From assembly GCA_963921825.1 (NCBI GenBank), contig OY997588.1, positions 64,624,617 to 64,688,616 on the forward strand: a DNA stretch of 64,000 nt, written 5' to 3'. Numbering within the stretch: position 1 is the first letter of the stretch; every line of letters starts with the position of its first letter. Under the pieces are notes generated by a model that saw only the letters and a list, made by a program, of their open reading frames with translations, did not search any database and had not been told where the DNA came from. A program made the position numbers and the translations under genes. Shown here in pieces: positions 1 through 64,000 of the stretch. The DNA comes from Erodium maritimum. Taxonomy: Eukaryota; Streptophyta; Magnoliopsida; Geraniales; Geraniaceae.

Positions 1-1106
1 TCTCCCACGTCTTCTTGGTACTGACGCAAGGTGGAAGACCATGTGCCTGAACCCAGAGCTGGAGGCGATCCAACGCCGGGAGGTCCTGCATGAACGGATC
101 TGCCTTTGCCAGCATAAACGGGTTCCCATCAAAGCACCTAGGTTCATGTAGGCGAATCCAAGTCTCATCCTCACTCTGCGCAAAATAGAAACCAAAGATA
201 TCAGGTGTGATATCCTTGATCACCAAGCCTACTACCGAAGCACTCCATGCCTCCGTGAGGACCCGAAGTAGAGTATCCTTGCGGGGTTGGTGATTAGTGA
301 GGATACGACCAATCATCCCAAATTGCTGACGGGACAAAGCGCCCGGGTCTATCACTGCATCGGTGATGGTGATCTCCAAGGGTTCCTCATAACCCAATGA
401 GCAAACCGAGAGAGTTTCCTGGAGTTCCCAGATCGGAGAGTTCTGCTCAGCCGGCTCGAGCCCGCGAGGTGGTGGTTGAAGGGTCTGAGGAGAGGGCATA
501 ATCCCGTCCCACGTTGCACGCGGCGGGGTTAAGGCCTCCTTCCGGTGAAGCAGAAACTGAGGCACTGAGATGGAAGAGATGACAGGGATTCGATCCAGAT
601 TCGGAAGATTGGTCGTCCCAACCATCGAGGGCCAGGTTGCACCTTCGGTCATTATCTGATGGCCCACAGAAACCCTATCCAGAGATAGAGCGGCTGGGGA
701 GGAGGGCTCGGTCGCCCGTTTGGGAGGTCGACCTCGCCGGGTCTTCGGCAGTGGTTGGGTCGGAGATAGTGCGCTGGGATCATAAGCCACCATCGCCATA
801 GGCAGTGGGTGCACCACTGAAGGCGGCGAAACCTTCGACGGAGCCTGCGATGCAGAAAGAGATGTCACTGGTGGATGTTGTGGTTTCTTCTTTCGTCTCG
901 CTTTTACAGGCCTCACGAGGGCATGCGAAGGGCATGGGGAGGACACCTGACATCACTTTGGTGACGCAGGCGGCTGGCGTGACAGGAGCAGGGGGTAGGT
1001 CTGTTGTAGGGACAAAGACAGGTGGCGACGCAGCCCTGACAAGAAGATCTTCCTTGCAGATCGGGTCGACACGTTGCTCGAAGTAGGCAGAGATTCGGGA
1101 ACACAT
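1..1106 (-). mobile_element. LINE (plant L1) ORF1 fragment, DUF4283 domain, runs off window
   Basis: The minus strand is open from the window edge up to about 866, first ATG near 793. It begins with a basic, AT-hook-like stretch (TRRGRPPKRA) and continues into a region typical of the DUF4283 domain of plant L1 ORF1 proteins: SLGYEEPLEI, then QFGMIGRILTNHQPRK, WSASVVGLVIKDI, and LQLWVQAHGLPP just before the edge. A second minus frame (780-1106) supplies a plausible N-terminus ending in the adjoining frame, so ORF1 looks frameshifted near 780-870. ORF1 proteins of this type bind element RNA. ORF2 (endonuclease/RT) would lie left of the window if present. The fragment sits directly upstream of RINGv exons on the other strand, so it may be an intronic insertion in that gene. 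The base composition (GC-rich) differs sharply from the AT-rich DNA after 1107. Confidence 0.75.
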
Positions 1107-1510
1107 GCTTAAGGTTAGGTTTAGAGTTGCTCTCGACAGGAAGAGAGAATATCTTAATACTATAAGGGAGAATAATCTGGATTATCTATTATACAATTTT
1201 GCATAAGTTCAATTTATTTTGGAAATAATTAACAGTTTTGTTCTTTACCTTACGCGTGTTTTGCGGTTTGTAATCTTCATGTATACATGTTTTTTTTTTG
1301 TAATTTATAACCTTTATATATACGCTTTTGCACGGTTATTTCAGACTTTCTGGGGAAAAAAATTAATCCCATAGATTGTAGATGGAAAATAATTAGAAGA
1401 TATCATGTGCATGGAAAAAGATATGTTAACAATAGTACTTGTACAACACGCATGGTTCACAACACGTCTTTATAATTATCTGGTAATAGTACGATGGATT
1501 GCACCCGCAG
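1107..1510. other. AT-rich spacer, probably intron of the RINGv gene
   Basis: No coding signal is visible. The stretch lies between the 5' side of the LINE fragment and the first recognisable RINGv exon, and it ends in a polypyrimidine-poor acceptor (acccgcag) at 1510. It is best read as intron sequence, with the upstream half of the gene lying left of the window or lost. Confidence 0.4.
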
Positions 1511-3111
1511 TATGCTCATAGGAGATGCGTGCAACAATGGTGCAATGAGAAACGAAGCATGTTTTGTGAGATCTGCTTTCAGGTTCGAGACAAACTCTTT
1601 TTTCTTATTGACAATTATAATCGATGGACCCCGTACAATGTCACTGTAAATTTTAGTAATTCTATTACATGTACTAATTCTAATCTTGTAACCATATATA
1701 TTTTGGTACACATATATTATATATGTACATGTGCAGAGGTATCAGCCAAACTACACAATCGAATTGCCGCATATCATTGCAAGCCCTCATCACACAATTG
1801 TTCAGATCAGCAGGCAATCTCCGAATCTCTATAACTCGATCTGTACTTGAATCAGTAATTCGATGTCGTTTAAGTACATAATTCGCGTAATTAATCAGTC
1901 GAAATCGATGATGCAGGGATGGATGGACATTTTCAGGAACACCCAGTGATGTGCATCAACTTCAACAGCAAACAGTTGTTGCAATAGCAGCACACAACTC
2001 TCACCCTACAAATCCCCAAAGTGCTACCAACAATTTCATAAACTCTACTACGTGTCGGATCTCACTTTTCGTGGTACATATACTGAATATGTCGCGAAAA
2101 TAGACTGAATTTGTCACATTTCTCGTTTAACTACACCGACTTTTAAATTATCTCATTTTTGTTCTTTGTCTCTCGCAGATTCAAGCGGGGTTGGTTTGCA
2201 TTATTGGACTGGTATAATGGATTTTACATATCTACTATATATGCGCTAACAAAATATTTTCGTTCATCGCATTGTGAGATCAATATATATGTATAATGTT
2301 ACTCCAAACTGCAGCTCTTGGGAATTATGGTGATTGCTATTAACTCGGACATGAGACGCGACGACAGTAAATTTTACTATGTAAGTTGGATACATAATTT
2401 CTCGTACTAAACAAAAGGACGCTCCAGTTCATGAGATCTTAGCTAGTACGTTTGTGTAGTCATTCGAATTTTATGTGACTTTAGGTCAAATGAAAATAAA
2501 ATAGCTAATCGTAGCTCTCAATCTCATTCAAGTTTCTCATAGAGTTAATTTGTAGGGATGGTTATACTTAACTGTACCTAACTATGCCTGATTTTCATAT
2601 AACTATCCTATCTAAGGAGTTAGCCTGGGTAGTACTAGATTTTCACATCATTCCCCTACCCTTTTCAGGTAACGAATTTTGTAGGTAGGGTAGTTATGAG
2701 AAAATCGGACATAATTAGGTGTAGTTAAGTGTAATTATCCTATATGTTTGATACATCTCTGGCGATGATGAAACAGGTAGCGCTTGTGATGATTGTCCCG
2801 ATCTATATCCTAGCCGGTGTGACAAATGTGATGAGGCTGATCAGAGACGGCTTCCCTGTTGTTAGTACTCAGTTCGATGTCTAATTGGTTTCATTTACCT
2901 ACATTTAGTTTCAGTGACTCAATCCTTATTTGGTTATACTCTGACATGTTACATTGCAAAGTTTGGTGGAAATGTTGGGTTGCCTAATGCTGCTGCTGCA
3001 CAAGGAAGGGCAGATGTTGGTATCGCCTTGACAGATCGGGCGAGGTCAGGGCTGGAAGGAGGAGATCTGGAATCAGCAGTAGCATCTGAAGAGATTCGTC
3101 AAGATCAGTAA
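1511..3111 (+). CDS. RING-CH (RINGv) membrane E3 ubiquitin ligase, 3' exons only
   Basis: Exons in order match the plant RINGv/DUF3675 (MARCH-like) family. Exon 1511-1582 encodes YAHRRCVQQWCNEKRSMFCE and ICFQ, the second half of the C4HC3 RING. The exon from 1737 (RYQPNYTIELP) follows it. The exon near 1917 contains GWTFSGTPSD, a family motif. Exon 2315-2380 (LLGIMVIAIN, then an acidic DD stretch) and exon 2777-2860 (VALVMIVPIYILAGVTNVMR) give the two membrane segments. The final exon, about 2961-3111, ends at TAA. Donors such as gtaagt at 2381 are canonical. Such proteins transfer ubiquitin at endomembranes. The N-terminal RING half (first zinc ligands) is not in the window, and the phase between the second and third exons could not be made to fit, so the copy may be a pseudogene. 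A 3' UTR with AATAAA follows. Confidence 0.7.
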
Positions 3112-3227
3112 TGGTTGTGTGGAGATGGGCTTGCATGTTGGATTTATAAAGGCACTAGTCTTTGTAAACAATCTTTATAATGTAAATTGTAAGACTGTGT
3201 GGAATGTGGCCAGTTGAATGACCAAAC

Positions 3228-3233
3228 AATAAA
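3228..3233 (+). terminator. Poly(A) signal of the RINGv gene
   Basis: AATAAA lies about 120 bases after the TAA of the last RINGv exon, within T-rich sequence typical of a plant 3' UTR. Confidence 0.5.
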
Positions 3234-3319
3234 GGATAAGTCTTTCATCCCGACCATAAACTAGTTGCTTTATGAATTGCAAGGTATGTGTTATTTATAA
3301 AATTGATTTGCGTGTTAGC

Positions 3320-5700
3320 TACTACAAACACGTTTGCAGGAACGAGAAGAATTCAAAACGGCTTTTTGAACTCAGAGAGGGTATTATGAGTTCAGAGTGA
3401 TGTCGTTTGGGCTCATTCGTGCTCCGGCCAGTTTTAGGCCTTGATGACTCAAGTCTTGGGAGGAAAGTTTCATTTTCCCAATGGATCCGCACCAAACTAT
3501 TGTGCATCTTATGAAGGACATATGAATGGCTTCCCAAAGGAGAAGCTCGTCGAAGAAGGTGAAGGCTCCTGAGGCACGGAACAAGTTCCTTTCCTTCTCT
3601 TCATTTTGTTCTATTTTAGTTTCAAGTTATGCAGCCTATTGCGACATCGTTGTTAAGGGATGTAATGTGGTTGTACCTAAGACGAGAAAGGGAGGTGTTC
3701 AACGTGGAGTTTCTCATGGTTTGTCCACGGCTATTGTATCAACCAAGTCGGACTCTCATACAGTTGGCTTGGTTAAGGAGGCAAAAAAGGTAGAAACCCG
3801 TTCGGCCAGGGTTAGGGCATCTAAGGATGTGCCGCTTACTAGGACGGTGGCACCAGAACATCGCTCTCGTGTGTTGACCGAACCCCACGGAGGCATGATT
3901 GTTTCACCTTTGAAGCAAAAATTTCCGACTTCGATGGTGGTGACTTCGAACACCAAGGTATTTCTGTACAATTTACCATATTACGTTAACGAGGAGTGGG
4001 TACGGAATTCTCTTGGGGTGTATGGGGGGAGATCGTTGCAGCCGTTGTTCCTAAACGGCCGAATCGACGAGGTTATTACTTCGGCTTCGTCGACTTTCAA
4101 TCTCCTGCTGCAACTTTGAAGGTAGTTGAAGCTTTTAATGGGTTCAAATACAATGGTTTCAAGTTATTCGTTGCGTTTGCTCGTATCACAACCGAAAATT
4201 TAACGGAGTGTGAAGCTGCTTCATCCGGTGAAAACAGAGCATCGAAGGCCCTGTTGAGAGGGAGGCCTTAAATCCGGGAGGTGTTGTACATCATTTTGAG
4301 GGAGATGTTGTTGTTCATCAGGTTTTGTTGCCGGAATTGTCACCTTCGTTGGGAGACGTCGTTGTTCATCCGGTGTTGTTGCCGGAATCGACACTGTCTT
4401 TGGAGTTGAGCCAGTCCGGTGGGTTTCAAATTTCAGAGAATATTGGTCAAGAATCCAACGCATACCCCGATTTTGACGGATCGATTTCAAAATCACCAAA
4501 TTCGTTTGCTTTGATCGATCGCAGGGATTTGGTTGTTGAAGTCGTTCCTGCTTCTGTATCTGACGAACGTGTAGGAGAGAAACGCGATTCGCTAAGGTTG
4601 TTGTTGAGGGCGAAGTTGGGCCGGTGATTGGGCCTAAGGTGTTGAGCTCGTCTCGCGTTGCTTCTTCTGCGCAGGAAATACCTGCGGCTGTTTCATGCAT
4701 GAACAGACCGAGTAATGGCACAGTTGGGCCTGAGTGTGGTTTCGGGCCTGGGCCTTCGACAAGCATAGAGCATGTTAGGCCAGATTCTGAAGCTATTATT
4801 TTGAACGACGGGTCGGTTTCACCAAGTTTGAGTATTGCACCATCTGTTGTTGTGGAAAATTGTTCAGATCGTGTTGTTTTAGCAAGTCAGTCGCCACAAC
4901 TTATGGGAAATACTGAACCGGTCGGGGTTCAACAAAGTAGTCTTTGGAAGGAGGCGCTTCTCAACCCTCTGGTCAAGGGTCGTCATTCGAAGCAGCCGTC
5001 TAGAGTTTCGAATCGTCATAGTCGACCCCCTAAATTTTTAGGGGACTACTATACAGTTCAAGTCAAGTCAAACCATTCTAGGAGTCGGGAGAGACTTGTA
5101 AATTCATTGGACTCCGGAAAGCAACTCGTTCCTCAGTTTGCTCCGAGCAGCTATCGTTCAAGCTGCTTACAAACTCGAGCTGCTCAGCTAGCTCATTCAG
5201 ATAAAGCTTTTGACGATCCGAATTTGACTTCGGAAGGTGAAGAATGGGTCACTGATGGTTGATTTTGCCAACATCTTTGTTCTCTGATCCGATGATATTG
5301 TTCATCGGCCGTTTTATTTTTATTTTTCTGTTTTTGGATTGTTCTTTGTCGGGGTTTGTTCCCGCATCTCCAGATGAGAGCTCTCTTGTTATGGTTGTGT
5401 TCTGGATCGATCTTGCTTGGATCTTTCTTTCTTCTTGATAAAATTTTTGCGCTTATCAAAAAAAAAGTCTTGGGAGACTTTTTGAGACGTTTTGCCTTGG
5501 TATATTTCGATGACATACTCATCTATAGTGCTTCTTGGATGGAGCGTATGGATCTCATTCATCTGGTTTTTGCAACGGCTACAAGAATAAAAGCTCTATG
5601 TTAAGCTCAACAAGTGCAACTTTAGAAGGAAGATGTCCGATTACTTGAGATATTTTCAGGGGACTTTTGGGTTTTACACGTTATTATAGAAAGTGCGTTC
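3320..5700 (+). mobile_element. Ty3/gypsy reverse-transcriptase relic, split by a LINE
   Basis: Two short pieces on either side of the LINE at 3463-5466 show Ty3/gypsy RT signatures: a left piece with an EFRVMSFGL-type motif and a right piece with the catalytic VYFDDILIYS box. No LTRs, primer site or other pol domains are recognisable nearby, so this is a short, old, broken remnant with several disruptions. The family is clear from the RT motifs; the lineage is not determined. Confidence 0.75.
3463..5466 (+). mobile_element. ORF1-only LINE with RRM domain (HAL1-like), copy 1
   Basis: A 2.0-kb insertion flanked by a 12-bp direct repeat (aagtcttgggag at 3451-3462 and 5465-5476, sharing A's with the tail). 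It ends in an L1-style tail, gcttatc plus nine A's. The coding region opens at ATG 3526 (MASQRRSSSKK) with a basic N-terminus. It then holds an RNA-recognition motif: RNP2-like VFLYNLP near 3959 and RNP1-like RGYYFGFVDF near 4074, ending FKLFVAFAR. A long low-complexity region follows, with a basic C-terminal patch (SRVSNRHSRPPK) and a stop at 5260-5262. Frame changes occur at a six-G run near 4022-4027, around 4260-4330 and near 4625, so it is decayed. No endonuclease or RT lies between the ORF1 stop and the tail. RRM-type ORF1 is known from the BNR sub-clade of plant L1 elements. It would need another element's ORF2 to move. Confidence 0.75.
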
Positions 5701-7135
5701 AAAGGTATAGAATCCTTGCGAAACATTTATACAAGGACATGGAAGTGCTTTTCAATTAAGGAATAATCAGAGGAGGTTGCGACCATCCCAAAACCGGGAT
5801 GGAATAATCGGTCGAGGCGGGAAGCTCACTGCAGGAGGTCGAGACCTTCTCATGCTCAGGCTATGGAAGTAAGGTTAATGATTCAACGTCTAAAGTAAGA
5901 AGGAACCAGCGATGGGGTGTAGGGTTCCTCCCAAAAGGCTTACTTTTGCAAATCAGGAATAAAGTCCCATCCGTCGAAAAACCTAGTGGTAGATTTTGGT
6001 TTGCGTTCATCCATGGTGTGGGAGCGCCTAATCTTTAAAGAATGAACGTTGTTATCGGCGACTCTACCATTGTCAGTGGAGAGAAAATATAATTGTAATT
6101 GTAGTCGGAGATTCACCTGCGTTGCCATAGAAATGACTAACGAACACGACGACAGAGTTATGTTCAGCGTCTTTGTTGCAAACTAGGCAGTCAGAGATGA
6201 CATTGGACCTTCTAACTTACTGGCGATCGGAAGAGGGAAAAAGGATGAAAAAATCGGTGCTGGTGAAGAAGACGACGATGAAGCCGCTATTTACAACCGC
6301 AATCAATTATTTGAATTCAATTCGTTCTCCAACCGGCTCGTCGTCTGTCACCCTCTGATTCGCCGATCACCGTTCCAACAGACAGATCCTCGGTGGATTC
6401 TGCATGAGTCAGCGTTGATGAATATGTCGACGTCATATTTAAGGCTTGCAAGAAAGACCCACTATTCAACGGTTTTCTAAGGACTATGCAAAGTTTTCAA
6501 AATTTTCCAACATAATCGACAGTCGGAACAGTTGGGGATTCAACCCACACTGTATCCAATTATTGTAAGAAACTATGAAGTTCAACTCAGAGCACCCCTC
6601 TTTATATAAGAATTCATATCAAGTCGAATTCTGTACGGGAAACAAATACATGAATTATGGTGGTGCAGGTCGAATGTTAAACTCTTCTTTTGAACGAGTA
6701 ATAGGGGTATTGTATTAATGGGAAACGTAAACTATACAGGGTAGGGCGTAACAGCCCAAGATTTCAGATATTTTTCCAGGCTGACCATAGTCCACCCGGC
6801 GCACATGGATACGTAGAAATAGTCTGCGTGTGTTCGCAGACGTTAACTCAGGACATCCCCTTACCGACATGTCAAAGGTACCAAACAGAAAATAACTACT
6901 CCAACAATCAAAAGGAACTAACCAAACCAACCTAAAATAGTAAAAAACATAAAGCAAGCTTGAAACGAGTGCTCTGATTGCGGCTTTCCCGAGACTTCCC
7001 AGCACCGGCAGTCCCGAGTCTGTGGGTATAGTCCGTAGTCAGACCCTTCCATCCTCGTCGGGTCTTCTCATTCTTTCGAAGGAGGCTGTAGCGCCTTCAC
7101 CTGTACAATATGCTCCTTCTTATCCTCCCTTTGCA
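5701..7135. other. No recognisable gene
   Basis: Short, inconsistent open frames only. The stretch 6700-7020 contains some open minus-strand sequence without family motifs. Nothing here can be assigned. Confidence 0.4.
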
Positions 7136-7720
7136 TTACGGCCGCCGGGATAGCTCCGTCGGGATGACCAAAAACTCGTCCTCATCTTCCCAATCCAGCA
7201 CCGAATCGAGAGTTCTGATTGGAAGTCTGGACGGATTTGCAGAATACCTGGCCGGACTTATAGAATACCCGGTCGGACTAGAAGTGTACTTGGTCGGAGT
7301 TGCAGAGGGCTTGGATGGATCCGCCAAGACGAGGGAATAGCAGATCGGGGACATACGGGGCGAGACCGCCGAGGAGCCTTGCGGACGGGAGAAACTCCCG
7401 CCGGTTTCAACGTGAGGGCGGTGGAGTGCCGGCCATGCCGGGGCTTGTGTCGCGGCCGTAGAACAAGGCCGGGGCGAGGCGTGGTTGCTCTCCAGGAATG
7501 TTCCGGCCACAAGAACAGTGTTGCTCGACTTTTCCATATCCGAAAAAGGTTCCGGTTGAAGCGAGGCCGAAGAGAACTCGGTAGGGGGGAAGTTGTGTTT
7601 CGACCGTGGTGTGTGAAGGTGACCGGAAGCCATGGAGATGGATACTGAAACGGTGGTGGCTGCGTGAGAAGAGTGAGGATGAGGTAACCTTTTCGGTTCT
7701 GAGATAATCCTAGGGTTCAT
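7136..7720 (-). CDS. Orphan 194-aa Ser/Pro-rich open frame
   Basis: An uninterrupted minus-strand frame starts at ATG 7720, with a second Met at residue 30 (MASGHLHTPRSK) that is an equally good start. It is rich in Ser, Pro and Thr and ends with an acidic-to-basic tail (LDWEDEDEFLVIPTELSRRP). No signal peptide, membrane segment or known domain is visible. Its GC content is higher than its surroundings, as in the LINE relics of this window, so it may be the N-terminus of a transposon ORF1 rather than a host gene. No intron or promoter evidence was found. Confidence 0.25.
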   Translation of the reverse strand: MNPRIISEPKRLPHPHSSHAATTVSVSISMASGHLHTPRSKHNFPPTEFSSASLQPEPFSDMEKSSNTVLVAGTFLESNHASPRPCSTAATQAPAWPALHRPHVETGGSFSRPQGSSAVSPRMSPICYSLVLADPSKPSATPTKYTSSPTGYSISPARYSANPSRLPIRTLDSVLDWEDEDEFLVIPTELSRRP

Positions 7721-8167
7721 ATAGCTAGACTATAATTGTATACGAAAATAAAACATATACACCATCACGATGAAAACAAATATGTCAAAACCATAATTGT
7801 AAAGTTAGATGACTAGATACTTTAGAGAGTAGTTCTCTTCTGATTAAAGGAGAAATTTGAGCTAGATTCTTGCAACCGAATATTAAACTCTCAATATTAG
7901 ATAAAATCATGATTCAATTGAAATATCAAGTTGATAAATAAATGTCAAAGAGCTTTATCAAACAATGACACATCTTGTAGGCAACTAACTAAGAATGTCA
8001 CTTATATTACATAGACTCCAATTATCTCTCTTTATTAGCTGCAAAAAATGGTTGTTGTAGATTTCACCATTTAATTAGCCACTGCACCAACTCCTTTAAG
8101 TTACCCTATCAAACACAAGAAATATGAGTGGGCCAGTAATTGTAATATCCAGATTTGGTTGGGTACC

Positions 8168-8192
8168 GAGGAGGAGGAGGAGGAGGAGGAGG
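8168..8192. repeat. (GAG)n microsatellite
   Basis: About eight perfect GAG units inside otherwise unremarkable AT-rich sequence. The surrounding 7721-8630 shows no gene; an open frame at 8342-8662 runs into the neighbouring MITE and has no family features. Confidence 0.9.
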
Positions 8193-8630
8193 CCAATTGA
8201 CTATAAGGAATAAAGAAAAGAGACACAAGTCCCACTTAAAGACTTGTAACTCTTTTCTACCTTAAAAGATGAGTAATTTAAATTTGTTTTTACCAATAAA
8301 AAAAGTCTCACTTAAAGACAGTTACGAAATCTCATGAAGCCATGTTCTCCTTTACCCATTTGGTGTTGCAAATGGGACAGTTACCCTTAAATCTAGGGCA
8401 CATGGCATGTTTGAAGAAAAAGGTCTTTCTTTTATTACTTCTTTATTCACTGTCCCTCTTTCCAGATCCCAACCCCAATCCTTCCCAATATCCATTTGCC
8501 CATGTTTTTTGGTTTGGACCTTTCTATTGTAACATGCATTTCAAAAGTTTTGATATTGGCACTAGTCAAGTGTTTCAAATTGATGTGAAATTGAAATTTG
8601 TTCCATTTTTCTTGAGGAATTATAGATTAA

Positions 8631-8957
8631 GAGCATCTCCAATTTATAGGAACTGTTTATGAATGTGAATTGATACAGAATAGATTGGTTCGCTCAATTT
8701 CTCACAATGGAAATCACCCCACAGAGAGCAAATTGGGAACGAATTGACACATGGCACGTGGCTAGGGGTCCTTCTTGTACCTTTTTCTGGGGAATTAATA
8801 GGGACGATAACCATTCTGTGCTAAAACGAGAATTTTTGAAATAGCCAAAACCTTTTTTTTTTTCAATCGATTCGGCCTGTATTGATGTTGTTCTTATTAG
8901 AAAAAGAAGTGGGAGGAATTTTATGTTAGGTGTCAAGCAACACGTATTGAAATATAA
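8631..8957 (+). mobile_element. MITE-like repeat, tandem copy 1
   Basis: Starts gagcatctccaat after TTAA and shares its whole length with the following copy: the start, a block reading caca(a/t)g...atcgcccca, the segment gacacatggcacgtg, cgataacca, and tttcaatcgattcg. The GAGCATCTCCA start and a TA-rich 3-bp flank (taa/tta) are usual for Tourist-type (PIF/Harbinger) MITEs in plants. It has no coding capacity. Confidence 0.6.
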
Positions 8958-9262
8958 GAGCATCTCCAATGACCATTAAGACGCCAACTTAATTGGTTTG
9001 CCCTGTCTCCCACAATAGAAATCGCCCCACACGGAGTGAATTGTGAATGAATTGACACATGGCACGTGATTAGAGGTCATTCCCTTAGCCTTTTTAGGCG
9101 AATTGATAGGGGCGATAACCACTGCCCCAAAAAGAGAACTTTTTAAACTACCAAAACTCATTTTATTTCAATCGATTCGATCTGCATTGTAGTTTTTCTA
9201 ATTACAAACCGATGCCGGAGCAAGTTTAAGTTAGGTGTTAAGCTTTGATTGACACATATCAA
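8958..9262 (+). mobile_element. MITE-like repeat, tandem copy 2
   Basis: The second copy begins gagcatctccaatgacc directly where copy 1 ends, in the same orientation, with the same internal blocks including gacacatggcacgtg. Divergence between copies is visible (scattered substitutions and small indels), so the duplication or double insertion is not recent. It lies about 340 bases beyond the stop codon of the GASA gene (downstream, as that gene is on the minus strand). Confidence 0.6.
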
Positions 9263-9600
9263 AATTAAGGTATATTTCTTGTTTTGTTACTTAGAAAAAA
9301 TCCACATCCACAGTGAGATGGCATCATGAACATGAATTCCCAAGAAGCACGCACAAAGAGTAGCATAAATTTAAATGGATATTGATGAAGGGTACTCATA
9401 CAATTGATTGGCCACTCTCATAAAGAAGGAAAGTAGCTCCAATGGAGTGACCCAAGTAGAGAGAGACATTGACCACTTGGGAAAGGAGTCAACAAATTGA
9501 AATGCAATACAAATAGTAAAACAAGTAGGAACACAAGTAGTAGTCCTACTATTAGCTAGTGGAGGGACAAGTTACTGAGAGCAAAAAGGTGCCCTAAAGT

Positions 9601-10495
9601 TTAAGGGCACTTGGGACCTCCTTGCTGGGTCTTCCAGTTGTTGTAGCAAGGGCACACAGCCTTGTTGCCATAGAAACCAGGGGGCACACACAAGCACTTC
9701 CTGCAACACTTCTGGCAGAAGAACATGCATGGCTTGTGGTATTGGGTCCTGCTACACCTCCTTGTGCATTGTGAAGGGCATTCTGGTCATTCCACACAAA
9801 CCAAAAACATCATTAGTAAAGGGTCATTCTGAAAGTCTATTGGGCCTTTTGGGCCGGTTATTAACCGAAACTGGCCGTCACGATAGCTGGTCGGTTTCCA
9901 GGTTGTCGCCAGAACCCGGTGCCTGTTATTGATTTCATGTAACTGGTCCTTCCGGTTTGATTATTAGAAAATCAAAAAAGTACTGGGCCTGCCGATGCCC
10001 ACCCCTAAGTGTAGAAGCATGCATTCGTTATTGACTCAATTATTCAGTCAGTAATAAAATCCGCTTAGACCAGTCGATAAGTCAGTCGGGTATGAATCTA
10101 TTTTTTGATTAATTCCCTTACTCATCAAAATCGAGGTTTTTGCAAAGAAGATGATGCATCACTTACGGGAGCTCTTGAGGCTGCCAGGTCCAAACCGATT
10201 CTGAAACCAAAATCACAAGATTGCCACAACAATAATGTCATCAAATCTGTGGAACCAAAACCATGAATCTCAAGGTTGAGCAACACAAGAGTAGAGCTTT
10301 CATTACCTTGTCCAAGCTTTGACCAAGCTGCCCATTAGCCTTAAAACACAAGAAACCATGACAACAATGTCAGAAATCAAAATCTATCTGGTAAAAGAAG
10401 AACAAACAAGGAATGTGAGGGTTGATGATTACCATGGTTTGGAGCATGGAGAGGGCAAAGAGGGCTAAGAAGAAGAAAGCAAAACACTTGGCCAT
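9601..10495 (-). CDS. GASA/snakin family secreted Cys-rich peptide
   Basis: Four exons on the minus strand: 10495-10433, 10339-10307, 10200-10167 and 9782-9601, with GT/AG borders throughout, giving 103 residues. Residues 1-20 form a hydrophobic signal peptide (MAKCFAFFFLALFALSML). A short spacer follows (ANGQLGQSLDK, NRFGPGSLKSS). The last about 60 residues are the GASA domain with all 12 conserved cysteines, from CPSQCTRRC through CMFFCQKCCRKCLCVPPGFY to the terminal GGPKCP. GASA/snakin peptides are disulfide-rich apoplastic or vacuolar proteins linked to gibberellin response, growth and antimicrobial defence. Length, exon number and C-terminal ending are normal for the family, with no breaks. 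A TATA box lies about 90 bases upstream. The 384-base third intron (9783-10166) is the longest. This is the only clearly intact host gene in the window. Confidence 0.95.
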
Positions 10496-10581
10496 GGCTA
10501 TGCCTACAATGCTCTCTAGTACTAGTACAAGTGGTGGTTGTTCTGGTTTGGTTTGGGAGTTTGGCTTTAGGCATTGTGGGC

Positions 10582-10589
10582 TATAAATA
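10582..10589 (-). promoter_or_regulatory. TATA box of the GASA gene
   Basis: Reads TATTTATA on the minus strand, about 87 bases before the ATG at 10495. That would place the start site near 10550 and a leader of roughly 55 bases, a normal plant arrangement. Confidence 0.6.
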
Positions 10590-10822
10590 GAGAGTTGGAA
10601 ATTATTGGGTGCGGAGGGTCCTATGGAATTAGGGAGATTGATTGAAATCTTGTCCTCTATTTCCACCGGCTTTGTTTTACCCATTTTTAGTTCCATGATT
10701 AACACTATAGTGTGCCATTGCTCAACCAATAATAGATTTTTGTCGGTCCAATCTATGATGTTGCTTTTACTCTGAAAAATTATATCGTTGTATTGGAAAA
10801 TAAATATCTTGTTTATTCGAAA

Positions 10823-12188
10823 AGAGAAAAAATCAAATATAAACCATTTCTTAACGTAAAAATTGTGTGAACCAATCCAAGCCATTCATTTTAAGAATGG
10901 ATGGATGAGATGCAATTGATTTGTTGACTGCAAAAAAACAGCACTTTTTAATAAGTGGTAAGGGCTTTTTAGTAAAACCATCATATTTTTTTACCAATTT
11001 ACTAATTTAATTTCTCCCGCTTCGTTTGAACTCCGATTGGCTTCAAACTTGCGCCATTGGTTGTGTTTTTTCAAGGGCTTTCTATCAAGACCAGTTATAA
11101 ATATATTTTGAAGCACGGAAAAAAATTATTTCGGGGCTGATTTTAAAAAAAAAAGTTAAGTCTGGGTAATTTTTATCAACATTATACACTGGGTTTATCA
11201 ACACTATACACTGGGTTTATCAACACTGAACACTAGTTTTATCACCTCATTTTTCAAAATCGAACATGATTTTATCACATCATCACATGTTTTTTTATGA
11301 ACACTAAGCACTAGTTTTATCAACACTAAACACTATGTTTATCATTAAATTACATGTGTTTTTATCATCTCATCACATTTTTTTATCAACACTAAACTCT
11401 AGGTTATCACCCTTATTTCGGGCTGATTTTAAAAAAAAGTTAAGTCTAGGTAATTTTTATCAACACTATACACTGGGTTTATCAACCATTACCCCTAGTT
11501 TTATCACCTCATTTTCCAAAACCGAACATGATCTTTATCACCTCATCACATGTTTTTTTATGAACACTAAGCACTAGTTTTATCAACACTAAACACTATG
11601 TTTATCATTAAATTACATGTTTTTTTATCATCCCATCACATGTTTTTTTTATCAACACTAAACTCTACTTTATCACCTTTATTTTTAATTGAAAATGATT
11701 TTTATCACCTCATTATCTGTTTTTATCACCCCAACACATGTTTTTTTATCAACATTTAGCACTAGTTTGATACCCCGATATAAAAAAATTTATTAGTGAA
11801 GATTTATCAACACTCAACATTGTTTTTATCACCCCAATATAACTTTTTTTATTTTTGTGCTTCAAAATATATTCATGACTGATCTTGATTTAAAGCCCTT
11901 GGAAAAAGAAAAATATTGGCGCTAGTTTGAAGCTAATCAGAGTTGAAACGAAGCGAGAATGATTAAATTAGTGAATTGTTGAACAAAAAAATGGACACTT
12001 GTCCACATGGCACCATGCTATTACAATTATACCCTTCACTGTGTGAGAAAGGAAGAAAGTTGTCTGGGGTTTGGTGGAATTGGGGTGATGATGTGGCATT
12101 ATGGTGAATGTTGAATCCAAAATGTGTGTGGATAGAATTGGTTCACACAGTTTTTAGGATAAGAGAAGTTTCTATTAGAATTCTCCTC
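10823..12188 (-). mobile_element. Non-autonomous MULE, TTTATCA-repeat family, copy 1
   Basis: Bounded by the 9-bp direct repeat tattcgaaa (10814-10822 and 12189-12197), the usual MULE target-duplication size. Both ends are inverted copies: the left end gagaaaaaatcaaat...aaccaatcc matches the reverse complement of the right end (gaggagaattct...gaaccaattc). Similarity continues for about 300 bases inward, for example the block around 11030-11110 against 11850-11970. The left end closely matches the inverted right end of the large MULE at 30861-40473, so the element is oriented opposite to that one as written. It has no coding capacity; the middle is repeat array. The insertion lies about 330 bases upstream of the GASA start codon, so it forms part of that gene's upstream region. 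Confidence 0.85.
11160..11860 (-). repeat. Nested TTTATCA array inside the MULE
   Basis: Some 25 or more TTTATCA motifs, mostly inside short repeats of the form tttatcaacactatacactg (about 22 bases). These are grouped in a higher-order unit of about 285 bases, whose start (gctgattttaaaaaaaagtt then aagtct) recurs near 11135 and 11418. The motif is TGATAAA on the opposite strand, the same word found throughout the introns of the 9.6-kb MULE. Confidence 0.85.
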
Positions 12189-12366
12189 TATTCGAAAGTA
12201 AGCATAATTGGTTGTTGTTTTAGTTTTATAGCCTCCACACTCTGTGTGTTCTTCTCCCCTGTTGGGATGGTATTTGGTGTTATTCTTGTTGTAATTGTTG
12301 TAGAGATCTGTTGATTGAAGTTTCGATAAAAATGCTCTTTAGTTTGTATTAATTCTATCCTCAATC

Positions 12367-12800
12367 TTTTTTTTGAAAGCTTCATTAAGAAGAAAGATTA
12401 CACCTTACACTACGAGCAATAGATGGGGAACCAAACACCTCATTCTTGAACTATTAAACTACGAAATGCAAACTGGGCTAGGTTATAGGTAACCTTATTA
12501 CAACACCGAGGCACGTATAAAAGTGCCACATCTCCAAAAACATCTAAAGAAGACCAAATGTCCTCTACAACAGGCCCTTCTACGACATCAAACCATCGAT
12601 CGCAGACAGCCGAAACTACATTCGAGGCATCCGACTCCACTTCCCTGACTTGCCACCCTTAATCCAAATACCACTGGAGGCCTTTTCTCAAAGCCAAACA
12701 CTCGACAAGATGAGGGGAAAATATCCCGTGTGAAAACAAGTCCTCGCTCTAATTCCATCATCAACTTCTCTTCAAAGACTGAGTTTTATAATACGTTTTA
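12367..12800 (-). mobile_element. 5'-truncated LINE, RNase H end
   Basis: On the minus strand the sequence reads through ECLALRKGLQWYLD, a TGA/TAA-type stop, then GWQVREVESDASNVVSAV and VPRCCNKVTYNLAQFAF. These are the C-terminal part of a plant RNase H-like domain (RVT_3) as found at the end of LINE ORF2. It finishes with a short untranslated region and a run of A's (the T-run at 12368-12374 on +). At least one in-frame stop is present. I could not find a convincing target duplication on the right side. Confidence 0.65.
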
Positions 12801-13355
12801 GTTGATGAAATAAAAATTGGAACGACATTTTGAGATTAGATTGTAGAGGACTTACATATTTTGTGGAGTAAATTGAGAGACAGGTTTCACGGTGTGGGTG
12901 GCTGAGCATTAAAATGTTGGTCAAGTGGTTAGTTGGGGATATTTAACACTCAAGGAATAAACAATTGATTTATTCATATTAATGTTTACCATTTCAATTA
13001 TCACAATTCCATTTATTTTGCGAAATATAAATAATTGCATTTTTTAATTGAAAACAAAAATGGAATTGGCCACCAAGTTGATCTCGCTGCATGTGCGCTC
13101 TGACCAAAGCACGAGACACAAAACTGCGCTTGTTTCCCAAAACTACCCACGTGCGCTGTAGACCTGTATCTGTATGTATGATGTGAAACCTTTTTTTGTT
13201 GGTAATTATTTTTCTAAATTTATACTTTAATTTTATTGATCTGCCAAGACATTCTCACATATTATTATAATAATAAGTACAGTAATCTATTTAACTATAG
13301 TGTGTGAGTGATTAGTTGACATATGTCTTAAGATGTAAGTTCGATAAATGCCTAA
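12801..13355. other. No recognisable feature
   Basis: AT-rich spacer without coding potential or clear terminal repeats. Confidence 0.4.
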
Positions 13356-13677
13356 TGGCATCTACAGTGTTATCGTCGGCCGCTGATGAGGAGTGGTCGG
13401 CGGAGAGTATTAAAATATTAGTTTTTTTTCTTTCTAACCAGCTTACCGCCTATGCAAACCGTCAGCAACCTGCAATATTTGGCGTTTTTGCCGGCAAGGA
13501 GCCACAAACTTTAAAGGAAAAGTAGGGCATTTAGATTTCTAGCCGTTGGCGCCGACGTTGAGCTCCCAGTCGCTGCTCCCCACCAGCAACCTCCCCGCCA
13601 GCTCCACGCCTCCTCCACGCCTACTCCTCGCCGGCGATTTCTCCCCGCCAGCTCCCAGCCCACCACTGTGGATGCCC
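13356..13677. mobile_element. Tourist-like MITE, 322 bp
   Basis: Ends are inverted copies (tggcatctacagtg on the left, gggcatccacagtg as the inverted right end), flanked by the 3-bp direct repeat TAA at 13353-13355 and 13678-13680. TSD size and the GGCATCNACAGTG end are those of PIF/Harbinger MITEs. The interior has a GC-rich half (13545-13665) with repeated cgccagctcc blocks and no coding capacity. Confidence 0.75.
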
Positions 13678-13680
13678 TAA

Positions 13681-14836
13681 GTAAAAAAATGACAAATTGA
13701 GTATTTATCTGATGAAAGCTCTGTACCTATTCATCCTATTAAGTAAAAAAACGTTATATTACTGTACAGGAAAAATAACTTGGATATGTAGGACAATGGC
13801 AGGGTACCCTAGGGTGACTTCCCTTTAAACATAGGGATATGTATACAACGTAACGGTCGGTCGATTCTTCCGTAGTTTTCAAGTATAGTTTAAAAGGTCC
13901 ATGATAGAGTTGTTTTTTTATAGCAAATAGTATAATATTATTGATACGAAATTGAATTATAGGTAGATTTTCACCAACGAGAGTAAGACAAAAGGAAAAA
14001 AAATTAAATTGGTAAAATTTTGGTCTAACCCATAGGTAAAGAACGCTCAGCCCTATAACATGGCACCCGATAATACCAGGGGATAAGAAAAAGGAGACGG
14101 GCTCTTGTTGCTTGGACAATACTGAGAAACCGTAACACATTTCCTGACTTGACCTGAAATTGCTCGTGACAATTGATCTAAGGCGTTAGAGATGATAACG
14201 AGTGTCTAGGGAGAAGACCAGGAAATTGGAGAATTAGGGTGTCGGGCTTGCACCGACTATGGTAGGGCGAGGTGTATGTCCCCACATACACCATGTTGCT
14301 CGTCCTGAGGCTCATTGAACCCGGCGAGGCTGCGTAGTAGACATTGCCTGGTTATTTGGGCCAATAAGAGTTGTGATCAATATTCCAAGCCGATATCACG
14401 TCGTCGTCGAGTTTTCCCCCCGATCCAACGGAGGGGTTGGATCGACCATGCACGAAGGTCCCGATGGGTCGGGTGCTTTCCGAGCTGATCTTCAGAAGAC
14501 GACGATGTTAATTGTGAGTGTCGTATAACCTGTTTATTATCTCCAGTATATGCCAAAGACCTACCTTTTCCAGCAACACCACAACCTGTCTTGTCATAGT
14601 CACTTTGTGAGTCATCAATATACCTCTTCAATTCAATAATAGACTCCTCAATTTTCAGACCAGGACCAATATCAATATGCAAGGCAACACCATTAGTAGG
14701 CATGTTGCGATCACAAACCATTGTGATTCATTTAGACACAAAACACATGAAATGGTTATAGAGAGATTAGTGAGGGCTCTAGGTTTAGATACATTTAAGA
14801 GAGGTTTGGTTGGCTTTCCAAAGCTCATAAATTCAT
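13681..14836. other. Unassigned spacer with two orphan open frames
   Basis: Minus-strand open frames at 13754-14140 (128 codons) and 14377-14721 (114 codons) show no recognisable domain, biased codon use or splice context. The second contains an acidic then basic tail (GGKTRRRRDIGLEY). I do not call either a gene. Confidence 0.3.
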
Positions 14837-15761
14837 TGTAAGAACCGTCTCTGGTCGATCCCGGTCGAACCGGTGATTTCTGGCGAAAGTTGACTTTTTG
14901 TCGGAAAAGTCAACCGATGACTCCGGGAGTCATTCGGGACCTTTCCGGGACCCAAAACGCTTAGCCGTCATAACAGGTAGCTTAGTTGGGTCGTTTCCTT
15001 TCAATAGACCAATTTTACGGGAAAAAAGTCAACTTTCGGTCAAACTAAGCCTAATTAGTGACTAAACCTAATTAATTTGGTTGTGCTAGAAATTGGCAAG
15101 GGCAAGGTGACCCCCACATGGACATGTGTCCATGATGGCTTGAAGGAGAAGAAATGGGCCTCTAATGACCCATTTGCCCTCACATGAGCCAAATGAGAGG
15201 AATTGGACCTAAGGGGCACTTTAGACTTTACAAATTTTAGGTTTTAAAGCATTTTGGGAGCAAAATTCAGTCATTTCTTTGTGTTGGCCAAATTTTAGAG
15301 AGAGAAAGAAGGAGAGGAGAAAACATGGATGCTTGAAGAAGAAGAAAGGGAGAAAGGAGAAAGCTTTGGTCAAGTTATTCATTAAATCTTCTCAAAAACC
15401 TCTAAATCCTCTTCATCTATCCATTTCCAAGGTAAGTAAACTCTAACTTTCTACTTTCAATCATTTTGGAGTTATGGGTTTCCATATAAAATGCATGAAC
15501 TAGTTGGGTTTTAAGTTATTGTTGTTAGTTGATTGTTTAAGAGAACAAGGAGATTGATTTATGTAGAAATCAATTTGGATTTTGGTTGTTTTGGTTGGAA
15601 ATCTCTTGGGTAATTGTTGTTTTGATGAAGCCCTCTAAGGGTAGTGAAGTATTGGAGTTATGGTACTGTTTTGGAGGTTTTGGGTGGTTAAAAATGGAGT
15701 TTTTGGTGTTGATTTCGTAGAAAGGAGGCTAGAGGAAGAAGAAGGACGAAACAGGTCTGGA

Positions 15762-15885
15762 CCGTCACGGATCCGTGACGGAAGACGTCACGGCTCCGTG
15801 ACGGAGACCGTGACGGCACACGTCACGGGTCCGTGACGTCATCCGTGACGGGGAGCCTCACGGCTCAGTGACCCGAACCGTGACA
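15762..15885 (+). repeat. Palindromic CGTCACG/CGTGACG array within the LTR
   Basis: About nine alternating CGTCACGG and CGTGACGG words spaced 3-5 bases apart. The first pair is a perfect 20-base palindrome, CCGTCACGGATCCGTGACGG (15762-15781). It is much more GC-rich than the rest of the LTR. TGACG is the core of as-1-like bZIP (TGA factor) sites, so an enhancer role is possible, but this is inferred. Confidence 0.8.
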
Positions 15886-16599
15886 TATCAGTTTTGGGCC
15901 TTTTGGGTCCTCTTTGGGTGTTTTTCGTTTAATTCGAAATGCTATCTTGAACTGACTGTTTGGGGGTTTTAACTTGGGTGTTTGCCTCTTAAACCACCCT
16001 TATTTAGTCTTTAGTTCTAGTGTTAATTTGTGATCCTAGACTTTATTCTCGAGCTCGGAGGAGGAGACTTCTAGGCGTTCGCGTAGACTAAACTTTTGGA
16101 GAGCACTTGAGGTAGAGAAGAGTAGTAATTTCCGCTTTTAAATTAAAGAATGTTAATAGTATGCATATAGGATGTTAATAACCGGTAAAGTCTTAGTTTG
16201 CATATAGGGTGTGATTAACTAGAATAACCGCTTTTCAATTATGGGAATTGCCGTGCTGTAGAATCACATGTGGCCATGTCGAGCCTTATGATTGTGTGTT
16301 GGTTGTGTTTGATTATGGTTATTCGTCCTTAAATGTCGATGTATAATATACTCTTGGTTAAATTAAGAATCATATTATGCCATTTGAATTATAATGAATC
16401 CAATATGAATGTTTGTTTCGTGATATGATTGGTTGAATGAATGTGATATGAATGTTGCCTTGTGATATGATCGGGTGAATGATAGACCGATACGGAGTTC
16501 TTGGTAAGTTGTGACGATAGGCTTCGTTGGTATGATAAGTTCGGTGTAGTGTGGTTGGTGTTGTATTGTGTGTTGTGACTTGTACCCCTAGTGACGGGA

Positions 16600-16828
16600 A
16601 GATACCCGAACGAGGTGTGTGCCGGTCTGGTATGTGTGCATTGAGATTTGCCCCGATGTGTGTTCCGGGAAGACATCTAGATCGATGGGTATTCTGGTAT
16701 GATGTATGTCGTTTCACCCCGTGTTGTGTGTTCCGGGAAGACATCTGGACCGAGGGGTATTCCGGTATAATGTATGTTGTTTCACCCCGATGATGTGTGT
16801 TCCGGGAAGACATCTGGACCGAGGGAAT
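16600..16828 (+). repeat. Tandem repeat at the LTR 3' side, about 65-bp units
   Basis: Three to four units containing tgtgttccgggaagacatct, ggaccgagggg and tattccggta, with a more diverged unit at 16570-16630. The array ends at the LTR truncation point. Confidence 0.8.
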
Positions 16829-16904
16829 TTTTTTTCAAAACTATTCCTTAATAAACGATTGAAAAAAAAGTACAACACATCAAACATACTCATTGATTTT
16901 TTTA

Positions 16905-17540
16905 GCCATGCCGGCGAGCAACAACCTATGGGTTGCCAAGATTTCGAGTTCCATTTTGGAGGTGTCCATGCCATAAAGCTCTTGGTACTCGCGCATGAGT
17001 CTCTTTAACGACTAAATCTGCACTGCTCGGTTCTTCCCAGGCATTTGGCCAATTTTGGATTCAGGGTCGACATAATTGGTTCCTTGCCCTTTTCAGTTGT
17101 CTTTCTCGCCTTATCCACCTTTTGGCTCTCGGCCCAACGACCGCGTATGAGTCTGGAAATGCCTTCAGCATCGTCAATGGTTAGAACGACAATGTCCATC
17201 ATACACATTGGAATTTTTGGGGTCCTCGATTCTCTAGTGCCATCGGATGTCGATATAGTCTTCGTTAGTCGAGGAGAACTCGTTCTCGAACTGAGTGTTC
17301 CAACATGATTTATTTTTGGTAAGGTTCCACCATTTCTTCCAAACGAAGTCATGATTATACAAGTCATTGTAATCCTTCTCGACATTGTCCAAGACCTGAT
17401 CGTCTGAACGACTACTTTGGTATATGTGTTTGCACGTTGACCAATACCCTTCAAACTTCTCTGTTTTCGGTTCATGATTCTCCAATAGCCGGTCTCCTCC
17501 GTTGCCATAGTGACGAGGGAGACATCGTTCTTCACGTTAT
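16905..17540 (-). pseudogene. PIF/Harbinger ORF1 (Myb/SANT-like) relic
   Basis: Minus-strand reading shows FEGYWSTCKHIYQSSRSDDQ, followed by a YNDLYNHDFVWKKWWNLTKN segment and NTQFENEF. This is the pattern of the trihelix/SANT-like DNA-binding partner protein encoded by plant PIF/Harbinger elements. It then degenerates into several frames and ends with a MDTSKMELEILATHRLLLAG-like C-terminus near 16920. Several stops and frame changes are present. The transposase partner is not adjacent, and no TIRs were identified around it. Confidence 0.55.
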
Positions 17541-18409
17541 CCCTAAAACGGGTACTCGTCTTGCTGGTGCCGTGTTTTGAGTCATTCGAGTGGTTTAACC
17601 ATGCACTTATTAGTGCGATCTCTTCGTCTTGTGTCTATTTCTGGTTATGGCTGAATCATTGGCAACTTTATGTCTGGGCCCAGGGAGGTAGAGCCTAGGG
17701 CACCGTCACTCGTATGAGGCGGTATACGAGTTAGGCCTAATATTGGGATGGATGAATAGAACAGGCTCGGGGGCATTGAAGAATGCAGCAGTGACTGAAC
17801 TTACGGGTCCTCCCAAAACGATTTGTCGTCTCGATCGCCGGAGCAATATGTGCGATTTATTATATTTTAAAAATATATTCCGATAAAAGAGAAATTAATC
17901 TCGTTGTTTCAATTGTTAGGTTTTATCGTCGACACCGTGTGGTGCCCCCACCTATTTTCTTTTTTTATCAGCGATTTTTAGAATTTTTATAAACCTAGCC
18001 ATCGAACTTAAAGACAAGATCAAGGGACACCCTCCGAAATACAATTCTAAGAAACAGGGCTAAATCCATCTATTGAATGTAAGATTGAAATGTTATTTAA
18101 GATGTTATACTAGCTAGCGTTGAGGTGTATACGTACTAAAGTGGTCGAAAACCTAAACAAATGGGTGATCCTCTTGTGGTGTGAAATGAACTCAAAGATG
18201 GACAAGATCTCATCTCCATGTTACTGTTGCTGAGAAGCACAATGATTGAAGTTGAGATCTAAAGGAGGCACGTGCTTCTTACCCATTTCAATTTGAGTAC
18301 ACCCAACACATCAGCATTTGCTCAAGCTTTTCTTTTCCTGTGGTATGTGACACCTCCAGCAACACAGTCTGCAACGCATATCCAATGGTAAGTGTTTGGA
18401 TAGGTAATG
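17541..18409. other. No recognisable gene
   Basis: Mixed sequence that includes fragments resembling LTR pieces (around 17925-17965), but nothing delimitable. Confidence 0.35.
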
Positions 18410-21400
18410 TGTCACAGAACAGGAGAAGACCCGAGCTTGGGTGCCGTGCATGTAGGGACGAGGAGGGCTCGGTCCCATTTGGTTGCCAAGAAGGAGAGCG
18501 AGGATAAGCGATGGGTGCGCGGGCCGGTTGGCATGGTCAAGGGCCGAGAAGCCTTGACATGGCTAGCTTGGGCGCACGCCAAGTTGGCGGGGACAAGGAG
18601 CTTGAATCAAGGAGTCAAAGATCTAGGTGGTTTGAAGACCAAGAGAGAATCAAGGGCTGGTCTTTGACTATGAAGAAGTCATAGCATTGAATTGAAATTC
18701 AAATGTTTGAATTCAAATTCAAATCTTTTGAATTCAATTTTCCTTAATTCTAGTTTCCAAATATAGCTCATTGTAACTAGTACAAATAGGAGGCTAGATG
18801 GCCATTGTAAATCACTTATTCACTTGTTGATTTAACTCATAATACAAAGAGAAAACGCTCCCCTCTTGAGCACCAATCTTCTCTTCTTTGTCCCTCTCTT
18901 TGTTTCTTGTTCGTTTGCTCGCTTATCAAAACGCTTCCGCAACGTTTGAAGGCTGATCGCTTCGCTTACAAAGCCTAGGAAAAGGCTTGTGTAGGGTTGT
19001 GAGCCGCACGGATCAAAGGGTGGATTATGGTCCCGTGACAAGTGGTATCAGAGCTCCGGTTCAAGAACAAGGATGGTTGAGCAAGAGAACGCTTTGGAGG
19101 TGGAAGCTAGTGGCCGTGACATGTCTAGAGTGAACACCAAAAAGAGAAGTAAGTCAAAAGATCCTTCACTTCGTGATATTGATTCTTCTTCTTCTATTTC
19201 TTTGGAGGAACGCATAGCTCTTTTGTAGGAGTATATGAAAAAGGGAGAAAGGAGGCATACAGAGGTGAAGGAGGTGATCAACACGTTGGGCAGGCGTGCT
19301 GATGGTTTTGACAATACCCTCAATCTGTATACTATGAAGGTAGACGAATTGGAGGCAGTCGTGGCTTCTTTGCAAGAGGAGTTGAAGATTTGCAAGAAAG
19401 CTTTGGCCAATGGAGGCGGGGGCGCCCCAAGGATGGATGTTCCTCGGCCAAAGGCTTATGCAGGCACTCGCTCAGCAAAGATCGTTGACAACTTTCTATG
19501 GAGCTTGGACAACTATTTTGAAGCCGTGGGCGTTCAAGACGATTCATGTAAGCTCAAAAACGTTTGCAATTATTTGTCTGACATTTCTAGTTTGTGGTGG
19601 CGTAGACGTTGTGAAGAAGCTAAACTCGAAGGCGAGGAAGAAATCGAGTGTTGGCTTGAGTTCAAAGAGAGTTCAGAGCACAATTCCGACCCGAAAATGC
19701 TGAGGATGAGGCGCGAGGAAGGCTCCGCCGGTTGACTCAGAAGGGGTCCATCACTGAGTACGTGGTGGCATTTCAGGAGATAATGCTGGAGATTCCGGGC
19801 TTTGGAGGGAAAGAGGCGCTCTTTCAATTCAAGGACAGATTGGCCACTTGGGCGCAAGCTGAATTGCGAAGGGCCAATGTGCAGAAGTTGAACGAGGCGA
19901 TTCGTGTGGCTGAATCCTTGGTCGATTACGCAAGGAAGGACAAGCCAATGGACGACCGTGGTACAAGAAGTAGGCGGTCACCTCATAAGGAGGAGAAGCG
20001 AAGGGACGGATCCGTGGAGAAGCCAAGGTTCAATACCGAGAGGCCAACCAAACCGGGTAGTCCTAGTTCCTTTCAAAATGCCTTGTAATGTTATATTTGT
20101 AAAGGCTCTCATCTGATGCGTGATTGCCCAAACAAGAGTAGCTTGAGAGCTATGGAGACCGTGCCGGAACCGCCGCAAGAGACCACCATGAGTTCGTTAA
20201 TGCTCTTGGGTGCAATGTGAGCGGAGGAAGGACGGAAGGAACGTAAAGGTTCCATGTACGTGGATACCGAGATGAACGGAGTCGAGATGAAGGCCCTTGT
20301 TGATACGGGTGCTTTGGACTTGTTCGTTAGCCTTGAGGTAGCCAAGAAGATGGGGCTCAAGATAAGCAAAGAAGGTTCATGCGTGAAGACGGTGAACAAA
20401 GAACCAACTCCCGTGGAAGGTATAGCTCGAGGTGTCCAACTAAAGATTGGAGCTTGGAGTGGAAAGGTGGACTTGTTTGTGATGAGGCTAGACGATTATT
20501 ACTCTGTCATGGGTTGGGATTTTCTCGATCACATACAAAGTGTAGTCGTCCCTCACCTAGACACGATGTGGATCTTGGAGGGGACGCCGTGTCACATCCC
20601 GCTCATAAGGAAACACAAAGGAGGTAAGACAATTTCAGCTATGCAACTGAATTCATGTCTAAATTACTCTCCTCCTTCTACCTTTCTTGAAGACTTCGGG
20701 GTTGGTGGGACAACGGTGGAAGTTCCGACCTTGGTAAAGGAGCTTTTGGACGAGCCCAAGGACACTCCGTCTTGTGGGCTACCCAAGAAGCTACTGCCAA
20801 GTCTTGACGATGATGATGTCAAGGAGCTTGTGCCGGAGAAGAGCTCAAATATGCAAGCAAGGAACCATCATGGGGACTTGTTGGAACATGTGGAGGCAAA
20901 AGCACTTGTACCTCAAGATGGTGGGGTAGAAACCAAGACGGATGTGACCAAGGGGAACTTCGTCCGCAAGGTTAGACCGCACACCAAGAAGGTCAAGTGG
21001 CTCAAGGTGTTGTGGAGGGACACGACCTTCTCAACCAAGGTGCAAACCAAGAACCGGCGTGTGGTGTTGGGTCTTCATCGTAGGCATTACGCGAAGGTAG
21101 ATCCTTTGGATTGGGCCAAGCTATTGGATGATGCGATGGACAACCCCAACCTAAATGACCCTTCTAGAGAGCACAATCTTGAAGGACGTCAAGTTGTACT
21201 AGAAGAGGCGAAAGGGTGGCATGCCGAAGATGACATCCAAAGTTCGTACTTCCAAGATACAACCAAGGGGCATATTCAAGAAAACCATGGAGGTAAGATA
21301 CTTGAGTCAATCTCATCCAATTTTGATTCTAAGTATCACTCTTCTTCTACATTTCTTGGGGTCGACATGGGCGACAAAGGGGTGAAGAAGAAGGAAGGGA

Positions 21401-21842
21401 CTTTTGAGATGGTTGGCGAACTTGTGGTCGAGTTCAAAGGCACTCCGCCTTGTGGGCTGTCCAACAAGTTGATACCAAGGCTCAAACCTTCTCAAGACGA
21501 GGAGGCGGTGAAACTCGCAAGTGCCTTAGGCGATGACTTGTGGGGGCACGACCCGTTGGGTAACACCAATGCGGGTTTTGTCTTGAAGGACGAGGACCAC
21601 CGAACAAGGGCTGCCGAGGCAAGGAGCGTGGGGCAGCCAAGCATCAGGGCGATGCTTCGTTTTGGTGGGGGAGGATGTCACGGACTAGGAGAAGACCCGG
21701 GCTTGGGTTGGTGTCGTGCATGTAGGGACGAGGAGGGCTCGGTCCCATTTGGTTGCCAAGAGGGAGAGCGAGGCCAAGCGATGGGTGCGCGGGCCGGTTG
21801 GCATGGTCAAGGGCCGAGAAGCCTTGACATGGCTAGCTTGGG
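18410..21842 (+). mobile_element. Ty3/gypsy element with gag and protease only (non-autonomous)
   Basis: The 5' LTR is 18410-19040 (TGTCAC...GTGACA, 631 bp). It is followed by a methionine-initiator primer site at 19043-19054. A gag region comes next, with a coiled-coil-like N-terminal half and a retrotransposon-gag core (about 19235-20090). An aspartic-protease region with the ALVDTGA motif follows near 20290, then a long region without RT, RNase H or integrase motifs. A purine-rich tract (ggtgggggagga) precedes the 3' LTR start at 21676. The 3' LTR is cut off after about 167 bases, where the copia element begins. The coding part is broken in a few places. The architecture matches TR-GAG or LARD-like gypsy derivatives that depend on another element for pol. 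Confidence 0.75.
19043..19054 (+). other. Primer binding site (initiator Met tRNA)
   Basis: TGGTATCAGAGC two bases after the 5' LTR end, complementary to the 3' end of plant initiator Met tRNA, the usual plant LTR-element primer. Confidence 0.9.
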
Positions 21843-24800
21843 TGAAGACCCTTATGGACTTACCCTCATGGGCCATGGTAGAGGGCCAGGCCCAACTCAT
21901 TCACAAGCACACAGCACCGCGGGTCGTTCCACTTCACTTCCGGATCGCTGCGCGGGTCAGAGGCTGGAGACGAGTCGTTTCCACCTGGTTCCGGATCACC
22001 ACGCGGGTCAGAGGATGGAGGCGGGTCGCTCCGTTGGATCAGGACCACACACGGGTTAGATTGACCCGGTAGCACAGCCCGCGGGTTCAAGCCTGGCAGA
22101 TTTTGTGGGCCGGCTCAATGAGGCCCAAAGGGCCCAGTTTTTGGATTTTTTCAGCCCACCTTCTACTAATTCTTTTGCGGGTAACACGAACGCCAATCAA
22201 GGTTCTGGTAATATTACTTCCACATGGATTATTGATTCTGGAGCTACTAATCATATATATTGTGATGCTTCCCTTTTATCAAATGTTTGGGATAAAAATC
22301 ATTTTTTTCCCGTTGAAATGCCTAATGGGGAGAGTGCCCCTGTCACCGATGTAGGACAAGTAGTCCTTGATTCTATGTTGACCCTTGATCGTGTATTGGC
22401 TGTTCCGCATTTCCGTTTCAATCTCCTCTCCGCCAGTCAGATTACTCGTGATCTCCAGTGTGTATTAACTTTTTACCCGGACTTTTGTGTGATACAGGAC
22501 TTACTTTCGAGGAAGCTGATTGGAGCGGGTAGGGTGCGGAATGGGCTCTATCATTGGGAACCGACGGTGGCAGGAACGGCGTTATTGACGCATGGAAATA
22601 ATAACACTCAGTTATGGCATCGACGTTTGGGACACATGCCGGTTTCCCGAGTACCTTTAATTTAAAATTTATCTCTTGATCTTGGAAAACATGGATTGGG
22701 TATATGTGACGCTTGTTGTAGGGCTAAATAGACACGATTACCTTTTCCAGTGCACACGAATAAAAGCAGTCGTATCTTTGATTTAATACATTGTGATATT
22801 TGGGGTTCTTATGATACACCCTCGTTCTCGGGGTGTCATTATTTTCTATCTATTGTTGATGACTATAACAGAGCTACATGGGCGTTCCTAATGAAGCAGA
22901 AGTCTGAGGTGAAGACACACCTATTTCATTTCTTTAATTGGGTGACAGGTCAGTTTAACGTTCGGGTCAAGTGTCTCCGTACAGATGGAGGCAAGGAATT
23001 CCAGCACCACGAACTAGTGGCACACTATCATAACACAGGCATGGAGTTTCAGACCAGCTATGTTGGAACCCCCTAGCAAAATGGTGTAGTAGAACGGAAA
23101 CACCGACATATTCTTGAGGTTGCTCGAGCCTTACGTTTCTAAGCCAAACTCCCATTGCGTTTTTGGGGAGAATGCACACTCAAATCGGCATACTTGATCA
23201 ATCGGATGCCACTCATAGTCATTAGAAATAAGACCCCGTTCGAAATGCTTTATGGAAAAAAACCTGGTTGCAACCACCTCTGAAGTTTTGGTTGTCTCTA
23301 CTACGTTCATCAACAAACACGTGACATATTTGGCCCAAGATCTCGCCCCGGCTTATTCATGGGCTACCCAAGGGGACAGAAAGGTTATCGCATATACGAC
23401 CTTGAATCACAAGCAATGATCGTATCACGAGACGTTCAGTTTTGGGAAAACATCTTTCCCGGAGACCAGTGTACAGAAATCGAACCACACTCTGACGCTC
23501 CATCAGACACACCATTCTTGTCATATATTCATGTCCCACCACATGTGTCGTCTCCTCTATCCCCAACACCAGTTGAGAGTGCAACTCATGAGATAGTGGA
23601 AGATGAGATAATGGAAGCATCACCTCTTCCCGTCAAGCGTACCCGTAGGCCTTCTACACGCTTGAGTGGTTATGAATACACCCTGCCACCTTCCGTCCTA
23701 CCACCTGGTTCCGCCCCGCACCAATCTGTTCCTTCAGCTAACTCGACGGTACATCCCTTATCCCATACTGTTTCTTATGATAAATTGTGAACAGCTTACT
23801 CTGCTTTTCTAGCGGCCATCTCCTCAGTAGATGAGCCACGCACTTTTCAACAGGCAGTTAAACATGAGCATTGGCGTGACGCCATGGCACGAGAAATTTC
23901 TGCCCTATAAGGGAATCATACTTAGACCCTGACGGAACTTCCCCCGGGAAAACGTGCTATTGACTCTAAGTGGGTATACAAGGTGAAGTATCGTCCTGAT
24001 GGAAGTATTGAGCGTTATAAGGCTCGACTCGTTGCAAAAGGCTACACCCAAGTGGAAGGGGTTGACTACACCGATACCTTTGCACCCGTGGTTAAAATGG
24101 TCACGGTTCGATGTCTCCTCGCCATCGCAGCTAATCGTGGTATGCCGTTGTACCAACTTGACGTTAACAATGCATTCCTACATGGAGATTTACATGAGGA
24201 GGTTTATATGAAGGTTCCTCAAGGATTTTCTTGACAGGGGGAGAAATGGGTTTGCCACCTACGTAAATCCCTCTATGGACTCAAGCAGGCATCCCGTAAC
24301 TGGTACCAAAAGTTCACAGATTCCATCGTTAGCCTTGGCTACAAGGCCTCAGTTGCTGATCACTCCCTCTTCACCTTTACTGCTCCTAATTCATTTGTTG
24401 CAGTTCTTATCTATGTGGACAATGTGGTTATTACAGGAACAGATGAAACCCGTATTCAACAACTCAAGGAGCATTTGGACCAACAGTTCAAGATCAAGAA
24501 CCTAGGAACCTTGAAATACTTCCTTGGCCTCAAGGTAGCTCGCTCTCCTTCAGGGGTCATCCTCTCCCAGAGGAAATATACCCTCGACATCTTGGCCGAT
24601 AGTGGATTTACTGGATGTAAGCCGGCATCCTTCCCACTCGCTCAACAACACCGACTTTCAGCAGATGTTGGACCTCTTTGTGAAGATAGTGGCCAATATC
24701 GTCGTCTGGTAGGACGTTTATTGTATCTGACCATCACTCGACCAGACATCAGCTATACGGTGCATATTTTAAGCCAATTCCTACATGCCCCCCATGAGGC

Positions 24801-25578
24801 ACACTTGGATGCTGCCTTCCATGTTCTACGTTACCTTAAGAGCAGCCCAGGGCAAGGGTTGTTTTTTCGAGCTGATAACACTCTCTCATTACAAGCGTAT
24901 TGTGATGCCGATTGGGCGGGGTTCCCTGATACTAGAAGATCTACCACAGGTTACATAATGTTTCTTGGCTCATCTCCGGTCGCTTGGCGTTCTAAGAAAC
25001 AGACAGTGGTATCATGTTCCCCAGCAGAAGCCGAATATAGGGCTATGGCCGCAGCCAGTCGGGAGATAGTGTGGTTACGACAACTCCTCACAGATCTCTA
25101 AGCCCACCAGAGTACGACAGTTCCTCTCTTTTGTGACAACCATGCAGCTATACACATTGCCTCTAATCCAGTTTTTCATGAACGAACTAAGCATATAGAG
25201 ATTGATTGTCACTTCGTTCGTCAACAACTACAGAATGAAGTGCTTCGCCCCCAACCAGTTCCTAGCCGACATCAGCTTGCAGACATCCTCACCAAAGGGT
25301 TGGGCCGTGACCGCTTTCATGAGCTTATGGGCAAGTTGGGAATTTCCAATATACATGCTCCAACTTGAGGGGGAGTATTGAAGTCAATTTTGTGATGAAA
25401 TCAATCTTGATTTTAATCACAAGATTGTATCCCACTTTCGAGATCTCTTTCCTTTTATCAGATATTGCAATTACCAGAGTATCTTTATTTCCTTTTTTGA
25501 CATGTACCCTCTTGTATAAATATGTACAGTTACATAGCAATGAAATAACAAGTAGGGATCTAATTTTCCACTTTTACA
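21843..25578 (+). mobile_element. Ty1/copia element, 5' truncated
   Basis: Pol domains follow copia order: protease (WIIDSGATNH near 22230), the integrase start (LWHRRLGHMP), integrase core, reverse transcriptase (YVDNVV in place of the common YVDD, near 24410), and RNase H (YCDADWAG near 24900). They end at about 25375 with a ttgagggggag polypurine tract. A putative LTR starts at 25379 (TGAAGTCAATTTTG) and ends near 25578. No 5' LTR or gag start is present: the element begins where the gypsy 3' LTR stops. It is broken, with several disruptions. A high-quality lineage call is not possible by eye. Confidence 0.8.
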
Positions 25579-25584
25579 GTCGGA

Positions 25585-25606
25585 GGGGGGGGGGGGGGGG
25601 GGGGGG
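25585..25606 (+). repeat. 22-base G homopolymer
   Basis: An uninterrupted run of 22 G's right after the copia LTR end, followed by aactgcggtagc. Such runs can form stacked G-quartets and are prone to sequencing or assembly length errors. Confidence 0.95.
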
Positions 25607-25862
25607 AACTGCGGTAGCATCCGAAGACACCGATATAGCATACGCCAACCATAAGGCACTGGTCGAGCAAACCGAGTGAAGAAAGTGCATTGGTTGATAG
25701 ATATCTCCCCCGGAGAGTCAGCGTGCGTCGTCCTCCCTTCACTGATAAATGTAGGGCTCCTAAATGCGGGAGTGTTGACCCCGAACTGGTAGGGGAGAAT
25801 CCTGTCGACAGTTGGTGGACCCGTTGCCACCTTCTTGCCAGAGAGAGGGTACCATCGACCAA

Positions 25863-26375
25863 TGTAATAACCACTCCCGGTCAACGCCAGTCAAACCTAC
25901 GAAAAACGAGAAAATTTAAAAATTTTAAGACAGGCATTTAATTGAACCTAGAATTGACCCCGATGGTCATATCGGACTTAAGTTGACCCCGATATCGACC
26001 AAAGTGAGTTCCGGGGGACTCAGGGCAACTTTCTGATCAATTTGGGAAATGTTGACTTTTCGTTGGAAAAGTCAACCGAGCGACGTTTTGGTCCATTCGA
26101 GGACCGTTTTGTATCCAAAAAGCTTAGCCGTCATCGCAGCGGTCTTAGTTGAGCCGTTTCCTTGTAGCCCGTCAAGGTTCGTAATTTCTTGGAAAAAGTG
26201 CCCGTTCGGGACCCGAAACGTCCGAATTTCGCGAATCTGATTGGAAAATATCTAGAAGATATTTTCCCAAAAAGGTGTGGGACCCACTTGACACTTATCA
26301 AATATGTGGTGGTGTTAGGTTTATTGAACAAAACAAAAGATGAGACATGTGAGGGTTAGTTTGTAATTAAGTATT
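25863..26375 (+). mobile_element. Gypsy LTR fragment, same family as the solo LTR
   Basis: Starts TGTAATAACCACTCCCGGTC and matches the inverted sequence of 57360-57868 closely for about 500 bases, including gaccccgatatcgaccaaag, cttagccgtcat and ggaaaatatctagaagatat. Similarity ends at gtttgtaattaagt (about 26370), where AT-rich DNA begins. It is only the first sixth of the 3.15-kb LTR. Confidence 0.8.
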
Positions 26376-27017
26376 TTTACTTAATTAAGTATAAATTTCG
26401 TATAAATTTCAAAAATCTATTTTTACTTATAAAATATTTTTTTATTAATTTTAAAATGCGATTTAAATTATTCTTTTTTTTTGAAATATTTAATATTTAA
26501 AATAATATATTATTAAATAACTAAAAATCGCATTTTTTATAAAATCATTTTTTTACTTAAAAGATCGATTTTATTTTTAAAAATAATCAGGTTTTATTTT
26601 ATGACAAGTCATATTTTAAATTCTTCTTTTAAAATTCGTTTTTTTTCATCAAATCTATTTTTTGTTTTATTAATTCCTAATTCCACTTCATTTTATTTAA
26701 TTCAATGAAAACCCTAGACAACCTACTAGAAGCTATACCTGACGCCTCATTTGATGTTGTCGATTCCTCCGACTCCTTAGACAACCTATCCCGCTCTAGC
26801 CTCTTCTTCTAGGAGAGCGATGTAGTTTTCTCCCTAGGGAGCCAACCTGTCTGTATATCTTGGTCATGGGCCCGGGATATCTTTATAAGAAATGCAGAGA
26901 AACCCCTTCTCAACCAAAAAAAAAGAGAAACCCCCAATGATTTGGTTCTGTACAAACATGTTTTTTCCCTTTTAAAAACATACTTATAAATTTTTTAAGG
27001 ATTACTTAAACCATATT
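26376..27017. other. AT-rich low-complexity spacer
   Basis: Mostly A/T with repeated tttaaaat/atttttta words to about 26700. A short moderately GC-rich patch (26700-26930) ends in an A-run and may be a tiny LINE tail. No gene is seen. Confidence 0.5.
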
Positions 27018-27020
27018 TTA

Positions 27021-27742
27021 GAGCATCTTCAGTGCTAATCTGCTGATTGTTCGTGTTAACTGTTGAATTAAAAAAATAATATTTCAATCATTTCTCAATA
27101 AAAGTTAGCACCCTTCCATGTTATTTTTTCTACTGGTTGTTCAAATAAATTAATATTAACCATAATATTTTTATTAAAAAACACATATTACACAAAAAAT
27201 AGTAATAAAAACATTAATGAAAATTCTTTAAAATATAAAAAATAATTTGATAAATGAAAAAGAATGAACAAAAAACAAAGAAAATTTAAAAAATTAAAAT
27301 TTAAAAAATATATATATGAAAGTTAATAAAAGAATTAGTAAAACAATACTAATGAAAAAAATTAAATAAAAAGTTGATAAAAGAATTTAAAAGAAAAAGA
27401 ATTAACAAAAAATTAATAAAATAATTAAAAATAAAAAAGTTAATAAAAGAATTATAAAGAAAAAAATTAGAATTAAATTTTTTAAAAAGTGTATATAAAA
27501 TTTAATAAAAGAATTTATAAAAGTAACGAATTTAAAAAACTGGAAAAAAACATTAACAAAAAAAAAAGTAAAAAAAAATGAATAAACAAAAAAAAAACTC
27601 ACCGCCAACACTTGGTATTAGTGTTATCTTCACCGGCTATACTCACAATCAGCACCCAAACACCAGCTCAACGCCTACAAATATGTGTTTTCTCCCCACC
27701 AGCAATGAAACATCGGCTTTACTATCAGCGTTGGAGATGCTC
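27021..27742. mobile_element. Tourist-like MITE, about 720 bp
   Basis: Left end gagcatcttcagtgctaatc and inverted right end gagcatctccaacgctgata are matching TIRs, flanked by TTA at 27018-27020 and 27743-27745. The middle (27140-27600) is almost pure A/T with taaaaattaataaaag-type repeats, which explains its unusual length. The right TTA is also the left target copy of the neighbouring Harbinger element. Confidence 0.7.
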
Positions 27743-27745
27743 TTA

Positions 27746-30700
27746 GAGCACCCACAATGGGGTCTCTTCCTCACTGATTCGCGCATTAAATTTGGCTTTG
27801 TTTCGTCAAATCCGAGTCCATTCATCCGTCGAATCGGTGCAAGAGCTTTAGATGGTCTACGAATCAGTATTGCGTCAATAGATTCGTTTCGACAAGGATG
27901 ACTTTGACCAACCAAATCAGCGAGCGACACTTGGGTGGAATCGACGAGGAAAATATGACAAAGCGCAGCGATTCTGCCACGTGTCCTTGAATCAGCTGAA
28001 TCGGTTTGAATGAAATTAACTCTTTTTTTTTGGTTTTCTAATACAATTTTTCTATAAATACCCTTCCTTCTTGTAAAATAGTGTACTCTCACACCATCGA
28101 TTGTTTCCTTTTTGCCCTCAAAATATTTTTATTTTCTCGTTCTGTGATGGATTATTCAAGTGGTGAGGAGTATGATAGTGGCGCAATTGACTACGCAACG
28201 TTATAAGAGATGATACATCAGGCGGATCACCAGATGTTGCAGTCTTTACGAACAACTATTATGGAAGCCAACGAACGAATGACGAACCCCGTCCAGGTGA
28301 AGCACAAAAGACATTACTTTTTCAGAGATCGAAGCGATGCTCACAACCGGCTTATGTCTGATTGGAGAAGTCGTTGTACAATGAAACAAATGTTTTGACG
28401 GCGTTTTTGTATGGCACAAATAAAACTTGCAGGTGGAGAGTATGAGTTCGATGATTACTTTACGCAAAAAGTTGATTGTCGCGGTCGGGCCGGGTTTTCA
28501 CTAATTCAAAAGTGTACGAAAGCTATACAGATGCTCTGTTATGGTTCATCGGCCGACAGCCTGGACGAGTATTTGAAAATTGCGGAAACAACGGCCCTCG
28601 AGTGCATGCATCAGTTTTGCTTCGTCGTAATCAACGTCTTTGGCGATACCTATCGAAGAAAGCCCAACAGTAATGATATTTCTTACCTTACTTGTGTGAA
28701 TGAAACTCGGGGTTTCCCAGGTTGTATTGTCGATCTCGATTGTATGCATTGGGCATGAAAGAATTGTCCGAAAGAGCTTCAAAGGGTTCACTAGCGGGGC
28801 GACAATCTACGACCAATAGTCATGCTTGATGTTATGGTGGGCACCGACACTTGGTTTTGGCATGCATACTTTGTTATGTCGGGCTCGAACAACGACATTA
28901 ATGTGTTGAACCAATCATCATTATTTTCTCACTTACAACGAGGTGAGTATCTCGAAATCGTGTTTCAGGTCAACAATTGTGAAGTCCATCCCGGCATCAC
29001 AACTCTCGAAACACGTATTGTACGCAAAGAAACAGGATGTTGCAAGGAAGGATGTGGATAGGGCATTCGAGGTTCTCTAAGCTTGGTTTCATATCATCAA
29101 TAGGTCGACTTGAGGTTGGTACGATCGAAAATTACCTATGATAACGCAAGCATGCATTATCACACACAACATGATTGTTGATGACGAACATGATACGTAC
29201 CAGGGAGAAATTGAACGACTGGAGTCCGAAGAACCAATTATATGCGTCCACCAAGGGCCATTGCCCAATTATGATGTCGTCCGAACCTACACAAGACGTC
29301 TCGAGGACTGAGCTATCCACCAGCAACTGAAAGTATATCTTATTGAACACACAAATAAACTATGTTCATGCCAAAGGCCGTTTTCGATCCCGACAACGAG
29401 TAGACGCTTAGTTTATTTCTATTGCTATCCAGTTTCATTTGACTTCTGTTTGTTGTGTTGTGTCAGTTAGGATTTGTTTTGCTGCATTTTCGTTACATGT
29501 ACTTGTATGTCAGGAACTATATTTTTTCGTGCAACATTATGAGTGTTTTTCGTTACATGGACCATGCACATTTCCAATGCATCTTGGATGCCAAATTGGT
29601 GGCCTACAACACAACTCACCCTCCCCAATGTTTCATCTATAAAAGAAAATCACATCAATCCAATCATCCTCTCCAATTTTGCGCATAACCAAATTTCCGA
29701 CATAACGGATTCCGAGAACAGAAGTGGTGTTTAATAGAGTGATATGGGTCCACCACAATCACTCTACATGATCAAGTGAGAAGTCCACCGACGTGGTAGG
29801 TTCAAGCACACAAAAGCACAGCTTATGAGGTGTCACAACTCATTGACAAGGCAATATGTTGAAGTCGTTGCTCCAGACATAAACCGACTAGACCCCGCTC
29901 GAGAAGGCCAACCACAGAGCTCTTATGTTCGATATTCTTCAAATTATGAACCACAACTAAATTGTTTTCATGTATGTTTGTTTTTTTATCAGTGTACTCG
30001 ATTTCTAACACAGTTTGTTTGATTTTATACTCGACAACCAAACCGAATTGTTCGAAAAATGTTTTATATCAATGTATAAGTAATTAAATATCATGTTTAT
30101 GAGAAATGACAAATTTTCCATTTCAAACCCCCTGATCCGCCAATGGATAAGAATGCACGATTTTGTCCCAAAAATAAAGCCCTATCCAAATGTGCCAAGT
30201 ACTTAATTTCACCAATTATTTCTTCAAAGCTTTGATTGATTCTTCCTATTCTTTAACCTATCCGAATCTCTTTTTATAAACCACACATCACGACTGATTC
30301 TCTTCATCGTTTCGACGGTAACTCTTTCATCTACAACTTTCTCTTTTCTCTTGTGTAGTTTCGACACCACCACATCTCTCCGGCATAATCGGCCATAGAG
30401 CCTACATGGACGGACGAAGAAGAGAGGTGTCTTGTTGTTGCGGGGATGGTCCACACAAGATTTTTGGCGGTGCCTCTCCCAAGACTAAGAAACATGCACA
30501 CGACTCTGTATCATCGGCTCAAGAAGCAGTTGAAAGACCGCTACTAGAAGACCAACACCCGGGTGAGGGCGTTCGAGGTGGCGTTCTTAGAGGCACGCCA
30601 TGCTCTCAATCCGGTTTCCACCAAAGATGATGTGCAACTGAAGGTGAATCGATCGTATGAACGTAATGTCGGCCACCTCTTCACTAAGCTTGAGTGGTGG

Positions 30701-30792
30701 GCGACAGTTCAGGATTGCCCACTAATTTCCAAAAAACTATCTGAATTGGTTTGGGAATAAACTGAATCGGTCTATTCCCACTATGGGTGCAC
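27746..30792 (+). mobile_element. PIF/Harbinger transposon, degenerate
   Basis: TIRs are gagcacccacaatggg on the left and gtgcacccatagtggg as the inverted right end, flanked by TTA at 27743-27745 and 30793-30795. The 3.05-kb body contains a decayed transposase (28411-29061) and, near 30400-30770, open sequence that might be the second ORF but shows no Myb-like motif I could recognise. TIR type, TTA target and transposase family agree. Confidence 0.85.
28411..29061 (+). pseudogene. Harbinger transposase (DDE_Tnp_4) pseudogene
   Basis: The reading contains the hallmark block GFPGCIVDLDCMHWA (first catalytic Asp) followed by KNCP. Further on it has MLDVMVGTDTWFWHAYFVMS and GSNNDINVLNQSSLF (second Asp region). 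In-frame stops fall directly after CMHWA (28756-28758) and in the next dozen codons. The third acidic residue is not securely placed, because the frame is lost after about 29060. Upstream sequence (28146-28400) encodes the usual helix-rich N-terminal part, also broken. It encoded the nuclease that cuts at the TIRs and cannot be active here. Confidence 0.85.
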
Positions 30793-32108
30793 TTATTGTA
30801 TTGTCTACGGATGAAAAAAGACCTTCTATTTTATCCATGTTTTTAAGATACCTTAAGTAAGAGACGAAATCGGCTGAAACCCACCGTTAACGTACAAACC
30901 AACGAACCAATCGCGTCCGTCCACCAGAAGCAGCCAACCGTCGAGATTGATCCTTCATCTCCGGCCAAGAGTGCGCGTTATATCTAGCTTCGGAGGGTAA
31001 TATTGTCAATTCCGCGCTTCTTCATTACACAGTCAGAACAACATCATAATCGCAGTCAACACAATTCCATGAAAATTCCCTTCTCTCTCAACGAAGCAAC
31101 TCGAAAACAGGTGATCATTCTCTCTTTCATTGATTCGATTATCATTGAATCAAATTTCATCAACAATTGTTAGAATCACTGGCTTCTCCAAAACCTGAAA
31201 AGCTTGCTCTGTTTTTGTTTCTCGACTGTAAATCGAAGATTGTAGCTGTTTTATCACCGGATCAAGCTCCAAAACAGGTTTTAATTACCTTTTGACTTGA
31301 TTAAATCGTCATGTAATCAATTGGAGGATCCAAAAATCAAAATATGTGTCGTTTTCAAAATTCTGAAAATCATGCTCTGTTTTAGGTTTTAGCGACTGAG
31401 CTGCTAAGGTTTATCAACTATTTCATGTGAATTCACCTATTTTCTTAGCTTATCAACATAAACAAGGCTATAAATTACCGATTTCGTTGTTTAAATATAA
31501 AATTAAAAATCTGGAATTCTTCTTCTTCGTTCATCATGAAGTTTCGCAGAATAGCTAATAAGATTCGTTGCCAGTTGATAAACATCTCGTTTTCTGTTGA
31601 TAACGCAACGGTTATGAGTTGATAACTTCTGTGACAGTTCACTGTTGAGTTGATGATTGCTCCAGGAACAGATCTTAGGTAGAGGAATACGTTGATAAAT
31701 GCACAATAGAAAGCTGATAAACACACGTTAAGGAGTTGATAAACGCCAATATATCTGATATTCATGTTCTTGGATAATCATTGCCGTTCAGAGATCATTG
31801 ATAAATAAATCGTTTCCACTGATAAGTTGTGATTTGTGCGTTGATAACTGTCTGATATCTTTTATCTGTATAAGTTGATAATCGATGCAGGCGCCACCGT
31901 ATACTATGATAGCATTGATAAACTGTTCGTTAGTCATTGATAAATTATTCATTGATAGATGAAAAATGTATGTGACATGTTCCCTGATTGAGTTATTAAT
32001 GGATGCACGCACAGATTGTAAATACCGAATCATTGATAAAAGTATATTTTCTAGTGATAAACACAAAGTTGTGAACTGATAATTTCTCTGTGTACATATG
32101 ATACAGTG

Positions 32109-34761
32109 ATGGAGAGCATAGATCATGATGATACAGAATTTGGGTTTGAATATGAAGATGAAGAGATTGTTTCAGAACCTATAAGCACACAGAAAGTGTG
32201 GATTCCTGACTGTGATGATGAGCTAAAGCCTCGAAAGGATATGAAATTTCATTCGTTGGAGGAAGGTATTATTTTCTACCAAACATATGCGTTAAACGGT
32301 GGTTTTGGGACACGTCGTGGCACAAAAAAGAAGAAACCAGGGGGTAATACAGTTGATTTTAAGTACATGTTATGTGCAAGAGAAGGGGAAACATTTGTAG
32401 ATGACATTGAAGAAGGTGGCAAGTCTAGAAAGAGATATAGGAAGTCTACACGAACACATTGTATGGCAAGGATGTATTTGAAGCACAATGGAAATGGTTA
32501 TATAGTGTATGAGTTCAGAGAAGAACACAACCACCGGTTACAGTGTAAGCGTGAATTGCACTATTTGAGATCGAATAGGCATTTAACACCAAGACACAAG
32601 CAGTTTATCATAGATTGCTCAAAGGTCAATTTGGGGGCTACAAAAGCGTTTAATCTTTACAGCCAAATAGTTGGGGGAGGGGGGGGGGGGGGCTGTCAAT
32701 GTATGAGCATGTCCAAATGATTTCAGGAACTTCCAAAGGGATCTGAAAGTGTACATTAGAGAGAGCGATGCACAGATCACCATTGACCAATTCCACACTA
32801 AGGAAGACTATTGTAGCGACTTCTTCTTTGAGTACAAAGTAGACGCTGGCGATCGACTAAGTCGCCTTTTCTGGGCTGATTCAACGTCGAGGAAGAATTA
32901 CGAGCTATTTGGAGATACAGTATCGTTCGATTCAACTTATCGATCAAACAGGCAAAATATTTTGTTACTGTATGGTAATTGTTCCTTGTTGGTTTGATAA
33001 ACCATTATGTTTTGATTGATAAACCTATTTGGGAGAATTGATAAAAACCTTGATTGCATATTTGATAAACAATACAGTCTATGTTGATAACTTATATATT
33101 CTTGTTGCTTGTGTTTTTGTTTGTATAGGTACATGATGGTCTTTGCACCATTCACTAGGGTTGACAACCATAACAAGTCAATCATCTTTGGTGATGCTTT
33201 ATTAGCCAAAGAGGATGCTGAATCTTTTATTTGGTTATTCCGGACATTCCTCAAAGCTATGAAGATGAAAGAACCAACCTGTTTTATAACAGACCAAGAC
33301 CCAGCAATGAGAAAAGCGTTTGAAGAAGTGTTCACCCAAAGTAGGCATCGTCTATGTATGTGGCACATAATGCAGAAGCTTCCTTCTAAAGTAAGTTGCG
33401 TTTTCAATTTGTATGGCTGATAAACTAAAGGGAATGGGATAAAGATTTGTTTGGTTGAGTGTGATAAAATGTGTTATTATTCTTGCAGGTGCCTCACACT
33501 ATATACCATGAGACGGATTTCAAGAAGAAATTTAAAGCATTGGTGTGGAGTAACTACACCGAAACAGATGAGTTTGAGCTGAGTTGGAAGTCTTTGATAG
33601 AAGAATTCCAACTAACTGATCACCCCTGGTTGTCTACTATGTTCGATATACGGGATCGGTGGATACCTGCATACTTCAGAGGTCTAAAAATGGGTCTATC
33701 ACTAACAGGTACCCTTTATATTAGTGGTGATAAATGCTTCATAACGAGATGATGATGTATCACTTTTGGCTTGATAAATATTTGTGTGGTTGTCATGAAC
33801 TTTGCTGATAAAATATATGACAGTTTATGATAAATATTTCACTAATAATTGATAATTGTATATTCTTAATAGCTGAAATATCTTGTTCAGGTGCCTTACA
33901 CTGGTTGAGTTCATGTGGCGCTTCGATACAGTCGTTGAAGGGCAGAGACAAAAACAATTACAGCTAGACTTCCAATCAAGCACATTAGCTCCTAATTTCA
34001 TTGCGTTGTCTGAAATTGAAAAGGATGCTTGGAGGATTTATAGCCGGACAATAGTTGACATCATAAAGAAAAGTGTTATGCGAACAACATTCAAGTGTGG
34101 GATCAATACATGTGCTGAAGAGGATGGAAAGAACATATACAAAATCACCAACAAACATGGGAAGAAAACATTTATTGTGGTGCAAAGTTTACCTGGGAAC
34201 CACTGCACATGTACTTGCATGAGATTTGAAGGATTTGGCATCCCTTGCATGCATATCTTTTTGGCTTTGCAAGCATCTATGGTTGATCAAATCCTGGAAA
34301 GCTTGATCACACAACGATGGACGAAGGATGTACGCAAGAATGCTGAAAATTCTACAACTTCTGCACATTCACAACCAACTGCCTACAGTGAGTGTAAGAA
34401 AATTATATCAGATAGATGCTCGATGCTTCACTCCTGTGTCCTTCATCCAACAATGAACGCTGTAAAGTTGAAGGAATTTGCAGAACAAGTAAAGGACTTC
34501 AAGAAGAGACTGAATGATGATGAAGCTGAGGACTTTGCATCAACCACAACACATGAACTTCAAACTTTGACAGGTCTTTATAAACCTTCCCAAGTTGTTG
34601 TCAAGCTACCGCATATATCAAGGACAAAAGGGTGTGGACAGAGAATGAAATCAGGGATGGAAATTTCTATCGAGGCAGCTAAGAAGAGGAAGCGAACTTG
34701 CAAGGGATGTGGTGAACCAGGTCATGACATCAGATGCTGCTCCCAGAATAAGAATGATTAA
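32109..34761 (+). CDS. FAR1/FRS-type MULE transposase, probably disabled
   Basis: The leader intron ends at 32106; ATG is at 32109. Domains in order: an acidic N-terminus; FAR1 DNA-binding domain (FHSLEEGIIFYQTYALNGGF to HNHRLQC); and the MULE DDE domain, with first Asp in FDSTYRSN, second Asp in ITDQDPAMRK and the MWHIMQKL block. SWIM zinc finger CTCMRFEGFGIPCMHIF follows, then a C-terminal zinc knuckle (CKGCGEPGHDIRCC). Exons end at 32951, 33390, 33708 and 34761. The first coding intron (32952-33128) uses a GC donor (ACAG then gcaaaa) and AG acceptor. Damage: a G-run at 32680-32692 region shifts the frame, and TGA follows at about 32703-32705. The conserved TSRSES segment normally found before exon 33891 is not visible, and the phase into that exon does not fit. 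It cuts and joins MULE ends in the nucleus when intact. Confidence 0.85.
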
Positions 34762-35305
34762 GTGATAATTCATTCAACAACTGTTGATAATACCTTTACA
34801 CAGACTTGATAATCTGGAATTCTTACTGCTATCTGTGAGATTCACAAAGTGTGAAACTCTACTCATATGATTAAAGATTGATAAACTCTTTCAATATAAA
34901 TGATAAACTCTTCTCAAGATGTTGATAAATGATATTTTTGTTTGTTTCTGAAATCTGAAAATTGAAGATGATTAATCTGTTCAAATGATTGATAATCCTT
35001 TGGTATATGTGTGATAAAACACCTCCACACACACTTAACTCAAATAATAAAAATGACCTCTTCATAACAAATGATAACACATGCATGGACAGTTGATAAC
35101 CAAATGCAATATAGTTGATAAACCTGTTAACATACCATTGCATTCCAGTCTAAAAGTGTGTTTACCACCTTCTAAAGTGATTAACAAAAGTCATAACAAA
35201 AGTATTTACATCCTCCTTCACAAAAACATCAGTTGTACCAACAGTAATTAACCCATACTTCAAAAAACATCAGTCATATTAAAAGTGTTTATCTAGAACC
35301 AAAGA

Positions 35306-38300
35306 CTAAATTGTTCTTTCTGAAGAACCAGACGACTGTTCATCCCCTCTATTTGCTTGCTTTCTCTCACAGTAACTCCTAAACTTTGTCATGTTCACTT
35401 CAATTGATGAGTTGCTTGGGTGCGTGCAAAACTTCATGACGTATCGATGCCTCAGATTTGATAGTTGATCAGCCTATATACACAACAACAACATAACCAA
35501 AAAATAGTTAAACACGCAGCAAGTACAGATGCTAAAAGACTGACACTCGAAAAGACAATCTTACATTGTTTTTTTAGCATAGGGTACCCCCTAGTACTGC
35601 CGGTTTCGCCCATATACCTCTCCATGTGGAACATGCAGTACACGCCACAGTCAGTCTTGTTATCATTGCTACTCCATCCTAGCTTCACACAAGTTGCAAC
35701 TGCGCTCTTCACCTTAACTGACAGTGTAGCATCAAACTTTTCCAAGAAGACAGAAAATCTATTCCTCTGCCAATGATGAAAAAATACACAGTTTATAAAC
35801 ACAACAAGGTGATTAATTTAATAACTAAATTACACATATAAACTTACCAAATTGGAGATTCTATTCCCATATTTGGCTCTAAAGTTAGACCCCACCAAAT
35901 TATCTAGGACATAAACAACATGTCTCTTCATATGGATGCACACCAAGTAATAATGATTAGATGCATGTATCGGGAAGAAAACCTATTGTTGTTAAAGGAA
36001 AAAAAAAATCAATGTCATTACACAAGCACACAACTAAAAGCATACATAGGGCCCATTTGAAGATATAATTATTACCATATCGATTGTAGCAATATTCACA
36101 CTAGGGTACATGCCCAACTCAAGTTCAAGTTGTTCAGCCAAATTTTCGCCCTTTGCTTCAATTAACCCAATCAAGTGATAAAAACAACACAAAATGATAA
36201 AAACATTCCAACATAACTATTATTAAGCAAACAAAAATTATATGAACAAAAAAACTTACACCCGCATATGGTGTGAAAAAAAACCTCGAAGGTTCATCTG
36301 TTGTTCTTTTCTCCTCCATTAAATTCATCAAGGCTGACCACGCATTAACAACCCCCAATTTTATTTGCTCCCCAACTCTCATAGACTGTAGATCCTTTTT
36401 CATCAACCCCATATCGCCATCTAAGGCTTCAAACAACATTTCCCTGCAAAAAAACACATGTGTATCTAGCTGTCAGTATTGATAAAAAGTCAAGCCAAAG
36501 TTGATAAATATAAATACAACAGATTGATAAAAAAATGTCATGATGGTTAATAAAAGAAAATAGAAAGGTTGATAAACCTATCTCAAAAGGATTGATAAAA
36601 CTATATCAGTGTGTTGATAAACCTAGATGACAGAGGTGATAAAAAGGAAACACATGTAAAGCATGGTTGATAAAATATGAACACTGAGCTGATAACCCTA
36701 CAAGACAGCATTGATAAACACTAAAGGCAGGGTTTATCTCTTTACCACTCATCTCCCCGCTCATCATTTAAGAGCCAATCCATCCACAATTTCTCTTCTT
36801 CTGTTAGTGGAGAATCCACATCTGTCATCCTGCTTACCAGGCTCCCTGATATAGGCATCTTCTTCGTACTTCCAGATGCTCTACCTTGTTGTTTGGCTTT
36901 GCTTTTCTTTGTGCTGACAGTATTTTCAGGTGCTGCCCTCCCCTCCTCAATTACCTGCCTTTTCTTAGCACTTACCAGTGTTCTCTCCTGTTTTTTCTCT
37001 TTGCCCTTGTCAGTTTGGACTTCTTCACATGTTGCCCTCCCTATGTCAGCGACATCACTAAGACCTAGGCTGAAAGTTGGCATGCCACGACCTTTTGGCT
37101 CTGCTTCTTCGACCACTACACCCACTTCCTCCACCCTCATATCAACATCACCTCCTCTACATTCAAAAACATTATCAGTTTCTATCTACCGTATCACTAT
37201 CTTTTCCTAACTCCACATCATCTTCTACATGTTCCTCTCTTGCCTCATTCCTTTCTCCCCCAACATTATCTCTCTCCCCTGCATCATCTTCACAACAGTT
37301 TTTCTTCCCACTACTTTGGCTATTGCCTTTAGTTGCAGCCTGCATTGTCGCTTCTAAAGCTTTCACCACATCTGGATGGTTCCAAAAACGGTCTTGTGAA
37401 GACTCTTCTATATCAGGTTCTATTTGGGCTCCCACCATTTCATTGACAGCATCCTCAAGTCTCCTGACGGTCATACTATCAGAAAAGTTCGAGCTTGCTG
37501 TTCTTAGGGTTTCCTTAAAAACCACATAGCACTCATCAAGCTTTAATGCTTGCTGCGCCAACTTAACAATGATTTCCTACATATTTTAAAATACAAAGAT
37601 GTCAACAAAAAAACAAAATTTATGCACCACAAAAAGACTATGTTGATTATACCTCTTGTCCAACTTCTTCAACAACTTCATTTGTTTCCTTTGGAATGTA
37701 CGGATCCTTCTCAATATAACCTTCCCCGAATGACCCATATTGCATTTCCAAATAATCCCTGTACTTCAGGTGCTCGCTTGTGCACCCTACAAAAGAAGGT
37801 TGGGCCCTCTCCACATTTCTTTTCTCTACAAAAGTACGGTCAACATAGTACAACTGCACAGCTCAAAAATATATGAAACATGTCACTACTTAAACTGATT
37901 AAACCATATACATGAGATGATGAAACAAATGTTTCAGAGTGATAAATACAAAACACATAAAAAGTGATAAAAACCATGTAATTGAGCTGATAAAAGAGAA
38001 ATGTTTCACAGAAAAAACAGATATAAACAGGGTGATAAAACATAAGACTGAACATGATAAAAAACAATATATCAGAGTGATAAAAACAAAAGTAGAAAAA
38101 TAGATGATCAGAAAATACGACTTACCATCAAAAACGTCATTGGCCCGGCGTAGAATTTATATCCAATGTCTGACTTCTCCAATTTCTTTTGGCTTGAAAT
38201 TAGACCATCGATGAAAAAAGAACACCAGTCATATTCTGCAATAGCATTTGGGTCATCGATCCCGTACAGAACAGAATGATTCACATATCGTCCAATTGTC

Positions 38301-39198
38301 CCTTCCACCATCAAAGTACAGAATAACACCAAAAAATTCCATTTAAACATATCCTCATCCCCAGTCTGTTCCTTCATTGCTTCGATCAGAAGAGAGATGG
38401 TCACTTCAAAAACTCCTTTGTCGGGAAACTGCTCCAACCAACGGGCCACACGCTCGCAATTTTCAGTCTTCTTGACAACAATTTCACGCCACCCAAAGGG
38501 GATCCCCAATGTCTCCCTAACATTAACTGCGCTAATGTGTAAAAGCCTGCCTTCCGAAAGCTTCAAACACCGACTGCCAATGTGAAAATTGCTTGCAAGA
38601 AAAAACCTCAGAGCTTGTGGTAATTCTTTCACTTGCAGTTGCAAAAGACTATCAAACCCCATGCCCACGACAGCCCTCCTCTGTCCATCACTCATTCCCT
38701 CGAAGAAATTAACGAGGGAATTTGGTGATGTCCTGATTTTTATCCTCCGAATACCATCCCCTCTTGGTGCCAAAACCTCTTTCTTCTTCTTCTTGGCAAG
38801 TGTGCCTGCAACATCATTTTCATTTGGTTGTCCCCTCTTCAAAGGGACTGCCGATACTTGAATTGATGAGGCCTCACCTCCATCATCTGCTAGGTTGGTA
38901 GGGGGTTCATTGGTAGGAGCTTCATTGGTAGGGGCTTCCTTGGTAGGAGCTTCTTTGGCAGGGGCTTCCTTTGGTGGATTACCAGGAGCTTGGCTTAAAG
39001 AACTTTCTCGTACAACCTTGGCAGGGTAGGGGGGACTTTAATCCTGATCACAACCTGTTTTTTTCCTTTCACTGTACACCAAAACATTAAGGAAATATAA
39101 ATAAAATAGGATAAAAACACGATTTAACGTACTGAAAACCTACCTGGTATCATATCTTTTAGAAGCATTGAATCAACAGACCCTCGAGTATTCACCAT
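35306..39198 (-). CDS. ULP1-like cysteine protease (C48) carried by the MULE
   Basis: ATG at 39198 (MVNTRGSVDSMLLKDMIPG), first donor at 39143. A large exon to 38126 encodes (EAPTK/N)n repeats, a KKKKK patch and the plant ULP-associated helical domain (GMSDGQRRAVVGMGFDSLLQ, LGIPFGW). Middle exons (37860-36740) are Lys/Glu-rich. The C-terminal exons hold the peptidase: SNHYYLVCIHMKRH (His) and VYVLDNLVG (Asp) at 35990-35850, NKTDCGVYCMFHMERYMG (Cys) at 35768-35578, with the end SSGSSERTI at 35306. The His-Asp-Cys triad is complete. A one-base shift near the C-run at about 39030 puts the first exon out of frame with the rest, unless a different start or splice is used. ULP1 enzymes process or remove SUMO; the role in transposons is unknown. 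Introns contain TGATAA motifs. Confidence 0.8.
38896..38975 (-). repeat. 15-bp coding repeat (EAPTK/N) in ULP1 gene
   Basis: Five or so imperfect 15-base units give EAPAK-EAPTK-EAPTN-EAPTN-EPPTN in the linker before the helical domain, a likely flexible, fast-evolving segment. Confidence 0.8.
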
Positions 39199-40483
39199 TT
39201 TCTGAAACACAAATACAAAATATACAGTGTTGATACACATGAGTTGATAAATCTACATCAACTGAATGATAAATGTCAACAAAAATGTTGATAAAACCAC
39301 AGATGACAAACCACACACATTTGCACAGTGTGTAAGCATTCAAAAATCTAATGTGAGTGATAAACAACATCATATAGTTGATAAAAAAAACAGTTAATGA
39401 TTATCAAAACACATGTCACAACACACATTGTAATCATTAAAACATATCAAATGAGTTGATAAACCTACCTCATGAAGGTGATAAATGTAAGCACAAGTGT
39501 TGATAAACACAGATCAAAAACCACACAGCACATTAAAACCAGATGACAGTTAAGACTTGCCAACTTCACTTCAAAACATCCAGTTAATGAACAAAGCAAC
39601 GCGTTACAACGCTTGAAAAACTGAAATCAAAACTTCGAAACCAGTATATGAACATAAAATAACATCACCATTCAAAATCAACACATGCACTTCAAAATGA
39701 GCAAAAATAAGATCGCACAAGCTACAACCGATTTACAAACAAACTGAAATAAGTTCATTCCTACGAAAATCAGGCATAAAAACACTCCAAACAACCAAAA
39801 TCAACTATCCAACGCATAAAATAAACCAAAATCGATACACATATACCTCAGATGAACACATGCACATCATATGGACACATGCAGTTGCTTCAAAGAATTT
39901 CATACAACTGAAATACGCTCATTCCTCACAAAATCGCACAGAAAATCACTTCGAAGCACCAAAATAAACTTATCGAACGCATCAAATAGGTCAAAATCGA
40001 GTAAATCTCAAACTAAAATCCATAAATCAGAAAAAATGATCAACAATGAAATAACCAACACAAAAGAGAGAATCGAAACCAAACCTAGATGTGTAGCGTC
40101 GAACCGAACTGGAAGCAAGAAATTTGGCTTCAAACAACATGATTCTTCGACCAAAATCGCAAAAAAAAGCACGAAGGAGACGAGTGTGAGCGTAGAGAGA
40201 GGTCGTGCGTGAGTGAGAAGTTTCTGAGTGTGAGAAACTGGAAAATCGCTTAGATTTCGGATGCACGAAAAGAGATATGTTGAGTTACAAGAATACCCTT
40301 ACCAACCAGCGTTATTGCAAAATTGCCACCGAATTTGCTGTTTTTTTTTCAACATTTCAGTCAACAGGTCAACACCACAACTATGCATCTCAACCATCTA
40401 TTTTATAAATGGATGGCTAGGATTGATTCTCTAGTTTTTAGGTTAAGCAATGGTTTGTATTTGATTTCTTCTCCCTTAAGTAA

Positions 40484-40980
40484 TATCATAAGTGTACGGT
40501 TAGAAAAATTAACATGAGGACATGATATAACTCTTTTACCCTTCTTCATTAACAAAAGCTTTACCTTCACTGATTTTTTTCTAAATTTTTTCCTGTAATT
40601 GATTTATATACGACTTTACACATTTATCAAAAAATAGTAATTATTTTATATATTTTTATAAAAAAAATAATTTTAAAATTTGCATAATAAAATAATTCTA
40701 ATTATTTTATTTTTATACAAATATATATATAATTTTTTATTTATTTAATTAAAATAATTTTTTATTTTATTAATTTATAAAAATTATTAATTTTTATTTA
40801 CTTTTAACAAAAAGATATGTTTTCAGTATATAGAATATATTTATTTATTTATTTAAAAAATATTATTTTGTATTTATCAATAAAAATAATTATGTTTTTT
40901 ATGAAAAATAATTATTATATTTTTTTATTATATATAAAAAAATTATCAGTTATTTATTTATAAATTTTTATTTTTAAAGG
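40484..40980. other. AT-rich spacer
   Basis: From 40580 on, nearly pure A/T with ttatttatttt and aaaataatt words. It stops sharply at the GC-rich relic starting about 40984. No gene is seen. Confidence 0.6.
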
Positions 40981-40983
40981 ATA

Positions 40984-41450
40984 GCGCGGGGAGCGGCCGA
41001 GGTTAAACATATGTGTTCGAGGGGTGGGGGGGATAGAGACTTATCGTCCTTGGTTCCAACCACATCTTCAAAGAGACAAGGATAGCTTCAGCCTTGATCA
41101 GGGTCTGGAATCGGAACTGGAGGATGAATGGATTTAGCATAGGTGATGAGTGATATCTAGGGATGGTGTTTGGGTTTTCAAGACGTTGATTTCTTCGGAT
41201 GCGCTCCAGCTTTATAAACTCCCTTGTGGGTGTCGGTGGCATGATTGAGGGCGACATGATAGGACGAGGGGCAGTCTCGAGCCCATCATTTGACTCCCCG
41301 AGTGTCATTGTTGGCACAAGTGTTGCAGCGGGCTTCACGTGGTGTGGCAGGGCCATGGAGAATCGTGCCAATACAGTGGTCATCGGGTGGGGGAGCGTGC
41401 TACTATAGGACGGCGACAACATAAATATGTTGGATAGAGAATTGAGAGAG
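40984..41450 (-). other. GC-rich coding-like relic, possibly LINE-derived
   Basis: The minus strand is open for 139 codons (41422-41003) with SMALPHHVKP and PTPTREFIKLERIRRNQRLE. GC content is far above the flanks. No domain is recognised; the composition resembles the LINE ORF1 relics in this window. Confidence 0.3.
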
Positions 41451-42545
41451 AAAATGGGGAACCCTATTAGAACAATTTTTTGGTTAGTATTACCTAATTA
41501 AGATTATATTAATTTATATTTATAATTTAATATTTCCTAATTAATATAAGATAATTTTATGTTTATTAATTTAAGAATAAGATTATTCAACTAATAATAT
41601 AATTTATATGTTTAAATTAATTAATAATACCATCTATATGTTAAGATTATTTGTTTAAATTTATATTGTTTTATTTATAATAAAAAAATCCTTCGTTTTT
41701 CGTTTTATTAATATTAGGCGTTTCAAGGTGACGTTTTTGTAGTCTTTGTCATGCGGTAGGCTTTGGCCGATAGTGTGTTTTGTTGGTTCTCGAAAATAAT
41801 AATATATTTTCATCTTCTTTCGTTGTTTTTTTTATTGTTTTTAAATTAATTATAAATATATACTAATATTAGGTTCGAAATAGATAAATCGGGTCTATTG
41901 TTAATGTGAAGTAATTTGCATTAAACCTACTATTCGAGTCTATTTTCTAATAATTTTTTTAAATTTAATTAAATTGATTCGGTCTAATGGAGAAGGTGTT
42001 AAAACTCAACTTACATTACATGTGGCAGAGGCAAGTGAAGTTGGGTTGCTGGGAAATGAGAGAGGAAAGCATACACAATCTTATCCTAAAATCACAACTC
42101 ATGTTGGTGCATGTGGGCATGTTGCAACCTCCACATGGGTACCAAGTAAGATGCACTAGTACCCTACTTTTAGTACTTGCTTATTTGCTTACCCATCAAA
42201 TATATATTCAATAAATCATCATTGCTTCACAAAATATCACCATCAATATTCAATAGTGATCAACATGTCCATCATTTTTATATTCCTATCCTCTTTTCCC
42301 CTCTCCTCCTTATTTAAGGTTGGTTTTAGATATGATTTCAAATGTTTAATCAACCGCCACGGTACAAATGTAACGATTCCGTAGAATGTCGTACAGGTTG
42401 ACGATAATTAAATCAAATTCAACGTAAATAATTATTAGTTTTCATCATATAGGTCCAAACTATATTGAATTGATTAATGGTGAGAATGATATCGGTTTTA
42501 TCTTTTGCGATAAACAATTTAAATTTAATTACTAATCCAACCCTT
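41451..42545. other. AT-rich spacer, no gene seen
   Basis: Very A/T-rich to about 41960, then ordinary intergenic sequence. Short overlapping frames at 41974-42214 have no support. Confidence 0.5.
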
Positions 42546-44440
42546 TCCTTTTGTTTGAGGGAAAGGCGCATAATTTTATTAATCAAAGTGTGTGATGACA
42601 ATAAGGTGCATCATAGACTTTTTGATCACGAAAAACAGGACAAGAAAATTTAAGAATGTTCGTTATTCTTTTCACAGTAGAACCGTCCTTGACGGTTTTG
42701 AATTGTTGCTCCATGGGAAAGGACTGAATATGGATGGGGGAACGGGGTACCGGAGATCCGGAGGGACCTCGACAGTAATGGTGATGGTGGGAGGCAAAGC
42801 ATCGTCTGAGGACCCCTCCCAGGGCCAGTCCTCGATGCTCCAACGATGCTTCATTCCTCCCGGAGGGGCTTCTTCCCCGCAATTGACGAGTTCTCCCACT
42901 CTGTAACAGATACAGCCATATTCAGATCTCCAGCACCTGTTCCCCCACTGACCCCGGGAGCTGGAACTTCAACAAATCACTCGGTTGTCAGGGCGCGTCC
43001 CCCACCTCCAAACCCACCATACTGGAGGGATGGAGGGTCAGCAGTCCAGTCAGCAAGCTGACCAAATCCCGACCCCCTGTTCTTCCCGTGTACAAAAGAA
43101 CACCAGAGGGGGTGACCTTGTACGGGCAATGGGCTAGTATCCCAACCGGGCATTTGGGGGTCCAAATCAGGTATCGGGTCCAGTGTTATACCGACTCCCC
43201 CATGGTAAGATAATCTAGTAGTAGGTGTCGGGTCCAGTGTTAGCGATCGCGGTGCGTTGTCCACCGGTTCTCCACCCCGATCAATGACTGCTCCATCTTG
43301 GGCCTTTGGTAGACGTCTGTGTTTACGAGGCCGAGGTCCGCCACCCCCCCACCGGGACGAACCGTAGTAGGCCCTTCCAGTATGCCGGGATATGACAATG
43401 CAGGTAACGTCTCGAGGGAACCGATCTAACCGGCCTACTGGTAGCACAATTGTCTCCCTCGCAGCCTAGGGCGGAGAACCGCCGATTCGTTGAGCAGACC
43501 CATCGAGACGGTGAGCAGCTCCAGATGTAGTCCCGCCAGATGATCCATTGCGACGAGGTCTCCACCATGCTCCAACGCCCCCCATAGCCGCTACGAGTCC
43601 ACCCCAAGATCGGGGCTTCACCATCATGGCCGCGACTGATACCGAGTACTCCGTCAGGTCCCTCACCACTCCTACCGGAAGATGAGAAGGCAGGGACCTC
43701 CATGGGACTGGCGTTGGCTGAACCCTAGACCCGTTGGCAGGCAACTCAAACGCCAGAGCAAGGTCGTGGCGGGCCTTGGCCGATGGACCCCGATTCAGGC
43801 AAGGAGGGAACCCATGGCTTGGGGCATAGGCCGGAACCCTAGATCCGACGTCAGACCCCCAGACACCAAAGCAAGGTCGTGGTGGTGATGGGAGTGGTGT
43901 TGATGGCGGTGAGCCCTAAGGGGCGGGTTAGGGTTCAGTCCACGTGGAGAGGACCTGTAAATTGGAGCAGAAGTCTCCGAGAGCCGCCGCTCTCAACGTC
44001 GACTCTCCCAATGCTGTCGACAGATAGCCGCAACAAGGGGGTTGGGGGGTAACCCTTACGGACCAAAGGACCCCGTTGGTCCCGAAGAATCCGCGCTGAG
44101 GCCGTTAGCAGAGGAAGCAAGGCCGAGGCATGTGGGAGGGGAGAATATGGTGGTGGTGGGAATTACATACCACACTAAGTAGAGGGGCAGATATCACCAG
44201 CATAGAGGAAGGAGGGTTCATGGTGATCGGAAAAGAAATCGACGAAGTCACCAAGGGGACGGGACGGAGGAGAGGTACCGAGGGTTGTGGAATAGCTAAC
44301 CACTTCCATCCGTATTTGAACCCTGCACCAGGTGTGGTCTGCGAAGAGGACAAAGGGATGGGACAGTCGAACAGGGGGACGACAAAATCGACAACCCCAG
44401 GCGGCGCATCAGCAACGACGACGGAAAAAAGCTCCATAAA
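42546..44440 (-). mobile_element. Probable LINE relic (ORF1-like, minus strand)
   Basis: GC-rich block whose minus strand starts with an ATG at 44437 (MELFSVVVADAPPG) and continues in several mutually shifted frames, including GGGGPRPRKHRRLPKAQDG near 43330. It ends with a sequence resembling plant L1 3' ends (ttgattaataaaattatgcg, then cctttccctcaaac) at about 42546-42590. No EN or RT motif is seen, so it is either another ORF1-plus-tail derivative or heavily deleted. Many frame changes are present. Confidence 0.4.
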
Positions 44441-46000
44441 GCGAGGACAAGCTAGGGCTAGGGTAGGCTCTCAAAACGAGAGAGTTTTTTCAGAAAAACA
44501 ATTAGTTGTTTTATGATAATTTTTGTTTTATTGCATAATCCAACTCTTTTCTAAATAAATCATTTATTGCTAAAAAAAGATCATTTATTAAAGTTTGAGT
44601 ATTATCTTTTACCATACTCGTTTCGATTTTTGTTATCAAAACGAGATAATATTATAAACTAAAAATGTTTACAGACAAGCAAACACTGGAACAATGAAAT
44701 TGCAACAATGAAATTGAAATGACCTGAACACAAGAGTAAAATCGCTCTAGGGGATTCAGTTGTTGTTTGGAGGGGAATACTGCAGTAACGCCTGACGGCA
44801 CTGATACAACGAATCCAAACGAGGGTGCAAGGGCCGAGCAGACACATTATCGGTCCAAAAAGTGAGACCCAACCCAGATGTGGAGCCTAGATACTCCATC
44901 TCCTTGACCCGACTCAGTCCAAGAGTCTTGACTCGACCCCTCCCAGACCCGGCCTATTCCGGCTGTCCGTGGGAGCCCTAGACGGCTCCTTCCTTTCATG
45001 CTGCCTCCATTGAGGTTGTGCCTATTGGTCGTCCGGTGCCAGATTAATGTTGGCCGACAACTTTACTCCATAGACGGGCATGACCAGAGTAACCTGTTCC
45101 TTCGTCTGAAGCTTCTTCCTCAAAGCTTGCCCCCTTCCCAGGCCCGTGTGCCATCACTAGTCCATTAGCCCGACCCGTCAGGCCTGTGAACCTTTCCTGG
45201 ACTGAAACCCATACTCAGAAACGCAGCCTTTAACCGACCCGCCCTAGGTCCGAAGGCCGTGACCCAGCCCTGTCCAGGCCTATGGATCATCTTCATTCCT
45301 TTTCCCAACATCCCGGGCCTGGATTGCAGCTGTCGAAGTTCCACGATCCCTAGGCCCGTGCTGAAGGCCCTAGCCTTGGGATGCCGCTACCGAAACGCTA
45401 ATGGGTTCTCTCATAAGCCGGCGTCTCCATGTCGCCGTCTCCCCAAGCCCGCCCGGTCAACCACTCTTGGTGTCCGTGGAGGTCTACCTCGGTGTGTCAG
45501 ACACCATCAGGAGGCGTCTCCGATGCACCACCACCATCGTCGCCACCGTCGCATGAGAAACACCCGCCTCCTCTTGCACGAAGAGCGTGAGTCTCGCCTC
45601 TGGCACAACAGGGTGAGAAGTACATGTCGCTCCGATGGGGAAGCCACCGGTCTCGCTGTTGAAACCCATCGCTGCCGTTTGGGTGATGTCGCAACAAACC
45701 CTAACGAAATCAGGCGAGCACGGTGGAGACGCCATGTCGATACAAAATTCCGTAGTCCATGACTTTGTCCCGTTCGTCGCAATCTCATGGATAGAGTTAA
45801 GAGAGGCTCCGTCGCCGTTGTCATGTAGTCGCAAAAACCATACAGATAATAAGGTCTGCGTCAGAGAAAGTATTTCCCTATGGTGGAGAAGAAACCGTGA
45901 CTCCGGAGAACCCAGAGCCCCTACTCCTACGAATACCCCTTCTTCTCGGTGAACATCAGCTTCTAGGACCCAAGATAACAATATGAGACCAAAAAGTAGC
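44441..46000 (-). other. GC-rich coding-like relic, unassigned
   Basis: Overlapping open frames on both strands (minus 46005-45484, 173 codons, is the longest) in a block with high GC between AT-rich DNA. No domain is recognised. It may be the 5' part of an old LINE or a captured gene piece. Confidence 0.25.
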
Positions 46001-46229
46001 GCCAAGGAGCAATCAAAGAACCTTAAACCACCAAACAGCGGCGGTGGAAGCCTTAGCTACCGCTGTTCTCTGTCTCCCATCTCAACCATGCATTCTTTAT
46101 TTGTACAATCTGATGCATATAAAATGACCTACCTAGTCAAAGTATACTCGTTTCGATTAGTCGTGTCAAGAAACATTATTTGACTCCATTTTTTTTTTGA
46201 AAAATATATATATTTCTTTGTTCAATAAT

Positions 46230-48436
46230 TTTTTTTGATAAGCGAAAAATTTATTAGGCAAACGTTTTACCAAAAGTAAAAACGTTGCGAGAAAAACAAT
46301 CCTTAAAAGGACCTTTTCCCCAACCAATACATGAGCAAATAACAATACTACAAACCAAAACTGAAACAGGAAAGTAAGCTAAACAGAACACCGTCCTCCT
46401 TCCCTACTTCTTGTTTGAATTCAAGCAGAGAAATCGGTTAGAGACCGAAACAGGATTTGAGTGTCCTGCACTCCATTCCGGAATAACCTCGTCCTCGCTA
46501 AACTCGACGTCCTCTTCATCCTCAACACGCTGCGGGGGTTCATAGACTGGAAACTTGGCAACAGCCCGTTTCACAGTTTTCCTACTAAAGCTCCACTCAC
46601 CATCTTTACTTTGTTTAGCAATGTCGATGGTTAGGTTTCCCGCTTGACCCCCTTTATCAGACGATGTTTTGGCTCTTGTCTGATAAAAGACAACTGGAGG
46701 AGCAGTCTTTTTTTGTTGTCTTTTTTTTGGACGGCCACGTTTCCTTGGAACCTCAACGGGGACACTTTTTGGACTCAAAAGGATGTCTTTCCATGGGTGG
46801 TCCGTAGATTGAGGATCACACCGAGAAGAAACCTCCACTTGGGTACCGACATCCCCAGACGGCTCTTGGGCTTGCGAAGCTGCCACGGGTCCATCCTTAG
46901 ACGAACTTTGACCCACACGTCCACTCGGAACTGATGCCAACTCAGTACCAATGCGTTTGAAGATGTCGAACAGACTTGGATCGTTGGCTGACTTCTGAAC
47001 AGCTGGGCCTGAATCACCACAAGGCCCGAAACAGCCTGGGCCTGGGCCACCATTTAGCCCCATTTTACCAGCTGCTGGATTAGGCCTTAACTGATCTGGG
47101 CCTGATTCTAAAAACCCAGCTTGAGAAGACCCTGGCCTGTTACCCTCAGCATCGATATTCTGCATCTGAGCCACGCGCAGCGATGAGGAAGAGAGCGGAC
47201 CTGTGATCACGCCCGAGGAAATCTTTCCATTCAAAACCGAATCATTAGCTAATCCTTTTCCATGAATCACGCTCCCTAGAATCGGGGGATTTGAATCTGC
47301 AGCTGGACACGCAGATTGGGGGCGAGAACAATCACCGTCCGCCCGTGCCGGAAACGGATTCGACATTGTCGCGTTCCCTCCCACCACCGTGGGTGAGACA
47401 CCATCACCTTCAGACTGAAACCCAGGAGCGAGGAGATCCTCATGAAGCCGAGAATTGATGCTCTGTTCCAATATAGGCGTGCTCTATTTTTCATGCTCGG
47501 ACGTCGCTGGAGCTGCAACATGTTGATCGCATGAACCCGGCCAAGCTAAGGCAACGAACAGAAGATAACCATTATACCTGAAGCCATTAAGGGTCTCAAT
47601 TGCCTGAGAAACCGCTTCCGAGGTCGAGAATTCAGCGAAACCGAAATACCGTCCCTTGCGATTTGCCCGTTTTGCGACTGAAACCGTCTTCACTTCACCG
47701 AAAGGCTGCAATGAATGACGAATCCAATCTGCCGAGGTCCCCCATGGAAGGTATGAAGATATCACAACCATTCCCGACTGTTTTCACTGGTTTGATTGCG
47801 ACCTTGGAGCTCTGTTTCACAGCCCGACCGGGATCGCGGATCTCTCGTTCCAACTCTGGTGTACTGGTGTTTACCGGCGAGTTTACGGCCTCTTCGACCG
47901 GACCTGGGCTAGACACGACCTTTGGTTTCTTGGCCGCAACGGTTGCACCCTTGGCCGGGACGCTGCCCCTTTTCAAACTCTGGTGTTTGGCTTTGGTGGA
48001 GCTGCGATTAACTGAAGCCGTACTACATCCATCCTCTATGGCTACATATGCTTGATACAAAGCCAGTAGATTCGACCCAAAAACAAAGAAAGACAAACAA
48101 TTCTTACTCCGGCGAGACCTTGCTTTCCGGCCAACAGACGTAGCAGAGAGAGAAGCCATAAAGATGTAACTAGTGTCTAGGCCTCTCTCTCCGCCTTTTG
48201 GTTATATACTGGAATTGTTTTATCATGTATCTCATTTTCATTTGATATACAGGATGTTGCCATGGTATTGGCCACTGAAGATTATAGTGAATCAATGAAA
48301 AACATTGCTGCTAAAAGTGCAGCCCACTTTTCTCTTGTTCCTACTGTTCCAAGTAGTTCTTCACAGCCTGATGAAGTTGATGCAAATAGAAGTTTCCAGG
48401 AGAATATTCGGTCTCTGAATAAAGTGGAAGGTGATT
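46230..48436 (-). mobile_element. ORF1-only LINE with RRM domain (HAL1-like), copy 2
   Basis: On the minus strand ATG 48159 opens a basic N-terminus (GRKARSRRSKN). The RRM follows (MVVISSYLPW as RNP2-like, KGRYFGFAEF as RNP1-like near 47640, GYLLFVALA). A long linker comes next, then a basic patch (PRKRGRPKKRQQKK) and the end at 46404. An L1 3' end identical in type to copy 1 follows (ttttcgcttatc, then eight A's). There is one frameshift just before the RRM and one in-frame stop near 47484. No ORF2. Flanking direct repeats: tatttctttgttcaataat at 46211-46229 and tatttctttgatcaataat at 48437-48455 (18 of 19). These place 48160-48436, including an antisense host-like exon, inside the insertion. 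Confidence 0.7.
48254..48430 (+). pseudogene. Host-like exon fragment, unknown gene
   Basis: A plus-strand open exon with a good acceptor before it (tttgatatacag) and a donor after it (GTGGAAG then gtgatt). It encodes DVAMVLATEDYSESMKNIAA, then HFSLVPTVPSSSSQPDEVDA, and ends SLNKVE. The exon looks like ordinary conserved plant coding sequence, but I do not recognise the family. No neighbouring exons are visible. It lies between the 5' end of the RRM LINE and that LINE's target duplication, in antisense. Confidence 0.5.
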
Positions 48437-48479
48437 TATTTCTTTGATCAATAATACTCTTGTCAAACACAAATATATT

Positions 48480-50545
48480 GTAATAAATCTCTTAAAATCA
48501 AGATCATAGCCCGATACCTCCATTGAATATAGGAGCATCGGCGTCCTAGGCTACACAAACAAATCTTATCGTACACATTGGGAGGGGAACAACAAAAATA
48601 GATAACACCAATAAAACAAGACCACAAATCCGAATATCCGGTTGACGATACTCGTCGTCCTAGGAAACGTGACCCGACCAGATGACCCCAAACTCAGGGT
48701 GAGTGGTTAGCCCCAAAACCTGCTCACCCAAAGTAACGTCCATCACGGCTCTCGGCGAGACTGTTTAGTTACATTCGTCGATACTCTGGAGGATAATGGG
48801 TGGTAGTCGTCTCTTGCATCCGAGTCAACATACATTAGCACTACGGTCCTCTTTTTTATTTTGTATTTGAGTGCAACAACTCGCTTAGTTTTGTCCCATG
48901 TTAGTTCCTTCATTTGGGGTTTTTTAGAGTTTGGTTTCCTTTCTTGTTCTTTATTGGATGATCTGTTTGCCCCCCTTGAAGCAGCGTCTAATTCTTGAGA
49001 CAGGGGAGTTGTGGTGAACTAAGTATTAATGGAAGTGGAGGTGGTGGAAGAGGCATTGCAGTTAATGCCACTGGGTTGGGGTCTGCACCTGGGCTTGCTG
49101 AAATCCCCAACTGGCCCAGGTTAGGCAAGAGTGTAGGTCAAACAAGTATCGGAGTCGGGTTAGGTACTACCGTTTCCTTCCCGATACCTTCTCGTCATCC
49201 CAATTATAATGGTCGGGCACACCTACTTAGTTGTAACTTAAGCAAGGCTGTAGGGTGGATTTCCTTCCATCTCAAATGTGGATAGTCCGATCACCGATGT
49301 AGCAATAGTACTGGAGCATGAATTGTTTTCCAAGGGTCTCCCGTGGTGCTCCTCTGGTTTATTTGCTCGATGAGGGGGTTGTTCCCCCTACTAGTTTGAA
49401 GTTCGAACCCGAAGATGAAGGTGACGTTGCTTCCCAATCCGAACAGAAGTACTCGTTAGTTCGGATACCTGAGGTAACTCCAAGATCGTTGGAATACTTT
49501 ATTGCATGTTGTTCTACCCTCGGCAGAACCACCCTACAATCCATGTTAATATGACCTAGACGGCCGTAGCGAAAGCAATAGTCTGGGAGCTTCTCATACT
49601 AATGTCGGACGGTAATGGGCTCCTTGAAGCCCTCAAAACGAAGCCAGAGTTGTTGTCAAAGAAGTCTGGTGGCGTCTAGCTCCGATCGGAGCTAGAGGAA
49701 CGTGTCTCATCCCCAATGTTGAGATGGACTTCCGACTTCTACTTCCTTTCCCATCTTGGAGAAAATGAGGTCTCTCATCTAGGAAGTCCTAGCCTCCACC
49801 GAAATGTCGAAACCTCTCATAGTCTGAATAGAATCTAGGGAGACTTGGGACGGGAAGAAGAAAGACATAATACGGTCCGTGAGTGTTTGAGAAACCAGGC
49901 CTCAGACATTCCAAGTAGTAGCAATCAAACCACATAGGACTCTTTCTCTTACCCTTTTGTCGATGAGAAGACAGCCGGTGAGGGTGTACTAGTACCTTGT
50001 ATCGTCCATGGCTGGGACCGTGCTGGTCGGAACCACAATGATGACGTCGTCATCATCTTCAAACTCATCTGGTTTTCACCAACGAAGACCTCAGTAAGCT
50101 TTGTTTGGATGTCCTCAAGGGACTATAGAGTTGATTTGTTAGTTGTTGATGTTGTGGTGGAACTTGATACATGGTGTTGGGGACTCAATTGGACTCCCAA
50201 AATCAAAGGTGGTGCATGTTGAGGTTGGAAAGAGTAAATGTTAGACACGAGAGAGATGGTGGTTGTGGGGGATAGGAGAATAGTCAGAGGACATTGGAGG
50301 AGAGACGGTGATGGAAGGGGAGAATGTTGGTCGGCTTCTAATAAAGAGGAGGAAACGAGTGGGGAATAGAGGTAAAGGAGGTAGAAGATGAAGATAAAGG
50401 ATTGTAGACGATGATGAGAGAAGCTCGATCGAAACCCGGAAAAAAAAAGGAAAGGAGAGGGAAGAGAAATTCCCATCGTCACTCACATCGAAAAAAGAAA
50501 AAGAGGGAATTGAGAAGAAAAAACGCAGAACACGCCGTAAGGGGC
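48480..50545 (-). mobile_element. LINE ORF1 relic, DUF4283 plus zinc knuckle
   Basis: Reading the minus strand from a 5' pyrimidine-rich leader (about 50500), ORF1 pieces appear in order. The first is an acidic DDDVIIVVPTSTVPAMDD segment. A DUF4283-like stretch follows (LLIDKRVREKVLCGLIATTW near 49950), then the PDYCFRYGRLGHINMDC knuckle near 49550. In the knuckle the second of the three Cys is Tyr, so it no longer fits CX2CX4HX4C. Several stops split the frame. No RT is seen before the minus-strand end near 48480. This is a different ORF1 type from the RRM LINE next to it. Confidence 0.6.
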
Positions 50546-50699
50546 TTAAGACACTAGTTTCATATTTCCTTTTGACTTTATATTTTTAATCCGTGGTTAT
50601 AATTGTTTAATAATGATTAGTCCATAACCGTAAGAAGAATAAACTACATGAAGAATTGAAAATTTTAAATTCGTGAGTAATCAGTCTATAATTGATCTA

Positions 50700-50965
50700 T
50701 GTTGTGTAATACGTGCATGTATGGATTGGCCACAACCTAAGAGGCACATGGCAGCCATACTATCCCTTAGTTAATGACTAAGAAAATATGGAAGTAGTAT
50801 ATATATCTTTGTACTTGTGTAATGAAAGTAGTGTACAACAACAAAAAAGAAATAGAAGAGAGAAATTACTATATCAAATCAAGTTTGATTGTTTTAGTGT
50901 ATCAAAGACAAAATCAGTTCGTTCAGTAAGTTTCGGATTTGCTCGTTTGAGAAATAATCACAACA
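50700..50965 (+). repeat. Copia 5' LTR
   Basis: TGTTGTGTAATACG...ATCACAACA, matching 59349-59614. It includes a TATATAT stretch near 50800, a plausible promoter. Confidence 0.95.
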
Positions 50966-53900
50966 CGTTATCAGCACGAGTCCGCTCCGTTTAATCGCTA
51001 AGTTTTTCAACTCGTTATTCAGTATGAACGCTCTGTTCTACTGTTCAGGTATCAGATTTTTAAATTATCGTTAATTTGTTTATACCTGATTCATTCTCGT
51101 TTATATAAGTATATTTACGGTTTTCCGATAAGTATGCTCTGTGACTGTCAATGTAAATTGGATCTTTCACATCAGAAATTTGATATTTACCGTATTCTTG
51201 TATTTATCATTAATACTCGAATTTGATATTCGTTAATACCGAAACATTTGGACCGGAAGTTCCAAATATATAATACTAGCGACCCGATATGTGTTGGACC
51301 AGAAGTTCCAAAATAAAAAAAACCAACGACCTGAAGTGGAGTATGATCTTGGCATACAATTATTTTGATCAATGTTCAGAATGGATAACTTGACAAAACT
51401 TAATTATTCACCCCTTAGATTAGACGGGAAGAACTATTATGAATAGGCGCTAGACACGACTCTCCACTTGAGATCTCAGAATCTTGGAGACGTCATAAAA
51501 GAGGGGAATAACGAGTCAGTTAAAAACAAAGCCACGGCCACAATATTAATTTGTCATCACATACATAGGGACCTACGACTTGAATATATAGTTGACGAAG
51601 ACCCCCTTAGTTTATGGGTTCAGCTCAAGGAGAGGTTTGAACATATGAAAGAAATAGCTCTCCCTCGTGCCCTATATGATTGGTCTAACCTCAGGTTACA
51701 GGACTTTAAGTCTGTAAATGAGTACAATTCGACCATGTTTAAAATTGTTTCCAAGCTTCGCAGTTGTGGTGAGAAAATAACTGACGAATCTATGCTTGAG
51801 AAAACATTCTCCACGTTCCATCCCTCGAATATGCTCCTGCAGCAGCAATATCGAGAAAAAGGGTTTAAGAAATTTACAGTTCTGATTGCTTGTTTGCTCG
51901 TTGCAGAGCAAAACAATGAAATATTAATGACGAACCATCAAACTCTCCATGTAGGCAGTGCTCCATTCCCCGAAGCGAATGTGACATGATATGATGGTAA
52001 ATCTGGACCCAGACGAGGCCGGGGACCTTTTAGAGGTCAAGGTCGAGGTTGTGGACGTGGTTGCAGTCATGACTATGGGCATAACAATTTCCAACCTTAT
52101 AGAAGAGATGATAGGGTGTACCACCAGAAGTGGACCCGATATGAGAAAGGAAAATTCCCACAGAACCCGACTCCCAAAAATGCCGAAAATATATGTTACC
52201 GTTGTGGGGGGCTGATCATTGGTCACGTGTATGTCGTGTACCAAACCACTTGGTAAAGTTATATCAAGAGTCGATCAAGGGAAAAGAGAAGGTCGCTGAG
52301 ACAAATTTCATTGATCATGTGAGCCCTGAAGATTCTCCGATCAAGCTTTCAGTCTCCGACTTCTTTAAAAATGATGACGGAAATGTGGACCGTGATGAAA
52401 ATGTAGATTGAACTTATGTCGATATGTATTCCCCATACTTTTAGTCAATGTGAAATATATATAATGTTTTTGTAATCCTTTCCTAAGTTTACAAAAGGAT
52501 ATAGATCCCAACTATGGGTCACATATCTGCAGAAATGATGGCGACTTATGTATTGTTGATTACGCGTCGACGCACACAATCTTAAGAGATAAAAAAATAT
52601 TTCTCTTATCTAACCTTGGTTGAAGCAAATGTTAGCACAATTACGGGTACTGAAAATTTAATAGAAGGCTCCGGAAGAGCTACCTTGATATTAGAAAATG
52701 GAACAAGGTTAAATACCCGTAATGCTTTATATGCAAGTAGATCCAGAAGAAATCTACTTTGCTTCAAGGATATTCGTAGCAATGGATATCATGTCGAGAC
52801 CAGAAGTGAAAATGAGACTGAGTTTCTCTATATCACTTTTAATAAATGTGGTGAAAAGCGTGTACTTGAAAAATTACAGGTTCTATCATCAGGTTTGTAT
52901 TATACAACCATAAGAACCATTGAAACCTACGCAACAATGAACCAGAAGTTCATTAACCCAAATGCTTTTATGCTTTGGCACAATCGTCTTGGTCATCCGG
53001 GATCGACCATGATGCGTAGGATTGTTGAAAACTCATGTGGGCATTCATTAAAGGACCAGAAGATCCTAATGTCCAATGAGATATCATGTACAACTTGTTC
53101 ACAAGGAAAATTAGTGGTCCGACCATCGCAAACCAAGATTAACATTGAAATGCCATCTTTCCTCCAAAGGATTCAAGGAGATATATGTGGCCCTATACAT
53201 CCAGCTAGTGGACCATTTAGTTATTTCATGGTCTCGATAGACGCATCCAGCAGATGGTCTCATATTTGCTTATTATCGACGTGAAATATTGCGTTCGCTA
53301 AATTACTAGCACAAATCATTAAGCTTATGGCACTTTTCCCTGATCATCCCATTAATTCGATTCGTCTTGATAATGCTGGTAGGTTCACATCAAGAGCATT
53401 TGATGATTATTGCACGTCTTTAGGGATTGATATTGAACATCCCGTTGCACATGTCCATACCCAAAATGGGTTAGCAGAATCGTTTATCAAACGTATATAG
53501 GTAATTGCACGTACATTACTAATGCAATCACAATTACTTATTTCTGCTTGGGGACATGTTGTATTACATGCTGCATCTTTAATTCGTATAAGACCAAGTG
53601 CTTATCATCAATTTTCTCCTGTACAACTTGTGTGTGGGAACCAAGTTAATATATCCCATTTGCGAACCTTTGGTTGCGCAGTGAAAGTGTCAATCGCGCC
53701 TACTCAACGCACAAAAATGGGACCCCAACGTCGGTTGGTGATATATGTTGGTTTTGACTCTTGGTCCATCATAAGGTATCTTGAACCTCGGACGGGTGAT
53801 TTATTTACTGCAAGATTTGCAGATTGTCATTTTGATGAGACAACATTTCCACCTCTAGGTGAGAAAGATAAGCCTCCTGAAGTAAGGCTTGAACTTACTT

Positions 53901-55299
53901 ATAAGCCTCCTGAAGTTGGGCATGAACTTTCATGAAAAGTGAGTTCGTTGTCTCATTTAGACCCACGCACGTCACAATGTGAAATAGAAGTGCCGAGAAT
54001 AATTCATTTGCAAAATGTTGCAAATCAAATGCCTGATGCATTTGCAGACACGTCAAAGATGACAAGGTCTTATATAGATGCAATCAATGTACCAGCTAAA
54101 ACTAAGGTCACTGGTGATACTGCAAAAGCAGTTATCGATTCCTCTAGTACACGCCTGAAGCGTGGGAGACCAGTTGGATCAAAAGACATTATTCCCCGGA
54201 AGCGGAAATGTCAGACGAATATAAGGGATAAGAAAACAATGGTTCCGGAAGAACCAACAGATGAAAGAGCCTCATTACCTGAAGTGGTTCCAGAAGAACT
54301 ACCAAAGTCGGTTCCAGAAGAACCAATCAGTCCAGAAGTACCAGAAGACTCTAATACTCCTAAAGAGTTGAAATAGAAAAGAAATGAGGAAATTCATATG
54401 AATTACTCACACATAAAAAATCATGGAATCAAAAATCGGTTTCCATTAATAAGGGCATTACTATTACCATGATTGAAATGGTAGATGATTTTGACATTGA
54501 ACCACGTGGTGTCGACTAATGTCATTTAAAGACATGTTTGACCAATACGAGAAAATGTCATTCCAGAAGAATTGACTTATTGGCATAATGTCCAATGTTC
54601 AAAATCATGATTAAAACATCGAAGGATGTTTTCCCAGCTGGGTATAGATGAATGAGAAAACAAAGATGCTGAATATAAAGCATACCTTATAAAGGTATTT
54701 TTCTCAAATGACTTGATGTCACGCCCCAAATTCAGTAGAACCGAACCCGGAACGCGAAGGTTTAAGACGATAAAACATTTTCAAACCTTTTAAATAAATC
54801 GCTTTAAAACCACCATTTAGTTAATCAAAATAATAATTTACAACTCAAAAGTACGTCCCAACGAGCGGACAAAATACAAGTCGTACGTCGCTAGACTCAA
54901 AAGGAAACCCGGACTCCCGCTCCCATCCCTTCAAGCTTCGAGCGCTCACCTAGTCCGCCCCGCGACCGGTACCTGTAGGAAAAACAGCTAGGGGTGAGCG
55001 TTCGCTCACCACCACGGATAACAGACTGACTACGGCATACTAGTAGACAATGCCGGTAACACCAACAACAAACCCAACACCGGGGACTACTATCCCCCAA
55101 CTCAAGTAACCCGACTGACACACAAACTTTTACTTTCCTCAACCGACTGAACACTCGGACACGTAATGTAGACCCGACACAACGATTACGACTTCCTCCA
55201 AGGACATGAAAGATAACCACGTAACACCCAAGATCACAAAGGATCGCACACTAAACAAGATCGCAAAGGATCGCACTCCAGCTGCTCAGTACCCCTGCC

Positions 55300-55515
55300 C
55301 TTTTCCCAACACGACGGTTGGATCAGGCGGCCGACCTGTCACACTTTTCCCAACACGACGGTTGGATCAGGCTGTCGACCTATCGCACTTTTCCCGACAC
55401 CCAATCGGATAGGCTGTCGACCTGTTGAACTTTTCCCAACACGATGGTTGGATCAGGCGGTCGACATGTCACACTTTTCCCGACACAAAGTCGGATCAGG
55501 CTGTCGACCCGTCAC
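55300..55515. repeat. Tandem repeat, about 46-bp units (in solo LTR)
   Basis: About five units with acgacggttggatcaggc and gtcgacctgtcacacttttcc-like segments, imperfect. Confidence 0.85.
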
Positions 55516-55589
55516 TCACCAACCCCAGGTAACCACAATCACAATCACAAGAAAAGTTCAACAACAGCAACAACACCGATTTAACACTC

Positions 55590-56080
55590 CATAGGCACTC
55601 ATGGCCACCCAAGACACCAACGGTAAAACACGGGTTCAACAACCCCACGGGCACTCATGGCCACCCAAGACACCAACGGTAAAACACGGGTTCAACAACC
55701 CCACGGGAACTCATGGCCACCCAAGACACCAACGGTAAAACACGGGTTCAACAACCCCAAGGGCACTCATGGCCACCCAAGACACCAACGGTAAAGACAC
55801 GGGCTCAACAACCCCACGGGCACTCATGGCCACCCAAGACACACCAACAGTAAAGACACGGGCTCAACAACCCCACGGGCACTCATGGCCACCCAAGACA
55901 CACCAACAGTAAAGACACGGGCTCAACAACCCCACATGGACTCATGGTTGCCCAAGACACACCACAGTAAAGACACGGGCTCAACAACCCCACGGGAACT
56001 CATGGCCGCCCCAGACACACCACAGTAAAGACACAGGCTCAACAACCCCACGAGGACTCATGGCCACCCAAGACGTAAAC
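55590..56080. repeat. Tandem repeat, about 57-bp units (in solo LTR)
   Basis: About nine units containing cactcatggccacccaagac, caccaacggtaaa and cacgggttcaacaacccca. Later units differ slightly (agtaaagacacgggctc). Confidence 0.9.
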
Positions 56081-57984
56081 TAAGCAATCAACCTCCGGGC
56101 ATAACCAAATGCCTCCAGTAATTATAATATCAATACGTTCACTGCTCCTACGAAACTACTAAGTGTCACATGCATTTCTATTGTTCAATACGTTCCCGTA
56201 TCATACGACACCACTTGGTGCCGCCTGCCTTTCTATTATTCGATAAACTTATTTAACCCACGACACCCAAGTGTCACATGCATTTCTACTGTTAACTTTC
56301 CCTAGTCAGGGCCGAGATCCGGCTACTTTTCCCTACCTCGTATGCTTTCCCAAAAGCTCACAACCAAGCTCCGGCGTGATCACGATCACTCGCCTAGCTT
56401 TCCCTTTCCTCTGTCGGTGGCACGATCTAATAATAATACAATTTAAAACACTTTTAAGTTCGCAGACATAAACTGAATTCTAATGTACTTGACGCCCAAA
56501 TGTAACCCCGACAATGTCGATCACTCCCAAACTTCCCAATTACTCGACTTTGTCGATAATGGGCCCGGAAAAGCCCATTTCGTCCGACCCGGCGAATCTG
56601 CCCGGGATTGGAAAACGTCCTTCCGGGGCTCCGAAAATTCCCGTTTTCGTTTCTACGGTCTCAAAATAATTCAAGGGTTCCTAAGCACTCGACGGAATCA
56701 ATTTCCGACTTCCGGGTAATTTAATTCGCGTTTAAAGTTTCTAAACCCGTCAATTACAACTTTCACAATTTAATTCCAAATTTCGATCCGGGTGTGGATT
56801 AACTACTTGGGGAACGTCCTAAACCACCTGAACACGAAAACCCGATACCCGAGCATGTGGGCCCCACCCGGCCCTTAAGACCCGAGGGTGGTTGGGCCGG
56901 TTTTTGGCCGGTTCACCATGGTGGTGGCCGGTCCTAGCTCTGACCAACCACCACCCCAACTCCGGCAGCCACCATACACGGTGGCCGGAGCTCCCCCGAG
57001 CCTCCGGTCACCGGAAAACGTTCATCTTTCGCTCCAAAACGTCTCCAACGAACCCCACACCTCAACTCATCCATAAACTACTAGTTTTAACCCAAACCCT
57101 AACTTTCAAACTTAACAAAACGAAAATCGGATAGTTGCTCACCGTAGAGAATGACGATGGGAACTCGGTTCTTCTATCGCTGAGACGATCCACCGGTCGG
57201 ATGATCGAGAAATGGCAAAACCTTAAACTTCTCTTCTCTTTTTCTCTCCTTCTTCTCTCTTGTTTCCTCTCTCCACTTTCTCTCACTAAAACTCCCTTTT
57301 TCTAAGTGTGGCGGAGACTTACGAGTCTTACTTCCCTTTTATTTTGTTTTAAAAACAAAACTAACACTTAATTACAAACTACCCCTCATGTAGTCTTCTT
57401 TTGTTTTGTCCCAAAAACCTAACACCACTTGTGTGACATGTGGCAAATGGGTCCCACACCTTTTGGAAAATATCTTCTAGATATTTTTCAGTCAGATTCG
57501 CGAAATTCGGCCGTCTCGGGCCCCGAACGGGCACTTTTTCCAAGAAATTACTAAACTTCACGGGCTACAAGGAAACGGCTCAACTAAGACCGATGTGCCG
57601 ACGGCTAAGCTTTTTGGATCCAAAACGAGCCTCGAATGGACCAAAACGTCGCTCGGTTGACTTTTCCAGCAAAAAGTAAACCTTTCCCAAATTGGTCAGA
57701 AAGTTGCACTGAGTCCCCCGGAACTCACTTTGGTCGATATCGGGGTCAACTTAAGTCCGATATGACCCTCGGGGTCACATTTGGGTTCATTTAGGTGTCT
57801 GTCCAAAAATTTTAAATTTTCCTGTTTTTCGCCGATTTGACTGGCGTTGACCGGGAGCGGTTCTTACACTTGAAGTCGACTTTTGATAAAGTTATGTTGC
57901 ATGATCACCATGTTATATTATATATATGTACCCACTGCTAATGGTACTTTTAAGTGCCGACATTTCTAAAAGTCCCCAAAGGAC

Positions 57985-58085
57985 CTGCATTGCCTGAAGC
58001 ACTGCAGTTTGCCTGAAGCATTGTAGTTTGCCTGAAGCAAACCTCATGCATTTCCTGAAGCATTTCAACTTGCCTGAAACAAATC
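57985..58085 (+). repeat. Short tandem repeat in copia pol region
   Basis: Five imperfect copies of a roughly 20-base unit containing tgcctgaagca, within the decayed 3' half of the copia element. Confidence 0.7.
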
Positions 58086-59348
58086 CCTTTAAAATTTAAA
58101 TTTCCAGAAGCAATGCCATTTCCCAAAAGATTTATGATTATCTAGAGAAATGACTATCTGAAGGGTTTGATTTGCATGAGGTAATGAGACATGGTATGAG
58201 AAACCATGTACTTAGTAAGCAGTGTGGGTCGATAACATATGGACTCTTGAAGAGGTCCTTGAAACTGTAGTATGTCTAAAGAAAGACTTTCAAATGAAAG
58301 CTTTGATGATTAAGTATTGTCTCGGCCTGAAGATCGAGCGTATTTTCAAATGGATCCATAAATATGCATATGTTAAGAAACGCCTGAAGCGTGTTTTACT
58401 TGATATTCAGACGATCGATCGATATTTTAGATTCTAAAGAGGATCTCATTTGTATTAAAGAGATTAAAAGATATTAGGTCCTGAAGTACCATATCTAAAT
58501 TTGAGACGTTATAATGTACAAGGCCTCACAGAAAATTTGCAGTAAATGTGCTAGCCAGTTTTGAGCTCAGAAGCGACCGGTTTTGATAAAGAAGCAGATA
58601 TGCAAATCATGTCCCGGGACGGTTGTACTTTGGAAAGACGATTTTCAGTTGCAACTGATCAGTTTTCGTACGAAATTATGATATACTCATGAACTCCAAA
58701 AGAGTCATGAGAGATTGACGTCAATTAGAATCATGAAGTGAAAATCCTGTAGGTTTGCTCACTGGAAGTCTAGCGGCATCAGTTTTGAGAAAGTCAGTGT
58801 ACAAGATAATATGAGTCAATTTTGCAAGCAACCAAGATTATTCAGTCGGTCTTCAGGGGGAGCGACAGTCAGGGGGAGTATGTTTCCGTGTGCTGCACTC
58901 TTTTTCCCTTATTCAGGTTTTGTCCCGCGAGGTTTTCCTGAAAAGGTTTTTAACGAGGCAACTGTTATGCACGTCCAACTCACCAGAAGTGAGTAAATGG
59001 AAGAAACGCTCTACTCGGTATGACTTTCCTGACATCTAGTTGTTGAGAAATTAATGTTCAAGACCAAAGTACGTCGACTCAACCGAACAACCAAAGTAAC
59101 CTGCCTGAAGTCAGAGGGAGACAAGTTTTGTGCGTTGTACTCTTTTTCCCTTATCCAAGTTTTGTCCCACGGGATTTTCTTGGAGAGGTTTTTAACGAGG
59201 CAGCATCAAGCACAACATGAAGCACGTTTTGCGCGTTGCACTCTTTTCCTTACAGGTTTTGTCCCACCGGGTTTTTCAGAGGAGGTTTTTAACGAGGCAA
59301 CTTACGGCGCATTTGATGTATTCGTTAATGATGGTGTCCAAGGGGGAG

Positions 59349-59614
59349 TGTTGTGTAATACGTGCATGTATGGATTGGCCACCACCTAAGAGGCACATGA
59401 CAGCCATGCTATCCCTTAGTTAATGACTAAGCAAATATGGAAGTAGTATATATATCTTTGTACTTGTGTAATGAAAGTAGTGTACAACAACACAAAAGAA
59501 ATAGAAGAGAGAAATTACTATATCAAATCAAGTTTGATTGTTTTAGTGTATCAAAGGCAAAATCAGTTCGTTCAATAAGTTTCGGATTCGCTCGTTTGAG
59601 AAATAATCACAACA
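59349..59614 (+). repeat. Copia 3' LTR
   Basis: Pairs with 50700-50965 over its full 266 bases and is preceded by the polypurine tract. Confidence 0.95.
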
Positions 59615-59619
59615 ATCTA

Positions 59620-60880
59620 ACTTTTTTGGACCAAAAACTTTTGCATATACACATCATCGCTATTTTACACCAAAAGTTTTGACAGAATATTTCATTTGAA
59701 AAAGTCTTCTTATCATTTTTAAGTTTACTTGTGATAACTTTATCTATATGAAATTTTAATTTGATTATTGTGTTTTTATATTAAAAGACCAACTCAACTA
59801 AAAACTCAAACTGATAATTAATGGCTCATTTATAGTTTTATTACGGAAACACCCATGTACGAGTTTGGATTTGATATAAGAGTTTACCCATAGGAGACAA
59901 ATTAGATCAATAGAGAATAAATTAGTATTTTTTTGTAGATAATGGGTTTGAACCTATGTCTGTGAAATACCCGTTCTAATATTATACAAGACAACCAACT
60001 TAACTAAAAACTCAAACTAATAGTTAATGACTCAAATATAGTTTTATATGAAAGGAATTAAGCCTAATTCCTGTCTCCGAAGAACGATGAAAATAAATAA
60101 ATGATAAAAGAAAATTGACACCAGAGTTTATAGTGGGTCACTCCCAGATTAGGAGCTACAACCAGTTGCCGCCTGTAAAGCTTTTTACTATAATCTCTAA
60201 TGAATTACACACTCTGGTATTTCTCTCAACCTCACGCCTACTACTATGTACTATGATGTACTTTCTATTTAGCTACACACCACACAACGCTACAGAAGGG
60301 GTTTTGGTGTAGTGATTTACAAATGAGGGAGTTGGCCTTTATTCATACTACTCTAGCCAAGAAATCATGTAGAACTAGGATGTTTGGGGAGCAAGGTTCG
60401 TCGAACCTGGTCGACCTTTGGATGGTCAAAGGGAAGAGATGAGGATGAAATTGGATAACAACAAGATATTTTATTTCTATCACTATTCTATCCTTATCCT
60501 TGTCTAAGATAGTTCTTATCCTTATCTTGGACCCTCCTTATTCCTATCTTGGATTCTTCTAGATTTGGCCCACACGAGGCCCATTATACTTCACAACCCC
60601 ACATTATATTGTAATATTTCAAACTCTACAAGGAAAATCACCTCTTTGAGGCTTTGTTGATCATGGTCTGTATCGTCTTCGTTCATCGTCAATTCGGTTT
60701 CTTCCCTTACTACATTTTCTTTATCTGATGATTTATAAAAGTACCCATGCCAGATGGGAAAGGAGTATTGTGTGCAAGACAGACTAAAAAATCAAGAGCA
60801 CAACCGCGCACAACAACCTAAAAAACAATCCAAGCTAAACTAGAACAAACCAAAGAAGGAAATAGGAGTAATAAAAATAA
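59620..60880. other. Intergenic; short repeat and possible LINE tail
   Basis: A block reading aactaaaaactcaaact...agttaatg occurs twice (about 59790-59850 and 60000-60050). 60755-60870 resembles a minus-strand L1 3' end (ataaatcatcagataaag after inversion). No gene is supported. Confidence 0.35.
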
Positions 60881-61567
60881 GGGAAAACTCTGGGTCCTAA
60901 CCTTCTTGAACGTTTCGTTTTGACGTCCTAACCCAGACCAACGTTTCGTTACAGTTCCATATGCGAAAGATTGGAACTTTAACAAAACCTGATATGAACC
61001 GTTCAAATTAACGATTTCGTTAACATAGGAAGTGAAAAGTCGAAACTACAATTCCTTCACGTTAACCTTTCAGCTCCTCTTTCCCAAAATAGTGCATTAT
61101 TTTGAAATTCAGTGTTGAAAAATTGTTGGATATGTATACTAAGTGTTCTAATTGCATGTTTAACGGGCATGGGGAGCTGAAAGGTTAACGTGAATGGAGT
61201 TGTAGTTTCGACTTTTCACTCCGAAATCGTTAATTTGAACGGTTCATATCAAGTTTTGTAAAAGTTCCAACATTTCATGTATGTTAAACATGCAGTTAGA
61301 ACACATAGTATACATATCCAACAATTTTTCAACACTGAATTTCAAAATAATGCATTATTTTGGGAAAGAGGAGCTGAAAGGTTAACGTGAATGGAATTGT
61401 AGTTTCGACTTTTCACTTCATATGTTAACGAAATCGTTAATTTGAACGGTTCATATCAAGTTTTGTAAAAGTTCCAACCTTTCGTGTATGGAACTGTAAC
61501 GAAGCGTTGGTCTGGGTTAGGACGTCAAAACGAAACGCTCAAGAAGGTTAGGAACCAGAGTCATCCC
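60881..61567. mobile_element. Fold-back Mutator-like MITE, 687 bp
   Basis: Flanked by the perfect 9-bp direct repeat taaaaataa (60872-60880 and 61568-61576). The left arm (gggaaaactctgggtcctaa, caacgtttcg, ttaacgatttcgttaac) is an inverted copy of the right arm, with over 200 bases of complementarity. A roughly 110-base unit (gagctgaaaggttaacgtga ... gtaaaagttccaac) is present inverted on the left and twice in direct order on the right (61171-61270, 61370-61480). It has no coding capacity. 9-bp duplications and long TIRs point to MULE-class mobilisation. Its ends do not match the TGATAA family. Confidence 0.85.
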
Positions 61568-61576
61568 TAAAAATAA

Positions 61577-62519
61577 ATGGAACGAGGGGACCCTCGACAA
61601 CTGTATAGGGGAAACCTCGACCCTTTAGAGAAAGTAAACACAAAAAGTTACAAGAAGACCACCAAACAAGAACAGATCAATACGATTCTTTCTTAAATCC
61701 ATTGATAAAGTCGCCTGAGCGTCAACTTTACCAGAACAAGAGCAATTCCTTCCCCACCATCCCGTATCCCAGAAAGTACAGAGGGTGAATAAAACATGAT
61801 CACAAAATCTGACTTATCTTCTACTAGGTCATCATGTGCTCCCACGAATGAGAATGCTTGCTGTTACTTATTTGTCCCAATGATTGCTTCCTTCACATTG
61901 GGTCTTGACAACTCTGAAATGGACACGGATGAAAACAGAGACCAAAAAACAAAAGACAAAGTAACAGGCACAAGTTTTGGGAAGTTTGTGGCTTAGGACT
62001 GATATTTATACTAATGAAAAGAACAGTTACATAAAGCAATAAAACAGAGAATTAGGAGACAGTTACTACATCTCCTATTATTGCTAATCAAGAGAGAAAA
62101 CGGAAAAAGTAAAAACTAATAATAATTTGACAAGATTAAATGCTAACAACATAATCCATAAAAGAGATTGTTACTCGAACTTGATGTGCTTGTCCTCCAA
62201 ACCCACAATATCCATCTCAACTGGAGACCGACCGAGCTCTAGCTACAACAAGACATAAGCTTCCTCTAAATTATAATACGTGAACGAACACGAAATTAGT
62301 TGGATCTCGTTCTTCTCTTCATGGTTAGCATCGTACTTCGCACTCTCGTAAATATGTTATTCGGCTTCTTTTGTCGTGGTTTTAACTTGAGGATAACTAA
62401 GTTTTCGGTTTCTAGCCATATCAAATGACACAAAGTCGTCGTACTCATCTACATGTGACTGATGTTAGTTCTAATATATAGGGTAACATCCCTGTTTTGT
62501 CCTTCATTGATAGTTGTTA
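61577..62519. other. No recognisable gene
   Basis: Mixed intergenic sequence; a short open frame at 61796-61996 has no family features. Confidence 0.4.
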
Positions 62520-64000
62520 AGAGGAAAAATCAAATGGAAACCACCCCTTAACGTAAAAACTGTGTGAACCAATCCAAGCCATTCATTTTAAGAATGGATG
62601 GATGAGATGCAATTGATTTGTTGACTTGTTGACTGCAAAAAAACATCACTTTTTAGTAAGGGGTAAGGGCTTTTTAGTAAAACCATCATAATTTTTTTTT
62701 TACCAATTCACTAATTTAATTTTTCCCGCTTCGTTTGAACTCTGATTGGCTTCAAACTTGCGCCATTATTTTTGTTTTTTCAAGGGCTTTCTATCAAGAT
62801 CAGTCATGAATATATTTTGAAGCATGAAAAAAAAATATTTTCGGGGTTGATTTTTTAAAAAAAAGTTAAGTCTGGGTAATTTTTATCAACACTATACACT
62901 GGGTTTATCAACACTATACACTGGATTTATCAACACTATACACAGGATTTATCACCTCATTTTCCAGAATCGAACATGATTTTTATCACATCATCACATG
63001 TTTTTTTATGAACACTAAGCACTAGTTTTATCAACACTAAACACTATGTTTATCATTCAATTACATGTGTTTTTATCATCCCATCACATGCTTTTTTATC
63101 AACACTAAACTCTAGGTTATCACCCTTATTTCGGGGCTGATTTTAGAAAGAGTTAAGTCTGGGTAATTTTTATCAACACTATACACTGGGTTTATCAACA
63201 CTATACACTAGATTTATCAACACTATACACTGGATTTATCACCTCATTTTCCAAAATCGAACATGATTTTTATCACATCATCACATGTTTTTTTAAGAAC
63301 ACTAAGCACTAGTTTTATCAACACTAAACACTATGTTTATCATTAAATTACATGTGTTTTATCATCCCATCACATGTTTTTTTTATCAACACTAAACTCT
63401 AGGTTATCACCCTTATTTCGGGGATTATTTTTAAAAAAAGTTAAGTCTGTGTAATTTTTATCAACACTATACACTAGGTTTATCAACACTATACACTAGG
63501 TTTATCAACACTATACACTAGGTTTATCAACACTAAATACCAGTTTTATCACTTCATTTTCCAAAATCGAACATGATTTTTATCACATCATACACTAAGT
63601 TTATCAAAAAGTTAAGTCTGGGTAATTTTTATCAACATTATACACTGGGTTTATCAACACTGAACACTAGTTTTATCACCTCATTTTTCAAAATCGAACA
63701 TGATTTTTATCACATCATCACATGTTTTTTTTATGAACACTAAGCACTAGTTTTATCAACACTAAACACTATGTTTATCATTAAATTACATGTGTTTTTA
63801 TCATCCCATCACATGTTTTTTTTTATCAACACTAAACTCTACGTCATCCCCCTTATTTTGGTGCTGATTTAAAAAAAAAAAAGTTAAGTCTGTGTAATTT
63901 TTATCAACACTATACACTGGGTTTATCAACATTATACATTGGGTTTATCAACACTATACACTGGGTTTATCATCACTGAACACTAGTTTTATCACCTCAT
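62520..64000 (-). mobile_element. Non-autonomous MULE, TTTATCA-repeat family, copy 2 (runs off window)
   Basis: The left end gaggaaaaatcaaatggaaac and the following 300 bases are nearly identical to the left end of the element at 10823, for example gtgtgaaccaatccaagcca and atggatggatgagatgcaat. The likely left target copy is tagttgtta (62511-62519). The right end lies outside the window. No coding capacity is seen. Confidence 0.85.
62870..64000 (-). repeat. Nested TTTATCA array, copy 2
   Basis: More than 40 TTTATCA motifs in short tttatcaacactatacactg units. They are grouped in a higher-order repeat of about 285-290 bases whose header (gctgatttt...aaagttaagtctg) recurs near 62849, 63132, 63420 and 63858, with a partial one near 63605. 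It is longer than the array at 11160-11860, so unit number varies between copies. Confidence 0.9.

Follow-up and report, generated by a model that had tools for sequence, protein, structure and literature searches.

To our knowledge, sequence-specific removal of silencing by a transposon-encoded system is known in detail only from the VANDAL elements of Arabidopsis. The VANDAL transposase, VANA, is of the MuDR type, and Sasaki et al., in 2022, reportedly found helical periodicity in VANC targets and the presence of such targets in non-autonomous VANDALs. The TnpA sites of En/Spm are subterminal. According to excerpts of the published accounts, a short motif occurs in the non-coding regions of VANDAL21, at high density, in one orientation and often in tandem, and is bound by VANC21; VANC target motifs lie in introns, intergenic regions and terminal non-coding regions, change fast, and a VANDAL motif is also present in the unrelated element AT9TSD1 (PMC5735166). 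From similar excerpts, the ends of VANDALs are degenerate (PMC10398659), some VANC genes include an Ulp1 domain (PMC13317346), and both TnpA and MURA have been linked to demethylation of their own element, with MURA acting on terminal inverted repeats (PMC10398659).

The window analysed here is 64,000 nucleotides of Erodium maritimum (contig OY997588.1). Within it, a Mutator-like transposon of 9,613 bp was identified, larger than the span 31405-39515 given in a preliminary description of this DNA. It contains two convergent genes:

30861-40473, + strand: whole Mutator-like element, with ends GAG...CTC, short degenerate terminal inverted repeats and boundaries common to copies
30851-30860, no strand: left 10-bp target-site duplication, ccttaagtaa, identical to 40474-40483
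40474-40483, no strand: right 10-bp target-site duplication, matching the left
32109-34761, + strand: transposase gene with FAR1, MULE and SWIM domains, broken in the window copy
32109-32951, 33129-33390, 33489-33708 and 33891-34761, + strand: the four transposase coding exons
35306-39198, - strand: ULP1-type gene of nine exons, encoding a conserved N-terminal domain of no recognised family and a C48 protease domain
38895-38984, - strand: 15-bp coding minisatellite in the window sequence, which encodes tandem peptide repeats close to the beginning of the ULP1 protein

Target-site duplications of Mutator-like elements (MULEs) are about 9 bp long and range from 8 to 11 bp. Here a 10-bp duplication is perfect in seven of the eight copies with both ends visible and has one mismatch in the other. 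Membership of the MULEs is also supported by the transposase domain (PF10551, 2.6e-22), which was matched together with FAR1 (2.3e-14) and SWIM (3.7e-5) on separate reading frames; this architecture places the element with the FAR1/Jittery-type MULEs on domain content rather than on a tree. No MuDR match was found in Pfam at E <= 0.1 in ten reading frames, the FAR1 domain being found instead, and for this domain the best solved relative by sequence was not convincing (E 1.1). Compared with copy C6a, the transposase has a frameshift at a poly-G run near 32680 and a missing segment near 33699. The ULP1-type gene likewise has frame breaks in the window copy, where the AG acceptor of exon 6 is also missing.

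Joined ULP1 exons 5-8 match Peptidase_C48 (PF02902, 2.9e-9), and the best solved relative is SENP7 (5.1e-5). Relatives L039 and L040 have other peptide repeats in the region of the minisatellite. VANC proteins are marked by DUF1985, together with DUF287, but neither was matched in Pfam by the proteins of the window copy, L039, L041 or L042; a 36% relative (L044) gave weak matches to PMD (0.033) and DUF1985 (0.091), both below cut-off. When the N-terminal domain was compared, profile to profile, with eight DUF1985 domains from this genome, the result was not significant (probability 0.2%), and the predicted fold of the domain (mean pLDDT 72) had no PDB match at E <= 0.001. Between subfamilies, dN/dS is 0.05-0.37, so the genes are constrained, and for some exons it is near or above neutral between close copies (up to 1.2), as expected for decaying copies.

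The preliminary description had reported roughly 60-65 TGATAA words in nearly uniform orientation, and the counts agree: there are 64 on the + strand and 6 on the - strand of 31405-39515, against means of 4.9 and 4.3 and a maximum of 13 on each strand in 1,000 dinucleotide shuffles. The full element has 64 and 8. Its reported near absence from exons is also borne out, since under the present gene model all 64 + copies lie in the 4,605 bp of non-coding DNA and none in the 5,008 bp of coding DNA (Fisher p = 4e-21); three of the eight - copies are inside exons. From composition, about 1.1 + copies are expected in exons and 2.7 in non-coding DNA; with so low an expectation for exons, the signal is therefore non-coding enrichment, not exon depletion. 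The statement that every non-coding segment carries the motif was too strong, as it is present in nine of 14 and absent from ULP1 introns 1, 3, 6, 7 and 8, each shorter than 100 bp. No + copy occurs in the first 715 bp of the element or in its last 967 bp. From motif positions and the gene model, the arrays are:

31576-32082, + strand: 15 copies, transposase leader
32995-33090, + strand: 5 copies, transposase intron 1
33418-33467, + strand: two copies, transposase intron 2
33728-33855, + strand: 5 copies, transposase intron 3
34763-35121, + strand: 11 copies, spacer of the convergent genes
36176-36200, + strand: two copies, ULP1 intron 5
36480-36717, + strand: 10 copies, ULP1 intron 4
37940-38083, + strand: 6 copies, ULP1 intron 2
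39245-39506, + strand: 8 + copies and 1 - copy, upstream of the ULP1 gene

A spacing of 22 bp is the most frequent between consecutive motifs, accounting for 29 of 63 gaps, and 36 of the 63 fall within 21-23 bp. Larger gaps recur with a periodicity of about 11.2-11.3 bp, approximately one turn of DNA. Genome-wide, there are 40,940 TGATAA pairs at 22 bp, versus 1,486 for a reversed control, with pairs at 11, 17 and 29 bp near background (340, 383 and 601, against 256, 262 and 459 for the control). The regular spacing was missing from the preliminary description, as were two further one-strand arrays in the window. A microsatellite origin was rejected, since head-to-tail TGATAATGATAATGATAA occurs 12 times in the genome and its reversed control 35 times. 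In one published transposon study TGATAA is a target-site duplication.

The six-base motif is preserved by selection. Between the window copy and copy C2a, which are 90% identical, 2.6% of motif bases differ, versus 12% of other non-coding and 8.9% of coding bases. The motif differences are 10/378 from the window copy to C2a and 9/366 in reverse, compared with 49/465 and 63/545 for permuted hexamers and 304/2,598 and 305/2,610 for other non-coding bases. The footprint conserved between copies is exactly six bases, with sharp edges. TGATAA is also kept in four relatives with a matched transposase, L039, L040, L041 and, in part, L045. The first three, in which ULP1 exons are 52-76% and transposase exon 2 is 90-94% identical in amino acids, carry 97, 61 and 60 motifs, with none in matchable coding DNA. 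A FAR1-MULE relative (exons 39-55% identical) has 0 and 1 motifs on the two strands of a 2.5 kb stretch with little non-coding DNA. Motif switching was considered for L043, in which a GTCCAC word recurs at 30-32 bp; for the most part this is a local minisatellite (about 32 bp), adjoining a ULP1-like stretch without transposase matches, and the candidate code was abandoned.

Both further arrays in the window belong to small elements:

10824-12188, - strand: non-autonomous element, 1,365 bp long, one terminus of which is also that of the main element; at 11173-11831 it has 24 TGATAA on - and 0 on +
62521-64000, - strand: second element of non-autonomous type, running past the window end with content beyond unseen; 40 TGATAA on - and 0 on + from 62883 to the window end

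The first is flanked by a 10-bp duplication with one mismatch (tattcgaaaa/tattcgaaag) and has no tblastn match to the nine main-element exons whose proteins were queried; nor does the second, as far as the window end, match the main-element proteins tested. In the longest alignment of the pair, 0/114 motif bases are changed, versus 52/745 others. With the main element they have a terminus of about 91-120 bp in common, beyond which the only links are short matches within array regions. A higher-order unit of about 284-288 bp can be seen in their arrays, and therefore duplication does occur.

The preliminary description knew of no plant transposon with such a pattern; VANDAL21, with its oriented, dense, non-coding motif bound by VANC21, is one (PMC5735166, in excerpt). 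VANDAL21/VANC21 and VANDAL6/VANC6 share with the Erodium element a Mutator-like nature, degenerate ends and a motif that is often tandem, as well as a second gene that is less conserved than the transposase and has variable tandem peptide repeats (PMC5735166 and PMC10398659, in excerpt). An Ulp1 domain is found in a KIU subgroup and in the Erodium protein. The sites are helically periodic in both systems, reportedly so for VANDALs. The differences are that the Erodium motif is TGATAA, rather than YAGTATTAY or AGTTGTCC/AGTTGTAC, and is constant across the subfamilies compared, whereas the VANC motif differs between related families; that the + motif is absent near the ends; and that there are two genes, a FAR1-type transposase and no detected DUF1985. 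Because of the last two it is not classed as a VANDAL, although VANDAL/VANC is the closest system and the comparison fits one that would be VANC-like in its working.

KIU/Kaonashi elements of Arabidopsis, melon, rice and grapevine are also Mutator-like with a C48/Ulp1 gene, but those of Arabidopsis are three-gene, non-TIR, VANDAL-type elements, and TGATAA arrays go unmentioned in the excerpts (PMC13317346, PMC2528002). Jittery-like and other FAR1-type MULEs, with the FHY3/FAR1 genes, have the FAR1 (WRKY-GCM1), MULE and SWIM domains, but the excerpted source (PMC2528002) mentions no phased motif array, and the 2.5-kb stretch of the relative has none. TnpA of En/Spm and MURA of MuDR resemble the proposed reader as element-encoded proteins linked to demethylation, as excerpted (PMC10398659), but their sites lie in or close to the element ends, where Erodium has no array.

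On balance, the arrays are probably a selected, directional, helically phased platform for anti-silencing, occupying the non-coding stretches of a FAR1-type Mutator-like family and its non-autonomous dependants and bound by a protein made by the element, by analogy with VANC. This protein, most likely the ULP1-type one with its conserved N-terminal domain, would bind numerous sites along a single helical face and, as inferred from Arabidopsis, would remove or block silencing marks along the element; the transposase could then be expressed and the element ends become accessible. More speculatively, the SUMO-protease domain may strip SUMO from local chromatin silencers. A role at the level of DNA rather than of a splicing signal, as first suggested, is supported by an orientation that stays constant on the DNA through both convergent genes, by conservation of six bases only, and by arrays persisting in two elements without matches to the proteins tested. 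A splicing signal was rejected, because the two genes carry the motif in opposite senses and it fills leader and spacer as well. Against the preferred reading, the motif remains constant while subfamilies diverge, unlike the rapidly changing VANC targets, and the N-terminal domain has neither a DUF1985 match nor a solved-fold match.

The FAR1 domain is 75-78% conserved between subfamilies, versus 61-66% for the ULP1 N-terminus, and could therefore equally read a constant motif. It is a DNA-binding domain, and through this zinc finger the transposase might switch on its own promoters and lift silencing, as do TnpA of Spm and MURA of MuDR at theirs, both being linked to demethylation (PMC10398659, in excerpt), or assemble a transposition complex; retention of arrays and terminus in non-autonomous elements agrees with this. 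We regard it as a serious but less likely alternative, as the terminal 715 and 967 bp, on which a transposase has to act, contain no + motif, and the arrays instead occupy introns, leader, spacer and the region upstream of the ULP1 gene. The FAR1-MULE relative is also nearly without the motif, although that stretch is short and has little non-coding DNA.

Binding by a host transcription factor, of GATA type or other, driving expression or open chromatin, is improbable. The GATA-factor consensus is WGATAR, its variants being interchangeable and used on either strand, and TGATAA includes a GATA core. However, across seven array-bearing sequences AGATAA (18 forward, 24 reverse) and TGATAG (11 and 6) are not enriched, whereas TGATAA is (410 and 30), and genome-wide AGATAA pairs at 22 bp are at background (352 versus 390 for the control), so the earlier suggestion of a generic GATA site is not upheld. 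Orientation is also strict, and we know of no reason why a host factor should require 60-97 phased sites in each element. Nucleosome or replication control through DNA shape alone, with no specific reader, is very improbable; the array period is close to the helical repeat, but a six-base word is conserved whole, with sharp boundaries, and dinucleotide phasing needs neither a fixed orientation nor a single word. Neutral tandem repeats spreading by slippage and purged from exons, an origin also raised in the preliminary description, can almost be dismissed in spite of the 284-288 bp unit, since either slippage or conversion would make entire 22-bp units uniform, leaving the protection of just 6 of 22 positions unexplained, and motif bases diverge less than coding bases.

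Beyond the preferred anti-silencing platform, it is possible, though we put it forward only tentatively, that a FAR1-type Mutator-like lineage acquired or independently evolved sequence-specific anti-silencing, in which a SUMO protease is joined to a reader domain that cannot be recognised as DUF1985 and the TGATAA code is fixed and helically phased, and that an estimated few thousand array-bearing elements genome-wide, many of non-autonomous type, have captured this code and profit from it. If true, this would be a second system, with another transposase lineage, another reader domain and a simple, rigid code, making the strategy a general one. It would provide a clean test case, six bases per two helical turns with tens of thousands of natural site pairs in the genome, and a sequence-programmable demethylation tool could follow. 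It would also help to explain the continued mobility of large families of non-coding elements.

The TGATAA arrays lie in a Mutator-like transposon (the main element) and in two non-autonomous elements of the window:

10824-12188: non-autonomous element, 24 TGATAA in a single orientation
30861-40473: Mutator-like element, 9,613 bp, flanked by the 10-bp duplication ccttaagtaa
62521 onward, past the window end: non-autonomous element, 40 TGATAA in a single orientation, may hold more

The main element contains a convergent gene pair, a transposase with FAR1, MULE, and SWIM domains and a nine-exon ULP1-type gene whose product combines a C48/Ulp1 domain with a conserved domain at the N-terminus (the N-terminal domain). 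Both genes are broken in the window copy, and the gene model is predicted, built from reading frames and splice sites alone. At the start of transposase intron 1 (32952) the window copy reads GC, and copy C6a reads GT. The target-site duplications are perfect in seven of the eight copies with both ends seen, with a single mismatch in the other. By eye, the termini are short and degenerate (left GAGACGAAATC...AAACC...TTAAC, inverted right GAGAAGAAATC...AAACC...TTAAC). With the reported span as query, there are at least 49 matching stretches in the 763-Mb genome, the best 30 of 443 candidates having been scored.

TGATAA occurs 64 times on the plus strand of the main element and eight times on the minus strand, whereas shuffles of the reported span (31405-39515) gave a mean of 4.9 and a maximum of 13, bearing out the span and strand bias of the preliminary description. 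Under the gene model all 64 plus-strand words are outside exons, and three of the eight minus-strand words are within them. The motif had been placed in every non-coding segment; it is present in nine out of 14, but is absent from five ULP1 introns of less than 100 bp. No plus-strand TGATAA occurs in the outermost 715 bp on the left or 967 bp on the right of the element. In the eight copies seen with both termini, the count ranges from 64 to 69. Spacing is regular, with 29 out of 63 consecutive gaps being 22 bp. Longer gaps (108 of 25-100 bp, pooled from seven sequences) have a period of 11.2-11.3 bp, the strength of which was reached by none of 5,000 jittered sets. Of these longer gaps, 56 are off multiples of 22, and 40 of the 56 are no more than about 3 bp away from 33, 55, or 77, zones that take up 43 % of the positions available to such gaps.

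The motif is conserved between copies. The window copy and copy C2a are 90 % identical, yet differ at only 10/378 motif bases, against 49/465 in permuted hexamers and 304/2,598 in other non-coding sequence (reverse comparison: 9/366, 63/545, and 305/2,610). Coding bases differ at 8.9 %, more than the motif bases. Against 15 other aligned sequences, differences are 40/4,054, 234/4,905, and 1,754/27,774, respectively. Across six comparisons, 75-92 % of whole TGATAA words are intact versus 51-76 % of permuted words, and a few single permuted words (at most two out of eight) matched TGATAA in this. Position by position, protection is limited to the six bases, which change at 0.6-3.4 %, against 15.6 % for the base before and 8.2 % for the base after.

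Both non-autonomous elements have short open frames, and tblastn with the proteins of nine of the 13 main-element exons (U1, U2, U4, and U6 of the ULP1-type gene missing) found no match in either. Each shares about 91-120 bp, at 78-82 % identity, with the main element's right end, and this shared stretch faces the same way with respect to the motif; beyond it, matches to the main element are only short and lie in array regions. In their longest alignment to each other, 0/114 motif bases differ versus 52/745 others (23/783 versus 405/3,108 in pooled overlapping alignments). A foldback-like inverted repeat at about 60890-61570 (formed by cgttttgacgtcctaaccc and, about 600 bp away, its complement) is probably a separate small element.

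Relatives elsewhere in the genome also have arrays. TGATAA counts on the transposase-sense strand and the other are 97/3 in L039, 61/3 in L040, and 60/10 in L041, with no sense-strand word in matched coding DNA (3,040, 2,839, and 3,031 bp; the unmatched exons U1, U2, U4, and U6 were treated as non-coding). These loci are 90-94 % identical to the window in transposase exon 2 and 52-76 % in ULP1 exons. Where computable, dN/dS between subfamilies is 0.05-0.37 in both genes, so selection has maintained both for that long; among close copies, the values for some exons approach neutrality (up to 1.2). Tandem peptide repeats near the ULP1 protein start (window 38895-38984; L039, L040) differ among subfamilies, resembling the variable regions described for VANC proteins, the anti-silencing proteins of Arabidopsis VANDAL transposons, in the portion of PMC5735166 consulted. 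In L045, which covers 6 kb of a further relative, the counts are 28/4.

No array is present, with strands as fetched, in L042 (7/6) and L044 (3/3), with N-terminal domains 36-38 % identical; in L043 (10/1), a ULP1-like stretch that gave no transposase match; in L054 (0/1), 2.5 kb of a FAR1-MULE relative; or in L055 (0/1), a 2.3-kb piece lying upstream of a DUF1985 domain. L054 and L055 are both short for this comparison. L044, which also has a distant ULP1-type gene, contains a one-strand telomere-like array of CCCTAAA/CCCTGAA variants (1746-2578; higher-order period about 330 bp; CCCTAA 43 to 0 by strand across the locus), possibly another motif array. L055:1-2301 has recurring palindrome-like stretches, for example AACGACGTCGTTTTGG, and related CGTTTTG words, with no regular spacing evident by eye.

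Genome-wide, there are 40,940 TGATAA pairs at 22 bp versus 1,486 in the reversed control; at 11, 17, and 29 bp these are 340/256, 383/262, and 601/459. About 100 first-listed 22-bp pairs, within 5 Mb, group into some eight arrays apart from a few isolated pairs, which, scaled at about 12 pairs per array, roughly suggests 3,000 arrays. Among the matches listed, the spacers of most pairs are of the type found in the non-autonomous arrays. The earlier suggestion of GATA-type factors is disfavoured, since AGATAA pairs at 22 bp number 352 against 390 in the control. Elsewhere (C2:12083217-12109885), a long tandem repeat has the TGATAAATGTCTGATAA stretch seven times in steps of exactly 4,442 bp. DUF1985 is hugely amplified (150 out of 150 over the cut-off, the best 150 of 841 candidates being scored), several domains being 10 kb or less from MULE domains.

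Fixed orientation, two-turn spacing, and the six-base footprint point to a putative protein binding sites side by side on one DNA face. Because one-turn spacing is unused, each protein-bound unit is likely to span over 11 bp but no more than about 22 bp. As the dependent elements retain arrays and terminus, this reader would act in trans and serve the element. The predicted ULP1-type protein may read the arrays, which would lead to anti-silencing of the element.

By analogy, the nearest precedent is VANC21, which, in the part of PMC5735166 seen, binds YAGTATTAY in non-coding regions, in the same orientation, at high density, and often in tandem repeats, and which, when expressed, reduces methylation over the full length of the element. 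Some VANC genes have Ulp1 domains (PMC13317346, a review, in part), and VANDALs, like the main element, have degenerate ends (PMC10398659, in part). Based on these likenesses and the reported role of helical periodicity in specificity, it is somewhat likely that the ULP1-type protein is the reader and anti-silencing its effect. Against this reading, the N-terminal domain had no DUF1985 match, its profile comparison with DUF1985 was not significant, and its predicted model (pLDDT 72) had no PDB match at E <= 0.001. Likewise, the FAR1 domain is better conserved than this domain, and TnpA and MURA set a precedent for methylation being lowered by proteins of the element (PMC10398659, in part). TGATAA is also constant among the subfamilies seen, unlike VANC targets.

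In the parts of the open-licence literature covered, no description of TGATAA arrays in transposons was found. The element is not filed as a VANDAL because its transposase type differs. Sasaki et al. (2022, in EMBO J) reportedly found specificity to be set by motif sequence, density, and helical periodicity, and non-autonomous VANDALs are said to matter there. By analogy, the TGATAA system would work like the VANC system.
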